DNA from: Burkholderiales bacterium
GTDB lineage: Bacteria > Pseudomonadota > Gammaproteobacteria > Burkholderiales > Burkholderiaceae_C
Direction of reading: 5' to 3'
Assembly (NCBI GenBank): GCA_017302655.1
Contig: JAFLDE010000008.1
Span: 1-64,000, forward strand
Length of the DNA: 64,000 nt
Of the stretch, positions 1 to 64,000 are shown piece by piece. Under the pieces are notes generated by a model. The model ran no database searches and had not been told where the DNA came from. It saw nothing but the letters and a program-made list of their open reading frames with translations. A program made the position numbers and the translations under genes. The first letter of the stretch is position 1. The number at the start of each line of letters is the position of its first letter.

Positions 1-125
1 GTGGCGCCAATACGCCGATCCGCGAGTGGCTCCATTACGGCGATCTCGCCGTGGCGCCATTACGCCGGTCAGCAGGTGGCGCCTACATGCCGATCACCGA
101 GTGGCTCCAATATGCCGGTCGGTGA
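1..125. repeat. Five tandem 25-bp repeats
   Basis: Five copies lie head to tail with an exact 25-bp period, starting at 1, 26, 51, 76 and 101. Each begins GTGGC(G/T)CC, and the middle resembles AATACGCCGGTC with scattered substitutions. The array may extend left of the window. There are no spacers, so it is not a CRISPR array. Multiple short direct repeats at an end are typical of IS21-family elements, where they bind the transposase, so this could be one end of such an element. No transposase is visible, so that identity is inference. Confidence 0.7.
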
Positions 126-564
126 CACGGCTCAAGGATCCGAAGCAAGTGGCCTACTGCGGCTTGCTTCAATGGCAGTTCGGCGACCGCTTCGGGCATC
201 GCCAATCCAGAGCGCAGGGGTTGGAAAGTCTTTCGGCGGTGCTCCTGGAGCACCCCGACCTGGTTGATCTGCTGACAGATGAGGGCTACGTCCTGCCTCA
301 GTGCATTCTGCGGCGACCGCCTGCTTGAGCGCGACACGCAGGAGCACCCTATGAATGGGCCGAAGCCTCGGGCATGGCCTTCGTCGTGGCTGGTCCAACC
401 GTCTGCCTGCGGCCGACATGGAGGTTCTCCTTGCCTAGTTGCCCTGGCTGCCCTCTCGGCGCAACACCCTTGGGCGAAGCCTGCTGGGGTTGGGTGGTTA
501 CCCCCAACGTTACCCCCACCAACCCCCGACTTCAAGCGGTCCCACGCGAACCACTGCGGCAATG
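126..564. other. Non-coding accessory stretch beside the ssrA 3' end
   Basis: About 440 bases hold no convincing gene. Open frames exist on both strands but none gives a recognisable domain or a good ribosome binding site. The only small structure seen is a 10-base direct repeat GTTACCCCCA at 497-506 and 509-518. The stretch lies just downstream of tmRNA, whose 3' end is a common integration site for islands and phages, so decayed mobile DNA is plausible but not shown. Confidence 0.5.
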
Positions 565-599
565 AAAAAGGCCCAAGTGATTGATTCACTTGAGCCTTT
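565..599 (-). terminator. Rho-independent terminator of ssrA
   Basis: On the minus strand a stem made by 586-599 and 567-580, with one A/C mismatch and a five-base loop, is followed by a run of five T (complement of 565-569). It lies about 33 bases after the CCA end of tmRNA, which is the expected position for its terminator. Confidence 0.85.
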
Positions 600-631
600 A
601 GGTCGGTTTCGCACGTTGGCGAACCTTGGTC

Positions 632-993
632 TGGTGGACCCGGGGGGAATTGAACCCCCGTCCGAAAGCCATCACCGGGCAGATCTACATGCTTAGCGCG
701 TTGATTTGAATCTCGGCCCTCGGTCGCGCATCGCGCACGCTACTTTCAGGCCCAGCCTCTTGAATCTCGTCCCAGCCAGAAAGGCGCCGGTCAGGACCAG
801 CCGATGTGAATGACCTCTCAGCCCTTGCGGACCCGGCCCATCGGCCTGCCGTTGAGAGGCTCACCGGTGTTTAAGCGGCGAGGGCGAAACGTTCGTCGTT
901 CGCAGTTGGTTTGTTCCAGTGGATTTACGAGCTGACTGGTGCTCGGCATGCCTTGCTCCGGATCCGCACCCCCGTCGAAACCAGGTCGGGCCC
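632..993 (-). ncRNA. ssrA: Transfer-messenger RNA (tmRNA)
   Basis: This RNA rescues stalled ribosomes and tags the incomplete protein for proteolysis. The acceptor stem pairs GGGCCCG at the 5' end (987-993) with CGGGTCC before ACCA at the 3' end (632-642). A T-arm with GGTTCAA precedes the 3' end. The tag reading frame at 871-903 reads ANDERFALAA followed by TAA, a tag known from betaproteobacteria. The length of 362 nt is normal. It is a one-piece tmRNA, not a permuted one. Downstream is a clear terminator; upstream the promoter runs into the end of gph. Confidence 0.98.
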
Positions 994-1002
994 TTGGCGG
1001 CC

Positions 1003-1008
1003 ATTCTA
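1003..1008 (-). promoter_or_regulatory. Likely -10 box of the ssrA promoter
   Basis: TAGAAT on the minus strand sits 9 bases before the inferred 5' end of tmRNA. Its first three bases are the TAG stop codon of gph, so promoter and stop codon share sequence. No good -35 hexamer is seen at 16-18 bases; AACTGC at 17 bases is weak. Positions follow from the tmRNA 5' end deduced from acceptor pairing. Confidence 0.55.
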
Positions 1009-1659
1009 GGCGCCCAGCCAATCCAGCAGTTGGAGGGGTCGCTCCAGCACGGCGGCGGCGCCCCAGCTGGTGATCGGTGCCTCGACCCCCAGATAGCCCC
1101 AGCCCGCGGCCACCCCGGTCATCTCGGCCGCGCGTGCGGCCTGCATGTCGCGTGGGTCGTCACCCACATACAGGCATTGCGCTGGGGCGCAGCCCAAGCG
1201 CCGCGCGGCCTCCAGCAAGGGGGCGGGATGGGGTTTGCGCTGACCGGTGCAGTCGCCGCCCACCAAGGCTTCGGCCTCGGGCAGCAGGGCTTGCTGGATG
1301 GGCCGCGCCAGGCTCAGGGTCTTGTTGGTGACGATGCCCCAGCGCAAGCCGCGCTGGCGCAGGCTGACCAACAGCGGAGGCACCTCGGCAAAGAGCGTGG
1401 TGTGCACCAGCAGGCGCTGGGCGTAGTCGGCCAGGAAGGCCACCCGAAGCGCCTCGTAGTCGGCGTCGCCGGGGCGCAGGCCCAGTCCTTCGCCCAACAT
1501 GCCGCGCGCGCCGCTGCCCACATGGGGGCGCAGACGCTCCAGCGGCAGCGCCGGCAAGCCGCGCCACGCGCGCAGCGCGTTGGCGCTGGCGGCCAGGTCG
1601 GGGGCGGAGTCCACCAGGGTGCCGTCCAGGTCGAACAGCACGGCGAGTGGCGCTGTCAC
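1006..1659 (-). CDS. gph: Phosphoglycolate phosphatase (HAD family)
   Basis: This enzyme removes phosphate from 2-phosphoglycolate, which arises mainly during DNA repair. The protein has 217 residues, close to the usual length. The HAD motif I is DLDGTLVD with D10 and D12 as nucleophile and acid/base. Motif II lies in the GIVTNK stretch and motif IV in VGDDPRD. The start codon overlaps the stop of ubiG by four bases (ATGA), so the two are translationally coupled. It is the last gene of the set gamma-carbonic anhydrase, hslO, ubiG, gph. In many proteobacteria gph also lies beside ubiG. Its stop codon forms part of the ssrA -10 box. Confidence 0.93.
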
Positions 1660-2372
1660 GGGCGGCGGCAGGCGAGCAGGTAGTTGACGTCGGCATCGCT
1701 GCCCAGGCTGTAGCGCTGGGTGAGCGGCTGGTAGCTCAGGCCGCTCATTTCAACCGGCACCAGGCCGGCGGCGCGCGCCGCGCCGGCCAGTTCGCTGGGC
1801 TTGATGAAGCGTTCGTAATGATGCGTGCCGCGCGGCAGCATGTTCAGCAGGTACTCGGCGCCGACCACAGCCAGCAGCCAGGCCTTGGTGTTGCGGTTCA
1901 GCGTGCTGAAGAAGACGAAACCACCCGGCTTCACCAGCTGCGCGCAGGCGCGCACCACGGAGCTGGGGTCGGGCACATGCTCCAGCATCTCCAGGCAGGT
2001 TACGGCGTCGAAGCTGGCCGGCGCTTCCGCAGCAAGTTGCTCCACGGCCACCTCGCGGTAGCGCAGGTTCATTACCTCGGCTTCCATGGCGTGCAGCTCG
2101 GCCACGCCCAGGGCCTTGGGGCTGAGGTCGATGCCCAGCACCTGGCCGGCACCGTGGCGGGCCATGGCTTCGGCGAGCAGGCCGCCGCCGCAGCCGACAT
2201 CGAGCACGTTCAGGCCCTTGAGCGGGCAGATGCGGTCGATCCAGGCCAAGCGCAGCGGGTTGATCTGGTGCAGGGGCTTGAACTCGCTCTCCGGGTCCCA
2301 CCAGCGGTGGGCGGCATCGCCAAACTTGGCAAGCTCCGCAGGGTCGGCATTGCGCTCCAGCGTGGCATTCAT
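1656..2372 (-). CDS. ubiG: Ubiquinone O-methyltransferase UbiG
   Basis: UbiG makes both O-methylations of ubiquinone synthesis, on the polyprenyl catechol intermediate and on demethylubiquinol, at the inner face of the membrane. The protein has 238 residues, as usual. The SAM-binding glycine motif DVGCGGG is at residues 58-64, and the post-motif stretch CLEMLEHV follows. The N-terminal part with [14 protein letters not shown] is typical of UbiG rather than of UbiE. The start overlaps the end of hslO by four bases, and its stop overlaps gph. Co-transcription with hslO and the carbonic-anhydrase-like gene is likely. Confidence 0.95.
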
Positions 2373-3322
2373 TGCAGGCTCCCATGGGCGGGCTGCACGC
2401 CCCCGTCGGTGGTGAAGAGCTGGGTGCAGTCCACCGCGTCGAAGCGATAGGTGGCGCCACAGAACTCGCAGCCGATCTCCACCTCGCCCCGCTCGGCCAC
2501 GATGCCGTCCACCTCCTCACGCCCCAGGTTGACCAGCATGCGGCCCACGCGCTCGCGCGAACAACTGCAGCTGAATTGCGGCTCGGCGGGGTCGTAGCGG
2601 CGCAGGTCCTCTTCCCAGAACAGACGGTGCAGGATGGTGTCCAGCGGCAGGGTGAGCAGCTCGGCGTCGGTCAGCGTCGCCGCCTTCATGGCGATGCGTG
2701 GGAAGGCGTCGGCGAGCTCTTCCTGCTGCTCGGGGCTGAGCTTGGCGGCCAGGTTCGCCTCGCCTTCCAACGGGATGCGCTGGATGAGCAGCCCGGCCGC
2801 CGTGTCGGCATTGGCGGCCAGCACCAGCTTGGTGTCCAGCTGCTCACTCAGCCGCATGTACTGCTCCACGGCCTGCGCCAATCGCGCGAAGCGCTGCCCG
2901 TCTTCGGCCTGCAGCGGCACCACGCCCTGGTAGGGCTGGGTGCCGGGCGAGCGTTCGCGCGGGTCCAGCGTGATGGCGCAGCGGCCATGTCCGTGCAGGT
3001 TGAGCATCTGGGCCAGATCGGCGCCGGACGGCACCTCGGCCAACACCTTGGCGGTGGCGCGGTACTGCACGCCGGTGCGTGCCTCGGCCACCGCCAGCTT
3101 CACCGGGCCGTCGCCCTGCATCTGCATGATCAACGCGCCGTCGAATTTCAAAGTGCTTTGCAGCAGCAGCGCGCAGGCGCTCATCTCGCCCAGCAGCTGC
3201 ATGACCTCCTGAGGCAGCGGCTGTTCGCGGCGGCTCTGCATCAGCTGCCAGGAATCGGTCAGGCGAACCGCCATGCCGCGCACGGGCAGGCCTTCGAAGA
3301 GGAACTTCTGAAAATCGCTCAT
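2369..3322 (-). CDS. hslO: Redox-regulated chaperone Hsp33
   Basis: Hsp33 is a cytosolic holdase that becomes active when oxidised and protects unfolding proteins under peroxide or bleach stress. The protein has 317 residues. The zinc redox switch is complete: CxC at C252 and C254, and CxxC at C285 and C288. The N-terminal [10 protein letters not shown] stretch is typical of the family. A GGAG ribosome binding site lies eight bases before the ATG. Start and stop both overlap neighbouring genes by four bases, so it is the second gene of a compact operon. Confidence 0.96.
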
Positions 3323-3837
3323 GGGGTGAGCTCCGTGGCGTAGCGGCGGGCGTTGCCGGCGTAATGGGCGGCGCTGTTCTTCAAGTTCTGCACCTCGGCG
3401 TCGCTGAGCTCGCGCAACAGCTTGGCCGGGGCGCCCACGATGAGGCTGCGCGGCGGGAACTGCTTGCCCTCGGTGACCAGCGCGCCGGCCGCCACCAGGC
3501 TGTGCGCGCCGATCTGCGCGCCGTTCATCACCACCGCCTGGATGCCGATCAAGCTGCCCTCGCCCACCGTGCAGCCGTGCACCATGGCCTGGTGGCCGAT
3601 GGTGACGTCGTGGCCGATGACGAGGGGAAAGCCGGCGTCAGAGTGCAGCACCGCGCCGTCCTGCACATTCACGCGGTCGCCGAGCTGCACTGTGTTCGAG
3701 TCGCCGCGCAGCACGGCGGAGAACCACACCGAGCAATCTTCGCCAGCGCTGACGCGGCCGACCACGGCCGCGGTGGGGGCCACCCAGCAACTGGCTGGCA
3801 GCTGCGGCTGCAGCTCGCCCAGGGCGTAGACGGGCAT
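3319..3837 (-). CDS. Gamma-class carbonic anhydrase-like protein (YrdA/PaaY type)
   Basis: This is a left-handed beta-helix protein of the gamma-carbonic-anhydrase family, built of hexapeptide repeats and normally trimeric. The zinc ligands H65, H82 and H87 are present in the usual VLH and GHxxxxHG settings. Whether it hydrates CO2 or acts as a thioesterase (as PaaY does) cannot be told from sequence. The ATG at 3837 is preferred over one 33 bases upstream because AAAGG lies six bases before it; this gives 172 residues. It is the first gene of the hslO-ubiG-gph set, overlapping hslO by four bases. Confidence 0.85.
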   Translation of the reverse strand: MPVYALGELQPQLPASCWVAPTAAVVGRVSAGEDCSVWFSAVLRGDSNTVQLGDRVNVQDGAVLHSDAGFPLVIGHDVTIGHQAMVHGCTVGEGSLIGIQAVVMNGAQIGAHSLVAAGALVTEGKQFPPRSLIVGAPAKLLRELSDAEVQNLKNSAAHYAGNARRYATELTP

Positions 3838-3887
3838 GAGGGACCTTTGGAAGGGAAGAAAAGCCCGCAAGGATAATCGCCCGCTCT

Positions 3888-4715
3888 ATGACCGAGAGCT
3901 TGCGTGCCCATGCCCTGACCCTGTTGCGCGAGCCCGAGGCAGCCGCCAAGCGCGCCGGCCTGCGCCAGCTTCGCGCAGCCCCGCCGCCCAGCGGCGCCGA
4001 TCAGGCGCTGAACCAGCCCGACACCGCCCTGCCCGGCCGCCCGGCCCGCCCGCTGCTGTGCGAGCACCTGCACCTGCCCAAGCGCTCGGCGCACACCCCG
4101 GAAGGCCGCGCCGCGCTCCTGCACGCCATCGCCCACATCGAGTTCAACGCCATCAACCTGGCGCTGGACGCCATCTGGCGCTTCCCCGGCCTGCCCGACG
4201 CCTACTACCTCGACTGGCTGCAGGTAGCCGACGAAGAGGCCCTGCACTTCGAACTGTTGCAGCAGCACCTGCGCAGCCTGGGCAAGGCGTATGGCGACTT
4301 TGACGCCCACGACGGCCTGTGGGCCATGTGCGATCGCACCAAGCACAGCTTCCGCGCCCGCATGGCCCTGGTGCCGCGCACCCTGGAGGCGCGCGGCCTG
4401 GACGCCACGCCCCCGCTGCAGCGCAAGCTGGCGCAGGCCGGAGACACGCGCGCCGTCGAAATCCTCGACATCATCCTGCGCGACGAGATCGGCCATGTCG
4501 CCATCGGCAACCGCTGGTACCGCTGGGCCTGCGAGCAGGACGGCGTGACGGACATGGCGGCCGACTTCGCCCAGCTCTGCCAACAGCACCAGGCACCGCG
4601 CCCGCGCCCGCCGCTGAACCTCGGCGCCCGCGCGTTGGCCGGCTTCAGCGCGCAGGAGCTGGAATGCCTCCAGCGACAAGCTGCTCCGGCAGCTCCCGCG
4701 GCCCCGGCCGCCTGA
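3888..4715 (+). CDS. Ferritin-like domain protein of the DUF455 family
   Basis: The 275-residue protein belongs to DUF455, a ferritin-like family of four-helix proteins expected to hold a di-iron centre. Carboxylate and histidine motifs that fit such a centre are visible: HIEFNAI, ADEEALHFELL and LRDEIGHV. The reaction is not known for most members; distant relatives hydroxylate tRNA (MiaE). The last 20 residues are a low-complexity Pro/Ala tail. It is divergent from the carbonic-anhydrase-like gene, with about 50 bases between the starts, so promoters must overlap. A DMT exporter follows 28 bases later. Confidence 0.8.
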   Translation: MTESLRAHALTLLREPEAAAKRAGLRQLRAAPPPSGADQALNQPDTALPGRPARPLLCEHLHLPKRSAHTPEGRAALLHAIAHIEFNAINLALDAIWRFPGLPDAYYLDWLQVADEEALHFELLQQHLRSLGKAYGDFDAHDGLWAMCDRTKHSFRARMALVPRTLEARGLDATPPLQRKLAQAGDTRAVEILDIILRDEIGHVAIGNRWYRWACEQDGVTDMAADFAQLCQQHQAPRPRPPLNLGARALAGFSAQELECLQRQAAPAAPAAPAA

Positions 4716-4743
4716 TCCCTCTCTCTCGTTCCCCGCCCCGCAC

Positions 4744-5661
4744 ATGACCCGTCTGCACGCGAACCTGCTGCTCAGTCTGGTGGCCATCGTCTGGGCCTCG
4801 GCCTTCGTGGCGCAGAGCCTGGGCATGAAAGCCATCGGCCCGGTGGCCTTCACCGGCGTGCGCTTCCTGCTGGGCGCCCTGGTGGTGCTGCCGCTGGCCC
4901 TCTGGGAATGGCGGCGCCGCCCGAAGCTCGGCCTGCCCGCGTTGGCCACACGCGACTGGCTGCCCGCCAGCTGCGGTCTGGGCCTGCTGCTGGGCCTCGG
5001 CGCGGTGATGCAGCAGATCGGCATCGTCAGCACCACAGTCACCAACGCCGGCTTCCTGACCGCGCTTTACGTGCCCCTGGTGCCCCTGCTCTCGCTGCTG
5101 CTGCTGCGGGAGCCGCCGCACTGGAGCGTCTGGCCCGGCGGCCTGGCCTGCCTGCTGGGGGCTTTCCTGCTCAGCGGCGCCCACCAGCTGGAACTGCACC
5201 CGGGCGACGCCTGGATCATCGCCTCCGCCCTGCCCTGGGCCCTGCATGTGCTCTTCGTGGGCCGGGTGGCGGACCGCCTGCACGCCCCCTTCCTGGTGGC
5301 CTGCACGCAGTTCGCCGTGGTGGGCGTGGCCAACCTGGCCTGGGCCCTCCCCTTCGAGCCCTTCACCTGGGCGCAGGTGCAGGCGGCCGCCGGACCCATT
5401 GCCTACACCGGCATCATCAGCGTCGGCCTGGCCTTCACCGCGCAGGTGGTGGCCCAGCGCAGCGCGCAGGCGGCCGACGCCGCCATCATCCTCAGCAGCG
5501 AGACCGTCTTCGCCGCCCTCTTCGGCGCCTGGTGGCTGGGCGAACGCCTGAACGCCCAGGGCCTGCTGGGCTGCGCCCTCATGCTGGCCGCCCTTCTGGC
5601 CGTGCAATTGCTGCCCTTGGTGCACAACCGGCTGGCTGGGCGGCGTGAGGTGCTGCCTTGA
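4744..5661 (+). CDS. DMT-superfamily transporter (EamA family)
   Basis: This is an inner-membrane protein of 305 residues with about ten hydrophobic segments arranged as two EamA repeats (roughly 5-140 and 155-295). The N-terminal repeat contains WASAFVAQSLGMKAIGP and the second ILSSETVFAALFGAWWLGE, both typical of drug/metabolite exporters such as RhaT/YdcZ relatives. The substrate cannot be predicted. It follows the DUF455 gene on the same strand by 28 bases, so co-transcription is possible. It converges with the PEP-CTERM gene, leaving only 24 bases between the stop codons. Confidence 0.85.
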   Translation: MTRLHANLLLSLVAIVWASAFVAQSLGMKAIGPVAFTGVRFLLGALVVLPLALWEWRRRPKLGLPALATRDWLPASCGLGLLLGLGAVMQQIGIVSTTVTNAGFLTALYVPLVPLLSLLLLREPPHWSVWPGGLACLLGAFLLSGAHQLELHPGDAWIIASALPWALHVLFVGRVADRLHAPFLVACTQFAVVGVANLAWALPFEPFTWAQVQAAAGPIAYTGIISVGLAFTAQVVAQRSAQAADAAIILSSETVFAALFGAWWLGERLNAQGLLGCALMLAALLAVQLLPLVHNRLAGRREVLP

Positions 5662-5685
5662 AAGAAGCAGCACACGGCAAGCAGG

Positions 5686-8454
5686 TCAGTTCCGGCTTGC
5701 TGCCTTGAATCGCCGGCTGGCGCACCGCAGCAGGCCCAGTCCGCCCAGCATCAGCGCCCATGCCTGCGGTTCGGGCACCGGCGCGAACTGAAGGTACAGA
5801 TCGCCATCCGTCACCGCCAGACTCAACTGGCCACCGGAGAGCGGACTGAGAAAGCCCTGGGTGTCGAGGGTGAGGCGATTCACATCGAAACCCTGAAAGC
5901 CCGACTGGGTGTCCACGATGAGCCATTGCCAGGCGCGGCTTGAATCGAAACCAGCCAACGCGCCCGGCTGGTGCAGGGCACCCAGCGTGGACACGGACAC
6001 CGTAAAGCGGCTGTTGGCCGTCACGCCGGACTGCAGCGACAAACCGCCCTGCACGGTCCAGAGATCCCATCCCATGCCGGCCACCCCCGTGGCATCGGCC
6101 AGTTCCACCAGCAACTGGCCGCCTGCACCCCACGTGGTGTCGCCGGTGGTCACGTGTCCGGGGCTGTTGCCGGGCGAGAAGCGACCACCGTCGCCCACGA
6201 TCACCGTGCCGTACTCGCCAGCGCCCTTGGCCAATCCGCCGTAGTTCACCTCCAGGGTGCCCTGGACTTGACCGTTGTTCACGAGCAGGCCTCCGTTCAG
6301 CTGCACCCGCCCTTGCCCAAGCACCTCGATGCGTCCCCCGGCCGCCTCCGCGCTGCCGACGGCCGTGCGACTGCCGGCGCCCAGGACCAGGTTCCCGCTG
6401 CTGGTCACCAGCGCGCCCCCTGGCGCAACCTGGATCTCACCGCCCGAGTGGAAGCTGCTGACGTTGAGGGTGCCTCCCACGGCCAGAAGGCCACTGGCGT
6501 TGCTGCCGCCGGTCCAGGTCAGGTGGCGACCGGCCCCGAGCTCGACCCGACCGTCGTTGACCAAGCCGACGAAGGTGGTGCCCGCGCTCGGCGTGAGCAC
6601 CGCACCGGGTCCGATGCGCGTCGACACCAAGCGCTGCACCGCTTGGATGTCATGCACACCGGAGCCGATCAGCAAGCCACCGTTGAGCGTGGAAGGGGTG
6701 TAGACGATGCGCCCGCCCTGCTCTGCCTGCAGCACCGCCAAGCCCAGGTTGCGTTCGCCCAGGCGCAGCGTGGCGCCGCTGCGCACCTCGTACTCGTAGG
6801 CGCTGCCGTTGCTCATCTGCAGCGTACCGCCCAGCACTTGCACCGCGCCGGTGAACAGGTTGCGGCCGTCCAGCGACTGCGTGCCGCCGCCGAGCTTGCG
6901 CAGACCGCCTTCGCCTTCGATGTCGCCGCCAAAGCTGGCGTTGCTGGAGGATCCGCCGAGCACCAGCGCGCTGCCACCGACCGGATCGGCCTGCAGGCTG
7001 ATGCGGCCCACGCCCGCTTCACTGACAAGGAGGCCGGCGCGCAGGGTGCCGCCATTCACCGTGGCTGCTCCGCCCAGCGACCAGAAGGTCATCGCATCGG
7101 CCACTTGTACCTGGCCGCCGGCACTCACGTTCAACAAGCCGGTACCGCCGCGCAGGTCCTTGTTGAAGCCTCCGACGCCCAGTTGGCTGACGATCCAGTT
7201 GGCCCCGGCCCCGGCCACATCGGCCTGCCCCTTCGCCCCGGCCTGGACACCGAGCAGACCGATCGTGCCCGTCACCGTGCCGCCTGGTCCCACCTGCAGA
7301 AGACCGCTGCTGGCATTGTTGAATCCCATGGCCAAGTAGATGCCGGCATTCAGCGTGCCGCCGCCGTCCACACGCAGCACCCCACGGGCGTGGTTGCCCA
7401 CCAGGGTCTGAAAACCGGTGCTCAGGCGGCTGTTGATGCCTTGAACGCTGAGCAGCGTCCCGTCGATGCCGTCCACCTGCGTTGTCGTGCCCAGCGCCGA
7501 GACGGTCGCGCCACCGCTCAAGGCCAACTCCGGCGCGAGCGACGCAGGCGCGGCGCCGGTCCCCACCATCAGCGCTTCGCTGGCGTCGCCCAGCAACTGC
7601 GAACCGCCTTCCAGTTGCAGCCGCCCGGCATCGACCTGCAGCCGACGGTATTGGGAACTGCCAGCCAGCCGGGTGGTGCCCGCGCCGACTTTGGTGATGC
7701 TCCCGGTGCTGCCGGTGATGGCACCGGTGTGCAGGCCGGCGGGCATTTCGTTGCTGCCCAGGCTCAGGGCGGTCGTGCCCAGTTGCAATCCGCCGGGGCC
7801 CGCAAGGTTTCCGATTTGGGCCTGTGCCATGCTGACAAAGCTCAAGCCGTTGTTGACCAGCAAGAACACGCTGGCATGTGGGAGGGCCTGCTCATGGCGC
7901 AACTGAACCTGGCCCGCCTCGATGCGCAAGCTTGCATCGAAATCGTTGGGCTTTGCGAGCACCAGCGTGCCGATGCCGCGCTTGGTCAGCGTCAGGGTGT
8001 CGCGGCTCGCGCCGGCGGCGCGAGCCAGGTTGCCAGCCAGGGTGACGCTCCCCGGACCATCCACCAGCAGGTTGGTGGCCACTTGCAGGCTGTTCGCAAT
8101 CACCACGCTGTTCACGCTGCTTTGCGTCAGACGGGCGTTGGCGCCATCGAAGCGCAACGGGTTGCCGCCGAGCTCGAAGGCCCCAGCTCCGATGGCGAAG
8201 CTGAGCGAATTCAGCGTGAAGGGCGATGCTAGGTCCTGCGTGGGGTTGAGGCGGTTGTTGCCAGCGAAGGTGATCGCCGTACCGGCCCCGGACACCGGCC
8301 GCTGCTGGCCTTGCCAGTTCCGCGCGTCAGACCAAGCCGAGTTGATGAAGCCACCACCCGTCCAGGTCTGTGCTTGGGTGGGCTGCAAACTGGCCATCAG
8401 GAGCATCAACGATGTCAGGACAGGCGGCGCAAGGCGGGGGGTGCGTCGTTTCAT
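5686..8454 (-). CDS. Large secreted PEP-CTERM protein with autotransporter-type strand repeats
   Basis: The 922-residue protein has a signal peptide (1-28, cut after PTQA), a long Gly/Ala/Thr-rich body of beta-strand repeats such as GGTLRAG, GSITKVGAGTTRLAG and GTLQMSNG, and a PEP-CTERM tail. The tail has VPEP at about 893-896, a hydrophobic segment, then SRRFK. The body resembles the passenger repeats of autotransporters (PATR type), but the C-terminal beta-barrel of autotransporters is missing and replaced by the sorting tail. PEP-CTERM proteins are processed by exosortase and often go to the cell surface or matrix. No exosortase gene lies in this window. Confidence 0.85.
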   Translation of the reverse strand: MKRRTPRLAPPVLTSLMLLMASLQPTQAQTWTGGGFINSAWSDARNWQGQQRPVSGAGTAITFAGNNRLNPTQDLASPFTLNSLSFAIGAGAFELGGNPLRFDGANARLTQSSVNSVVIANSLQVATNLLVDGPGSVTLAGNLARAAGASRDTLTLTKRGIGTLVLAKPNDFDASLRIEAGQVQLRHEQALPHASVFLLVNNGLSFVSMAQAQIGNLAGPGGLQLGTTALSLGSNEMPAGLHTGAITGSTGSITKVGAGTTRLAGSSQYRRLQVDAGRLQLEGGSQLLGDASEALMVGTGAAPASLAPELALSGGATVSALGTTTQVDGIDGTLLSVQGINSRLSTGFQTLVGNHARGVLRVDGGGTLNAGIYLAMGFNNASSGLLQVGPGGTVTGTIGLLGVQAGAKGQADVAGAGANWIVSQLGVGGFNKDLRGGTGLLNVSAGGQVQVADAMTFWSLGGAATVNGGTLRAGLLVSEAGVGRISLQADPVGGSALVLGGSSSNASFGGDIEGEGGLRKLGGGTQSLDGRNLFTGAVQVLGGTLQMSNGSAYEYEVRSGATLRLGERNLGLAVLQAEQGGRIVYTPSTLNGGLLIGSGVHDIQAVQRLVSTRIGPGAVLTPSAGTTFVGLVNDGRVELGAGRHLTWTGGSNASGLLAVGGTLNVSSFHSGGEIQVAPGGALVTSSGNLVLGAGSRTAVGSAEAAGGRIEVLGQGRVQLNGGLLVNNGQVQGTLEVNYGGLAKGAGEYGTVIVGDGGRFSPGNSPGHVTTGDTTWGAGGQLLVELADATGVAGMGWDLWTVQGGLSLQSGVTANSRFTVSVSTLGALHQPGALAGFDSSRAWQWLIVDTQSGFQGFDVNRLTLDTQGFLSPLSGGQLSLAVTDGDLYLQFAPVPEPQAWALMLGGLGLLRCASRRFKAASRN

Positions 8455-8643
8455 GGTCAGGGGTCCTCAGCCCCAGAGTGGAGCCTCACGTGCCAAGACG
8501 ACCAAACCATTGCCGCGCGACACCAACCCCGCCGGAATTCGGGTTTTCAGGGGGATGCCCCTGTCCTCCAGAGGTGACCGGGCTTTGCCCGACACCTCAG
8601 CCCCCGCCGTCGGCGGGCCAGGCTGGCCTGAGTCAGGGGATGC
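8455..8643. other. Intergenic region with hairpins
   Basis: This 189-base gap follows the epimerase gene and precedes the large PEP-CTERM gene; both read on the minus strand. It should carry the promoter of the PEP-CTERM gene, but no clear box was found. A stem CCCGCC/GGCGGG at 8603-8617 with a three-base loop lies just after the epimerase stop codon. It could end transcription, although no T run follows. Confidence 0.35.
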
Positions 8644-9576
8644 TCAGAACCCCCAGGCCCTGTCGTCCCGCGCGTCGAAAAACAAGGTCGCATCCAGGGT
8701 CACGAACGCACAACCACGGATGAAAGGCATGACCTCCTCGCCCTTCCCGAAGACGTAGCGCGCCTCGAATACGGTGCCGATCACCGACTCCTGCCGCCAC
8801 AACACGCCCGGCGGCAGTTCGCCGTCGGCGGCCAGACAGGCCAGCTTGGCGCTGGTGCCGGTGCCGCAGGGGCTGCGGTCGTAGGCGCCGCCGGGGCAGA
8901 GCACGAAATTGCGGCCGTGGTTGCGCGGGTCTTCGGCGGGGCCTAGCAGTTCGATGTGGTCGATGAGCGCGCCATCCGCGCCGCGAATGCTGGAGGCATC
9001 GAGCGCGTCGCGCACGGTTTGCGCGTAGGCGCTCAGCTCGCGGCAGCGCGTGGGCAGCAGGGCCTGGCCGTGATCGCTGCACAGGAAGAACCAGTTGCCA
9101 CCCCAGGCCACGTCGCCGTGCACGGTCTGCCCGCTGGGCAGGCGCAGCGGCAACTGGCGGTGCAGGCGGTAGGCGGGCACGTTGGCCACGGTGACGCTGC
9201 CGTCCTCGTGCAGCTCGGCTTGCACCAGGCCCACAGGCGTGTCGATGGGGTGGACGCCCGGCTGCAGCCGCCCCAGGTGCGCGAGCGTGGCCACCACGCC
9301 GATGGTGCCGTGGCCGCACATGCCCAGCATGCCGGCGTTGTTGAAGAAGATGACGCCCCAGCGCCCGGCGTTTTCCTCGGGCGGCACCAGCCAGGCGCCC
9401 ACCAGCACCTCGGAGCCGCGTGGCTCCAGGATGAGGGCTCGGCGCCAGCGGTCGTGGTTCGCTCGAAAGTCGGCCAGGCGTTCGGCCATCGTGCGGCCTT
9501 GCAGGCGCGGGCCGCCTTCGATGAGGCAACGCGTGGGCTCGCCGCCGGTGTGGGAGTCGATGATGCGGGCTGACAA
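8644..9576 (-). CDS. 4-hydroxyproline 2-epimerase (proline racemase family)
   Basis: The enzyme interconverts trans-4-hydroxy-L-proline and cis-4-hydroxy-D-proline, the first step of hydroxyproline use. Both catalytic cysteines are present: C87 in MCGHGTIG and C237 in SPCGTGTSA. Two cysteines point to an epimerase or racemase; the related dehydratases have Thr at the second site. A TTG start at 9576 is chosen because CGGAG lies six bases before it and the N-terminus SARIIDSHTGGEP then matches the family; this gives 310 residues, the usual size. A longer frame to 9657 would overlap the divergent transporter. The other genes of hydroxyproline breakdown are not next to it. Confidence 0.85.
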   Translation of the reverse strand: MSARIIDSHTGGEPTRCLIEGGPRLQGRTMAERLADFRANHDRWRRALILEPRGSEVLVGAWLVPPEENAGRWGVIFFNNAGMLGMCGHGTIGVVATLAHLGRLQPGVHPIDTPVGLVQAELHEDGSVTVANVPAYRLHRQLPLRLPSGQTVHGDVAWGGNWFFLCSDHGQALLPTRCRELSAYAQTVRDALDASSIRGADGALIDHIELLGPAEDPRNHGRNFVLCPGGAYDRSPCGTGTSAKLACLAADGELPPGVLWRQESVIGTVFEARYVFGKGEEVMPFIRGCAFVTLDATLFFDARDDRAWGF

Positions 9577-9605
9577 GCTGAGCTCCGAGCAGAAGATTGG
9601 ATCCA

Positions 9606-10523
9606 ATGTACCGCCCGCCCGCCACCGGCCCGGCTCTGCCCCTCGGCGCGGTGGCATGCCTGATGGGCGCCATGACCCTGACCGGGCTTTACGTCGGCCT
9701 GTCCAAGCAGTTGTTGCTGGCCTTCCCGCTCTTCGTGCTGGCCGGGCTGCGCTTTGCCATTGCAGCGCTGGCCATGCTGCCCTGGCTGCGCGCGCCGCGG
9801 CCGGTGGAGCGCCTGGGTGGGCGGGACCGCGTGGTGCTCTTCCTGGGCAGCTTCCTGGGCAACTTCCTGTTCACCCTGTGCATGCTGGGCGGCGTGCAGG
9901 CGGCGGGTGCGCTGGCGGCGGGCGTGGCCATGGCCAGCATTCCGGCGGCGGTGGCACTGCTGAGCTGGGCGGTGCTGGGCGAGACCCTGCAGCGCCGCAC
10001 GCTGCTGGCCATTGCCTGCGCCATGGCCGGGATGGGCCTGCTGGCGCTGGGCCGCGGCACCGAGGCGCAGGCCGGCGCGGGAGCACCGCTCTGGGCCTAT
10101 GCGCTGCTGATGGGGGCGGTGCTGTGCGAGGCGGCCTATGTGGTCATCGGCAAGCACCTGGGCCCACGGCTCGGCGTGCGCCAGCTGGCGGCGCGCATCA
10201 ACCTGTGGGGCCTGGTGCTGATGGCCCCGCTGGCACTGTGGCAGGCGCAGCAGCTGGGCTTCGCTCCCGGCGCGGTGCGCGCGCTGGACTGGGCCTGGCT
10301 GGTGTTCTACGCACTGGCCGCGAGCATGGTGTCGGTGTGGCTGTGGCTCAAGGGCCTGGAGCGCGTGCCGGCCAGCCGCGCCGGCGTGTTCACCGTGCTG
10401 CTGCCCTTGACCAGCGCCGCCGTGGCCGTGCTGTGGCTGGGCGAACCGGCCGGCCCGCTGCACGCGGTGGCGCTGGGCCTGGCGCTGCTGGGCGTGTGGC
10501 TGGCCACACGCCCGTCTGCTTGA
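9606..10523 (+). CDS. DMT-superfamily transporter (EamA family)
   Basis: This is an inner-membrane protein of about 305 residues with some ten hydrophobic segments in two EamA repeats. The second repeat contains LPLTSAAVAVLWLGEPAG, typical of the family. The ATG at 9606 is taken; a TTG at 9597 in the same frame is a possible start. It is divergent from the hydroxyproline epimerase gene, with about 30 bases between starts, so a shared control region and a role in amino-acid or imino-acid efflux or uptake are possible but only inferred. Confidence 0.83.
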   Translation: MYRPPATGPALPLGAVACLMGAMTLTGLYVGLSKQLLLAFPLFVLAGLRFAIAALAMLPWLRAPRPVERLGGRDRVVLFLGSFLGNFLFTLCMLGGVQAAGALAAGVAMASIPAAVALLSWAVLGETLQRRTLLAIACAMAGMGLLALGRGTEAQAGAGAPLWAYALLMGAVLCEAAYVVIGKHLGPRLGVRQLAARINLWGLVLMAPLALWQAQQLGFAPGAVRALDWAWLVFYALAASMVSVWLWLKGLERVPASRAGVFTVLLPLTSAAVAVLWLGEPAGPLHAVALGLALLGVWLATRPSA

Positions 10524-11081
10524 TCAGCGAAGCGCCACGGCCTTCAGGCGCTCTCCGAACGCACGGGCCGCGGCCAGGTCGCTGGGCACCATCTCGTCCA
10601 CGCTCGCATCGCTCGGCGTGGCCGTCATCAAGCCGGCCATACCCGTCACGAAGCCGACGCTGTCTCGCGAAGCGGCCTTGTTGTTGGCGGGCATGAGCGC
10701 CGACCCCACCCACAGGCCGCTGTGCTGCATGGCCAGGGTGATGAAGTAGTGCATGGTGCTGTGCTTGTCACCGGCAATGCTGGCGCTGTTGGTGAAGCCG
10801 GCGAACAGCTTGTCCTTCCAGGCCTGGCCGAACCAGGGCTTGGAGCTGGCGTCGGCGAACTTCTTGAACTGCCAACTGGCCATGCCCATGTAGGTGGGTG
10901 AACCGAAAACGATGAGCTTGGCGGCGGCCAACTGCTCCCAGCCGCCTTCAGGCAGATTGCCCTCGGAGTTGATGGCCAGCAGCGCGGCGCCGCTGGTCTC
11001 GGCGATGGCCTCGGCCACCTTGGCGGTGTGGCCGTAGCCGCTGTGGAAGACGATGACGATGGGGGCGGAAGGGGCGTTCAT
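10524..11081 (-). CDS. Flavodoxin-like NAD(P)H-dependent oxidoreductase
   Basis: The 185-residue protein has a flavodoxin fold. The FMN phosphate loop is HSGYGHTAKVAE near residues 13-24, and FGSPTYMGM is the second flavin-contacting loop, as in WrbA and related quinone reductases. It is shorter than WrbA (about 200) and lacks that family's full signature, so the exact reaction is left open; two-electron reduction of quinones is a fair guess. It ends directly at the transporter stop codon (convergent, zero spacing). The alpha/beta hydrolase gene lies 87 bases upstream on the same strand. Confidence 0.8.
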   Translation of the reverse strand: MNAPSAPIVIVFHSGYGHTAKVAEAIAETSGAALLAINSEGNLPEGGWEQLAAAKLIVFGSPTYMGMASWQFKKFADASSKPWFGQAWKDKLFAGFTNSASIAGDKHSTMHYFITLAMQHSGLWVGSALMPANNKAASRDSVGFVTGMAGLMTATPSDASVDEMVPSDLAAARAFGERLKAVALR

Positions 11082-11168
11082 GACAGGCCTTGATCGAAGG
11101 AGTTGGGCAAGGCCTGCATTGCAGCGGCGGCGGCTGCGCCCATGTGCGCATGGCGTTGAATGCTGGAT

Positions 11169-12107
11169 TCAAAACCAGGCACGCAATTGCGGCACGTAGG
11201 TGGGCGGCAGCAGATGCCCACCGGGCCAGCGCTGGTGCTGCTTGTCGACGGCGGGGATGGCCGCGAACAGCGCGGCGTTCTGCGCCGGGCTGGCGTGGTC
11301 GTCATCGTCGGCGGTGATCAGCCAGACCTTCTTGCCCGCGAGCCCGGCCACCGCGTTGATGGGTGCCACGGCGGCCACCTTGTTGTCAAGGTGGGGCGGC
11401 ACGATGGCGGCGACGGCGTGCACGCGCGCGTCCAGCCCGCCCAGCAGCAGGGCCATCTGGGCGCCCATGCTGTAACCGGCGGCCTGCACACGGCCGGCGT
11501 CCAGCTGAGGCTGCTGCTGCACCCAGTCCAGCAAGAGGCGCCAGTCGCGCACGCTGTCGACGACCATGCGCTCATAGGGCTCGCGCTGGCCCCACCAGTG
11601 CAGGTCTTCCATCATCTCGGTGGGCAGCAGGCCGGGAACCTTTCTCTCGCCATGCAGGCGGGCGTCGAGGGCAATCACCGCGTAGCCCTGGCGCAGCGCC
11701 AGTTCGGTGAGCAGGTGTGTGCTCTCGATCGTGGGCCGGCCCTTGAACTCAGCCTGCCACCAGCGTTTCTGGGTGCGTCCCATGGCGTGCAGGGCCAACA
11801 GCACCGGGAAGGGTTGCTTGGCTTGTGCCGGGTCGGACGGGTAGCGGATGCGGCCGTAGACCTCGCTGCCGTCGAAGCTGCGAAAGCGCAGGTCTTCGGC
11901 CCACTGGCCCTCGACCGGGCTGCGCTGCATGACCGGAGCGGCTTGAGCGGGTGCCGCCGCGGACTGCGGCAAGGCGTAGCGGGACTGCATCTGCGCCATG
12001 TCCATGGCATAGGGCTTGAGCCCGAAGATCGCCCACCACAAGGCGCCGAGCAAGGCGGCGGCGCCGAGAAGGACCGACATGAGAAGCTTCCATTTCCTAT
12101 GCGTCAT
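11169..12107 (-). CDS. Membrane-anchored alpha/beta hydrolase
   Basis: The 312-residue protein starts with an uncleaved-looking hydrophobic segment (about 8-30), then a Gln/Ala-rich linker and an alpha/beta hydrolase domain. The nucleophile elbow GYSMG puts the serine at S213. An acidic stretch TADDDDHASP and a late histidine in PGGHLLPP fit the Asp and His of the triad. It resembles dienelactone-hydrolase-like or Xaa-Pro-peptidase-like esterases, but the substrate is unknown. The catalytic domain is probably periplasmic. It is divergent from the radical SAM gene, 87 bases apart. Confidence 0.75.
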   Translation of the reverse strand: MTHRKWKLLMSVLLGAAALLGALWWAIFGLKPYAMDMAQMQSRYALPQSAAAPAQAAPVMQRSPVEGQWAEDLRFRSFDGSEVYGRIRYPSDPAQAKQPFPVLLALHAMGRTQKRWWQAEFKGRPTIESTHLLTELALRQGYAVIALDARLHGERKVPGLLPTEMMEDLHWWGQREPYERMVVDSVRDWRLLLDWVQQQPQLDAGRVQAAGYSMGAQMALLLGGLDARVHAVAAIVPPHLDNKVAAVAPINAVAGLAGKKVWLITADDDDHASPAQNAALFAAIPAVDKQHQRWPGGHLLPPTYVPQLRAWF

Positions 12108-12194
12108 GGCGGCTGAATGTGGCGACCGGGCGTGAAGCCGAGATCAAGACCGGACAATGCCGGCGCCCTGGCCTCCCCCCTGAATCCCTTGCCC

Positions 12195-14093
12195 ATGCCC
12201 CGCGTGCTGTCGCTCATCCCGCCGATGACGCAGCTCAACACCCCTTACCCGAGCACGGCGTATCTGACGGGCTTTCTGCGCTCGCGCGGCGTGGACGCGC
12301 GCCAGTGCGATCTGTCCCTGCTGCTGGTGCTGCGCCTGTTCAGTGCCGAGGGCCTGGCCACGCTGCGCGAGGCCGCAAGCGCGCGGCCGGCGCCCAGCGA
12401 GTCGCTGCGCTTTCACCTGCAGGAGGCCGAGCGCATCGCGCAGCTCATGCCGCGTGTGCTGGCCTTCCTGCAGGGGCGCGACGCCACACTGGCGCACCGC
12501 ATCAACAGCCGCGCGCTGTTGCCCGAGGGGCCTCGCTTTGCGCAGGTGGACGTGGCCATCCCCGGCCAGGAGGATGAGCCCGACCCGCTGGCCTGGGCCT
12601 TCGGCACCCTGGGCGCGCAAGACCGCGCGCGCCACCTGGCCACGCTGTTCCTGAACGACGTGATGGACGCCGTGCGCGAGGCGCTGGACCCGCGCTTCGA
12701 GTTCGTGCGCTACGGCGAGAAGCTGGCCGCCAGCCAGCCGCACTTCGACCCGCTGGCCGCCGCATTGGCCGCGCCCGAGACGGCGCTGGACCGCTGGCTG
12801 CGTGAATTGCTGGAGGCCACCCTGGCCGAACACCAGCCGGACGTGGTGCTGCTTTCCTGCCCCTTCCCGGGCAGCGTGTACGCGGCCTTCCGCATCGCGC
12901 AAACCATCAAGGCTCGGCACCCGCACGTCCGCACGGTGCTGGGCGGCGGCTATGTGAACACCGAGTTGCGCGAGCTGGCCGAGCCGCGCGTGTTCGACCA
13001 CTTCGACTTCGTCACCCTGGATGCCGGCGAGCGCGTGCTGCTGGCCTTGCTGGAGCATTTGCAGGGCCAGCGCGGCAAGCACCGCCTGGTGCGCGCTTTC
13101 GTGCGCGAAGACGGCGTGGTGCGCTACATCCCCGGTCTGCCCGAGCCCGAGCTGCCGATCGACCAGACTGGCACCCCGACCTGGGACGGCCTGCCCCTGG
13201 GCCAGTACCTGAGCCTGCTGGACATGCTCAACCCCATGCACCGGCTGTGGAGCGACGGGCGCTGGAACAAGCTCACCGTGGCCCAGGGCTGCTATTGGAA
13301 GAAGTGCAGCTTCTGCGACGTGGGCCTGGACTACATCGGCCGCTACGAAGCGGCGCAGGCCACGGTGCTGGCCGACCGCATCGAGGCCATCGTGCAGGAG
13401 ACCGGGCAGACGGGCTTTCACTTCGTGGACGAAGCGGCGCCGCCCAAGGCGCTCAAGGCCCTGGCCGACGAACTGCTGACCCGCCGCCTGGACATCTCCT
13501 GGTGGGGCAATGTGCGCTTTGAAAAGACATTCAGCCCGGCGCTGGTGGAGAAGCTGGCCGAGAGCGGTTGCATCGCCATCTCAGGCGGGCTGGAGGTGGC
13601 CTCCGACCGCCTGCTCAAACTCATGAACAAGGGCGTGACGGTGGACCAGGTGGCGCGCGTCACCAAGGCCTTTGCCGACCACGGTGTGCTGGTGCACGCC
13701 TACCTGATGTACGGCTTTCCCACGCAGACTATGCAGGACACCGTGGATGCGCTGGAGTACGTGCGCCAGCTCTTCGAGGAGGGCTGCATCCACAGCGGTT
13801 TCTTCCACCGCTTCACCTGCAGCGTGCACGCCCCCGTGGGCCAGCGGCCGCAGGAGTTCGGCGTGCAGCTGCTGCCGCTGGAGCCCGGCCGCTTCGCGAA
13901 GAATGACGTCGGTTTTGTCGACCCCAGCGGCGTCGACCACGACCGCCTCGGCCTGGGCCTGCGCCGCGGGCTGTACAACTTCATGCACGGCGTGGGGCTG
14001 GACTGGGACGTGCGGCGCTTCTTTGAGGAGATGCGGGTGCCCAAGCCCACGGTGAAGCGCGGGCACATCGCGCGGGCGCTCAGTGGCGCCTGA
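12195..14093 (+). CDS. Radical SAM protein with B12-binding-like N-terminal domain
   Basis: The 632-residue protein has an N-terminal Rossmann-like domain as in the B12-binding radical SAM class (to about residue 330) and a radical SAM barrel after it. The cluster motif is CYWKKCSFC, with C366, C371 and C374. The spacing is therefore Cx4CxxC instead of the usual CxxxCxxC. The DxHxxG cobalamin motif is not seen in the N-terminal domain, so B12 may not bind in base-off form. The downstream parts ISGGLEVASDRLLKLMNKGV and the SAM-pocket strand look intact. The substrate is unknown. The ATG at 12195 is chosen because PRVLSLIPPMTQLNTPYPS is the family's usual start. Confidence 0.8.
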   Translation: MPRVLSLIPPMTQLNTPYPSTAYLTGFLRSRGVDARQCDLSLLLVLRLFSAEGLATLREAASARPAPSESLRFHLQEAERIAQLMPRVLAFLQGRDATLAHRINSRALLPEGPRFAQVDVAIPGQEDEPDPLAWAFGTLGAQDRARHLATLFLNDVMDAVREALDPRFEFVRYGEKLAASQPHFDPLAAALAAPETALDRWLRELLEATLAEHQPDVVLLSCPFPGSVYAAFRIAQTIKARHPHVRTVLGGGYVNTELRELAEPRVFDHFDFVTLDAGERVLLALLEHLQGQRGKHRLVRAFVREDGVVRYIPGLPEPELPIDQTGTPTWDGLPLGQYLSLLDMLNPMHRLWSDGRWNKLTVAQGCYWKKCSFCDVGLDYIGRYEAAQATVLADRIEAIVQETGQTGFHFVDEAAPPKALKALADELLTRRLDISWWGNVRFEKTFSPALVEKLAESGCIAISGGLEVASDRLLKLMNKGVTVDQVARVTKAFADHGVLVHAYLMYGFPTQTMQDTVDALEYVRQLFEEGCIHSGFFHRFTCSVHAPVGQRPQEFGVQLLPLEPGRFAKNDVGFVDPSGVDHDRLGLGLRRGLYNFMHGVGLDWDVRRFFEEMRVPKPTVKRGHIARALSGA

Positions 14094-14111
14094 AGCGCTG
14101 AGCGGAGCCCG

Positions 14112-14939
14112 TCAGGCCTGCAGTGCGCGCAGCGCCTCGCGCACGCTGGCCAGTTGCCGGCGCGACACCGACAGCCATTCGCCGACATGGGCCACGCGCA
14201 CCGCCCAGGCTTCTCCGGGCACGCCGCCGTCGTCCAGCGGGGCATGGGCCGACTCGGGCTCGGCTTCGGTGGCCGCGTGGCGGTCAAGCTCGCGCACCGC
14301 TGCCTTGGCCACCAGGGCGTTGCGGTGCACGCGCAGGAAGCGCATGCCCAGGCGCTGTTCCCAGTCGTTGAGGGTGCCGTCCATCACGTACCGATGCGTG
14401 GCGGTGCGCACCGTCAGGTACTTCAGCTCGGCCTTCAGGTAGAGCACCTCGGACACCGGCAGGCGCAGGACGCGGCCGCGGTCGTTGATGGGGATGACGT
14501 CGTCCTCGGGGCTTTCGCCTGCTCCGGCAGCTGCCTGCGCCGCCGCTTCACGCTCGCGCAAGCGCTGGGCGGCGCGGGTCAATGTGGCCTGCAGGCGCTC
14601 CAGGCGCACGGGCTTGGTCAGGTAGTCAAGCGCCTCCAGCTCATAGGCCTCGACCGCATGTCGGGCATGGGCGGTGACGAAGGCGACCAGCGGTGGCCGC
14701 GGGTGGTGGCGCAGGCTCTCGGCGAGCATGAGGCCGTCGGGACCGGGCATCTGCACATCAAGCAGCGCGAGGTCGCACCCATGCTCGCGCAGCCAGGCCT
14801 GGGCGCCGCTGGCGGTGCTGGCTTCGGCCACCACCTGGGCGTGCGGGTCCTGGCAGCTTTCCAGCAAGGCGCGCAGGCGTGCGCGGGCCAGGGGTTCGTC
14901 GTCCACGATGAGCACGGTGAGCGGGGCTTGGGTCAGCAT
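14112..14939 (-). CDS. LytTR-family response regulator (AlgR-like)
   Basis: The 275-residue protein is a receiver domain (about 8-130) joined to a LytTR DNA-binding domain (about 160-270). The phosphorylation pocket has D13/D14, the acceptor D61 in LLDVQMPGPDG and K109 in LTKP. The LytTR part contains YLKAELKYLTVRT and FLRVHRNALV. An Ala/Glu-rich linker separates the domains. It lies 14 bases after the kinase gene on the same strand, so the two form a two-component system of the AlgZ/AlgR or LytS/LytR type. Targets cannot be inferred from the window. Confidence 0.9.
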   Translation of the reverse strand: MLTQAPLTVLIVDDEPLARARLRALLESCQDPHAQVVAEASTASGAQAWLREHGCDLALLDVQMPGPDGLMLAESLRHHPRPPLVAFVTAHARHAVEAYELEALDYLTKPVRLERLQATLTRAAQRLREREAAAQAAAGAGESPEDDVIPINDRGRVLRLPVSEVLYLKAELKYLTVRTATHRYVMDGTLNDWEQRLGMRFLRVHRNALVAKAAVRELDRHAATEAEPESAHAPLDDGGVPGEAWAVRVAHVGEWLSVSRRQLASVREALRALQA

Positions 14940-14953
14940 GCTGAGGTGATGGT

Positions 14954-16042
14954 TCAGGGCTTGGGCAGGGTGATGCGGACAGCGAAGCGCTCGCCTTCGG
15001 ATTCGATCTGAAGGCGGGCCGCGAGGTCGTGAAGCAGGCGCAGGCGCTCGCGCACATTGGCCAGCGCCAGGCCATGGCCGCCCGGCGCCGACGCCAACAC
15101 GCTGTTGCGCACCAGCAACTCGACCTCGCCGCCGTGCAGCCGAGTGCGCACCAGCAGTTCGCCGCCAGCCTCGTTGGGTTCGACGCCGTAGCGCACCGCG
15201 TTCTCCACCAAGGGCTGCAGGAGCAGCGGCGGCACGCGGGCAGCGTCGCAGGCGGGGTCGAGATCCCAGCGCACGCGCAGGCGCTCGCCGAAGCGGAGCT
15301 GCTCGATGTCCAGGTAGCGCTGCGCCAGCGTGACCTCCTCAGCCAGCGTGCTGGTCCAGTCGGGCGCGGCCAGCGCGGCGCGGAACAGCTCGGCAAGATC
15401 CTCCAGCACGCGCTCGGCCTGCGTCGGGTTGATGCGCACCAGGGCCACGGCAGTGTTCAGGGTGTTGAAGAGAAAGTGCGGGCGGATGCGCGACTGCAAC
15501 TCGACCCAGCGCGCGTGCAGGCCCGTGGGTCCCTGCGCTTGCGCCCTCAGGCTCAGCCAAGCCAGCAACGCCCAGGCCGACACGGCGCCGGTGGCGGCCA
15601 CCGCGGCGCCGCGCAGCAACAGACCGCCGCCTGGGCTGCCCAACCATTGTTCGAGCTGCTGGCCCAGCCACCAGGGCAGCCAGGCGCACAGCGCCCCCAG
15701 CAGCAGCAGCGCGCCACGCACCTGCAGAGGCGGCCAGGCCGCGAGGCGCAGACGCAGCGCGCACACGACCAGCAGCCAGGACATCAGCGCCGGCACGCTG
15801 ACCGCGCAGACCAGCAGGAAGCGTGACTGCCAGGCCGCCGAGCTCTGCGCGTCCAGCGCCACCACCAGGGCCAGCACCCCCTGCACCCCAAGCAGCGCGC
15901 GCAGCACCGTGCCGGCCTGGCAGACCTCGAACATGGGCAGGCTGGGCATGACAGGCTGCGAGGCAGCCGCGGGCGTTTCGGAAGGCCGGCTTTCCATGGC
16001 GCGCATGGTAGGCGGCGAGGGCTGGCGACAATCGCCGCTCAT
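14954..16042 (-). CDS. LytS/AlgZ-type sensor histidine kinase
   Basis: The protein (up to 362 residues) has several hydrophobic segments (roughly 45-160) and a His_kinase domain of the LytS/AlgZ class. The phospho-acceptor histidine is in [10 protein letters not shown], and the ATP-binding N box is [13 protein letters not shown], followed by [13 protein letters not shown]. It lacks the HisKA dimerisation domain of classic kinases, as expected for this class. The start is uncertain: the ATG at 16042 has AGGAGG only two bases away, and ATGs at 16006 and 15997 have no good site. Its partner regulator follows. It is divergent from argH, and this arrangement is known from other Burkholderiales and from pseudomonads. 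Confidence 0.9.
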
Positions 16043-16065
16043 TCCCTCCTGACCGCCTCCCGTCC

Positions 16066-17463
<1,398 letters not shown>

Positions 17464-17523
17464 GAGCCCGAATCTGGGGTCTTGGCTTCGCCGAAGCCTT
17501 CGGCTTTCAACCCCAGACCCCGA
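17464..17523. other. Hairpin-rich spacer after argH
   Basis: After the argH stop codon TCTGGGGT (from about 17473) and ACCCCAGA (ending about 17518) form an outer stem, and a smaller GGCTTC/GAAGCC hairpin lies inside. There is no T run. This may act as a transcription end for argH or belong to the element that follows. Confidence 0.35.
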
Positions 17524-17573
17524 CCCCCTTTTCTTTGGTCGCGCCCAAAGAAAAGGGGGGAAAAGAAATGCGC
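17524..17573 (+). repeat. Left palindromic inverted repeat
   Basis: The 50-base arm begins CCCCCTTTTCTTTGG, turns at TCGCG, continues CCAAAGAAAAGGGGGG and ends AAAAGAAATGCGC. It can fold on itself as a long hairpin and also pairs with the right arm 350 bases away. Confidence 0.85.
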
Positions 17574-17923
17574 CCGAATGCGGCCCTCGGCCTAGGGCCG
17601 TCGGGCCAGGCGGTGCATCGCTCAGACTGCAAAGAGCCCAACGAGCCAGCTAACGACCGAGGCGCTAACCGCCGGGCCGCAATACGGCCCGGACTCACGA
17701 AGGTGGCAGGCCACCGCCCAGCGGTGATGGACGGAGCGGAGAGACGGGGCATGGCGCACCGGGCTCGTGGCACCGAGTGCATCGCGCCCCCAGTGGCGCC
17801 CGCAGTCCTCGCTGCTGCCGAGGACCTGGCTCGGCCCGTACCCGGGCCGACCGGCGCGCAGGTCTTCGCAGGGGCACTCAAGCGACGGTCGAAGGCAGAC
17901 CAAGCAACGCCTGGGTATTCCAA

Positions 17924-17970
17924 GCGCATTTCTTTCCCCCCTTTCTTTGGGCGTGACCAAAGAAAGGGGG
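17924..17970 (-). repeat. Right palindromic inverted repeat
   Basis: The 47-base arm is the reverse complement of the left arm. The differences are TTT for TTTT, AAA for AAAA (twice) and one G/A change at the hairpin turn (TCACG in place of TCGCG). The self-palindrome is kept despite these changes. Confidence 0.85.
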
Positions 17971-18014
17971 TCCGGGTGCAGGGGTGGACAGCCCCTGCGG
18001 GCTGTTGAGAGGCG

Positions 18015-19169
18015 ATGCAGTCCAGATGGATCGCCCACCTCGACATGGACGCCTTCTACGCGTCCGTCGAACTGCTGCGCTACCCGGAGCTGAAGGGCCA
18101 GCCGGTGGTCATCGGCGGCCGGCGCGACCACGCGCCGCGCGAGACCCCACAGGGCCGTAGCTACGCGCGGCTCAAGGACTACACCGGCCGCGGCGTCATC
18201 ACCACCGCCACCTACGCGGCGCGCGCCTTTGGCGTGCGTTCGGGCCTGGGCCTGATGAAGGCCGCCCAACTGGCCCCAGATTGCGTGCTGCTGCCCGTGG
18301 ACTTTCCGGCCTACCGCGCGATGAGCCGGCGCTTCAAAGCAGCCGTGGCGGAGATTGCGCCCCTCATCGAGGACCGCGGCATCGACGAGATCTACATCGA
18401 CCTCAGCCAGCACGCCCGTGAGCGGCAGGGCGCCGGGCACGACCCGCTGGCAGGGCTCAAGGAGGTGGCGCAGGAGATCAAGAACAACGTGCGCGCCGCC
18501 ACCGGGGGCTTGAGCTGCTCGATCGGTCTGGCACCGAACAAGCTGCTGGCCAAGATGGCCAGCGAGCTTGACAAGCCCGATGGCCTGAGCCTGGTCCGGC
18601 CCGAGGACCTCGCCGGGCGCATCTGGCCGCTGCCGGTGCGGGCCATCAACGGCGTCGGCCCCAAGGCGGCGGCCAGCCTGGAGGCGCTCGGCATCGAGCA
18701 CATCGGTGAGCTGGCCGCCGCCGATCCAGCCTGGCTGGTCGAGCGCTTCGGCGCCAGTTACGGCCGCTGGCTGCACCAAGCTGCCCATGGGCAGGACGAA
18801 CGACCGGTGGTGACGCACAGCGAGCCGGTGTCGATCAGCCGCGAGACCACCTTTGAACGCGACTTGGACGCCAGGCGCGACCGCCACGAACTGGGTCGCA
18901 TCCTCACCGAGCTGTGCGACCAACTCGCGGCGGACCTCGCGCGCAAGGGCTACGCAACGCGCACCGTTGGCATCAAGCTGCGCTTTGAAGGCTTCCGCAC
19001 AGTGACGCGCGACCTGACCCTGGCCGAACCGGTGCACGGAGCGGCGGCACTGCTGCACGGCGCGCGGGAATGCCTGAAGCGCGTGCAGTTCGACGCCCGC
19101 ATGCGCCTCCTGGGCGTGCGCGCCGGCAAGCTGGTGCATGCGAACGAAGCCAACCATGAGGCACGGTGA
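18015..19169 (+). CDS. dinB: DNA polymerase IV (Y-family)
   Basis: This is a low-fidelity translesion polymerase of 384 residues. Catalytic acids are D10 in HLDMDAFYAS and D124/E125 in GIDEIYIDLS. The helix-hairpin-helix part INGVGPKAAASLEALGI and the little-finger domain (about 240-375, ending RLLGVRAGKL) are present. Between residues 37 and 60 it carries roughly 12 more residues than common DinB proteins. The last residues show no clear QLxLF beta-clamp motif. A GAGAGG ribosome binding site lies just before the ATG. No LexA box could be recognised by eye; the upstream region is the palindrome-bounded element. Confidence 0.92.
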   Translation: MQSRWIAHLDMDAFYASVELLRYPELKGQPVVIGGRRDHAPRETPQGRSYARLKDYTGRGVITTATYAARAFGVRSGLGLMKAAQLAPDCVLLPVDFPAYRAMSRRFKAAVAEIAPLIEDRGIDEIYIDLSQHARERQGAGHDPLAGLKEVAQEIKNNVRAATGGLSCSIGLAPNKLLAKMASELDKPDGLSLVRPEDLAGRIWPLPVRAINGVGPKAAASLEALGIEHIGELAAADPAWLVERFGASYGRWLHQAAHGQDERPVVTHSEPVSISRETTFERDLDARRDRHELGRILTELCDQLAADLARKGYATRTVGIKLRFEGFRTVTRDLTLAEPVHGAAALLHGARECLKRVQFDARMRLLGVRAGKLVHANEANHEAR

Positions 19170-19227
19170 TGGAAGCCTGCCTTGCGCTCATGCGGCACGC
19201 CCCCGGCGCTGCTGACAATGCGTGCCC

Positions 19228-20802
19228 ATGCGCTTCTCCACCCTGCTGCTGGCCCTGGGCCTGAGCCTTGCGGCGGCCGCAACAGCCAAGCCGCTGGTCT
19301 ACTGTGCCGACGCCAGCCCCGAAGGATTCGATCCCGGGCGCTGGGACAGCAGCAGCACCGCCAACGCCACGCGGCAGATCTTCGAGGGCCTGCTGCGCTT
19401 CGAGCGGGGCGGCACGCGCCTGGAGCCGGAGCTGGCGGAGTCATGGACCCTGTCGCCTGACGCCCGCAGCCTGACCCTGAAGCTGCGCGCCGGCGTGCAA
19501 TTCCACGAACGGCCAGGGTTTCGCCCCAGCCGCACGCTGAACGCCGACGATGTGCTGTTCAGCTTCCAGCGCTTCCTCGACCCCAAGCATCCCTACAACC
19601 AGGCGCTGCCGGTGGTCTACACCTACCCGCAGAGCCTAGGGCTGGACCGGCAGATCGAAGGCATCGACCGGCTCGGCGAACTCGAAGTGCGCTTTCGCCT
19701 GCGCAAGCCCAATGTGGTTTTCCCGACTTACCTGGCCATGCCCTTTGCCGGCATCCACTCAGTCGAATACGCGACTCAGGTGTTGAAGGCCGGCCGGCCG
19801 CAGGCCTTGAACAACGAACCTGTGGGCACGGGGCCCTACCGCTTTCGTCGCTATGTGAAGGACGAGGTGCTGCGGCTGGAGCCTCACCCTGGCCACTGGG
19901 GCCAAGCCCCGCGCGCCGAGCAGCTGATCTTTGCCATCGCCCGCGAACCCAATGTGCGCGTGCAGAAGCTGCTGGCGGGCGAGTGCCATATCACCAGCCC
20001 GCTGCGCGACGTGGACGTGGCCACCGTGATGAAGCGCCCTGACGTGGCGCAGCTGCACCAGATCCAGGCGCTCAACATCTCCTACCTGGCTTTCAATCTG
20101 AAGCGGCCGCTGTTCCAGGACCGCCGGGTGCGCGAGGCGCTGGACATCGCGGTGGACCGCGATGCGGTGTTCCGCGCCCTCTTCCCGCGCGGCGATGCCA
20201 CCCAGGCGGTGAACGCCATGCCACCGGCCATTCCCGGCTGGAACCCCCAGCTCCGCAACGAGTTCGACCCGGCACGCGCCAGGCGCCTGCTGGCTGAGGC
20301 CGGCCACCCGAACGGCTTTGCCATCGAGCTGTGGGCGCTACCGGTGGCCCGGCCGACCAACCCGAACGGCCAGCTGATGGCGCAGCTGATCCAGCAGGAC
20401 TGGGCGCGCATCGGGGTGCGCGCCACCATCCGCACCTTCGAGTGGGGCGAGTACCTGAAGCGCGCCAACAAGGGCGAGCACGACATCTACATGAGCGGCT
20501 GGAGCGGCGACACCGGCGATGCCGACGACTTTCTGGCGCCGAACCTCAGCTGTGCGTCAAGCAAGGGCGGCGTGAAGTTCTGCAACCCGGCGTTCGATGC
20601 CTTGCTGGAGCGCGCGCGAGAGAGCCGGGACGAAGCCGAGCGCGTGCGTCTGTACCAGGAGGCAAACGCCCTGTTCAAGCGCGAACGGCCCTGGATCACG
20701 ATGGCCCACAGCACCATCTACATTGCTGCGCGCAAGGACGTGAAGGGATTCAAGATGGCGCCCAATGGCGGGGTGGAATTCGAAGGGGTGGTGAGGGAAT
20801 GA
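19228..20802 (+). CDS. Periplasmic peptide-binding protein (SBP family 5, DppA-like)
   Basis: This 524-residue protein is the binding component of a peptide ABC importer. It has a signal peptide (about 1-20, cut before KPLVYCAD), then ASPEGFDPGRWDSSSTANA, a stretch typical of DppA-like dipeptide/haem-binding proteins, and the family body to the end (PWITMAHSTIYIAA). The ATG at 19228 is used; a GTG six bases earlier is in frame. No permease or ATPase genes are near, so it must use a transporter encoded elsewhere. The genes after it (regulator, VanX-type dipeptidase, LD-carboxypeptidase) suggest murein peptides or D-Ala-D-Ala as ligand. Confidence 0.9.
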   Translation: MRFSTLLLALGLSLAAAATAKPLVYCADASPEGFDPGRWDSSSTANATRQIFEGLLRFERGGTRLEPELAESWTLSPDARSLTLKLRAGVQFHERPGFRPSRTLNADDVLFSFQRFLDPKHPYNQALPVVYTYPQSLGLDRQIEGIDRLGELEVRFRLRKPNVVFPTYLAMPFAGIHSVEYATQVLKAGRPQALNNEPVGTGPYRFRRYVKDEVLRLEPHPGHWGQAPRAEQLIFAIAREPNVRVQKLLAGECHITSPLRDVDVATVMKRPDVAQLHQIQALNISYLAFNLKRPLFQDRRVREALDIAVDRDAVFRALFPRGDATQAVNAMPPAIPGWNPQLRNEFDPARARRLLAEAGHPNGFAIELWALPVARPTNPNGQLMAQLIQQDWARIGVRATIRTFEWGEYLKRANKGEHDIYMSGWSGDTGDADDFLAPNLSCASSKGGVKFCNPAFDALLERARESRDEAERVRLYQEANALFKRERPWITMAHSTIYIAARKDVKGFKMAPNGGVEFEGVVRE

Positions 20803-20842
20803 GGCAGAACGAAGGTCCGCAGGGCCCAAGACGGGGGGCGTC

Positions 20843-21754
20843 ATGAGGCTCAGGCATATCGAGGTGTTCCACGCCATCATGCAGGCCGGCTCCATCAGCG
20901 GGGCCGCTCAGTTGCTGCACATCTCGCAGCCGGCGGTCACCAAGGTGCTGCAGCACGCCGAACTGCAACTGGGTCTGCCCCTCTTTGACCGCGTGCGCGG
21001 CAAGCTGGTACCAACGCCCGAGGCCCAGCGGCTGGTGGTAGAGACCGAGAAGCTGAACCGCGACTTGCTCGCCATCCGCCGGCTGGCCGCGCAATTACGG
21101 GGAGGCGCCACCGAGGAGCTCCTGCGCGTGCAGGCCACGCCGACGCTCGGTGCCTCGGTGCTGCCGCGCGCCATCACCGAGTGGATGCAGGGGCCCCGTG
21201 GCGCATCAGCCGCGCGCTGCCAGCTCTCCACCCACCACACGCGGGAAATTGTGGCCAGCTTGCTGCTGGGCGAGGCCGACCTGGCGCTCACGTTGACCGA
21301 CCCACGCCACCCTGGCATCCAGGCGCAAGTTCTGGCTCAGGGTGAAATGATGCTGCTCTGCCCTGTCGGCAGTCCGGAGTCGCGTGCAGAAGGTCCGCTG
21401 GCGCTGGCCGATCTGCGCTCCGAACTGATCCTCCTCGCCGAGGACGACCCCCTCGGCCATCTCGTCATGGACGCCTTCGCCGCACAGGACCAGCATCCGG
21501 CCAGCCGCGTCAATGTGCAGACCTACCAGCTGGCGAGGGCACTGGTGGAGTCGGGATTGGGGGTTTCCATCGTCGACCCCTTCACCGCCGCCAGTGCCGA
21601 CCGCACGCGGGTGTCCTTGCGCCGATTGCAGGCGGCCCTGCCGGTTTCCTTGATGCTGCTCACCCCAGCCAATCGACCGCTGGGTCAGTCGGGGCGGCGC
21701 TTCGTGAAGCTGCTTGGCGAAACCACGCGCGCCGCGCTGAACTCGCTGCCATGA
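20843..21754 (+). CDS. LysR-family transcriptional regulator
   Basis: The 303-residue protein has the N-terminal helix-turn-helix (about 2-60, with QAGSISGAAQLLHISQPAVT) and an effector-binding domain. It starts 40 bases after the peptide-binding gene and its stop codon overlaps the start of the dipeptidase gene by four bases. It is therefore inside the cassette and reads in the same direction, unlike the usual divergent LysR layout. It probably senses a peptide or amino acid from cell-wall turnover and controls the cassette, which is inference from position. Confidence 0.9.
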   Translation: MRLRHIEVFHAIMQAGSISGAAQLLHISQPAVTKVLQHAELQLGLPLFDRVRGKLVPTPEAQRLVVETEKLNRDLLAIRRLAAQLRGGATEELLRVQATPTLGASVLPRAITEWMQGPRGASAARCQLSTHHTREIVASLLLGEADLALTLTDPRHPGIQAQVLAQGEMMLLCPVGSPESRAEGPLALADLRSELILLAEDDPLGHLVMDAFAAQDQHPASRVNVQTYQLARALVESGLGVSIVDPFTAASADRTRVSLRRLQAALPVSLMLLTPANRPLGQSGRRFVKLLGETTRAALNSLP

Positions 21755-22359
21755 AGGGCATTGCATGCGAAGACGTTGCCGGCCATGCCGACTTCGTGTC
21801 GCTGCACGCCTTGCCGGGCATCGCCGTGGACCTTCGCTACGCCACGCGCGACAACTTCGTCGGCAAGGCGGTCTACGGCGGTCTGGACTGCGCCTGGTTG
21901 CGCCGTGAGGCGGGTGAGGCCCTGCTGAAGGCCGCCGATTGGCTGGCCCAGCACCAAGGCGGCTGGCAGCTTTGCGTGCTCGACGCCTTGCGCCCGCAGC
22001 GCGTGCAGGAGGCGCTGTACGCCGAGCTGGAGGGCACGCCCCTGGTGCGCTACCTGGCGCATCCAGAGCGCGGGTCCATCCACTCCTTCGGAATGGCGGT
22101 CGACGTCACGCTGCTCGACGCCAGTGGCTGCGAGTTGGACATGGGCGCGGCCTTCGACGAAATGGATCCGATCTCCCACCCGGAGTTCGAAGCCGAGCTT
22201 CTGGCCCAGGGGCGCCTGCAGGCGCATCAATTGGTGAACCGCGGTTGGCTGCGCGCCGCGCTGCGCCAGGCCGGCTTTCATGGCATCTCGACCGAGTGGT
22301 GGCACTTTGACCTGGGCGACCGCGACGCGGTGCGCCGTGACCTGCCGAGGGTGCTGTGA
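21751..22359 (+). CDS. D-alanyl-D-alanine dipeptidase (VanX/DdpX family, M15D)
   Basis: The enzyme hydrolyses D-Ala-D-Ala. The 202-residue protein has the zinc ligands H111 and D118 in SIHSFGMAVD and H185 in EWWHF, with E182 as the catalytic base. It has no signal peptide, so it is cytoplasmic. VanX is used in vancomycin resistance, whereas DdpX scavenges D-Ala-D-Ala as a nutrient. No vanH or vanA ligase is nearby, and the neighbours are a peptide-binding protein and an LD-carboxypeptidase, so scavenging or murein turnover is the better reading. It overlaps both neighbours by four bases. Confidence 0.9.
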   Translation: MKGIACEDVAGHADFVSLHALPGIAVDLRYATRDNFVGKAVYGGLDCAWLRREAGEALLKAADWLAQHQGGWQLCVLDALRPQRVQEALYAELEGTPLVRYLAHPERGSIHSFGMAVDVTLLDASGCELDMGAAFDEMDPISHPEFEAELLAQGRLQAHQLVNRGWLRAALRQAGFHGISTEWWHFDLGDRDAVRRDLPRVL

Positions 22360-23396
22360 AACGACGCGAACTGCTGGGCTCCGCGGCCACCCTGAGCGCC
22401 CTGAGCCTGCCGGCCACCGGCGTGGCGCAAGCCGCCACGCGGCCGCCGCTGCTGCGCGCCCAGCGCCTGAAGCCGGGCGACACCCTGGGCCTGATCAGCC
22501 CGTCCAACGCCACGTTCGAGCGCGAGCCCCTGCAGTTGGCGGTGGAGGCGCTGCAGGCGCTCGGCTTCCGCGTCAAGCTGGGCCGCCATGTGCGTGGCCG
22601 CTGGGGCCACTTCGGCGGCACCGACACGCAGCGCGCCGAAGACGTCAACGCCATGTTTGCCGACCCCGAGGTGCAGGGAATCATCGCGCTCACCGGCGGT
22701 AGCGGGGGCACGCGCATCCTGCCGCTGATCGACTACGCACAGATCCGCCGCACGCCCAAGTTCTTCGGCGGCTTCTCGGACCTCACGGCGCTGGTCAACG
22801 CCATTCGCCAACAGACCGGGCTGATCACCTTCCACAGCCCGGTGGCAGGCAGCGAGTGGAACGCCTTCAGCGTCGAGCACTTCCGCCGACTCGTGATGCA
22901 GGCCGAAATGCCGCTGCTGGCCAACCCAAGCGGCGAGTTGGCAGACAACCTGGTGCAGCGCCCGTGGCGCAGCTGGCCGCTGCGGCCGGGCAAGGCACGC
23001 GGGCGCTTGATCGGCGGCAATCTGGCGGTGCTCACGGCCATGGCCGGCTCCCCCTACTGGCCCCAGTTCGACGGCGCACTGCTCTTCCTGGAAGACATCA
23101 ACGAGTACATCTATCGCGTGGACCGCATGTTCAGCACGCTGCGCCTGACCGGCGCGCTGTCCAAGGTGGCGGGGGTGGTGCTCGGCCAGTTCACCAAGTG
23201 CGAACCCGGCGAGGGCTTCGGCGCCCTGACGCTTGACGAGGTGTTCGACGACTACCTGCTGCCCCTGAATGTGCCGGTGTACCGCGGCGCCATGATCGGC
23301 CACATCAAGCGCAAGTTCACGGTACCGGTGGGCGCCCTGGCCGAAATGGACGCAGAGGCCGGCACGATCCGGCTGCTCGAAGCCTCAGTTCAGTAG
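22356..23396 (+). CDS. LD-carboxypeptidase (peptidase S66)
   Basis: S66 enzymes remove the terminal D-alanine from murein tetrapeptides. The 346-residue protein has the nucleophile S141 in GGFSDLTAL, a Glu-rich stretch FLEDINEYIYRVDRM and a late His in MIGHIKRK that fit the Ser-Glu-His triad. Unlike cytoplasmic LdcA of E. coli, it begins with a signal-like sequence (MKRRELLGS, then a hydrophobic part and GVAQA), which resembles a Tat or Sec signal and suggests a periplasmic enzyme. It overlaps the dipeptidase gene by four bases and converges with the SGNH hydrolase gene, overlapping its 3' end by 12 bases. Confidence 0.9.
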   Translation: MKRRELLGSAATLSALSLPATGVAQAATRPPLLRAQRLKPGDTLGLISPSNATFEREPLQLAVEALQALGFRVKLGRHVRGRWGHFGGTDTQRAEDVNAMFADPEVQGIIALTGGSGGTRILPLIDYAQIRRTPKFFGGFSDLTALVNAIRQQTGLITFHSPVAGSEWNAFSVEHFRRLVMQAEMPLLANPSGELADNLVQRPWRSWPLRPGKARGRLIGGNLAVLTAMAGSPYWPQFDGALLFLEDINEYIYRVDRMFSTLRLTGALSKVAGVVLGQFTKCEPGEGFGALTLDEVFDDYLLPLNVPVYRGAMIGHIKRKFTVPVGALAEMDAEAGTIRLLEASVQ

Positions 23397-24014
23397 CGCG
23401 CGCACCGGCGCGGCGAGCGCCTTGCCGAGCTTGCGATGCGCTTCGGCGTCAAGGTGCACGCCGTCCTTGCTGCTCACGCCGATGACGCTGCCGGCGTCGA
23501 AGCAAGGGCAATCCAGTTCCTTGCAGACCGCCTGGTAAGCAGCCAGCAGACCTTCGGCCTTGTGGCTGGCCGCGGCGAACTTCCACGCCAGCGGCCCGCG
23601 CGCCTGTGCCGGCCGGGGCGGCACGATGACGAGCACCGGTGGCACCGGCATGCCAGGCTCGATGGGCGCCGCGCGGATGGCACGCACCAGCGTGGCCACG
23701 CCCTGCGCCGCGTGCTCGGCGTTGTGCGGATGCATGCTCTGCCAGTCGTTGGAACCGAGCATGAGCAGCACGCCGGCCAGGGGCGACTGCGCTTCGATGC
23801 GCTGCTGCAGGCCCTGAAGGCCATTGCGACCCGCCTTGTACGGGTCTTCGAAGACGGTGCGGCGACCGTTCAGGCAATCTTCCAGCACACGCAAGTCGCC
23901 ACCGAGTTCGGCCTCCAGCACGCCGGGCCAGCGTTGCTCGAACGGCAGGCGCTCACGCGTCAGCGGCACGATGCCCCATGAGAGCGAGTCGCCGTAGACG
24001 AGCAACTGCCTCAC
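23385..24014 (-). CDS. SGNH/GDSL-type hydrolase (arylesterase-like)
   Basis: The 209-residue esterase has block I YGDSLSWG with the nucleophile S10, block III LMLGSNDW and block V DGVHLD with the Asp and His. The GTG start at 24014 overlaps the stop of the small membrane protein gene (GTGA), and the protein then begins directly with the catalytic block. A longer frame upstream would read through that gene in another frame and is rejected. No signal peptide is seen, so it is probably cytoplasmic. Natural substrate unknown. Confidence 0.85.
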   Translation of the reverse strand: MRQLLVYGDSLSWGIVPLTRERLPFEQRWPGVLEAELGGDLRVLEDCLNGRRTVFEDPYKAGRNGLQGLQQRIEAQSPLAGVLLMLGSNDWQSMHPHNAEHAAQGVATLVRAIRAAPIEPGMPVPPVLVIVPPRPAQARGPLAWKFAAASHKAEGLLAAYQAVCKELDCPCFDAGSVIGVSSKDGVHLDAEAHRKLGKALAAPVRALLN

Positions 24015-24259
24015 CGGATCTCCCGCACCTCGGCCTCGACCACCTCGCCCTGACCGCGTGCGCGGCGGCGAAATTCCTGGGCCTGTTGCTGCATGCGACC
24101 GACCCAGATGCGCGCGTCCGGTCGGCGCCGGCCGGTGAGCAAGGCCACCAGCCACCAGACGAGGCCAAGCACCAGGCCCAACACCAGCAGGGCCAGGAGC
24201 AAGACCATGGCCGAGGCGACAAAGACGATGCGGGCGAGCAGATTCAGGACGGAAGCCAT
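24011..24259 (-). CDS. Small membrane protein of unknown function
   Basis: The 82-residue protein has one long or two short hydrophobic segments (about 8-42, Leu/Val-rich), then a basic stretch GRRRPDARIW and an Arg/Glu-rich end. I do not recognise a family. It is probably anchored in the inner membrane with a cytoplasmic C-terminus. It is translationally coupled to the SGNH hydrolase gene (four-base overlap), so the two may act together. Confidence 0.7.
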   Translation of the reverse strand: MASVLNLLARIVFVASAMVLLLALLVLGLVLGLVWWLVALLTGRRRPDARIWVGRMQQQAQEFRRRARGQGEVVEAEVREIR

Positions 24260-24327
24260 GGCAAGTGCAGGAACGATCGGGCGTAAGCGTACCCAGTTGG
24301 GGATGCCTCGGCAAAAAGCAATGCAAG

Positions 24328-24699
24328 ATGCCGGGCATGCTGCGTGTGCTCTATGTGGACGACGATCCGGTCAACGCCCTGGTGGTGGAGGAACTGCTGA
24401 CCTCGCACACGGGGCTGCAACTGACCGTGGTGGAGGACGGAGCCGCCGCCATGCAAGTCGCCATCGCGGCGCCGCCTGACCTGCTGCTGCTGGACCATCA
24501 GTTGCCGGATACCAGCGGACCGGCACTGCTGGAACGGCTGCGCCAGGCCGGCGTTCATGCGCCAGCATGGTTGCTCAGCGCCCACCGGCTGGCAGCGCCG
24601 CCGCCGGGTTTCGCGGCCTGTTTCGGCAAGCCGCTCGACTTCGCGGCTTTCCTGCAGGCCGTCGAGCATTTCAGGCTGGCAGCAGACCGCGGCCCTTGA
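24328..24699 (+). CDS. Single-domain receiver protein (CheY-like)
   Basis: This 123-residue protein is a lone response-regulator receiver domain. The acidic pocket is D11-D13 in VLYVDDD and the phospho-acceptor is D56 in LLLLDHQLPD; a late lysine lies in FGKPLDF. There is no output domain. The ATG at 24328 is taken; one at 24337 is also possible, and a longer frame from 24265 adds residues unlike the family. Its cognate kinase is not adjacent. The gene overlaps the 3' end of the convergent M3 peptidase gene by 29 bases. Confidence 0.82.
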   Translation: MPGMLRVLYVDDDPVNALVVEELLTSHTGLQLTVVEDGAAAMQVAIAAPPDLLLLDHQLPDTSGPALLERLRQAGVHAPAWLLSAHRLAAPPPGFAACFGKPLDFAAFLQAVEHFRLAADRGP

Positions 24700-26722
24700 G
24701 CATGGGTTCGATGACCGCATCGCGGCCACGGAAGGCCCGGAACGCTTCACCCGGCTCCACCGCATTGCCGCTGGCCAGGATGTGCCGGCGCAGTCGCGCG
24801 GCGGTTGGGGCATCGAACAGGTCGCCCGCCTCCTTGAAGGCCTCGAAGGCGTCGCAATCCAGCACCTCGGCCCACAGGTAGACGTAGTACCCGGCGGCGT
24901 AGCTGTCGCCGCAGAACAGGTGCTGGAAGTGCGCCAAGCGGTGGTTGATGCCGCAGTCGGCGGGCAGGCCCAGGCGATCCAGCGTGTCACGCTCGAAGCT
25001 GGTGATGTCCGGTGCCTCCTCCTCTTCGAGCGAGTGGATGGCCAGATCGACCAGCGCCGAGCCGGTGTATCGGACGGTCTCGTAGCCTTGGTTGAACTGC
25101 TCGGCGGCGCGGATGCGTTCGATGAACGACTCAGGAATCGGTTCGCCGGTCTGCCAGTGGCGCGCGTGCTGGCGCATCACCCCCGGATCGGCGATCCAGT
25201 GCTCCATGATTTGCGAGGGCAGTTCGACGAAGTCGCGCAGCACCTGGGTGCCGGAGAGGCGCTCATAGCGCGTTTCGCTGAGCATGCCGTGCAGGCCGTG
25301 GCCGAACTCGTGAAAGAGCGTGCGCACGTCGTCCAGGCTCAGCAGGGTGGGGCTGCCCGGTGCGCCCTTGGCAAAGTTGTTGGTGTTCAGGATGACCGGG
25401 GTCTGGCGGCCCAGGTTGATGCGGTGCCAGGCCAGGGCGTTCATCCAGGCGCCGCTGCGTTTGCCCAGGCGCGCGAAGTTGTCGTGCAGGAACACGGCGC
25501 GATGGCTGCCGTCGGCGTCGAAGACCTGGTAGGCCACCACATCGGGGTGGTAGACCGGCCAGTCGGCGCGGCGTTCGAAGCGCAGGCCGAAGAGCCGCCG
25601 GGCGCAGTCGAACATGGCCTCGACCATCGCATCGAGGGGGAAATAAGGCTTGAGCTCGGCCTCGTCGAGCGCGTACTGCGCCTGTCGCACCTTCTCGGCG
25701 TAGTAGCGCCAGTCCCAGGCCTGCACCGGGCCATCGAAGCCATGTGCCAGGGCGGCACCCTGCACGGCGGTGCGCTCGCGCGCGCAGGCTTGCAGCGAGG
25801 CATCCCAAACGCGCATCAGCAACTGCTGCACTGCGCCCTTGGTGCGTGCCATGGTGTCGCGCAGTTGGTAGTCGGCAAAGCTGGCCTCGCCATGCAGGCG
25901 GGCTTGCTCGTTGCGCAGGCGCAGGATCTCCTGTGCGACGTCGCGGTTGTCGGTGTCGCCGCCTCGTTCGCCTCGGCCTACCCAGGCACGCCAAGCCTGC
26001 TCTCGCAGGTCGCGCCGGGCGCTGAAGGTGAGAAAGGGCACGATGTGGGAGCGGCTCAGGGTCACCAGATGGTCTTCTGGAGCCAAGCCGCGCTCGGCCG
26101 CCGCCTGGCACATCACCGCGCGGGCGAAGGCGGGCAGACCGGCGAGTTCTTCCTCGCTACGCAGCACAAGCCGATAGTCGCCTTCGTCGGCCATCACGTT
26201 CTGGGCGAAGCGCGTGTTCAGTTCGGCCAGGCGCTGCATGATCTGGGCATAGCGCTCGCGCGCCTGCGGCGCCAGGCGGGCGCCGGCGCGCACCATCTCC
26301 AGGTGCAGGCGCTCCAGCAAGCGGCGCTGCTCGGCGTCGAGCTGGCTTGCCGCACCGGGCTGCATCAATGCCTCAAGGCGCCCGAACACCCCTTGGTGCA
26401 TCGCCACCCAGCTGGCGTGCGCAGCCAGCGGCGCGGCCAGGCCGCGCTGTGCTTCCTGCAACGCAGGCGAGGAGAGCGAGGCGTTGAGCGTGTGAAAGAC
26501 CATTTCCACCCGCGCCAGCCAACGGCCGCTGGCGTCGAGCGCGGCGACGGTGTTGGCGAAGTCGGGCGCGTTCGGGTTGGAGGCAATGGCCTCCAGCTCC
26601 TCGCGCTGAGCGGCCATGGCGGCTTCGAAGGCAGGCGCGAAATGTTCGGCGCGAAAAAGCGAAAAGGGCGGCAAGCCGCCCTTTTCGCTGTTCGACCAGT
26701 CGGTGAACAGCGGATTGCTCAT
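24671..26722 (-). CDS. M3-family metallopeptidase (Dcp/oligopeptidase A type)
   Basis: This is a zinc peptidase of 683 residues that breaks down short peptides. The zinc motif is HEFGH at 471-475, and the third ligand is a Glu in DFVELPSQIMEHW some 28 residues later. The N-terminal NPNAPDFANTVAALDASG is closest to peptidyl-dipeptidase Dcp, while the length also fits oligopeptidase A, so the exact name is left open. No signal peptide is seen. The start overlaps the upstream coiled-coil protein gene by four bases. Confidence 0.92.
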   Translation of the reverse strand: MSNPLFTDWSNSEKGGLPPFSLFRAEHFAPAFEAAMAAQREELEAIASNPNAPDFANTVAALDASGRWLARVEMVFHTLNASLSSPALQEAQRGLAAPLAAHASWVAMHQGVFGRLEALMQPGAASQLDAEQRRLLERLHLEMVRAGARLAPQARERYAQIMQRLAELNTRFAQNVMADEGDYRLVLRSEEELAGLPAFARAVMCQAAAERGLAPEDHLVTLSRSHIVPFLTFSARRDLREQAWRAWVGRGERGGDTDNRDVAQEILRLRNEQARLHGEASFADYQLRDTMARTKGAVQQLLMRVWDASLQACARERTAVQGAALAHGFDGPVQAWDWRYYAEKVRQAQYALDEAELKPYFPLDAMVEAMFDCARRLFGLRFERRADWPVYHPDVVAYQVFDADGSHRAVFLHDNFARLGKRSGAWMNALAWHRINLGRQTPVILNTNNFAKGAPGSPTLLSLDDVRTLFHEFGHGLHGMLSETRYERLSGTQVLRDFVELPSQIMEHWIADPGVMRQHARHWQTGEPIPESFIERIRAAEQFNQGYETVRYTGSALVDLAIHSLEEEEAPDITSFERDTLDRLGLPADCGINHRLAHFQHLFCGDSYAAGYYVYLWAEVLDCDAFEAFKEAGDLFDAPTAARLRRHILASGNAVEPGEAFRAFRGRDAVIEPMLKGRGLLPA

Positions 26723-27465
26723 TGCCCCGCGGCCTTTTCAGCGGCCTTGCTCTGCTCCTTGCGGATGGCAATCTCGTCCGCCTCGTCATAGGGGCGGTTG
26801 CCGCATTCATTGCGCCAGGCTTCCTGGGCGTCACCGAGTTTGTCGGCGCGATCGCTCAGCTGGTCCTTGCGCTTGTTGAAGCTGTCCACCCGCTCTTCAA
26901 AGGCCTTCACTTCTGCCAAGAAGACGCGCTTGCGCTGGTTGTGGGGATCGATCTTGGAGTTGACCTCAGAGGCACGCTTTTCGTAGTCGGCCTTGGCCTC
27001 GGCTTGCTCCTTCTTGCTCATCTTGGGCAGCAGCGTCTTGAGTTCCTCAAAGCGTTGAGCCACCGCCTGGTTGGCGGCCACCAACGCCTTCTCGGCTTCC
27101 TCAATCTCGCCCTGCTTGGCCTTGATGGCATCGCGCTCGAGCAGCACCTTGGCGCGTTCGTCGGCCATCACCTTGTCTTCGGCTTCGATCGCCTTCCCCT
27201 CGCTGGCGTTGCCATCCTGTCGCTCCAGGCAGGCGCGCAGCTCGTCGCGTGTCATCAGCTTCACCTTGGGCTTGGCGCTGATGACGGCCCCCGGGGCAGC
27301 CACAAGCTGCGGCTTGTTGGCTGGCTTCGCGGCCGGTTTGGCAGCCGCAGGTTTGGCCGCCTTGGGGTCCGCCTTGGCGGGTGCCGCCGTTTGCGCGAGA
27401 GAGGAAGTGCAGGCCAGAGCGGCCGTCAAGGTCAGGACTGCAAGGTGCGAAACAGAAGGGCGCAT
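26719..27465 (-). CDS. Secreted coiled-coil protein of unknown function
   Basis: The 248-residue protein has a signal peptide (about 1-24, ending SSLA), a Lys/Ala/Pro-rich linker (25-60, repeats of AAKPA) and a long charged alpha-helical part (about 75-230) that looks like coiled coil. Two cysteines, in LRACLERQ and RNECGNRP, could form a disulfide. I do not recognise a named family. It overlaps the M3 peptidase gene by four bases and is divergent from the S9A peptidase gene with 110 bases between. Confidence 0.78.
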   Translation of the reverse strand: MRPSVSHLAVLTLTAALACTSSLAQTAAPAKADPKAAKPAAAKPAAKPANKPQLVAAPGAVISAKPKVKLMTRDELRACLERQDGNASEGKAIEAEDKVMADERAKVLLERDAIKAKQGEIEEAEKALVAANQAVAQRFEELKTLLPKMSKKEQAEAKADYEKRASEVNSKIDPHNQRKRVFLAEVKAFEERVDSFNKRKDQLSDRADKLGDAQEAWRNECGNRPYDEADEIAIRKEQSKAAEKAAGQ

Positions 27466-27575
27466 GGTGCGGGCAGCGATCAGAAACGGTCGGGGCGGGG
27501 ATCATGCCATGCCCTCCGCCATCCACTCCCCGCACTTCCCATAATGCGCGCCCCGACCACCTCTCGGCCCCGACC

Positions 27576-29669
27576 ATGAAAACCTTGCTGACCTCCGCCC
27601 TGCTCCTGGCCGCCCTGCCACTGCAGGCCCAGGAAGACCCTTACCTCTGGCTCGAGGACATCAGCGGCGAACGCTCGATGGCTTGGGTGAAGGCGCGGAA
27701 CGCGGAGACCGAGAGCCTCTTGAAGGCCCAGCCCGGCTTCGAGACCTTGCGCCGCGAGTTGCTGGAGGGCCTGAACGCGCGGGATCGCATCCCGGGCATC
27801 TCGCGCATGGGCGATCACGTCTACAACCTTTGGCAGGACGAAAAGAACAAGCGGGGTCTCTGGCGCCGTACCAGCCTGGCCGAGTACGCGAAACCGGATC
27901 CGGCCTGGGAAACGGTGCTCGATCTGGACGCGCTGGGCAAGATGGAAGCCAAGAGCTGGGTGTTCGGTGGCGCCACCTGCCTGGCGCCCGAGTACCGCCG
28001 CTGCCTGTTGCAACTCTCACCCGGCGGCTCCGATGCCACCGTGGTGCGCGAGTTCGACACCCAAACCAAGGCCTTTGTGGACGGCGGCTTCACGCTGCCC
28101 GAGGCCAAGACCCAGGTCGAGTGGAAGGATCTGAACCACATCTACGTGGGCACCGACTTTGGCCCCGGCAGCCTGACCGACTCTGGCTATGCGCGCATCG
28201 CCAAGCTGTGGAAGCGCGGCACGCCACTGGCCAGCGCCGACACGGTCTTCGAAGGCCAAAAGAAGGACACCTGGATCGGCATCAGCGTCGACGGACATGG
28301 CGCCAAGCAAACCGCCATCGTGCAGCGGGCGTTGGACTTCTACCGAGCGGAGTACCACTTGGTGCAGGGCGGCGGTCGGCTCAAGAAGCTGGCGCTGCCC
28401 TTGGATGCGCAGCCCAGGCTCTGGGGCGAGCGGGTGCTGGTGCGCCTGCGCTCGGACTGGACCGTGGGGGGCGCGAGCTTCAAGGCAGGCAGTTTGCTGG
28501 TCGGCAGCTGGAAGGCCTTCCTGACCGGGAAGCCGAGCTTCAAGAATCTCTTCGAACCGACGGCCACGCGCTCGCTCGCCGGCTACACCCTGACCCGGCA
28601 GCACGTCATCCTCAACATCAGCGACAAGGTCGCCAGCAAGCTGGAAGAATGGGATTTCAGTGCCAAGCAGGCGGTCCGTCGCGAGGTCAAGGCCCCCTTC
28701 CCGGGCACTTTGAGCGTCCGCAGCCTGTACGACAACGACCTCGCCGTCGACCCGCTGGCCGACCGCTATCTGGTGCAGTACGCCGACTTCCTGACGCCCG
28801 ACACCCTCTACCTGGCCCAGGCAGGCAGCGACGAACGACTGAAGCTGAAGTCGCGTCAGAGCTGGTTCGACGCCGGTGGCATGCGTGCCGAGCAGCAATT
28901 CGCGACCAGCAAGGACGGCACCCAGATCCCCTACTTCGTCATTTATCCGAAGGGTCACCAAGCAGGCAAGGCCGCGCCCACGCTGCTGTACGGCTATGGC
29001 GGCTTCGAGGTGAGCATGACCCCGGGCTACAGCTCCAGCCGTGGTCGCGGTTGGTTGCAGCGCGGCGGCATCTACGTGATGTCCAACATCCGCGGCGGCG
29101 GTGAGTTCGGCCCGAATTGGCACAAGAGTGCCCTGTTGCAGAACAAGCAGCGGTCCTACGACGACTTCATTGCCGTAGCGGAGGACCTCATCAAGAGAGG
29201 CATCACCACGCAGAAGCAGCTCGGCATCATGGGCGGCAGCAATGGAGGCTTGCTGGTCGGCGCCGTGGCCGTGCAACGGCCCGACCTGTTCAATGCCGTG
29301 GTCTGCCAAGTGCCGCTGCTCGACATGAAGCGCTACCACACCCTGCTGGCAGGCGCCTCCTGGATGGCCGAGTACGGCAACCCGGATCAGCCCGAACAAT
29401 GGGCGTTCATATCCAAGTACAGCCCTTACCAAAACGTGAAAGCTGGGGTCAAGCAGCCGCGCTGGCTGATCAACACCAGCACCAAGGACGACCGCGTGCA
29501 CCCCGGGCACGCCCGCAAGATGGCGGCGCGCATGCTGGAGCAGGGGCATGCTCCGCTGTACTGGGAGAACATTGAGGGAGGGCATGGCGGCGCCGCTGAC
29601 AACGAGCAGCGCGCCACGTGGCAGGCCATCGAGTTCAGTTACCTGTGGATGCAGTTAGGGGGGCGCTGA
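27576..29669 (+). CDS. Prolyl oligopeptidase-family serine peptidase (S9A)
   Basis: The 697-residue protein has a signal peptide (about 1-18, ending PLQA), a seven-bladed propeller domain (to about 430) and an alpha/beta hydrolase domain. The triad is S555 in GGSNGG, D638 or D639 in TKDDRVHP and H670 in EGGHGG. It should be periplasmic and cut short peptides after proline or related residues. The ATG at 27576 is chosen because the signal peptide follows directly; the frame extends 65 codons upstream without support. The acetyltransferase gene follows with a one-base overlap (TGATG). Confidence 0.93.
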   Translation: MKTLLTSALLLAALPLQAQEDPYLWLEDISGERSMAWVKARNAETESLLKAQPGFETLRRELLEGLNARDRIPGISRMGDHVYNLWQDEKNKRGLWRRTSLAEYAKPDPAWETVLDLDALGKMEAKSWVFGGATCLAPEYRRCLLQLSPGGSDATVVREFDTQTKAFVDGGFTLPEAKTQVEWKDLNHIYVGTDFGPGSLTDSGYARIAKLWKRGTPLASADTVFEGQKKDTWIGISVDGHGAKQTAIVQRALDFYRAEYHLVQGGGRLKKLALPLDAQPRLWGERVLVRLRSDWTVGGASFKAGSLLVGSWKAFLTGKPSFKNLFEPTATRSLAGYTLTRQHVILNISDKVASKLEEWDFSAKQAVRREVKAPFPGTLSVRSLYDNDLAVDPLADRYLVQYADFLTPDTLYLAQAGSDERLKLKSRQSWFDAGGMRAEQQFATSKDGTQIPYFVIYPKGHQAGKAAPTLLYGYGGFEVSMTPGYSSSRGRGWLQRGGIYVMSNIRGGGEFGPNWHKSALLQNKQRSYDDFIAVAEDLIKRGITTQKQLGIMGGSNGGLLVGAVAVQRPDLFNAVVCQVPLLDMKRYHTLLAGASWMAEYGNPDQPEQWAFISKYSPYQNVKAGVKQPRWLINTSTKDDRVHPGHARKMAARMLEQGHAPLYWENIEGGHGGAADNEQRATWQAIEFSYLWMQLGGR

Positions 29670-29974
29670 TGGGGACGATCGTCCACTCTGAAGGGCGGTT
29701 CGAACTATGCATCGATGGCCAGGCCTGCGAGCTGGACTACCGTCGAGTCGGTGACCGGGTGGTCTTCACCCACACCGGCGTGCCACCCGCCCTGCAGGGT
29801 CGTGGACTCGCGGCTGAACTGGTGATGAGCGGGCTGCAATGGGCCCGCCAGGAGCAGTTGAAGGTGGTGCCGGCCTGCAGCTATGTAGCGCGCTACATCG
29901 ATCGCCACCCGCAGTGGCAGGACCTCCTGGACGGAGGCGCCGATCCGAAGCCTTGCTTCCGCGAATTTGAATGA
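29669..29974 (+). CDS. Small GNAT-like N-acetyltransferase domain protein
   Basis: The 101-residue protein belongs to the short GCN5-related acetyltransferase group (YjdJ/NATD1-like). The acetyl-CoA loop is LQGRGLAAELV, followed by a helix and VVPACSYVARYIDRHPQW, which is the typical C-terminal part. Substrate unknown. It starts inside the stop codon of the S9A peptidase gene, so the two are coupled. An intergenic stretch of 170 bases follows. Confidence 0.85.
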   Translation: MGTIVHSEGRFELCIDGQACELDYRRVGDRVVFTHTGVPPALQGRGLAAELVMSGLQWARQEQLKVVPACSYVARYIDRHPQWQDLLDGGADPKPCFREFE

Positions 29975-30147
29975 CATCGCCCTCGGCGCGCTCGACCGAA
30001 CGCCCAGACCAGGAGCAAGTTCTTTTAATTCAAGCACTTGCAAGGGGAGTAGAAACCGCAATCTAGCTGTAGTCAGAAATGCGTATGATGGCCTGAAGCA
30101 ACGCGCAATCCCCTATTCGCACGACGAGCAGACAGGCCTCCCGACGC

Positions 30148-33093
30148 ATGCAAGGTGCCAGCGGCTCCACCGAATCACCGTTCGTCTCCCGCGATGGCTT
30201 GGCGGATCGCCTGGTGTACGCCTGGGTGGTTTACCTGCTGCCCATCGCTGCCGTCTTCCTCTCCCTTCTGGCACTGAACGGTTGGCATGAGTACGAAGCC
30301 AAGCCCCAAGAGTCGCCCCTCGTTTTTCGAGCCTTGGCTGACGAACGGCGCCAGTGGAGCCATGGCGAAGCACTGCTTGCGCTGCAAAACGCGCCAGCGG
30401 TCATTCAGCAGTCCACTTCACTGAGCACCGCCCCCTTCTGGGTGCGCGTTGATCTGCCGGCGGGGACCACCCACCCCGATTGGCTTGAATTCCCGTCTCG
30501 GCACGCCAACCGCGTGAGCTGCTGGCTGGATGACCATTGGCTCGGCGAGGCCGACCGTCAAGGCACCTCCGGCGCGCTGCGTTGGCTGCGCGCCGGCTTT
30601 GCACTGGCCGTGCCAGCAGACGCCGCTGGGCAAAGCGTGCTGTGCCGGTTGGAATCCATCGGACCGGCCCGCATCGGCGTCTTGGCGCGAAGCCACCAAG
30701 ACGCGCAGGCCGCGGCGGAGCGGCATGCGCGCGGTGCCGGCTGGCTCGACGGAGGCCTGATCGTTCTCGGCGTCTTCCTGTTCGTCACCGCGCTGATCAG
30801 CCGCAACGCCAATTACGTCTTGTTCTCGGCCTGGATGCTGCTGAACCTGCGCATGGCGGCACTGTCTGCTGGCACCGATTTTCAATGGCTGGGGCAGCGC
30901 GTCCCAGGCGACTGGCTGTCGACCATGCGCCTGATCACCCTGGCGCTGTACTTCACCTGCACCTACGCGCTTTTCCGAAATTTCTTTCGCGAATCCCTCG
31001 ATCGCCTGGGGGTCACCCGAGGCTTGAGCCTGCTGGCTTGGAGCTGCCCGCCTCTGCTGCTCCTGTCCGTCGTGCTGCCCTTCGAGCGTTACCTGCCCAT
31101 CATCTGGGCCTGGACCGGTTTCAGTGTGCTGCTGGTCTGCTATTACTTGATTCGCATCCTTTGGCTGACCCGCTCGCAGGTGGCGATGTGGTACGGCGGT
31201 TCCATGGCGGTCACGCTCTTTGCCAGCTTGGCCGAGGTGCTGGGCGCGTCATCGGGCTCCGGAGGCATCACCGAGGTGGTGAACAGCGTGACGGCGGCGC
31301 TTTTCAGCGGTCTGCTCGCTTCGCTTGCGGTCGCGGCTCAAATGAAGGAAGAGCGCGACCAGCGACGCGACGCCCAGCGCCGACTGCAGTCCACCTTCGA
31401 AGCCTTGCCAATCGGCCTGTTCAGCGCCACACCCAAGGGCCAGTTCACCCAGACCAATCCGGCCCTGGTGGCCATGCTTGGCGCGCCACCACCTGGCTCG
31501 CTGGGTCGTTGGTCGAACTTCTTCGGCCAGGAAGCCTGGGATCAATTGCTCCGCGAAGTGGGCGAGCAGCAGATCGCTCAGTTGGAACTCATCGGACCCG
31601 GCGGCAGGCAATTCCTGGTGCGCGCCACGCTCGCCAGCCGCGTCGTCGAAGGCCTGGTGCAGGACGTCACCGAACAGAACGAGGCCACCGAGAAGCTTCG
31701 CTTCATGGCTCTCAACGATCCGCTGACCAAGGTTCTGAACCGGCGCGGCGTGGAAGCTGCGATGCTGGATCTGCAGAAGCAATTGCCCAGCGACCGCCGC
31801 ATGGCGATGGGTTACCTGGACCTGGACCGCTTCAAGCTGCTCAATGACTTGTATGGCCACGCGGCGGGCGACGTGGTGTTGCAGCAGGTCTGCGCCCGAT
31901 TGCGCGAGCTCTTGTCCAAGGACATGCCCATGGGGCGGGTGGGCGGCGACGAATTCGTGATCCTCATGCCTGGCGTGAGCATGGAACTCGCCTGCCTCAT
32001 CGCGCGTGGCTTGCTCACGGCCATCGGCAATCAGCCTTACCAGGTGGGGGACCGCGCTTTTCAGGTGCGCGGATCGATGGGCTTGGTCGAGATCGAGGCC
32101 GACACCGCGTTCAAAGACGCGATGTCCAGCGCCGATCGGGCTTGCCGCGTTGCCAAGTCGCAGCAGAGCGATGGGTTGGTGGTGTTCGAGCACGACGACC
32201 GCCAACTCGAAGAGATGGCTGCCGAGATGCAGTTGGTGGCGCGGCTGGCCGCCGGCGGCGACGTGGAGGGACTGCATTTGCACATGCAACCCATCATGAG
32301 CTTGCGACAGCCCCACGCTGCACTGAACTTCGAAGTGCTCCTGCGCATGAAGGACGCCAGCGGCAAGCCAGTGCCAACCGGCCGACTGATTGCGGCAGGT
32401 GAGCAAAGCGGCCGCATGAGCATGATCGACCGCTGGGTACTCGCCTCCACCCTGGCTTGGATGAAGCGGCACAAGGACCAGCTGATCCACACCCAGTTCG
32501 TCTGTGTCAACCTGAGTGGCGCCTCGCTGAATGACGAGCGATTCATCGAAGCCGCCTTCGACATGCTTCAGGATTACGCTGAAGTGGCGCCCCTGCTTTG
32601 CCTGGAGGTGACAGAGTCGGTTGCGCTGCACGACCTCGCCAACACGCGTCGCTTCATTCACCAGGTGCGTCAGTTCGGCGCGCGCGTGGCGCTCGACGAC
32701 TTCGGCGCGGGCTACACCTCGTTCAGCTATCTGAAGGACCTGCCGGGCGACCTGCTGAAGATTGATGGCAGCTTCATCGTCAACATGAACGAGCACCCGG
32801 CCAACATCGCCATCGTTGAGGCCATCGTCAGTCTGGCGCGCAACCTAGGCATGAAGGTGATTGCCGAGTGGGCCGAGGACGCCGCCACCGTCGAAACCCT
32901 CGCCGAGATCGGCGTGGACTATGTGCAGGGCTTTGCCATCGCCCGAAGCCAGGACCCGGACGTCTTGCTGGGCCAAGCCTCGTCAGCCGCCTTCGTCACC
33001 GACCCCGCCACACGGGAGTTGGTGGAACAACTGCAACTGCGCGGCACCATGCCCGACTTCTTCGTCAGCGGCACACGAGGCAAGGCGGCCTAG
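30148..33093 (+). CDS. 7TM-DISM diguanylate cyclase/phosphodiesterase (GGDEF-EAL)
   Basis: The 981-residue inner-membrane protein has an N-terminal segment, an extracytoplasmic beta-rich domain (about 60-190), seven hydrophobic segments (about 200-395, 7TM-DISM type), a PAS-like part (about 420-530), GGDEF (about 540-700) and EAL (about 705-960). GGDEF is intact (599-603). No RxxD inhibitory site is seen before it; the stretch reads LLSKD with one extra residue. The EAL motif reads EVL (729-731), but DDFGAG (850-855), LKIDG, the Glu in AEWAED and YVQG are kept, so both activities are possible. It probably senses an external ligand and sets cyclic-di-GMP. Confidence 0.9.
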   Translation: MQGASGSTESPFVSRDGLADRLVYAWVVYLLPIAAVFLSLLALNGWHEYEAKPQESPLVFRALADERRQWSHGEALLALQNAPAVIQQSTSLSTAPFWVRVDLPAGTTHPDWLEFPSRHANRVSCWLDDHWLGEADRQGTSGALRWLRAGFALAVPADAAGQSVLCRLESIGPARIGVLARSHQDAQAAAERHARGAGWLDGGLIVLGVFLFVTALISRNANYVLFSAWMLLNLRMAALSAGTDFQWLGQRVPGDWLSTMRLITLALYFTCTYALFRNFFRESLDRLGVTRGLSLLAWSCPPLLLLSVVLPFERYLPIIWAWTGFSVLLVCYYLIRILWLTRSQVAMWYGGSMAVTLFASLAEVLGASSGSGGITEVVNSVTAALFSGLLASLAVAAQMKEERDQRRDAQRRLQSTFEALPIGLFSATPKGQFTQTNPALVAMLGAPPPGSLGRWSNFFGQEAWDQLLREVGEQQIAQLELIGPGGRQFLVRATLASRVVEGLVQDVTEQNEATEKLRFMALNDPLTKVLNRRGVEAAMLDLQKQLPSDRRMAMGYLDLDRFKLLNDLYGHAAGDVVLQQVCARLRELLSKDMPMGRVGGDEFVILMPGVSMELACLIARGLLTAIGNQPYQVGDRAFQVRGSMGLVEIEADTAFKDAMSSADRACRVAKSQQSDGLVVFEHDDRQLEEMAAEMQLVARLAAGGDVEGLHLHMQPIMSLRQPHAALNFEVLLRMKDASGKPVPTGRLIAAGEQSGRMSMIDRWVLASTLAWMKRHKDQLIHTQFVCVNLSGASLNDERFIEAAFDMLQDYAEVAPLLCLEVTESVALHDLANTRRFIHQVRQFGARVALDDFGAGYTSFSYLKDLPGDLLKIDGSFIVNMNEHPANIAIVEAIVSLARNLGMKVIAEWAEDAATVETLAEIGVDYVQGFAIARSQDPDVLLGQASSAAFVTDPATRELVEQLQLRGTMPDFFVSGTRGKAA

Positions 33094-33359
33094 CAGGCTG
33101 TCGGGCCGTGCGGGTGCTCCGCGCCAGGGCCCATCCAGGGACCAGTTTGAGGCCAAGCGTGGCGGCGCCAACGCGATGGTGCAAGCCCCACAAGAAGCCG
33201 ACCTCGACGGCTGCCCCTCTTGGACCGCACCGACAAGCAGGGCCGGCCGTCAAGTCCCTGCTGCAGCGTTGCCGGAAACGGCTCCGACCGCGCCCTGGCA
33301 CCTTGCATCCGACCCGTTGGCGGCGCGCATGCAGGCTTCTTCCATGACGCGAGAGCCTC
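33094..33359. other. Intergenic region without recognisable gene
   Basis: These 266 bases lie between the convergent GGDEF-EAL gene and the FeeM-like acyltransferase gene. Open frames are short and carry no known motif or ribosome binding site. No clear terminator was found. Confidence 0.4.
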
Positions 33360-34142
33360 TCAGCTCTGCACCAAGCGCAGGCCGCGACGGCGCGGTGGCC
33401 GCTGCTTGATGCGAATGTCCGGATGCAGCGTGTGGCAGATGAAGCCCAACAACGGATGCTTGGCTTCAGACCAAAGGCGTTCGGCGTCATCCAAGTCCAG
33501 AGACATCACCCGGTGCGGCAGATTGCCAGCGTGGCGAAGGGGTATCAGGCCCCGCTCGGGATACACCTCGCGGAACAGCAAGCGCAGGTATTGACGATCC
33601 AAGGGCTGACGGCCGGCCACCACCATGTATTGCACGTTATGGGCGATGCAATGAAGGTAGAAGGCCTTGAAGAGTGCCGTCTTGACCAAGCTTCCGGCCT
33701 GCCCCACCGCGACGCCCAAGCGGGTGGCTTCGGCCAGACTGGCGTTGGCCAACTCGGGCGGAAGATCCAGGGATGCCTCCAGCGGCAGCGGGCTGTAGGT
33801 ATTGGTTTGGATGCGCATCGAGCCCAACGGACTGCCATCCAGCTTGGAGCGGGCCAGCAGCACCACCACGCCGGGCTGCGAATCGGCTGGCTCCGGCTCC
33901 GTCAAGGTCTCGGAAAACTCGGGCAGGTGCCGGGCGTAGGCCTGCTGGCGCACACGCACCGCCTCATGAAGATCGTCCGTGTCTGCGACCCGCTCCACCG
34001 TGAACGGCAACCATTCTTCCTGAATCTCGGTCGGCTGCCGGCGCTCCACCAACGAAGGCAGGGCCATGCTCTCCAAGGCAGAGCTCAGCGTCGGCAGCTG
34101 CGGGAGGCTGCGTTCCAGCGTGGTGGCGAAGCGATCTGTCAC
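33360..34142 (-). CDS. FeeM-like N-acyltransferase (GNAT fold)
   Basis: The 260-residue protein resembles N-acyl amino acid synthases of the FeeM group, GNAT-fold enzymes related to acyl-homoserine-lactone synthases. Supporting stretches are VRVRQQAYARHLPEF, LLARSKLDGSPLGSMRIQ, LAEATRLGV and VAGRQPLDRQYLRLLF. The N-terminal 45 residues are less like the family and the C-terminus is very basic (KQRPPRRRGLR). Relatives occur with PEP-CTERM/exosortase systems, and two PEP-CTERM proteins lie in this window, but none adjacent. Product and acyl donor are unknown. Confidence 0.65.
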   Translation of the reverse strand: MTDRFATTLERSLPQLPTLSSALESMALPSLVERRQPTEIQEEWLPFTVERVADTDDLHEAVRVRQQAYARHLPEFSETLTEPEPADSQPGVVVLLARSKLDGSPLGSMRIQTNTYSPLPLEASLDLPPELANASLAEATRLGVAVGQAGSLVKTALFKAFYLHCIAHNVQYMVVAGRQPLDRQYLRLLFREVYPERGLIPLRHAGNLPHRVMSLDLDDAERLWSEAKHPLLGFICHTLHPDIRIKQRPPRRRGLRLVQS

Positions 34143-34342
34143 GGCGGCGACCTGTGGAGCGGCTGAAGTGGCGACACCCCTGACTCTAGGGATTGACCAT
34201 TCGGACCGAAGTCAGCCGCTGCGCATTCGCCTTGTCAGACAAATTCCTACAAATCTTCCCCCCACCGAGGCTTGGCAGGGGCTCACACCCCCACCCAGAG
34301 ACCTGCTCGACCTGGCTGGCGGTCTGCCCCCCTCACCCACGT
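34143..34342. other. Intergenic region
   Basis: These 200 bases lie upstream of the FeeM-like gene and downstream of rsgA, both on the minus strand. They should hold the promoter of the acyltransferase gene. I see no convincing boxes, terminator or small gene. Confidence 0.35.
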
Positions 34343-35284
34343 TCAGTACTGAGGAGGACGGCTCAACTCTTCGAAGAGCTCAAGGTAGATGCGGTAGCGG
34401 CTGGCCGGCACCCGGCCGGCCTCCAGTGCGGCACGCACCGCACAAGCCGGTTCGGCACGATGGGTGCAGTTCGCGAAGCGGCACTGGGGTGCCAGCTCGG
34501 CCAGATCCGGCATCAACGCTGCCAAGCGCATCGGCTCGATCTGCTGGATGCCAAAGGTCTGGAATCCCGGCGAGTCCATCCAGGCTCCACCCCCCAGATG
34601 CCCGGGCAACGCGTACCACTGCGTGTGCGTGGTGGTATGCCGGCCGCTGTTGAGCGCCGTGGAGATTTCGCCCACCTGCGCTCGGGCGTCAGGCACCAGC
34701 AGATTGGTGAGGGTGCTCTTGCCTGTGCCACTGGGACCAAGCACCACCGTGGTCTTGCCGGCCAGCCAGGGACCCAGCAGTGCCAGCGCGGCTGCGGGAT
34801 CCCGCTTGAGCGCCAGCTCCATCACCCTGACACCCATGACGCTGTACGGCGATAGGCGCTCTCGGGCCAGCGCCGCACTGGGCAGATCGGTCTTGTTCAG
34901 CGCCACACAGCTGGCGATGCCGGCTTCCGCGGCCGCCACCAACGCCCGCGCCAGCAGGCTTTCGCTGAACACGGGCTCAACCGCCACCAACACCAGCAAC
35001 TGGTCCACATTCGCAGCGAAGCTCTTGGTGCGCCATTCGTCCTGCCGATACAGCAGATTGCGCCGCGGCTCAATCGCCTCGATGACGCCCTCGCCCGGCG
35101 ATGTGGGCGCCCAGCGCACGCGGTCGCCCACCACGGCTTCGCTTTTCTTGCCGCGCGGAACACACTGCACGCGGCCGCCGTCGTCCGTTTGCACCAAATA
35201 GTGCCGACCATGCCCGCGCACCACCAAGCCACCATCCAGCTCGGCGCCGTGCTCGCGCGCCTCGGGCCGGCGGCCCTTTTTCAA
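34343..35284 (-). CDS. rsgA: Ribosome small-subunit-dependent GTPase A
   Basis: RsgA is a circularly permuted GTPase that checks late maturation of the 30S subunit. The 313-residue protein has an OB-fold domain (about 18-80), the permuted G domain with NKTD (G4) before the P-loop GPSGTGKST (G1) and DSPG (G3), and a C-terminal zinc finger with CRFANCTH and a later Cys. All key motifs are intact. The start overlaps the end of the pterin dehydratase gene by four bases. Confidence 0.95.
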   Translation of the reverse strand: MKKGRRPEAREHGAELDGGLVVRGHGRHYLVQTDDGGRVQCVPRGKKSEAVVGDRVRWAPTSPGEGVIEAIEPRRNLLYRQDEWRTKSFAANVDQLLVLVAVEPVFSESLLARALVAAAEAGIASCVALNKTDLPSAALARERLSPYSVMGVRVMELALKRDPAAALALLGPWLAGKTTVVLGPSGTGKSTLTNLLVPDARAQVGEISTALNSGRHTTTHTQWYALPGHLGGGAWMDSPGFQTFGIQQIEPMRLAALMPDLAELAPQCRFANCTHRAEPACAVRAALEAGRVPASRYRIYLELFEELSRPPQY

Positions 35285-35607
35285 GGACGGGCTTCCGGAA
35301 GCGCAGACACCTGCGCCGCACAGACCACGTCGTTCAGCGTCACCGCATGGCCGGCGCTGTGCGTGCTCCAGCGCAACGTGGCCACGGAATAGCTGAGGAT
35401 CAGATCTGGGTGGTGGTCCTGAGCCTCGGCCACCTCGGCCACTGCATTGGCGAAGTCCATCACCTCGCGGAAGTTGTCAAACCGAAAGCTGCGCTGCAGC
35501 GCTCCCTGCTCATGGACCCAGCCGGACAATTCAGCGAGGTAGAAGGCCAATGCAGCTGCGTCCAGGGCCTGTGCGTTCGGCGTACAGGCTGCGGTGAGGA
35601 GGGTCAT
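35281..35607 (-). CDS. Pterin-4a-carbinolamine dehydratase
   Basis: The enzyme recycles 4a-hydroxytetrahydrobiopterin after aromatic amino-acid hydroxylation; related proteins moonlight in gene control. The 108-residue protein has the active-site motif QDHHPDL with H65 and H66, a tyrosine in LSYSVA and STH with H83. No phenylalanine hydroxylase gene is adjacent. It overlaps rsgA and the M48 protease gene by four bases each, so it is the middle gene of a coupled set. Confidence 0.92.
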   Translation of the reverse strand: MTLLTAACTPNAQALDAAALAFYLAELSGWVHEQGALQRSFRFDNFREVMDFANAVAEVAEAQDHHPDLILSYSVATLRWSTHSAGHAVTLNDVVCAAQVSALPEARP

Positions 35608-36914
35608 GCAGGCCTCGCCACCGGCTGCGGATTCAGCTGTGCCCGAATGGCCGCCAGCCGTTCCACCGCTGGCGGGTGCGAGTAGGTCCAGCGCGCGTAC
35701 ACGGGGTCCGGCGTCAGCGTGCTGGCGTTGTCTTCGTGCAATTTCAGCAGCGCCTCAGCCAGCGCTTGGCCATCGGCCTGTGCGCACGCATAGGCATCGG
35801 CCTCGAACTCATGCTTTCGACTGGCAGCCGAAAACAGCGGTGCCAGCGGGTAGGCCAGCATGGGCACCGTCATCAGGAAAAGCATCAGGGCCAGCGCGTT
35901 GTTCAGGTCGTTGCCTTCCACCAAGCTGGGCCGCACTCCCAAGCCCAAGTAGAAGGCCGGCTGCTGTGCCAACCATCCCAGCAAGGCGAAGCCGGCCAGC
36001 GAGACCAACGCGAACTGCACAAGGCGCTTGGGCACATGCTTGAGTTTGAAGTGCCCGAGTTCATGCGCCAACACCGCTTCCACCTCGGGTGGCTGCAATC
36101 GACTCAGGAGCGTATCGAAGAACACCACGCGCTTGGCCCGGCCCCAGCCCGTGAAGTAGGCATTGCCGTGCGCGGAGCGGCGGCTGCCATCCATCACGAA
36201 CAGACCCGCAGCCGAAAAACCAGCGCGCTGAAACAGGCTCTGCACCCGCTGTACCAGGCCCTCGTCGTTCAGCGGCTCGAACTTGTTGAACAAGGGCGCG
36301 ATGACCAGCGGATACAACCACATCACCAGCAACTGGAAGCCGATCCACAGGATCCATGCCCACAGCCACCACGCCGTGCCGGCCTCGCGCATCAGCGCCA
36401 ACACGCCCCACAAGAGCGGGGTGCCGATCACCACGGCCACACCCACCCCCTTCAAAAGATCCACCGCAAAGAGACCGACGCTGCTGTGATTGAAGCCAAA
36501 GCGCTGTTCGACCCCGAACGTGGCGTAAGCCTCAAGCGGCAAGTCAAGCACCATGCCGATCAGCGCAAAGGCACCGACCAGCACCAGCGCCTGGGCATAG
36601 CCGCCCCATGTCTGCGCGCCGACCATCCCTTGCACCCAGGCACTCAGGGCATCCAGCCCCCCCAGCAGCGTCCAGCCCACCAGCAGCGCGGTACTGAGCA
36701 GCTGCGAAAACAGCGCCAATCGGCCCTTGGCCATTGTGTAGTCCGCTGCCTTTTGATGCGCCGCCAGGCTGACCGTGGCCGCAAAGGCCGGGGGCACCAC
36801 CGCTCGGTGTGCAGCAACATGGCGCATCTGACGCTGCAGGAGCCAGAACTTCAGCAAGAACGTGACCAGCAGCACGGCCACGAAGGTCGCCGACACGAGG
36901 GGAGGAGTGAGCAC
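35604..36914 (-). CDS. M48-family membrane zinc protease (Ste24-like)
   Basis: The protein has about 436 residues with several transmembrane segments and a zinc site HELGH at 284-288; the third ligand is the Glu in HEFEADAYA. The stretch EAYATFGVEQRFGFNHSS is typical of Ste24/CAAX-prenyl-protease-1-like enzymes. It probably acts in membrane-protein quality control. A GTG at 36914 is chosen because the first membrane segment follows at once; it has no good ribosome binding site. The frame stays open far upstream into the divergent orn gene, which is taken as chance. It is followed by the pterin dehydratase and rsgA genes, with four-base overlaps. Confidence 0.87.
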   Translation of the reverse strand: MLTPPLVSATFVAVLLVTFLLKFWLLQRQMRHVAAHRAVVPPAFAATVSLAAHQKAADYTMAKGRLALFSQLLSTALLVGWTLLGGLDALSAWVQGMVGAQTWGGYAQALVLVGAFALIGMVLDLPLEAYATFGVEQRFGFNHSSVGLFAVDLLKGVGVAVVIGTPLLWGVLALMREAGTAWWLWAWILWIGFQLLVMWLYPLVIAPLFNKFEPLNDEGLVQRVQSLFQRAGFSAAGLFVMDGSRRSAHGNAYFTGWGRAKRVVFFDTLLSRLQPPEVEAVLAHELGHFKLKHVPKRLVQFALVSLAGFALLGWLAQQPAFYLGLGVRPSLVEGNDLNNALALMLFLMTVPMLAYPLAPLFSAASRKHEFEADAYACAQADGQALAEALLKLHEDNASTLTPDPVYARWTYSHPPAVERLAAIRAQLNPQPVARPA

Positions 36915-37016
36915 GGGGCGAGAGGCGCGCCTGGGGCGCGAGGGCGTTCCTGAATGGGGCGGCCAGTGTAGGTGGCGGGCACAATTGCCCACCATTCCCA
37001 CCCCATTGGAAGCCCC

Positions 37017-37574
37017 ATGAGCACCGAGCTCTCGCGCAGCGAAAACAACCTGGTCTGGATCGACTGCGAAATGACCGGCCTCGATCCCGACAAGGATCGC
37101 CTGATCGAGATCGCCGTGGTCGTCACCAGCCCCGACCTGGCCATTCGCGTCGAGGGGCCGGTGTTCGCCATCCACCAGAGCGACGCCGTGCTCGACGCCA
37201 TGGATGCCTGGAACAAGGGCACACACGGCAAGAGCGGGCTCATCGACCGCGTCAAGGCTTCCACCGTCGACGAAGCCGTCGCCGCCGCCCGGACGATGGA
37301 GTGGCTCAGCCAGTTCGTGCCCAAGGGCAAGAGTCCGATGTGCGGCAACTCCATCTGCCAAGATCGCCGCTTCCTGGCCCGTGGAATGCCCGAACTGGAG
37401 GCTTTTTTCCATTACCGCAACCTCGACGTCAGCACCCTGAAGGAGTTGGCCCGCCGCTGGAAACCCTCCGTCCTCGACGGCTTCAAGAAAGCGCAGAAGC
37501 ACACCGCGCTGGCCGACATCCACGAGTCCATTGAAGAGCTCGCGCATTACCGGGCCACCTTCCTGAGCCTCTGA
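37017..37574 (+). CDS. orn: Oligoribonuclease
   Basis: Orn degrades two- to five-base RNA fragments to mononucleotides, including pGpG from cyclic-di-GMP breakdown. The 185-residue length is normal. The DEDDh exonuclease residues are D16 and E18 in WIDCEMTGL, an Asp in ICQDRRFL, and the His and Asp of [19 protein letters not shown] stretch precedes the ATG. It is divergent from the M48 protease gene, and pabB-pabC follows seven bases after its stop codon. Confidence 0.96.
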
Positions 37575-37581
37575 TCCCAGG

Positions 37582-39387
37582 TTGCAGGCTGCCTTCGACT
37601 TCCCCAAGCACCCGCTGGCGCGCGAGGACGGCGAGCGCCTGCGCGGCGCCTGGTACCAGGCGCCGCGCCAGTTGCTGACGGCCAACCGGCCCGCGGACGT
37701 CGCGCCGCTGCTGGATGCCGCGCACGCTGCCGCGCTGGAAGGCGCCTGGGTCCTAGGCGGCTTGCGCTACGAAGCCGCGCCTGCGCTGAATGCCGCACTG
37801 CCCGGGCTGCGGACCGAAGGGCCGCTCGCCCAGTTCGCCGTGTACGACGAGGCGCCCTCCCCTTGGCCTGACGCGACGACCACCCCCACCGAGCGCTGCA
37901 CCGCTTGGCGGCAATGCCTGCGGGATCCCGCCAGCGACGCGCTGGCCATCGAACAGGTGCGCGAGTTCATCCGTGCCGGTGACTGCTACCAAGTCAACCT
38001 GACCACACGCCTGGCCAGCACGCTGCAAGTGCCGCTGGCCGAACTCTTCCTGGCCCTGCACACCGCACAGCCCGGCGGGTTCTCGATCTACCTGGAAGCG
38101 GCCGGCGTGGCCTCGGTCAGCCCAGAACTGTTCTTCGACTGGCGACCGTTGCCCGGGCACACGCGCACATGGCTGCTGGCCGCGCAACCCATGAAAGGCA
38201 CTGCCCCGCGAGGGGTGGATCGCGCCGCCGATGAAGCCGCCCAGCAGCATCTGCGCACCAGCGAGAAGGAACGCGCCGAGAACCTGATGATCGTGGATCT
38301 GCTGCGCAACGACCTTGGCCGCGTGGCGAGCCTGGGCAGCGTGCGCGTACCGCGGCTCTTCGAACTACACGAACTGCCCTCGGTCTGGCAGATGACGAGC
38401 ACGGTGACCGCGGTCACGCCGCGCGCACGCCGGCTGTCAGAAATCTTCGCCGCCCTCTTCCCTTGCGGCTCGGTCACCGGCGCGCCCAAGCGGCGCGCCA
38501 TGCAGATCATTGCCGAATTGGAAGCCGCGCCACGCGGCTGGTACTGCGGCGCGCTCGGTCTCATCCAACCGGGCGGCGCGGCCACGTTCAATGTGCCCAT
38601 CCGCACCGTGGAAGCCACCGGCGAGCGGCTGCGCTTCGGCGTGGGCAGTGGCATCACGCTGGATGCCGAGCCCCAGCCCGAACTGGCCGAGTGGCGCGCC
38701 AAGACGCGCTTTCTGGAACGCGCCCGCGCCCCCGTTCAGGCCCTGGAGACGCTGCGCCTGCAGGATGGCGTGTACCCGGAGCAGACCGCCCACTTGAACC
38801 GGCTCATGCACGGCGCGCGTCACTTCGGCTTGTCTGGCTCCCGCGAGCAGGCGTTGGACGCCTTGCAAGCCATCGCGAGCCAGCACGCCCAAGGGGTCTG
38901 GCGTGTCCGGCTGCTGCTGGGCGAGCGGGCCGAGGCGCAATGCGAAGCCCTCGCCTCAACACCACAGCCCGTGCGCCTGCAGCTGGCACCCCGGCCCATC
39001 GAATCGCGCGGGGCGCTGGCCGAGTTCATCCGCTTCAAGACCACCCGGCGCGAGGCATACACCGCTTTCGACAAGCCCGCCGGTATCTGGGATTTGATAC
39101 TGTGGAACGAAGACGGCGAGCTCACCGAAGGCTGCTTCGGCAATCTGGCGCTGCAGATCGACGGGCAGTGGCTGACGCCTCGCTTGGAAGCCGGCCTGCT
39201 GCCCGGCGTCGGCCGCGCACGCTGGTTGCGCGAGTGTCGCGTCCGCGAAGCGCGCTTGGAGGTCGATGACTTGCAGCGCGCGACGGGGCTGGCCTGGTTC
39301 AACGCCCTGCGGGGCTGGCTGGACGCCGAGTGGACGGACCCAGCGCCTCGTGCTCAGACCGCCTCAGCCAGCGGTCGCAACGGGTAG
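37582..39387 (+). CDS. Fused aminodeoxychorismate synthase component I and aminodeoxychorismate lyase
   Basis: One 601-residue protein joins PabB (about 1-370) and PabC (about 385-595). Together they turn chorismate into 4-aminobenzoate for folate; the glutaminase PabA must come from elsewhere. PabB signatures include QVNLTTRL, KGTAPRG, ENLMIVDLLRNDLG and PCGSVTGAPK. The PabC half is a class IV PLP enzyme with catalytic K486 in FIRFKTTRREAY. The only upstream start in frame is a TTG at 37582; it gives an N-terminus like that of other PabB proteins. It follows orn by seven bases. Its 3' end overlaps the convergent Old Yellow Enzyme gene by 34 bases. Confidence 0.9.
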   Translation: MQAAFDFPKHPLAREDGERLRGAWYQAPRQLLTANRPADVAPLLDAAHAAALEGAWVLGGLRYEAAPALNAALPGLRTEGPLAQFAVYDEAPSPWPDATTTPTERCTAWRQCLRDPASDALAIEQVREFIRAGDCYQVNLTTRLASTLQVPLAELFLALHTAQPGGFSIYLEAAGVASVSPELFFDWRPLPGHTRTWLLAAQPMKGTAPRGVDRAADEAAQQHLRTSEKERAENLMIVDLLRNDLGRVASLGSVRVPRLFELHELPSVWQMTSTVTAVTPRARRLSEIFAALFPCGSVTGAPKRRAMQIIAELEAAPRGWYCGALGLIQPGGAATFNVPIRTVEATGERLRFGVGSGITLDAEPQPELAEWRAKTRFLERARAPVQALETLRLQDGVYPEQTAHLNRLMHGARHFGLSGSREQALDALQAIASQHAQGVWRVRLLLGERAEAQCEALASTPQPVRLQLAPRPIESRGALAEFIRFKTTRREAYTAFDKPAGIWDLILWNEDGELTEGCFGNLALQIDGQWLTPRLEAGLLPGVGRARWLRECRVREARLEVDDLQRATGLAWFNALRGWLDAEWTDPAPRAQTASASGRNG

Positions 39388-40427
39388 TCGGTGTAGCCCT
39401 CGGCGCCGCCGCCATACAGCCGGCTCGGCTCGTAATCGGCCAAGAACACCCCTTCGCGCAAGCGGTCCACGAGGTCCGGGTTGGCGATGAACGCGCGGCC
39501 GAACACGATGGCGTCCGCGCGACCTTCTTGGAGCGCTGCCTCGGCCGAGACGGCATCGAAGCCCCCGTTGAGCAGCAAGGTGCCGCGGAAATGCTGCCGG
39601 GCTACCGCAGCGATGGCGCGTTCGGCCGGGGCCGCTTGATCGCCGTGACGCAGTTCCAGGTGGCCGATGCTGCGAACATCGAGCGCACAGGCGATGGCAC
39701 GCACCAGGGCTTCAGGGTCCGAATCACGCAGATCATGCGCCCCCACCAGCGGGCTGATGCGCAGGCCGACGCGGTCGGCGCCGGCCTCTTCAATCGCCGC
39801 GTCGATCACATCCAGCAGCAATCGCAGGCGATTCGCAAGGCCGCCGCCGTACGGCGGCTGACGGTCGTTCACGCCGTCGCGCAGGAATTGGTCGATCAGG
39901 TAGCCATGCGCACCGTGGATCTGCACGCCGTCGAAACCTGCGGCCATGGCGCGCCGCGTGCCCAGCCGGAACTGCTCGACGATGCCGGGAAGCTCTTCGT
40001 CTCGGAGCCGCCTTGGCACCTCATAGGGCTGCTTGCCGGCTGGCGTGTTGATGAGGCCCTGAATCGCGACCTCGCCACTGCTCACCGGTTGCACGCCGTC
40101 GTTCAGGCTCGAATGCGCCGCGCGACCCGGATGCCAGATCTGCAGCACGATGCGTCCGCCGGCCGCATGCACGGCGTCCGTCACCAGGCGCCAGCCTGCC
40201 ACGCAGGCCTCGCTGTAGATGCCCGGCTCGCCGGTGAACGCACAGCCATCAGCGGCCACCATCGTGGCTTCGGCAATCAGCAGCCCGGCCGATGCACGCT
40301 GCGCGTAGTGCTCGGCCATCAGCGCGTTGGCGATATGGGTGCGCCCGGCCCGCGCGCGGGTGAGCGGCGCCATGAGGACACGGTTGGGCAGGCGCAAAGC
40401 GCCCATTTGCAAGGGTTCGAAGAGCAT
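39354..40427 (-). CDS. Old Yellow Enzyme-family alkene reductase (NemA-like)
   Basis: The 357-residue FMN enzyme reduces activated C=C bonds of enones, maleimides or nitro compounds with NAD(P)H. Family marks are LFEPLQMGALRLPNRVLMAPLTR at the N-terminus, IWHPGRAAH, the substrate-binding pair in QIHGAHGYLIDQFL and the late FGRAFIANPDL. The ATG at 40427 is used; the frame extends upstream into the phosphatase gene without support. It lies 11 bases after the PhoD-like gene on the same strand. Confidence 0.92.
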   Translation of the reverse strand: MLFEPLQMGALRLPNRVLMAPLTRARAGRTHIANALMAEHYAQRASAGLLIAEATMVAADGCAFTGEPGIYSEACVAGWRLVTDAVHAAGGRIVLQIWHPGRAAHSSLNDGVQPVSSGEVAIQGLINTPAGKQPYEVPRRLRDEELPGIVEQFRLGTRRAMAAGFDGVQIHGAHGYLIDQFLRDGVNDRQPPYGGGLANRLRLLLDVIDAAIEEAGADRVGLRISPLVGAHDLRDSDPEALVRAIACALDVRSIGHLELRHGDQAAPAERAIAAVARQHFRGTLLLNGGFDAVSAEAALQEGRADAIVFGRAFIANPDLVDRLREGVFLADYEPSRLYGGGAEGYTDYPLRPLAEAV

Positions 40428-40438
40428 CGGGAAGCGGG

Positions 40439-41803
40439 TCAGGGTTGGGGGCGCGGCAGCGTCGGATGGCGCGGCATGGGCCAGGGGGCGCCGAGTTGGG
40501 CGGCACTGAGCGTGTGCGTCCACTGCAGCTGGCCGTCGGCATTGATGACTTGCAGCACCAGGCGGCGCTCCTCGGGCATGCCCTCGAAGCGCAGCCTGCA
40601 ATAGTTGCGCTGGCCCATCACCAGGGTGCCGGGCACCAGTTGGGGGCGTTCGCGCAGGCTTTCGTTGACATGGGTGCCGGAGGTGAGTGGCGAGCAGCTG
40701 AGGTCGTGCAGCGCATACAGGCCCTCGCGTTCCAAGCGGATCAACTCGCTGCGATGCACGTCGCCGCTCAGGAAGACCACCCCGCCGATGCCAGTCTCGC
40801 GCAGGAAGCGCAGGAAATCCTCTCGCTCGGCCGGGTAGTCGGCCCAGGAATCGCTGAAGCGGCTGGTGCCGTTGAGCATCTGGCTGCCGCCGGCGATCAA
40901 CTTGAAGCGCGCGGTGCTGTTCAGCAGCGCGTTCTTCAGCCAACGCATCTGCTCCGCCCCGAACATCTGACGATCGGCAGCAGGCAGCTTGGGGTGGTCC
41001 AGGTACCAGCGGTTGTCGAGCAGGAAGAACTCCGCGTCGTTCAGGCTGAAGCTGGTGAAAGCGCCCGGCGCCTCGGGTAAGCCAAAGCTGGGGTTGGGCC
41101 AGTAGCGGCGCTGCAGCGCCAGGGCGTGGTGCTTGAGCGGATGCGAGCGGTTGGCGTTGTCGGGCCCGAAGTCGTGATCGTCCCAGATGGCTGCATGCGC
41201 GCCGGTGCGCAAGAGCTTCTGCAGTGCAGGCTGACGTCGCACATACGCCCAGCGGTGCTCCATGCCTTCCAAACTGCCCCAGTCCACCTCGCGCAGGTAG
41301 ATGTTGTCGCCCAGCCAGAGCATGAGGTCGGCCTGCTCGGCCGCCATGCGGTCAAAGATGTCGTCGCGGTCGCCATAGGGGCGGCCAGGCCGGTCGAACT
41401 CGGGCTCGTTGCCGAAGGCGCAGGAGCCGGCCAGCACCGTGAAATCGGGCGACTGACGGCGCCATTGCCAAAGGGCCTGCGTGGCGAACTGCCACACATC
41501 GCCCACCGTGCGGCCATCGAAGAGCACGCGATAGGCGTAGCGGCTGCCAGGCTTCAAGCTGCTCAGCCGGAGCTGCGCCACGAACTGTTCGTCGGCGCGC
41601 AGCGGCTGCGGGGCACTGCGCCGGCGCTCGGCCGGCGCTTCGAGCGGCCAGTACTCGACGGCAACGCGCGCCGCGCCGTCCGCTTGAAGCCAAAGTGTGA
41701 CCGAGCGGTGATCGGACGGACCCGCCATGGGGCCGGATACCAGCCGCGCCGCCAGCGAGGGCACCGCGACGAACAGAACAAGAAACAAGGTGAGCATGCG
41801 CAT
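40439..41803 (-). CDS. PhoD-like alkaline phosphatase/phosphodiesterase
   Basis: The 454-residue protein has a signal peptide (about 1-18, ending SLA), an N-terminal fibronectin-like domain (about 20-115) and a metallophosphatase domain. Metal-binding stretches are VLAGSCAFG, WLGDNIY, IWDDHDFG and FLSGDVHRSE. It should act in the periplasm on phosphomono- or diesters. A neighbouring phosphate-uptake gene is not seen and no Pho box could be recognised. The Old Yellow Enzyme gene follows closely. Confidence 0.88.
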   Translation of the reverse strand: MRMLTLFLVLFVAVPSLAARLVSGPMAGPSDHRSVTLWLQADGAARVAVEYWPLEAPAERRRSAPQPLRADEQFVAQLRLSSLKPGSRYAYRVLFDGRTVGDVWQFATQALWQWRRQSPDFTVLAGSCAFGNEPEFDRPGRPYGDRDDIFDRMAAEQADLMLWLGDNIYLREVDWGSLEGMEHRWAYVRRQPALQKLLRTGAHAAIWDDHDFGPDNANRSHPLKHHALALQRRYWPNPSFGLPEAPGAFTSFSLNDAEFFLLDNRWYLDHPKLPAADRQMFGAEQMRWLKNALLNSTARFKLIAGGSQMLNGTSRFSDSWADYPAEREDFLRFLRETGIGGVVFLSGDVHRSELIRLEREGLYALHDLSCSPLTSGTHVNESLRERPQLVPGTLVMGQRNYCRLRFEGMPEERRLVLQVINADGQLQWTHTLSAAQLGAPWPMPRHPTLPRPQP

Positions 41804-41876
41804 GCCGACATGGTACGAAGGCGCATTCCTTCACGACTTTTTGCAGGGCTCGCTGGATTCGTGTTAACCCTAGTGC

Positions 41877-41882
41877 TACAGT
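41877..41882 (+). promoter_or_regulatory. Candidate -10 box for the helicase operon
   Basis: TACAGT lies within GCTACAGT, about 120 bases before the helicase ATG. No good -35 hexamer is visible. The same octamer occurs upstream of sucA on the other strand. A 5' leader of about 110 bases would result, which is long for this genome's style and would fit cold-controlled helicase genes. Confidence 0.35.
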
Positions 41883-42001
41883 CGCGGCCTCGCTCGGCGC
41901 TGCCGGGCGATTTTTTCGCCCATCTCCTCTGACTTCTCTCTGGTTTGGTCGGTGGCGATGCCCCCCAGGCGCCGTACATGGCGCCCACCATTGAGAAGTT
42001 C

Positions 42002-43852
42002 ATGTCCTTTGCATCCCTGGGCCTCCCCGAGGCCTTGCAGGCGGCTGTTGCCGCGTGCGAATACACCGACGCCACCGAAGTTCAGCAGCAAGCGATTCCG
42101 CTGGGCCTGCAGGGCACTGACCTGCTGGTCAGCAGCCGCACCGGCTCTGGCAAGACCGCCGCCTTTTTGCTGCCCATCCTGACCCAGGTGCTGGCCCGCC
42201 GCGAGGCCGAGCCCGACCGCCTGCCGGCCTTCGTGCCGCGCTTCCAACCCGGTCCGCAACGCGGTCGCCGCGGCCCCGGCCGCAACGCCGCCGAGCCCTT
42301 CCATGCCCAAGCGCTGATTCTGGCGCCCACCCGTGAACTGGCCCAGCAAGTCGCCCAGGCCGCGCAGCAACTCGGCAAGGGCATCAAGTTCTTCACCGTG
42401 GCCACCGTGGTGGGCGGCATGCCCTACCCGGCCCAGTTGCAACGCCTGCGCGCCGGCGCCGACCTGATCGTCGCCACGCCGGGTCGCTTGCTGGACGTCT
42501 GTGGCCAGAACCCCGCCCTGCTCTCCGAGATCAAGACCCTGGTGCTGGACGAAGCCGACCGCATGCTCGACCTCGGCTTCATCGAGGACATCGAAGCCAT
42601 TGCCGCGATGCTGCCCAAGCCACGCCAGACCCTGATGTTCAGCGCCACCTTTGATGGCCGCGTGGGCGGCCTGGCGCGCGAGCTCACGCACGAACCGCAA
42701 CGCATCGACGTGGCCTCCGCCCCTGAGCAGAAGGCTCAGATCGAACAGCGCCTGCATTGGGCCGACCACCCGCACCACCGCCAGGCCCTGCTGGAGCACC
42801 TGCTGGCCGACACCGCGGTCGATCAGGCCGTGGTCTTCGCCGGCACGCAGATCGAAGCGGAGGCCATGGCCGGTCAGCTCGCCGAACTGGGTCACGCCGT
42901 GGCTGCCCTGCACGGCGGCATGCCCCAAGGCAAGCGCAATCGCACCCTGATGGGCCTGCGCCGGCGCGAACTGCGCGTGCTGGTGGCCACCGACGTCGCC
43001 GCGCGCGGCATCGACGTGCCCACCATCAGCCACGTCATCAACATCGGCCTGCCGATGAAGGCCGAGGACTATGTGCACCGCATCGGCCGCACCGGCCGCG
43101 CCGGCCGGTCGGGCCTCGCGGTGACCCTCGCCATGCGCGAAGACCTGCCGCGCCTGCGCCGCCTGCAGGCCTACACCAAGGAAGCCCTCGCCCCCAGCCG
43201 CGTCGAGGGCCTGGAACCCAAGAAGCCCGACCCCGTGGTGTTCAGCGAGCGTCCGCGTCGTGAGTTCGATGGTGGTGCCGATCGCCGCAGCTTTGGCGGC
43301 CAAGGCCGCCCGCTGCGTGAAGGTGGCCAGGGCCGCTTCCAGCGCGACGACCATTCAGCACCGCGCCACGCCGAGCAGCGCCCGGCCTGGGGAGAGCGCA
43401 AGCCCTTCCACGGTGAGCAACGTCCGGCCTGGGGCGAGCAGCGCCCGGCTTGGGGCGAACGCCGCGACACGCCTTTCGCCAAGCCGGCCTTCGAAAAGCC
43501 GCGCTTTGGCGGCCACAGCCGCCCGCACGGCGATGGCGGGCACAGCCGCCCGCACGGCGATAGCGGCCACAGCCGCCCTCAGCGCAACGGCGATCGTCCG
43601 AGCTATGGCGATCGTCCGAGCTATGGCGATCGTCCGAACTTCGGCAACCGCCCGAGTTTTGGCGATCGCCCGAACCACGGCAACCGCCCGAGCTTCGGTG
43701 ATCGTCCGAACCATGGCGAGCGCCCGAGCTATGCCGGCCAAGGCCGTCCGTTCCGCGACGGCGACAAGCCGCGATTCGATGCCACGGCTCCGCGCCGCGG
43801 CTTCGGCCAAGGCCGCCCGCGTCGTGACGACGAGGGCAACCGCGGCGAGTAA
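42002..43852 (+). CDS. DEAD-box RNA helicase with long Arg/Gly-rich repeat tail (RhlE-like)
   Basis: The 616-residue helicase has motif I SRTGSGKT (45-52), motif II DEAD (183-186), SAT, and the C-terminal RGIDVP and HRIGRTGRAGR. About 400 residues form the core. The remaining 200 are a low-complexity tail with QRPAWGE repeats, GHSRPHGD repeats and eight tandem hexapeptides of the kind DRPSYG. Such tails bind RNA non-specifically. Between motif I and motif Ia there is a Arg/Pro-rich insert (QPGPQRGRRGPGRN). The ATG at 42002 gives the usual start SFASLGL; ATGs upstream are possible. The next gene is a cold-shock-domain protein. Confidence 0.92.
   Translation: MSFASLGLPEALQAAVAACEYTDATEVQQQAIPLGLQGTDLLVSSRTGSGKTAAFLLPILTQVLARREAEPDRLPAFVPRFQPGPQRGRRGPGRNAAEPFHAQALILAPTRELAQQVAQAAQQLGKGIKFFTVATVVGGMPYPAQLQRLRAGADLIVATPGRLLDVCGQNPALLSEIKTLVLDEADRMLDLGFIEDIEAIAAMLPKPRQTLMFSATFDGRVGGLARELTHEPQRIDVASAPEQKAQIEQRLHWADHPHHRQALLEHLLADTAVDQAVVFAGTQIEAEAMAGQLAELGHAVAALHGGMPQGKRNRTLMGLRRRELRVLVATDVAARGIDVPTISHVINIGLPMKAEDYVHRIGRTGRAGRSGLAVTLAMREDLPRLRRLQAYTKEALAPSRVEGLEPKKPDPVVFSERPRREFDGGADRRSFGGQGRPLREGGQGRFQRDDHSAPRHAEQRPAWGERKPFHGEQRPAWGEQRPAWGERRDTPFAKPAFEKPRFGGHSRPHGDGGHSRPHGDSGHSRPQRNGDRPSYGDRPSYGDRPNFGNRPSFGDRPNHGNRPSFGDRPNHGERPSYAGQGRPFRDGDKPRFDATAPRRGFGQGRPRRDDEGNRGE
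43592..43735 (+). repeat. Eight 18-bp tandem repeats inside the helicase gene
   Basis: Eight in-frame units of 18 bases encode hexapeptides (D/N/E)RP(S/N)(Y/F/H)(G/A). Adjacent units are nearly identical in DNA, for example GATCGTCCGAGCTATGGC, so unit number could change by slippage without breaking the frame. Confidence 0.9.
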
Positions 43853-43863
43853 GCAGCATCGGC

Positions 43864-44517
43864 ATGCGCACGCCTGCCGACCGCCTTGAGACCTGGGCCG
43901 AGGGCCGCGTCCAGCAATGGGATGCGGCCAAGGGCCTGGGCTTCGTACAGTCCGAGCGCGGCGGCGAACGCCTGCTGCTGCGCCGAGCCGACCTGACCGG
44001 CCGCCTGCGCACGCGCCAACCTCAGCACGGTGAGCCGGTGCGCTTCCTGTCCCTCGGTCAGGGCGCGCAGCGCCGTGCGGCGCGGGTCAGCACCCTCCTT
44101 CCCCCACCTACGGCCGTCAAGCCGGGCATCAAACCGGTCACAAGGCGCACGCATGCCGCGAGCAGCCGACTGCTCGTCGTACCCGCCTTCGCACTGCTGC
44201 TGGGGCTCATCCACCTGAACTGGCCGCTGCCGCGCTTCGTGACCGTGATGTACGGCGCGCTGTCCATGGCGCTCTTCATCGTCTACGGGCTCGACAAGTG
44301 GGCCGCCCGGCGCGGGCAGTCGCGCGTCAGCGAATTCGCCCTGCACGCCCTGGCCTTGCTGGGCGGCTGGCCAGGGGCTTTGCTCGGACAGCATGTGTTT
44401 CGCCACAAGGTCGCGCAGCCCCGCTTCCTGCGCATCACCTGGGCCATGGTGGTGTTGAACATCAGCCTGCTGCTCGTCGTCTGTACCCCCTTGCTGTCCC
44501 CGCTGTTCCGACGCTGA
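43864..44517 (+). CDS. Cold-shock-like and DUF1294 membrane protein
   Basis: The 217-residue protein has an N-terminal cold-shock-like domain (about 12-75) and a C-terminal DUF1294 part with three or four hydrophobic segments (about 100-210). The RNA-binding motifs are altered: GLGFVQ in place of GFGFI, and LLLRRADL in place of VFVH. DUF1294 signatures are VYGLDKWAARRGQSRVSE and LLGGWPGALLGQHVFRHKV. It should sit in the inner membrane with the cold-shock domain inside. It lies 11 bases after the helicase gene, so both may be expressed together under cold or RNA stress. Confidence 0.85.
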   Translation: MRTPADRLETWAEGRVQQWDAAKGLGFVQSERGGERLLLRRADLTGRLRTRQPQHGEPVRFLSLGQGAQRRAARVSTLLPPPTAVKPGIKPVTRRTHAASSRLLVVPAFALLLGLIHLNWPLPRFVTVMYGALSMALFIVYGLDKWAARRGQSRVSEFALHALALLGGWPGALLGQHVFRHKVAQPRFLRITWAMVVLNISLLLVVCTPLLSPLFRR

Positions 44518-44885
44518 TGGACTGCCCTTGCGGCCGAGGCCGTCCCTACTCGATCTGCTGCGGCCCGCTGCACGAGGGCGAGCCCGCCCCCGATGCCGAG
44601 GCACTCATGCGCAGTCGCTACAGCGCCTTCGTGCTCGAACGGTTCGACTACCTCCTCGCCAGCTGGCACCCGCGCACCCGCCCAGCTTCCCTCGGTCCCC
44701 CGGAACCCGGCCTTCGCTGGCTGGGCTTGGAAGTCAAGGCCCACCAGGTGCAGGACGAGACGCATGCCACCGTGGCCTTCGTGGCGCGCAGCAAACTGGG
44801 CGGCCGCGCACATCGTCTCCAGGAGCGGAGCCGCTTTGAGCGTATCGGCCCGCATTGGTTCTACGTCGATGGCGAACTCGGTTGA
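44517..44885 (+). CDS. YchJ-family protein (UPF0225)
   Basis: The 122-residue protein starts with a SEC-C-like zinc motif CPCGRGRPYSICCGP (Cys at 3, 5, 14 and 15), then MRSRYSAFVLERFDYLLASWHP, which is typical of YchJ. The function of the family is not established; the zinc motif resembles that of SecA. It shares one base with the stop codon of the preceding gene and overlaps the pseudouridine synthase gene by 17 bases. Confidence 0.9.
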   Translation: MDCPCGRGRPYSICCGPLHEGEPAPDAEALMRSRYSAFVLERFDYLLASWHPRTRPASLGPPEPGLRWLGLEVKAHQVQDETHATVAFVARSKLGGRAHRLQERSRFERIGPHWFYVDGELG

Positions 44886-45552
44886 GCTGCTGCACGAGGA
44901 CGCGGGCCTGCTGGTGCTGAACAAGCCGGCCGGCCTGCTGGTCCACCCGACGCAACTCGACGCCCACGAAGCCGACACCCTGCTCGGCCGCGCCGAAGCA
45001 CAGTTCGGCCAGAAGCTGTACCCAGCGCACCGCCTCGACAAGGGCACCAGCGGCGTGCTGCTGATGGCACGCGACCCCGTGAGCGTCGCCCTGCTCGGCG
45101 AAGCCTTCCGCGAGGGCCGGGTGGCCAAGCGCTACCTGGGCCTGGTGCGTGGCTGGCCGAAGGGCGCCGAAGGCGTCATCGACCACCCGCTGGCGCGTGA
45201 CCCCGAACGGCCCAGCCAAGGCCAGCCCCTGCTGCCCGCGCAGACGCATTGGCGCTGCCTGCGCCGTTTTGAATGGCCGGTGCTCACTCAGCCGGGCTTT
45301 CCCAGCACACGCGGCGCCCTGCTGGAACTGGCGCCGCTGCAGGGCAGGCGGCATCAGATTCGCCGCCACTGCAAGCATGCAGCGCATCCGCTGATTGGCG
45401 ACGCCACGCACGGCAAGGGCCCACTGAACCGCACTCTGGCTGCCCATTTCGGTCTGACGCGACTGTGGCTGCATGCCGCCTGGCTGCGGCTACCTGACGG
45501 GCGTTGCTTCCAAGCGCCGCCCGGCACGGAATGGCAAGCGCTGCCAAACTGA
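44869..45552 (+). CDS. RluA-family RNA pseudouridine synthase (TruC-like)
   Basis: The 227-residue enzyme converts uridine to pseudouridine in RNA. The catalytic Asp is D57 in HRLDKGTSG, and the family's LNKPAGLLVHP and GRRHQIRRH motifs are present. There is no S4 domain and the size is closest to TruC, which modifies U65 of tRNA, but other RluA members are not excluded. The ATG at 44869 lies inside the end of the ychJ-like gene. It is the last gene of the helicase set and converges with the hybrid kinase gene three bases after its stop. Confidence 0.88.
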   Translation: MANSVELLHEDAGLLVLNKPAGLLVHPTQLDAHEADTLLGRAEAQFGQKLYPAHRLDKGTSGVLLMARDPVSVALLGEAFREGRVAKRYLGLVRGWPKGAEGVIDHPLARDPERPSQGQPLLPAQTHWRCLRRFEWPVLTQPGFPSTRGALLELAPLQGRRHQIRRHCKHAAHPLIGDATHGKGPLNRTLAAHFGLTRLWLHAAWLRLPDGRCFQAPPGTEWQALPN

Positions 45553-45555
45553 GGT

Positions 45556-48500
45556 TCATGCCAAGACCGATCGACGCTCCGCCAACACACGCCGGGCTGT
45601 AGCGAAATCCAGCGAAGCGAGTGCTTCTTCAATGCGCTCCAGATCGTCACCCAGCCAGGCTTCCAGTGCGCCGCGTTGACTGGCTAGCAGAGTCAGCACC
45701 TCGCTGCTCTCGTCGTTGAGAAGTTGCGCGAGCTGGCCCAAAGGGTCGACTCCCAGTCCACTGGCCACAGGTGCGGGTTCCACTGGCGCCGTCGCGGGCG
45801 CGTGCAGGCCGCGCGCCATAGAAAGCAGCAACTCCAGGCCGTCGGCCAGCTGAGTCTCGAAGCTGTCGATCCACGCCGGCTCGATCACCTGGCCCGCGCG
45901 TGCCCTCTCTTCACCGGCACGTCCCCAGTGGGCGAGCTTCTCCATGGCCAAGGTGGCCGCAAGTCCCTTGAAGCTGTGCAAGGCGTGTTCGGCCGCGTGG
46001 CAATCCGGCGGGGAGTGCGCCATCTGGCTGCGCAGCTGGGCCGGCAGCTCACGGGCCTGTGCAGCGAACGAGGTGGCCGTGCGCAGGTACAGCGCCGTGC
46101 GGCCCAAGAAGCGGTCCAGGCCTGCCTGCAGGTCCAGGCCCTGTGACGCCGCCCGCTGCTGCCACTGAGGCGGCACCAGCACGCGAGCATGGCCTGGGCG
46201 CGCCACGCTGGCCTGTGAGCCGGCGGCGCTGGTGTGGTGACGATCGGAGCGGCTGCGCACTCGCTTCTGAAGCAGGCGCACCAGCGGTTCCATCTCGAAG
46301 GGCTTGCCCACGTGGTCGTCCATTCCCGCAGCAAGGCAAGCCTCGCGGTCGGCCGGCAGGGCGTTGGCCGTCATGGCGATGATCGGGAGATCGGTCAGGC
46401 CAAGCGAGCCACGGATGGCTCGGGTGGCGCTGAGCCCGTCCATGACCGGCATCTGCATGTCCATCAGCACGGCGTCAAAACTCTGCTCGCGCAACAGGGC
46501 CAATGCCTGTTCGCCGTCATCCGCGAGCAACACAGTGGCGCCTTCAAGATGCAGCAGCTCCTGGGCCACCTGCTGGTTGTTGGGGTTGTCTTCCACCACC
46601 AGCAAGCGCATCCCGGCAAGCGCCTGGGTGACCACGCCTGCTTGCGAGGGCGCGGCCTCAGCCCCCAGTCCAGCGAGCGCCTCACGCACCTGCGATCCGC
46701 ACACCGGCTTGACCACGAACCCCACGGGCTCGACCAGGCCTCGCCCGGCTGCATGTCCACTCCAGCGCTCGCGCAGGATCGCGGCACCACACATCCACCA
46801 GTGCATGGGGCGGCCATGAGCCGCTTGTTCGGCGCACAGCGCTTGCGCGCAGTCCCAGCCATCTTCATCCGGCAACTGTGCAGCCACCCACGCTCGCGCC
46901 ACAGTGGGGTTGCCGCGGAGCGCTTGCCTGGCTTCGGCGCCGCTGCCCACCGCCAGCACCGGCTGGCCGATCGATTCCAACAATACGGCGAGCGCTCGCC
47001 GGCTTTCCGAGTGCGGCTCGATCAGCAGCAAGGCGCCTGGTTCCTGGTGCGACAAAGGCAATTCAGCGGGTTCCACCGCCGGGGCCACCGGCAACTCCAG
47101 CGAGAAGGAGAAGGTCGACCCCTGTCCCGGCTCGCTGCTGACATGCAACTCGCCCCCCATGGCGCGCACCAGCCGCTGGCTGATGGCCAGCCCCAGACCG
47201 GTGCCGCCATAGCGGCGCGAGGTACTTGCTTCGGCTTGCGAGAAGCCTTCAAAGACCTGCAACAGCTTGTCAGGCGCGATGCCAATGCCGGTGTCGCGAA
47301 CCGCAAAGCCGATGTGCGCGCGTTCGGCTTCCATGCCCAGCAGGCGCAACTGCAGGCAAACCTCGCCCTCGGCGGTGAACTTGATGGCGTTGCCGGTCAG
47401 ATTGATGAGCACCTGCTGCAGGCGCAAGGCGTCCCCCACCAACCACGGCGGCAGGGCGGGGTCCAGGTCGAAGACCAATTCGATCGGCTTGGAATCGGCG
47501 TTGGCCGCCATGATGACGCCCAGTGCGCGCAGCAGCTCGTCGCTGCTGAATGGTCGCAACTCCAGTTGCAGCTTGCCAGCCTCGACCTTGGAGAAATCAA
47601 GGATGTCGTTGAGAAGGGTGAGAAGGGACTTGGCCGCGCCCTGCGTCTTGTTCAGATAGTCAAGCTGCTGTCCGATGAGCGGCGTGCGTCGCAGCAGACG
47701 CAGCATGCCCAAAATGGCATTGAGCGGCGTGCGAATCTCATGGCTCATGGTGGCCAGAAACTGACTCTTGGCGACGTTGGCCGCGTTGGCGCGGTCGCGT
47801 TCCACCGACAGCAGGGCATTGAGCTGCTCGGTCTGGCGCTGCACTGCCTTCAGTTCGGAGATGTCGAGTGCCATCACCACCACACCGCGCACTTCCTGGT
47901 CGGCATCGATGTCAGGTTCGGCGTGCACCAACAACGTGCCACCCTGCCCGTCGTCCTGCTCGAAATGCATCGCGCGTCCCTGCACCAGCGCTGGCGCCAG
48001 GCGCAGGCGCTGCGAGGCAGCGGCGTCCGCACCGAGCAACTCCTCGGCGGTGGCGCCGACCGAGCGTTCCGGCGTGGTGTGCAGCCATTCGGCAAACGCG
48101 CGGTTGGCGAACACGCACCGCTCGCTGCGCGACCAATAGGCGATGCGCCCCGGCACCGCGTTGGCCACCAAGCGCAGGAAGCGCTCCTGCGCGCGCATGG
48201 TTTCCTCGGCGCGCTTGCGCTCGCTGATGTCGATGTAGGTCGACACCAAGCCACCCCAGGGCATGGGCGCACCACGCACCTCCAGGGTGATGCCATTCGG
48301 GCGCGTCCGCTCAAAGTGGTGCGCCACCGGGTCGCGGGCCAGATCCACCAGTCGTTCCAGGGCGCGTTCGGCCAGCGGGCCATCACCGTACTCGCCACGC
48401 GCCGCGTTGAAGCGCACCAACTCCTCGTAAGTCACTTGACCTTCGACGAGTAGATCCGGCGGCAGGTCAAGCAACGGGGCGAGTGCTTCGCTTCGCGCCA

Positions 48501-50076
48501 GCAGTTTCATGTCCGGACCAAACACCGACACGCCCAGCGGCAAGTGATCGACCACCGAGCGCAACACCTGCTGCTGCTGGCGCATGCCCTCTTCCAATGC
48601 GCGCTGCTCAGCAATGTCCTGCAAGGCACCGACAACGCGCAAGGGGCCGCTCTCGTCACACTCGGCCTCGCCGACAGCGCGCACCCACACTTCTCGCCCG
48701 AGCGCACTGCGCAGCCGCATCTCCATGCCCCAGCTGCGCGCCTCGCTGGCCGAGGCTTCGATAGCCTGGCGGAAGCGCTCGCGGTCATCGGGATGCACAT
48801 ACGCCAGGGCCTGTTCGAAGCTCGGTTGGGTGCCCGGGCTCAGGTCGTGCAGGCGGAAGGCCTCGTCGGTCCAGGTGAACTGGCGATCGCGCAGGCGCAG
48901 CTCGAAGCCGCCAACCCGGGCGAGCCTTTGCGTGCGTTCGCTGATGAGGCGCTGCACATGGGCGCTTTCCTCGGCCTGCCGGCGCTCATCGATGTGAATC
49001 AGCACGCCGGCCAGCCACAAGGGATCGCCCGTCGGCGTGCGTTGCACCACCGTGCCGCGCAGCTGGAACCAAGGCCAAAGGCCCGCGACACCCTGCATGC
49101 GCAGCTCCAGCTCAAACATGGGCGCTTGGCCGGAGAGATGGCGACGCAGCGCCGTAGCCAGATGCTCCTGGTCATCGGCATGCACATGGTCGCGGAAGAC
49201 GGCCCAGCCCATGGAGGTGTCAGCTTCCAGTCCGAGGAGGCTAAGGAAGCGTGCGTTCACGCGCAGGGTGTCCGTCTGGTAGTGCCAGTCCCACGCACCG
49301 GCCTGCATGCCTTCCACGATGGCGGACAAGCGTTGCTGCGCCTCCGCCTGCTCGCGCTCGCGCTGCACCAGAGTACTGACCTCACATCCCACCAACACCC
49401 AGCGCTCAATCACGCCGGCAGCATCGCGCTGCGGCATGACACGGGCCTCCAACCAGAACAGCTCGCCGCCCTTGCCTCGGTTGCACAGGACACCGCGCCA
49501 CACCCTGCCGGCGCGCAACTCCTGCCAGAAGAAGTCCCAGAAGGAACGTGGATGCAAGCCCGAAGAGAGGAGTCGATGCGGCTGGCCGATCAACTCATCG
49601 CGCCGGTAGCCGCTGAGTTCGCAAAGGCGCTCATTGACTTCCAGGATGCGGCCCTGAAGGTCGGTCACCGACACCGCCACCAAGCCCTGGACGGCCAGCC
49701 ACTGACCTTCCCGCTGCCGCCACTGGGCGTCACGCAGTTCGCGCCGACCCGACTCGATCAGCTCCACCTGGCCCAGCAGCTCATGCTCGACGACCAGAGC
49801 CCGCCGGGCCTCCTGCTCCTCGCGAAGGGCCAGCTCGGCGGCGCCCAGCTGCCGCTGCCACGCCCTGCCCCAGAGCCAAAGCAAGCAGGCGGCTGCCAGC
49901 ACCAGCAGACCGAGCAGGCCTTGTGCCACAGCCGTGAGCGCCTGCGCACCACGCAGACCAAAAAGTTCCAGGTCGCTCCATTGCGGCCACAGCCACAGGC
50001 CCAGGCCACCCCCTGCCCCCAAGCCAATCAGGGCCAGGAGCGGTGGCCAAAGTGCTGGTGCGCGCCGGCTCATCAA
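45556..50076 (-). CDS. Multi-PAS hybrid sensor histidine kinase with receiver and Hpt domains
   Basis: The 1506-residue inner-membrane protein has two transmembrane segments (about 8-30 and 45-70), four or five PAS domains (about 130-750), HisKA with H779 in [10 protein letters not shown], an ATPase domain, two receiver domains and a C-terminal Hpt domain with H1367 in LHSFKG. The second receiver has D1206 in [11 protein letters not shown]. The first receiver lacks the acceptor: the matching stretch is [11 protein letters not shown], with Ala in place of Asp, so it is a pseudo-receiver. The layout is that of BarA-like phosphorelay kinases without an output domain. The start overlaps the end of gabD by four bases. 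Confidence 0.92.
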
Positions 50077-51554
50077 GCTTGCAAGCCGCCCAGCGAGACG
50101 AACTTGCAGTCCAGGTACTCGTCGATGCCCTGATGCCCGCCTTCCCGGCCGAAGCCGCTTTGCTTGACACCACCGAAGGGGAACTCCGCCGAGGCAATCA
50201 GGCCGGTGTTGATGCCGACCATGCCGTACTCCAACGCCTCGGCCACGCGCAGCGCACGGCCAATGTCGCGGGTGTAGAAGTAGCTCGCCAGCCCGTAGTC
50301 ACTCTGGTTCGCCAGTTGCACGGCCTGGGCCTCGGTCTCGAACACCAGCACCGGCGCGACGGGGCCAAAGGTTTCCTCCGTGGCCACCTTCATGCGCGCG
50401 CTCACTCCGGTGAGCAGCGTGGGTTCGAAGAACTGCGGCCCCAAGTCGGCCCGCGCCTGCCCGCCGACGGCCAGCTTGGCGCCTTGTGCGACGGCGTCCT
50501 CCACGTGCGCGCGCACCTTGGCCAAGGCCTGCGCGTCAATCAGCGGCCCCACCTGTACGCCGTCCGCGTCACCCGGGCCGACGCGCAATTGCGCCACGGC
50601 CTCCGCCAGCTTCGCCACGAAGGCGTCGTGCACTTCCGCCTGCACATAGAAGCGGTTGGCGCAGACGCAGGTCTGACCGGCGTTGCGGTACTTGCTGGCG
50701 ATGGCGCCTTGCACGGCGGCATCCAGGTCGGCGTCGTCGAAGACGATAAAGGGGGCGTGCCCTCCCAGTTCCAATGACAGGCGCTTGAGCGTGGGCGCGC
50801 ACTGCGCCATCAGGATGCGCCCGACCTCGGTGCTACCGGTGAAACTCAGATGGCGCACCGCCGCGTGCTCGCACCACAAGCGGCCGATGGCGATGCTGTC
50901 TTCGGCGTCGGCAGTGAGCACCGCCAGCACCCCGGCCGGCAGGCCGGCACGCTGCGCCAGCTCGGCCACCGCCAGTGCCGTGAGGGGCGTCTGCTCGGCC
51001 GGCTTGACCATGACGGTGCAACCCGCCGCCAGCGCGGGCGCCACCTTGCGCGTGATCATGGCCAGCGGGAAGTTCCAAGGCGTGATGGCGGCGCATACCC
51101 CCACCGGCTGCTTCCACACCCAGGCGCGCTTGCTCGGGTCGGGGCTGGGGATGGTCTCACCCGCCACACGGCGCCCTTCCTCCGCGTACCACTCTAAGAA
51201 GCTGGCTCCGTACATCACCTCGCCCCGGGCTTCGGACAGTGGCTTGCCCTGCTCGGCGGTCATGAGCCGGGCCAGGTCATCGGCATGGCTGCGCAGCAAC
51301 TGCGCCCAGCGCGTCAGCAGGCGGGCACGCTCCAGCGCGGATCGAGCGGCCCAACCGGGCAAGGCGCGCTGCGCGGCCTCCACGGCCAGGCGGGCGCTGT
51401 CCGAACCGTGGCTGGCCACCTGGGCAAGTTGCACGCCGTCAGCGGGGTTGTGCACCGTGAAGCGTTTGGTGGCAGCCACCCATTCGCCCTCGATCAGGGC
51501 GTCCAGGCGCAGCAGGCTGGCATCATTCAGGGTTGGCGGCAGGGCCTCTTGCAT
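50073..51554 (-). CDS. gabD: NAD(P)-dependent succinate-semialdehyde dehydrogenase
   Basis: The enzyme oxidises succinate semialdehyde to succinate, which enters the citric-acid cycle. The 493-residue length is normal. The general-base Glu is in LELGGHAPFIVFDDAD, and the catalytic Cys is C296 in GQTCVCANR. The second Cys two residues on is typical of GabD and can regulate it by disulfide. The family end FGGVKQSGFGREGG is present. A gabT gene is not seen. It is divergent from alaS and its 3' end overlaps the hybrid kinase gene. Confidence 0.92.
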   Translation of the reverse strand: MQEALPPTLNDASLLRLDALIEGEWVAATKRFTVHNPADGVQLAQVASHGSDSARLAVEAAQRALPGWAARSALERARLLTRWAQLLRSHADDLARLMTAEQGKPLSEARGEVMYGASFLEWYAEEGRRVAGETIPSPDPSKRAWVWKQPVGVCAAITPWNFPLAMITRKVAPALAAGCTVMVKPAEQTPLTALAVAELAQRAGLPAGVLAVLTADAEDSIAIGRLWCEHAAVRHLSFTGSTEVGRILMAQCAPTLKRLSLELGGHAPFIVFDDADLDAAVQGAIASKYRNAGQTCVCANRFYVQAEVHDAFVAKLAEAVAQLRVGPGDADGVQVGPLIDAQALAKVRAHVEDAVAQGAKLAVGGQARADLGPQFFEPTLLTGVSARMKVATEETFGPVAPVLVFETEAQAVQLANQSDYGLASYFYTRDIGRALRVAEALEYGMVGINTGLIASAEFPFGGVKQSGFGREGGHQGIDEYLDCKFVSLGGLQA

Positions 51555-51633
51555 GGAGCACTCCAGTGAATCCGGCGCACTCTAGCCGCAGCCCCGAATC
51601 CTCGAACATCAGCCCGCCCGGGCCAGCCGACGC

Positions 51634-54258
51634 ATGAAAGCCGCCGAGATCCGCAGCACCTTCCTGAAATTCTTTGAGGGCAAAGGCCACGCCATCGTGG
51701 CCAGCTCGCCGGTGGTGCCCGGGGACGACCCAACCCTGCTGTTCACCAACGCCGGCATGAACCAGTTCAAGGACGTGTTCCTGGGCTTCGACAAGCGGCC
51801 CTACAGCCGCGCGACGACCAGCCAGAAGTGCATCCGCGCCGGCGGCAAGCACAACGACCTGGACAACGTCGGCTACACGGCCCGCCACCACACCTTCTTC
51901 GAGATGCTGGGCAATTTCAGCTTCGGCGACTACTTCAAGAAGGACGCGATTGCCTACGCCTGGGAGTTGCTGACCGTTCATTTCAAGCTGCCGGCTGACA
52001 AGCTCTGGGCCACCGTCTACGCCGAGGACGATGAGGCCTACGACATCTGGCTGAAGGACATCGGGTTGCCGGCCGAGCGCATCGTGCGTATCGGTGACAA
52101 CAAGGGCGGCCGGTACATGTCGGACAACTTCTGGATGATGGGAGACACGGGCCCTTGCGGCCCCTGCAGCGAGATCTTCTACGACCACGGACCCGAAGTC
52201 GCCGGCGGCCCGCCGGGCTCGCCCGAACAGGATGGCGACCGCTACATCGAGATCTGGAACAACGTCTTCATGCAGTTCAACCGCACCGAGGACGGGGTGA
52301 TGCACAAGCTGCCCAAACCCAGTGTGGACACCGGCATGGGCCTGGAGCGCTTGGCCGCGGTGCTGCAGCATGTGCACAGCAATTACGAGATCGACCTCTT
52401 CGCGGCCCTGCTGGCGGCGGCCAAGCAGGCCGTGGACCAAGCCGGTGCCGGTGACTGTGACGCGGATTCGCCTTCGCTGAAGGTCATCGCCGACCACATC
52501 CGCGCCTGCTCGTTCACCGTCTGCGACGGCGTCATCCCCGGCAACGCCGGCCGCGGCTATGTGCTGCGCCGCATCGCCCGCCGCGCCATCCGCCATGGCT
52601 ACAAGCTGGGCGCGCGCACGCCGTTCTTCCATACGCTGGTGCACGCCTTGGTGGCGCAGATGGGCGAGGCCTACCCCGAGCTGCGCCAGGCCGAGAAGCG
52701 TGTCACCGACGTCCTCAAGCAGGAGGAGGAGCGCTTCTTCCAGACCATCGCCACGGGCATGGAGATCCTGGAAGCGGCGCTGGCCAAGGGCGAAGTGGAC
52801 GGGGACACTGCCTTCAAGCTGCACGACACCTACGGCTTCCCAGTCGACCTGACCGCTGACGTATGCCGCGAGCGAGATGTCAGCGTGGACCAGGCCCGTT
52901 TCCACGTGCTGCTCGAAGAGCAGAAGAACCGCGCCCGCGCCGCCGGCAAGTTCAAGATGGCTCAGGGCCTGCAGTACGAAGGCGCAGCCACCCAGTTCCA
53001 TGGCTACGAACACCTGGTGTGCGAGACCTCCAAGGTGGTGGCGCTCTACGTCGACGGCGCGGCGGTGAACGAAGTGCAGCCCGGCGAAGACGCCGTCATC
53101 GTGCTCGACCACACGCCCTTCTATGCCGAGAGCGGCGGGCAGGTGGGCGACGCGGGCGAACTGCGCAATGCCAGCACGCGAGTGGTCATCGACGACACGA
53201 CCAAGGTGCACGCCGACGTAGCCGGCCACCACGGGCACGTGGCCGAGGGCGCGGTGCGCCTGGGCGATGTCTTCAGCGCGCGCGTGGACGCCGAGCGCCG
53301 CGCCCGCACCGTGCGCAACCACAGCGCCACGCACCTGATGCACAAGGCCTTGCGCGAAGTGCTCGGCGCCCATGTGCAGCAGAAGGGCTCGCTGGTGAAC
53401 GCCGAGCGCACGCGCTTCGACTTCGCTCACAACGCGCCGATGACGGCCGAGGAGATCCGTGAGGTCGAAAGCCTCGTGAACGCCGAGATCCTGGCCAATG
53501 CCGGCGCGAATGCACAGGTGATGGCCTTGGACGATGCCCAGAAGAGCGGCGCCATGATGCTGTTCGGCGAGAAGTACGGTGAGACGGTTCGCGTGCTCTC
53601 CATCGGCTCCAGCAAGGAGCTCTGCGGCGGCACGCATGTCAAGGCCACCGGCGACATTGGCCTCTTCAAAATCGTCGCCGAGAGCGGTGTGGCCGCGGGT
53701 ATTCGCCGCGTCGAAGCGGTGACGGGCGACAACGCGCTGGCCTACCTTCAATCGCTGGAAACCGCGGTGCACGGCATGGCCGTCACGCTCAAGGCCTCGC
53801 CCGGCGAGCTCGGAGCGCGCTTGCAGGGCGTGCTCGACCAAATCAAGCAGCTTGAAAAGGAGCTGTCCACGGCCAAGAGCAAGCTGGCCTCGGCCCAGGG
53901 CGACGAGTTGCTGGCGCAGGCCATCGAAGTGGCCGGCTTCAAGGTACTGGCCGCCAAGCTCGAAGGCGCCGACGCCAAGACCCTGCGCGAGACCCTGGAC
54001 AAGCTGCGCGACAAACTGAAGTCGGCAGCCATCGTGCTGGCAGCGGTGGACGGTGACAAGGTGCAGCTGGCCGCCGGCGTCACGGTCGACCTCATCGCCA
54101 AAGGCCTGAAGGCCGGCGAATTGGTCAACCATGTCGCCCAGCAGGTCGGTGGGAAGGGCGGCGGCAAGCCGGACCTGGCCATGGCGGGCGGGAGCAACCC
54201 GGCGGCCTTGCCAGGTGCGCTGGCCAGCGTGAAGGATTGGGCTGCGGCCAAGGCATGA
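51634..54258 (+). CDS. alaS: Alanyl-tRNA synthetase
   Basis: AlaRS charges tRNA-Ala. The 874-residue protein has the class II catalytic domain (about 1-240), the tRNA-binding part, the editing domain with zinc motifs [11 protein letters not shown] and [10 protein letters not shown], and the C-terminal DHHA1 domain (about 740-874), ending in [12 protein letters not shown]. All parts look intact. A GNAT gene overlaps its stop codon by four bases. Confidence 0.98.
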
Positions 54259-54779
54259 CGGTGACGCTCATGATCCGCCGACCCACGGTGGCGGATGTGC
54301 CGGACATCCTCGCTGGGGTGTCGCGGCCTGAGGTCTACGCCGGCCTGCTGCAGATGCCCTACCCCAGCGAGGCGCTGTGGCGCCAGCGCATCGAAGACAT
54401 GGCAATGGGCCCCCAGACCGAACTCATGCTGGTGGCCGAGACGAACGCCCGCGTGGTCGGCATCGCCGGCCTGCACAGCGTGGGCGCCAGCCCGCGCCGT
54501 GCCCATGTGCGCAGCGTGGGGCTCTGGGTGCTGCCCGAGAACCAAGGTCAGGGCATCGGCCGCGCGCTCTTGGAGGCCTTGATCGACAGCGCCGAGAACT
54601 GGATGGGCGTGACCCGCCTGACTCTGGAGGTGAACGCAGACAACGCCGCCGCCATCGCCTTGTACCGACGCTGCGGCTTCGAACAAGAGGGTCTGCTGCG
54701 TGGCGATGTGCTGCGCAAGGGCCAGTACATCGACTGCCTGCTGATGGCGCGCCGCTCGGGTCTCCTCAAAACGAGTTAA
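54255..54779 (+). CDS. GNAT-family N-acetyltransferase
   Basis: The 174-residue protein is a full GNAT domain. The acetyl-CoA loop is [14 protein letters not shown], and [23 protein letters not shown] is the typical second half, similar to SpeG/RimJ-like and phosphinothricin-type enzymes. Substrate unknown. Its ATG overlaps the TGA of alaS, so it is coupled to it. Confidence 0.88.
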
Positions 54780-54809
54780 GGGTTTCTCAGCCCCCCAGGA
54801 CAAGGGGAA

Positions 54810-54834
54810 GGGAGGCCTTGTGGTGCGGCCTCCC
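54810..54834 (+). terminator. Hairpin after the GNAT gene
   Basis: GGGAGGCC and GGCCTCCC form an eight-pair stem around a nine-base loop, 31 bases after the GNAT stop codon. No T run follows, so it could end transcription weakly or lie in the leader of the PEP-CTERM gene. Confidence 0.4.
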
Positions 54835-54891
54835 CGTAGAGTTCTCAGTTGCAGTCCACTCGTTCGGGTGGTGCGTTTTCTGGGAGTATTC

Positions 54892-55740
54892 ATGTCGCTT
54901 CGCAAGTCTTTTGTCGCCCTGGGCTGCGCCTCGGCGTTTGTGTTGCCCGCGGCGAACGCGGCCACGGCCAGCGCGGCCGCGTCATTCAGTCAGCTGACCG
55001 TGTACGTGTTCGACCTGAACCCGCTGGACAACGTCTCGCCGACGTTCAGCATCCTGAACGGTCCCTCGACCTACACCTATGCCCAACTGAATGGGGGCGC
55101 TTCAGACAACGACTGCTGCACGGCCAATCACAGCTCTTCAGTGAGTGACGCGGGGCGCAGCATGTTCGCGTCCGTCACCAGCACCGCTCCGACGCTTGCG
55201 GCTGGCGCTTTGGTAGCCCCGGACGTGGTGATGACCGCGGCCCGTGCGTACGGCGCCCAGGTGTCGCTGATGTCCTCGTCCGTGATTGACGCCAGCTTCC
55301 TGGCGCAAGGCAGTGCCACACAGAACTCGGGATGGTCCAGTTCGCAGGCCTCGATGCAGGTCGAGATCGGTGCTGGCACCTTGGTGCTGCTGTCGGTGGT
55401 GGCCGATGTGAGCGCCACGGCTTCCTCGACGACGGTGTCGAACCTTTACGCGAGCAGCTATGCCCAGGTCGGCTTCAGCCAGTCCTTCAACGGGGCCTAC
55501 GTGGGTAGCTACGGCTACATGAATGCCTACACCGGTTTCGGCTACGCCGAGGCAAATCCTTCGGTATCCTCGACTTTGAGCGGCTCCTATGCGAATTTCG
55601 GCGCCAATGCCGTCAGCTTGTATTCGTCGGCGTATGCCTCGAGCAGCGTGCAGGCGCCCATTCCCGAGCCTGAAACCTATGCGCTCATGATGTTGGGTCT
55701 GGGCCTTGTCGGTTGGGCTACCAAGCGTCGTCAGCGCTGA
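54892..55740 (+). CDS. Secreted PEP-CTERM protein, Ser/Ala/Tyr-rich
   Basis: The 282-residue protein has a signal peptide (about 1-24, ending ANAA), a low-complexity body rich in Ser, Ala, Thr and Tyr (SLYSSAYASSSVQ and similar), and a PEP-CTERM tail: IPEPETYALMMLGLGLVGWATKRRQR in outline, with PEP near residue 258. The body has no known domain. It is probably processed by an exosortase encoded elsewhere and released or anchored at the cell surface. GGGAG lies before the ATG. A strong terminator follows 25 bases after the stop. Confidence 0.85.
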   Translation: MSLRKSFVALGCASAFVLPAANAATASAAASFSQLTVYVFDLNPLDNVSPTFSILNGPSTYTYAQLNGGASDNDCCTANHSSSVSDAGRSMFASVTSTAPTLAAGALVAPDVVMTAARAYGAQVSLMSSSVIDASFLAQGSATQNSGWSSSQASMQVEIGAGTLVLLSVVADVSATASSTTVSNLYASSYAQVGFSQSFNGAYVGSYGYMNAYTGFGYAEANPSVSSTLSGSYANFGANAVSLYSSAYASSSVQAPIPEPETYALMMLGLGLVGWATKRRQR

Positions 55741-55763
55741 GCAGTCGCAAGTCAGCGCCCATG

Positions 55764-55790
55764 AAAAAGCCGCCCTCGGGCGGCTTTCTT
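55764..55790 (+). terminator. Terminator after the PEP-CTERM gene
   Basis: AAAGCCGCCC (55766-55775) and GGGCGGCTTT (55778-55787) form a near-perfect stem followed by CTTGTTT. An A run on the other side lets it also serve the minus-strand gene that ends nearby. Confidence 0.85.
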
Positions 55791-55822
55791 GTTTCGCCGT
55801 GAATTCAGCGTGAGGCGGTGGT

Positions 55823-56203
55823 TCAGCCCAAAGGGGCGACCGCAGCGCGGCCCAGGCGATCCATGCCCTTGCTCGGTTCAGGCTGAGGCGCAGGCCGCGG
55901 GGCCGGCGGCTCAGCCTGACGCTCATTGGCCTCGTCCGGCAGGTCACCGCCCGTGTCAGCGGGCTTGGGCAGGGCCATGTCAATCTTGCTGCGCTCCAGC
56001 GGCAACAGTTCGCGCTGCGTCAAGGACGGCGCCGGCTTCGGTTCGACCACCGGGTTGCGCTTGCCTGTGACGATGAGGCGCCCGAGCTTGACCAGTTCGC
56101 TGGCCTGGCTGCTGGGCGCCGGCAGCGCGAAGGCCAGCGCCGCGACGGCAAGGACCAAGGCATTGCGTGACTTCGGCATGGCGATCTCGGCGACTTTCGA
56201 CAT
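55823..56203 (-). CDS. Small secreted protein of unknown function
   Basis: The 126-residue protein has a signal peptide (about 9-34, ending SSQA), a short conserved-looking part VKLGRLIVTGKR, and a Pro-rich C-terminal half (PAPRPAPQPEPS). I do not recognise a family. The ATG at 56203 is used; one at 56179 would also keep the signal peptide. It stands between the terminator and zapE, 104 bases downstream of the latter, on the same strand. Confidence 0.6.
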   Translation of the reverse strand: MSKVAEIAMPKSRNALVLAVAALAFALPAPSSQASELVKLGRLIVTGKRNPVVEPKPAPSLTQRELLPLERSKIDMALPKPADTGGDLPDEANERQAEPPAPRPAPQPEPSKGMDRLGRAAVAPLG

Positions 56204-56307
56204 GGGGCGCAGTGTGCCGAGCCTGGAGATGGGCCGCCACGGGCAGGGGACGAAGCGGACGTTTGGCGGAATCAAGAGCCGGATTGTGCGACGAACTGCA
56301 GCAGGCC

Positions 56308-57405
56308 TCAGGTCAGCGAGGTTTCCACCTCGCGGCGGGGCAGTTCGAGGTATTCACGGGACTGCATTTCCTGCAGCCGGCTGACGGTGCGCGGAAACTC
56401 GTGTGCGAGCGGCCCCTCGGTGTAGAGCTGCTCGGGAGGCACGGCGGCGCTCATGATGAGCTTGACGCGACGGTCGTACAGCACATCCACCAGCCAGGTG
56501 AAGCGCCGCGCCTCGCTGGCCAGGCGGATCGGCATCTCCGGCACGTCCTCCAGGAACAGGGTGTGGAACTGCGTGGCCAGCTCCAGGTAGTCGTTCTGCG
56601 AGCGCGGCCCGCCGCACAGGGTGGCGAAGTCGAACCACACCAGGCCGCCAGCGCGGCGCAGCGCGCGCAGCTCGCGCTGCTCGATGTGCAGCACAGGGTC
56701 TTCGTCCTGCGCTTCGGCCAACTGCTGAAACAGGCGGAACATGCCGGCCTCGGCTTCGGCGCCGAGCGGACAGAAGTACACCTGGGCGTCGCTCAGGGTA
56801 CGACGGCGGTAGTCGATGCCGGCGTCGACGTTGACGATCTGCATCGTCTCCTTGAGCAAGGCGATGGCCGGCAGGATGCGGTCGCGGTGCAGGCCGTTCG
56901 GGTAGAGCGCGTCGGGATGGAAGTTGCTCGTCGTCACCATGCCGATACGGTGCTTGCGCATGCCTTCCAGCAGGCGCAGGAGGATCATCGCGTCGCTCAC
57001 GTCGGCGACATGGAATTCGTCGAAGCAGATCAGGCGGTAGCGGCGCGCCATGCGCCGGGTCAATTCGTCGATCGGGTCGGCGATGCCCTTGAGTTCATGC
57101 AGCTGGCGGTGCACCTCGCGCATGAACTCGTGGAAGTGCAGGCGCACCTTGCGCTGCAGGGGCACGTCGTGGAAAAAGCAGTCCATCAGGAAGCTCTTGC
57201 CACGGCCGACCCCGCCGTACAGATAGACGCCGCGCGGGATGGCCGGCTTGCGCAGCAGTTTGGTCACCGCATTGCGGCGCCGCTGCTTGTAGGCCAGCCA
57301 ATCGTCCTCGCAACGCTGCAGCGCCATCACGCCGCCCAGCTGTGCGTCGTCCGCCTCGTAGCCTTTGGCCGCGAGCTCCGCCTGGTAGGCGGTGGTGCAA
57401 CTCAC
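56308..57405 (-). CDS. zapE: Cell division ATPase ZapE (AFG1 family)
   Basis: ZapE is an AAA-like ATPase that binds FtsZ and helps ring constriction. The 365-residue protein has Walker A GGVGRGKS (64-71), Walker B LICFDEFHV and the sensor stretch MVTTSNFHPDALYPNGLHR. A GTG start at 57405 is used, seven bases after the lpd stop codon; no ribosome binding site is obvious, so it may depend on translation of lpd. It is the last gene of the sucA-sucB-lpd set, an arrangement found in other Burkholderiales. Confidence 0.92.
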   Translation of the reverse strand: MSCTTAYQAELAAKGYEADDAQLGGVMALQRCEDDWLAYKQRRRNAVTKLLRKPAIPRGVYLYGGVGRGKSFLMDCFFHDVPLQRKVRLHFHEFMREVHRQLHELKGIADPIDELTRRMARRYRLICFDEFHVADVSDAMILLRLLEGMRKHRIGMVTTSNFHPDALYPNGLHRDRILPAIALLKETMQIVNVDAGIDYRRRTLSDAQVYFCPLGAEAEAGMFRLFQQLAEAQDEDPVLHIEQRELRALRRAGGLVWFDFATLCGGPRSQNDYLELATQFHTLFLEDVPEMPIRLASEARRFTWLVDVLYDRRVKLIMSAAVPPEQLYTEGPLAHEFPRTVSRLQEMQSREYLELPRREVETSLT

Positions 57406-57412
57406 GGTGATG

Positions 57413-58834
57413 TCAGAAGTTGAGCGTGCGCTTGTCCACGGCGAGCGCGGCTTCCTTCGTGCTTTCGCTCAAGGACGGGTGCGCGTGGCAGATGCGCGCG
57501 ATGTCCTCGCTACTGGCCTTGAAGGCCATGGCCATCGCGCATTCGGCGATCAACTCGCTGGCATAGGGGCCGATGATGTGGGCACCCAGCAGCTCGTCGG
57601 TCTGCGCGTCGGCCAGCAACTTGACGAAACCCGTCGTGTCCCCCAGGGCCCGCGCACGGCCATTGGCGATGAAGGGGAACTGGCCCGCCTTGTAGGCGCG
57701 CCCTTCGGCCTTCAACTGCTGCTCAGTCTTGCCCACCCAGGCGATCTCCGGGCTGGTGTAAATCACCCAGGGCACCAGGGCGAAGTCCACATGTCCATGC
57801 TGGCCGGCCATGCGCTCGGCCACAGCCACGCCCTCTTCCTCGGCCTTGTGAGCCAGCATGGGGCCACGCACCACGTCGCCCACCGCCCAGACGCCGGGCA
57901 GGTTGGTCTTGCAATCGTCGTCCACCACGATGGCGCCGCGCTCGTCCAGCTTCAGGCCCACGGCGTCGACATTCAGGCCCTGCGTGTTGGGCACGCGGCC
58001 GATGGAGACGATGAGCTTGTCCACTTCCAGGGTCTTGGCATCGCCTTTGGCGTCGGCGTAGGCCACGCTGACCCCGGCCTTGCCAAACTTGACTTCGCTG
58101 ATCTTCACGCCGAGCTGGATATCAAGGCCTTGCTTCTTGAAGACCTTGGCGGCTTCCTTGGCCACGCCTTCGTCGGCTGCGCCCAGGAACGCGGGCAGCG
58201 CTTCCAGGATGGTCACTTCAGCGCCCAGGCGACGCCACACCGAACCCATCTCCAGGCCGATGACCCCGGCGCCGATCAGACCCAGCTTCTTGGGTGTGCC
58301 CGCGATGCGCAGCGCACCGTCGTTCGAGAGGACGGTCTCTTCGTCGAACGGCGCGCCCGGCAGCGCACGCGCGCTGGACCCGGTGGCAACGACGACCTGC
58401 TTTGCGAACAGGCTCGCATCGCCGGCCTTCAACTCGTAGCCGCCGTCGCGCGCGGCCACGAAGCTGCCACGGCCGTGGAAGAAGCTGACCTTGTTCTTCT
58501 TGAAGAGGTAGAGGATGCCGTCGTTGTTCTGCTTCACCACGGCGTCCTTGCGGGCCACCATCTTCGCCACGTCGATCTTCAAGTTGTCGGCGCTGATGCC
58601 GTGCTCGGCGAAGTGGTGGTTCAGGTGCTCGAAGTGCTCGCTGCTCTGCAGCAGCGCCTTCGAAGGGATGCAGCCGACATTGGTGCAAGTGCCACCCGGT
58701 GCCGGGCCGCCCTTGGCGTTCTCCCACTCGTCGACGCAGGCGACGTTCATGCCGAGTTGGGCGGCGCGGATGGCGGCGATGTAGCCGCCGGGACCTGCGC
58801 CGATGACGACGACGTCGAAGTTCTGGGTGCTCAT
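57413..58834 (-). CDS. lpdA: Dihydrolipoyl dehydrogenase (E3)
   Basis: E3 re-oxidises the lipoyl groups of 2-oxoacid dehydrogenase complexes and makes NADH. The 473-residue protein has the FAD site [12 protein letters not shown], the redox pair C50 and C55 in GGTCTNVGC, the NAD site [12 protein letters not shown] and the active-site His in CHAHPSLSE. There is no N-terminal lipoyl domain. It lies after sucB with a 160-base gap that carries a large hairpin, and is followed by zapE. Confidence 0.96.
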
Positions 58835-58907
58835 TCAGTATTCCTTCTCACATCAAGCCCCGATGCCGCGGGGCGTCGCGAGCGGGATGCAGGGCTCGGC
58901 GCGGGTG

Positions 58908-58950
58908 TCGGGGAACCGGAACGTAGCAGCGCTACGTGAGGATTCCCCGA
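58908..58950 (-). other. Two-tier hairpin between sucB and lpd
   Basis: TCGGGGAA (58908-58915) pairs with TTCCCCGA (58943-58950). Inside, ACGTAGC (58921-58927) pairs with GCTACGT (58931-58937) around a three-base loop, with five unpaired bases on each side between the stems. No T run follows. It could protect or process the sucAB message or lower lpd expression. Confidence 0.6.
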
Positions 58951-58994
58951 TCGGGACCCGAAACGACGCCATGCGCCCGCGCAGTAGCCCTCGC

Positions 58995-60245
<1,251 letters not shown>

Positions 60246-60272
60246 GGGTTTGTTCTTTCTTGAATCCTGGGT

Positions 60273-63137
60273 TTACTTGGTCAGCACGAAGCCCTTGAGC
60301 TTGGCGAAGGCCTGGTCGAGCAGCGCCTTCTGCTGCTCCTGGTGAAGGTGGGCGTAACCGCAAGCCGGTGAGGCACTGGCCGGGCGGCCGGCGTAACCGA
60401 GCTTCTGGCCTTCCAGCATGTTTTCGTGGATGTAGTGCTGCACGAAGAACCAGGAGCCTTGGTTTTGCGGCTCGTCCTGGCACCAGACGATGTCCGTCGC
60501 GTTCGGGTACTTCTTCAACTCGGCGGCGAAGGCCTTGTGCGGGAAGGGGTAGAGCTGCTCGACACGCAAGATCGCCACGTCGGTCGCCTTCTTCTCTTCG
60601 CGCTTGCGCATCAGGTCGTACGCCACCTTGCCCGAGCAGACGATGACGCGCTTGACCTTGTCGGCGTTGATCGACGCATCGACTTCGCCAATCACGGTCT
60701 TGAACTCGCCCTTGGTGAACTCGGTCAGCGGCGAGGTCGCGTCCTTGGCACGCAGCAGGCTCTTCGGGGTCATGATGACCAGGGGCTTCCTGAACATGCG
60801 CAGCATCTGGCGGCGCAGCACATGGAAGATCTGAGCCGCCGTGGTCGGCTGCACGATCTGCATGTTGTTGTCCGCAGCCAATTGCATGAAGCGCTCCAGG
60901 CGCGCCGAGCTGTGCTCGGGACCCTGCCCTTCGTAGCCGTGAGGCAGCATCATGACGAGACCATTGGCACGGCCCCACTTCACTTCGCCCGAGGCGATGA
61001 ACTGGTCGATGACGACCTGCGCGCCGTTGACGAAGTCGCCGAACTGCGCTTCCCAGATGGTCAGGGTGTTGGGCTCGGCCGCCGCGTAGCCGTACTCGAA
61101 ACCCAGCACCGCCTCTTCAGAAAGGATGGAGTCGATGACGGTGAACGGTGCCTGGCCCTCTGCCGCGTTTTGCAGCGGGATGTAGGTGCCTTCATCCCAG
61201 TTGCTGCGGTTCTGGTCGTGCAGCACCGCATGCCGGTGCGTGAAGGTGCCGCGCCCGCAGTCTTCGCCTGAGAGGCGAACCGGGTAGCCGGACGCGACCA
61301 ACGTGGCGAAGGCCATGTGCTCGCCCATGCCCCAGTCGACGTTGATTTCGCCTCGACCCATGGCCGCACGATCGCCGTACAACTTGACCACCAGCGGGTG
61401 CGCAGCGAATTCCTTGGGCAAGGTGGTGATGCGCCCCGAAAGCCGCTTCCACTCGGTGATCGGGACGGCGGTGTCACAGTTGTCGGTCCACTTCTTGCCA
61501 AGGAAGGGTGACCAATCGGTCGCGTACTTGCTCTTAAAGTTGGTCAGCACCGGGTCGACGGTGTGTCGGCCCTCGTCCATGGCCGCGCGGAAGGCCTTGA
61601 CCATGCCGTCCGGGCTGTCCGCCCCTTCGGCGGGCAGCACGTTCTGCGCCACCAGCTTGTCACCGTAGAGCTTGCGCGTGCCAGGGTGCGCCGCAATCTT
61701 CTTGTACATGAGCGGCTGCGTCAGCGAAGGGGTGTCCTGCTCGTTGTGCCCCAACTTGCGGAAGCACACGATGTCGAGCACCACGTCCTTCTTGAATTCG
61801 GCGCGGTAGTCCATGCACAGCTGCATGGCCCACACCACCGCCTCGGGGTCGTCCCCATTCACGTGCAGCACCGGCGCCTCGATCATCTTCACGACATCGG
61901 AGCAATACCAGGTGGAACGCAGGTCGCGCGGGTCGCTGGTGGTGAAGCCGATCTGGTTGTTGATGACGATGTGCACCGTGCCACCGGTGCGGTAGCCGCG
62001 CGTCTGGCTGAAGGCCAGGGTTTCCTGCACCACGCCCTGACCGCCGAACGCGGCGTCGCCGTGCACCAGCACGGGGAGCACCTGCGCACCTGCGGCATCA
62101 CCACGGCGATCCTGACGGGCCCGCACGCTGCCCTCCACCACCGGGTTCACGATTTCCAGGTGCGAGGGGTTGAACGCCAGGCTGAGGTGAACCGGGCCAC
62201 CGGGTGTCGACACATCCGAGCTGAAGCCCTGGTGGTACTTCACATCGCCAGCGGGCAGGTCGTGTGCGCCCTTGTGCTCGAACTCGGCGAACAACTCGGC
62301 AGGCATCTTGCCCAGGGTGTTCACCAGCACGTTCAAGCGGCCACGGTGCGCCATGCCGATCACGATTTCCTGCACGCCGCGCTCGCCAGCGCGCTGGATC
62401 AGCTCATCCATGGCGGCAATGAAGCTCTCACCACCTTCCAGGCTGAAACGCTTCTGGCCGACGAACTTGGTGTGCAGGTAGCGCTCCAGGCCTTCGGCGG
62501 CGGTCAGGCGCTCCAGGATGCGCTTCTTGTCCTCGGCGGGCATGCTGGGCTTGCCGCGTTGCTTTTCGAGGCGCTCCTGCCACCAACGCTTCTCGGCCGG
62601 GTCGGAACCGTGCATGAACTCGGCACCGATGCTGCTGCAATAGGTCTCGCGCAGGGCCTGCACGATCTGGCGAAGCGTCATCGTCTCGCCGCCAAAGTAA
62701 GTGTTGGCGGCCGAGAAGGAGATGTCCATGTCGGACTCGGTCAGGTCATAGAAGACCGGGTCGAGTTCGGGAATCTTGGGTCGTTCGGCCCGCTTGAGCG
62801 GGTCCAGTTCGGCCCAGCGGTTGCCCAGGAAGCGGTAAGCCGCCACCAAGGACTGCACGTGCACCTGCTTGCGCGCCACTGCGAGGTCAGCGCTGGACGC
62901 CTTGCTGCCGAAGGCATTGGCCTTGGCCCGCTGGGCGAAGCTCTCGATGACCGGTGCGTGCGCCACATCGCGCGCCTCGCTTCCATCGGTGGCAGGCACA
63001 TGCTGCAGCGCGTCGAAGTAAGCGCGCCAGTTGTCCGGCACCGAGCCAGGGTTGTCGAGGTAGGCCTCGTACAGTTCCTCGACATAGGGCGCATTGCCCC
63101 CGAAGAGGTACGAGTTCAACCTGTATTGCTGCATCAT
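60273..63137 (-). CDS. sucA: 2-oxoglutarate dehydrogenase E1
   Basis: E1 decarboxylates 2-oxoglutarate with thiamine diphosphate. The 954-residue protein has the SucA N-terminus (SYLFGGNAPYVEELYEAYL), the ThDP part with HGDAAFGGQGVVQE and a following IVINNQIGFTT, and the transketolase-like C-terminal domains. The ATG at 63137 is chosen because GAGG lies eight bases before it; an upstream frame to 63437 has no support. A second ATG follows directly. It is the first gene of sucA-sucB-lpd-zapE. Confidence 0.97.
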   Translation of the reverse strand: MMQQYRLNSYLFGGNAPYVEELYEAYLDNPGSVPDNWRAYFDALQHVPATDGSEARDVAHAPVIESFAQRAKANAFGSKASSADLAVARKQVHVQSLVAAYRFLGNRWAELDPLKRAERPKIPELDPVFYDLTESDMDISFSAANTYFGGETMTLRQIVQALRETYCSSIGAEFMHGSDPAEKRWWQERLEKQRGKPSMPAEDKKRILERLTAAEGLERYLHTKFVGQKRFSLEGGESFIAAMDELIQRAGERGVQEIVIGMAHRGRLNVLVNTLGKMPAELFAEFEHKGAHDLPAGDVKYHQGFSSDVSTPGGPVHLSLAFNPSHLEIVNPVVEGSVRARQDRRGDAAGAQVLPVLVHGDAAFGGQGVVQETLAFSQTRGYRTGGTVHIVINNQIGFTTSDPRDLRSTWYCSDVVKMIEAPVLHVNGDDPEAVVWAMQLCMDYRAEFKKDVVLDIVCFRKLGHNEQDTPSLTQPLMYKKIAAHPGTRKLYGDKLVAQNVLPAEGADSPDGMVKAFRAAMDEGRHTVDPVLTNFKSKYATDWSPFLGKKWTDNCDTAVPITEWKRLSGRITTLPKEFAAHPLVVKLYGDRAAMGRGEINVDWGMGEHMAFATLVASGYPVRLSGEDCGRGTFTHRHAVLHDQNRSNWDEGTYIPLQNAAEGQAPFTVIDSILSEEAVLGFEYGYAAAEPNTLTIWEAQFGDFVNGAQVVIDQFIASGEVKWGRANGLVMMLPHGYEGQGPEHSSARLERFMQLAADNNMQIVQPTTAAQIFHVLRRQMLRMFRKPLVIMTPKSLLRAKDATSPLTEFTKGEFKTVIGEVDASINADKVKRVIVCSGKVAYDLMRKREEKKATDVAILRVEQLYPFPHKAFAAELKKYPNATDIVWCQDEPQNQGSWFFVQHYIHENMLEGQKLGYAGRPASASPACGYAHLHQEQQKALLDQAFAKLKGFVLTK

Positions 63138-63269
63138 TTCGCTGACCTCACGCTCTGGTTTCCAGGGCAATTGGCTGGTTGAAGAACCTTCCGCGTTACG
63201 GCTCAACCGGATTGCGGATTGCGACCCACCTTCAAGAAAGGGACGGGAAGGGCGACAGGAAAGATGTGC

Positions 63270-63275
63270 ACTGTA
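63270..63275 (-). promoter_or_regulatory. Candidate -10 box of sucA
   Basis: TACAGT on the minus strand lies within GCTACAGT, about 130 bases before the sucA ATG. TTGTGT lies upstream but only 14 bases away, so the -35 assignment is weak. The same octamer precedes the helicase operon. Confidence 0.4.
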
Positions 63276-63424
63276 GCGCGTGAATGCCAACACAAGCTGA
63301 CGAGCTTCTCTTGGCATTGAGAAGGGGAATGCACCCAATCCTTTGTGCCTTTTTTGAGCGCCCAGATTGCAAGCCCTCGCGGGCCAGAACCTGCGACTGA
63401 ACACGCCCGAGGGGAAGCACGGCT

Positions 63425-63452
63425 TTGCGATGCGCATCGAGTCCCCTACACT
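63425..63452 (+). promoter_or_regulatory. Promoter of the dioxygenase gene
   Basis: TTGCGA (63425-63430) and TACACT (63447-63452) are 16 bases apart, a good sigma-70 arrangement. Transcription would begin near 63459, about 37 bases before the ATG. Confidence 0.6.
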
Positions 63453-63495
63453 GAAACTTCTACCAGTTGGTCAAAATATTAGCCAGGAGCCTCGC

Positions 63496-64000
63496 ATGGA
63501 CGTTCAAGTCGTCGACTACCGCGCGCCAGACGCCGCCGAGCGTTTCACCCAAAGCCTGCACCAGACCGGCTTTGGCGTGCTGAAGAACCATCCAATCCCG
63601 CAGGAGCTAGTCGAGCGCATCTATGCCCGGTGGCTGGACTTTTTCAACAGTGAGGAGAAGACCGGCTACGCCTTTAGCAAGGAGAAGCAGGACGGCTGGT
63701 TCTCCACCGCCATCAGCGAAACCGCCAAGGGCTTCACCCAGAAGGACATCAAGGAGTACTTCCATGTCTACCCCTGGGGCCGCATTCCACCGCAGCTGCG
63801 CGACGACGCACTGAGCTACTACGCCCAGGCCAATGCCCTGGCCGAGGAATTGCTGGGCTGGGTGGAGCGCTTCACGCCACCGGAGATCGCCCAGCATTAC
63901 TCCGAGCCGCTGTCTCAGATGATCAAGGGCAGCTCGCAAACCTTGCTGCGCGTGCTGCGCTACCCGCCGCTCACCGGTCAGGAGCCACCGGGCGCTGTGC
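63496..64000 (+). CDS. Isopenicillin-N-synthase-like 2-oxoglutarate/Fe(II) dioxygenase (partial)
   Basis: The first 168 residues are visible; the gene runs off the window. The N-terminal part VVDYRAPDAAERFTQSLHQTGFGVLKNH is typical of the plant-type/IPNS-like dioxygenase family (DIOX_N), and KGSSQTLLRVLRYPPLTG is the start of the core. The iron ligands HxD...H would lie beyond the edge. CAGGAG lies six bases before the ATG. The substrate is unknown; relatives make ethylene or modify small metabolites. It is divergent from sucA. Confidence 0.85.
   Translation, partial: MDVQVVDYRAPDAAERFTQSLHQTGFGVLKNHPIPQELVERIYARWLDFFNSEEKTGYAFSKEKQDGWFSTAISETAKGFTQKDIKEYFHVYPWGRIPPQLRDDALSYYAQANALAEELLGWVERFTPPEIAQHYSEPLSQMIKGSSQTLLRVLRYPPLTGQEPPGAV

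Follow-up and report, generated by a model that had tools for sequence, protein, structure and literature searches.

A mobile, hairpin-ended element of about 540 bp, counting its outer hairpins, lies at the junction of argH and dinB in the window, i.e. the whole 64,000-nt stretch that was analysed (GCA_017302655.1, contig JAFLDE010000008.1, positions 1-64,000, forward strand; all coordinates refer to it). The element is probably tolerated in operons as a translated bridge, a reading to which we give a probability of roughly 0.55 and in which translation is inferred from the sequence. The bridge reading is suggested by the placement of the copies, by a frame coupled at its start and stop, and by the avoidance of stop codons. 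The copies in the same genome, the relatives elsewhere and the empty sites in sister species identify the element as dispersed, non-autonomous and MITE/REPIN-like, being short and multi-copy with terminal inverted repeats.

Extent of the element and its copies in the genus

The features of the locus are given below, with matches to R1, a covariance model of the end (hairpin plus tail). The names argH and dinB are those of the original prediction, and their products are presumed from their sequences.

16066..17463, + strand: upstream gene, argH
17460..18008, + strand: stop-free frame of 182 codons; its GTG shares the bases GTGA with the argH stop, and its TGA lies 6 nt before the dinB ATG
17465..18003, + strand: the mobile element in full, from one outer hairpin to the other (AGCCC...GGGCT); similarity among copies aligned with their flanks ends near AGCCC / GGGCT
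17465..17523, + strand: left outer hairpin, type A (AGCCCGAATCTGGGG...CCCCAGACCCCGA)
17524..17559, + strand: left palindrome, a CTTTGG...CCAAAG hairpin (R1 match 17523-17572, 53.5 bits)
17560..17573, + strand: left purine tail, mirroring the 3' arm of the palindrome
17574..17923, + strand: interior, type I, common to eight copies in this genome
17672..17692, + strand: interior hairpin, present as originally predicted, with its 8 pairs unchanged in 8/8 type I copies (alignment columns 221-241)
17924..17936, - strand: right tail, an inverted copy of the left tail
17937..17970, - strand: right palindrome (R1 match 17925-17971, 49.7 bits)
17971..18003, - strand: right outer hairpin, type B (GCAGGGG...CCCCTGC)
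18015..19169, + strand: downstream gene, dinB

The palindromic, mutually inverted ends that had been predicted are real. The arms of the left palindrome (17524-17541 and 17542-17559) form an 18-nt inverted repeat of 94%, and those of the right palindrome (17937-17950 and 17957-17970) a 14-nt repeat without mismatch. The left and right ends are in turn complementary to each other, at 82% over 61 nt (arms 17502-17562 and 17933-17993). The core TTTCTTTGGGCG, allowing up to one mismatch, occurs three times in the window against 0.19 expected, each time inside one of the element's two ends. The predicted extent of 447 bp proved too small, as alignment of the copies with their flanks revealed two hairpins at each end, the CTTTG/CAAAG palindrome and an outer hairpin beyond it, which takes the element to approximately 17465-18003.

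The window's own genome (G000; 4.43 Mb in 203 contigs) holds 15 two-ended copies and, in addition, two single ends. Eight of the copies, that of the window included, are full-length type I elements of 82-100% identity, with further places in the genome matching in the ends only; one copy (C123) is divergent, and six are of type II (437-563 bp), the interior of which is itself a long inverted repeat. The outer hairpins, of kinds A and B, occur in the left/right combinations A/B, A/A, B/B and B/A, which suggests exchange between ends. The left outer hairpin of the window copy is 24 bases longer than that of the C159 copy.

Across the six genomes of the genus, R1 matched 32 times in G000, 33 in G003, 64 in G004 and 8 in G005, with three weak matches in G001 and none in G002, although the latter carries a divergent pair (L103). 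Two loci of G003 (L086 and L087) share the same flanking gene ends and represent a duplicated chromosome segment that carries the element. Two long elements contain an extra central segment, L318:1037-2372 in G005 (1336 bp), with a 145-codon lipoprotein-like frame, and L319:1326-2675 in G004 (1350 bp), with a 270-codon frame; the segments are possibly cargo or nested insertions. Both loci were considered as autonomous elements and were set aside, as the additional length consists of these extra segments.

Insertion sites and spread beyond the genus

The argH and dinB genes adjoined each other without an insert in all four other genus members in which the two are neighbours (G002, G003, G004 and G005); in G001 only dinB was matched. 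These empty sites indicate that the element was inserted at this junction in the lineage of G000. Other junctions, for which the gene names are presumed from the sequences and not taken from annotation, were compared in the same way. The ftsW-murG junction, occupied by C46 in G000, was empty in G004 and G005 (ATGA at the junction) and in G002 (GTGA), and the gaps of 100 and 85 nt in G001 and G003 are too short to hold the element. The nirB-nirD junction, occupied in G000 by C21 (L033:7362-7814), was empty with ATGA in G002, G004 and G005, and in G003 (L092/L374) it carried an element with a different interior. The difference in interior implies either two independent insertions or an exchange of interiors between fixed ends, and the junction may accordingly be a hot spot or a place of such exchange. 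Taken with the identity among copies, the empty sites support mobility well.

The original prediction had proposed a search for target-site duplications, and no general duplication was found over 28 copies: the similarity between a copy's own left and right flanks was 11.86, against 11.99 for mismatched pairs, with flanks that were trimmed by motif and not always exactly. Two copies stood out in this test, C176 (P 0.011) and G4b (P 0.004), where each of the two junctions of G4b carries CGTTGC. Target duplication may thus be present in a few copies, or it may have decayed. A duplication covering the ATGA at ftsW-murG and nirB-nirD was considered and rejected, since the flank test gave no general support and the left and right NTGA often differ. 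In the element G004:C39:50348-50807 (L094), CGTTGC stands directly at both junctions as a possible target duplication, which is not a rule in the other copies.

Searches of wider scope were performed for the end and for the whole element. The exact 24-mer of the window end had no match in GTDB contigs. The more general palindrome TTTCTTTGCTTCGCCAAAGAAA, a 22-mer, was present in at least 117 stretches of these contigs, and the 80 matches listed include Variovorax, Polaromonas, Herbaspirillum, Undibacterium, Silvimonas, Neisseria and Aggregatibacter. With 22 candidates scored in each genome, R1 matched 58 of the 274 genomes that were sampled across the class, G000 among them. A wide search at E 1e-20, with 5 candidates scored per genome, returned nothing outside G000 among 120 genomes; looser searches within the genus did find relatives outside G000. 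The plasmid and phage collections contained no match to the element.

R1 was also run on 68 sources: the window itself, plus the 67 loci that remained of the 80 numbered L104-L183 after 13 short or edge-cut ones had been omitted. It gave 167 matches, many of them weak and to the reverse strand of an end. Thirty-five inverted pairs, with ends a few hundred bases apart, were read by hand in 33 of the 67 named-species loci; in the other 34 no partner end was seen, whether because it lay beyond the locus edge, had diverged or was missing. The pairs spanned 349-774 bp with the exception of one 1.7-kb pair (L150), and in L129 the two ends were in the opposite order. The end module is widespread in the Gammaproteobacteria in the wide sense, including the Burkholderiales.

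No gene was called by the gene finder inside any of the 52 pairs of the genus. Outside the genus a gene call reached into five of the 35 pairs, and one of the five was the gene within L150:1077-2779 (Polaromonas), presumably an IS30-like transposase by its sequence. This locus was examined as an autonomous element, and the gene between its ends was taken as a later insertion; a long pair in G382, examined likewise, proved to be two neighbouring elements. No autonomous parent with the same ends was recognised among the 35 pairs outside and the 52 inside the genus.

Literature searches with the sequences and by topic returned no name or paper for the end module, and the literature on coupling, polarity and MITEs returned none of this kind, as judged by title. 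The elements thus appear to be undescribed, a statement as firm as the literature searches made.

Operon placement and the coupled frame

In four genus genomes, 46 of 52 two-ended copies lay between co-directional genes according to our own gene finder (G000 15/15, G003 13/16, G004 15/18, G005 3/3). The baseline in the window was 31 of 48 neighbour pairs (binomial P 9.5e-5). The 52 copies were paired from the R1 list, some G004 copies with a single R1 end being left out; L086 and L087, both of G003, derive from a single duplicated segment. Outside the genus no co-directional preference was observed (13 of the 25 pairs that had a gene call on either side, against a baseline of 112/163; the other 10 of the 35 pairs had no neighbour call on one side or the other).

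On the strand of gene direction, a stop-free frame passed through the whole element in all 15 G000 copies, against 9/15 on the opposite strand. In 13 of the 15 this frame was coupled, being open throughout and beginning with a start codon that shares the bases NTGA with the stop of the upstream gene; in C175 and C128 the start lay 4 and 12 bases beyond the first base of that stop. At the other end, the frame's stop overlapped the downstream start (NTGA) in ten of the 15 (C118, C21, C179, C122, C123, C160, C199, C161, C128 and C46), an overlap that is partly expected, since genes starting with ATGA are common anyway. In this count the nirD start of C21 was read at ATGAACGAC, where the gene finder's start lies further in, and C175 was left out, though with the TTG start given by the finder it would be the eleventh copy. 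In C159, C176 and C175 the frame stopped inside the right outer hairpin, and in C2 about 10 nt past the downstream start.

We propose that a non-autonomous hairpin-ended element enters overlapping stop/start junctions, where ribosomes finishing the upstream gene would reinitiate on the start codon that overlaps its stop, read through the element as far as the next start codon or just short of it, and then pass to the downstream gene. The element would in this way stand in for the tight stop/start coupling that its insertion broke. Being translated, it would shield the transcript from Rho-dependent polarity, so that the operon would tolerate it, and the copies that let ribosomes pass would be those seen today. 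The steps of ribosome passage and of Rho action are inferred from what is established on polarity and coupling.

The frame was compared with several expectations. Stop codons were fewer than expected in three families: none against 4.85 in type I (8 copies, P 0.024), one against 7.1 in type II (6 copies, P 0.023) and one against 13.2 in the G004 family (16 copies, P 0.005), where the P values are soft because related copies are not independent. In this test variable columns were permuted among positions with an equal consensus base and indels were ignored; L099 and L319 were omitted from G004. The type II consensus had two sense frames free of stops, one of which passed and the other did not (P 0.31), and a near-mirror antisense frame gave 0.027.

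As shuffling of the whole element overstates the contrast, reliance was placed on shuffles of the interior with the ends fixed (200 shuffles, elements of 800 bp or more omitted). Elements with an open frame numbered 15/15 in G000 (null mean 8.5, maximum 13), 13/17 in G004 (5.5, maximum 12), 2/2 in G005 (0.7, maximum 2) and 15/34 outside the genus (6.9, maximum 11); those of G003, 13/16, fell inside the null range (mean 8.4, maximum 14). The total number of open frames exceeded the null maximum outside the genus (20 against 15), in G000 (28 against 20) and in G003 (23 against 19), and in G004 it lay within the null range (13, maximum 16).

Some of these counts speak against the bridge reading. 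GC-rich interiors were often open by chance in the shuffles, the G003 elements and the G004 total stayed inside the null range, and the coupled frame was open in only 6 of 13 co-directional copies in G003, 4 of 15 in G004 and 1 of 3 in G005, so that coupling is nearly complete in G000 only. The missing co-directional preference outside the genus and the lack of a general target duplication count against the bridge as well. One alternative is an ordinary MITE/REPIN-like selfish repeat, stop-poor because GC-rich and left at operon junctions by purging elsewhere, with no role for translation. In its favour, the mobile family is well shown, 8.5 of 15 copies are expected to be open by chance in G000 and G003 lies within its null. 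The interiors of co-directional copies, moreover, are of mixed orientation in the sister species (G003 6 and 6 with one tie, G004 6 and 8 with one unclear), and a strict orientation rule for the family was abandoned for this reason. What this explanation leaves aside is the start of the open frame on the upstream stop in 13/15 copies and its end at the downstream start in 10/15, as well as the avoidance of stops in three families. All 14 classifiable G000 interiors also point one way relative to the genes, albeit with a small margin in some type II copies (C46: 366 against 343 bits), and this uniform orientation is unexplained unless orientation was selected through the open frame. We consider the purely selfish repeat a possible but rather doubtful account.

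The open frame might also be taken for a real small protein gene on a mobile cassette, with its own coupled start and stop. This is very improbable, as the dN/dS of the frame was 1.07 for the eight type I copies and 0.81 for the 13 of 17 G004 copies that are open, the two interior types encode different peptides, four element translations had no Pfam or NCBIfam match and tblastn found no match to the element peptides in plasmids. The original prediction of no credible gene holds in so far as no protein family was matched and dN/dS is near 1, but it overlooked the stop-free frame coupled to both neighbours. Under the bridge reading, the peptide appears to be unselected, while freedom from stops and the hairpin ends appear to be kept.

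Small repeats that are compatible with translation have been described. ERIC and other enterobacterial repeat units resemble the present element as small mobile repeats with open frames; the frames described there are fused to other genes, whereas here the frame is a separate cistron that overlaps both neighbours (PMC2759123). A MITE of 178-235 bp inside an operon, with conserved direct repeats, is covered in a MITE review; the present element is likewise located inside operons, but it shows no general target duplication and has a coupled frame, a feature unmentioned in what the review's account of that MITE offers (PMC10969869). The Rickettsia palindromic elements (RPEs) are also palindromic and compatible with translation (PMC10969869), but they lie inside coding genes, unlike the stop/start junctions occupied here.

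If the bridge reading is true, translatability is a means by which selfish DNA can persist within operons and cause no polarity. The insertions, with their matched empty sites in sister species, also form a natural series on the tolerance of operons for untranslated intercistronic RNA.

End structure and the mobilising enzyme

The ends were collected by motif (81), and 76 of them were aligned. In the aligned ends 7 of the 10 pairs of the end hairpin were changed on both sides, although the altered arms of three of the five ends left out mean that the selection favours the end structure. The paired length changes that had been predicted, TTT/TTTT with AAA/AAAA, were confirmed across copies. Rather than a single copy lacking conservation and covariation, the outcome that would have spoken against the original prediction, there are 15 copies, relatives in other genomes and a covarying hairpin.

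The tail that follows the hairpin mirrors the 3' arm and is hence a parallel complement of the 5' arm, as in CTTTTCTTTG with CAAAAGAAAG, CTTTCTTTG with CAAAGAAAG, TTTCTCTTTG with AAAGAGAAAG, and CTTTCTTCG with CAAAGAAGG. Over 75 distinct ends the mirror relation had a mean of 0.55 mismatches per 8, against 3.05 for a direct copy. Because the collecting motif favours A-rich tails, part of the absolute fit is built in. Re-pairing of tails at random, a control free of that effect in which the ends are nevertheless related to each other, gave a mean of 1.02 mismatches of 8, the lowest of 5000 trials being 0.85. Copying yields direct or inverted repeats, not mirrors. An intramolecular triplex or H-type pseudoknot contact (loop CGCC with tail GGCG) would therefore be the natural explanation of the mirror tail. 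The tail would be an unusual case of covariation pointing to a triple-strand or pseudoknot contact.

These observations raise the alternative of a structured intercistronic RNA, selected for its fold through stability, processing or attenuation and spread through operons. The 447-nt stretch folds 10.4 sd below its shuffles (z -10.4, with 0/100 shuffles as low), the end hairpin carries compensatory changes, and operon placement within the genus and the single orientation in G000 are what such an RNA would show. Of the 166 pairs predicted for the interior fold, however, just 7 had changed at both positions, with an unfavourable covariation term, and an interior RNA structure was rejected for this reason. 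Like ends and sites also carry very different interiors, even at nirB-nirD in G000 and G003, no Rfam family exceeded its gathering cut-off (the best of 13 weak matches reached 18.5 bits against 49.4), and the co-directional bias is absent outside the genus. The structured RNA that had been offered as one possibility is thus borne out for the ends but not for the interior, and as an explanation of the whole element it is improbable.

The double palindromic ends invite comparison with systems mobilised by Y1 transposases. REPINs are inverted REP doublets with RAYT transposases, and, as described there, they share with the present element two palindromes in inverted copies, hairpin folding, compensatory changes and dispersal in one genome (PMC3116915). 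In REPINs tens of bases separate the palindromes (PMC3116915), against hundreds here. The present element also differs in its two hairpins per end, its mirror tail and the lack of an R1 match in 39 Y1-transposase loci. The GTAG/CGTC-tagged REPs and TIRtrons, from the features outlined for them, have similar double palindromic ends and dimers (PMC3733652). The Y1 loci checked here have no such end. None of the 76 aligned ends showed GTAG or CGTC as an unpaired tag where the hairpin begins at its foot, and some of them carry GTAG inside the paired arm.

A Y1 transposase gene is present in all six genus members. R1 had no match at E up to 1 in the 39 Y1 loci examined from the genus and its family, a sample that takes in a minority of the family's Y1 matches, and linkage to a RAYT in cis was rejected, since no ends were seen near the Y1 genes checked. 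A Y1 enzyme may act in trans on the ends, and our default assumption is that some transposase works on the hairpin ends in this way. The original suggestion of a MITE-like element moved in trans is upheld in its first part by the 15 two-ended G000 copies, the relatives elsewhere and the empty sites, while for its second part neither a general target duplication nor a linked transposase was found. We tentatively picture mobile hairpin elements that pose as cistrons, settling where a stop and a start overlap and keeping a stop-free frame coupled at either side while their peptide drifts, in which the mirror tail would be a structure that a mobilising enzyme could read; we hold this fuller picture with less confidence than the translated bridge.

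Two minor observations concern Y1 genes themselves. Inverted GGGGTCAGGTCTTTCA-like sequences lie on either side of a Y1-transposase gene at L046:870-2100; they resemble the GGGGWSAS ends of TIRtrons as outlined in PMC3733652. The genome G020, of the same family as G000, has 20 Y1_Tnp matches, several of them full-length with an equal score, perhaps reflecting a recent IS200-like expansion.
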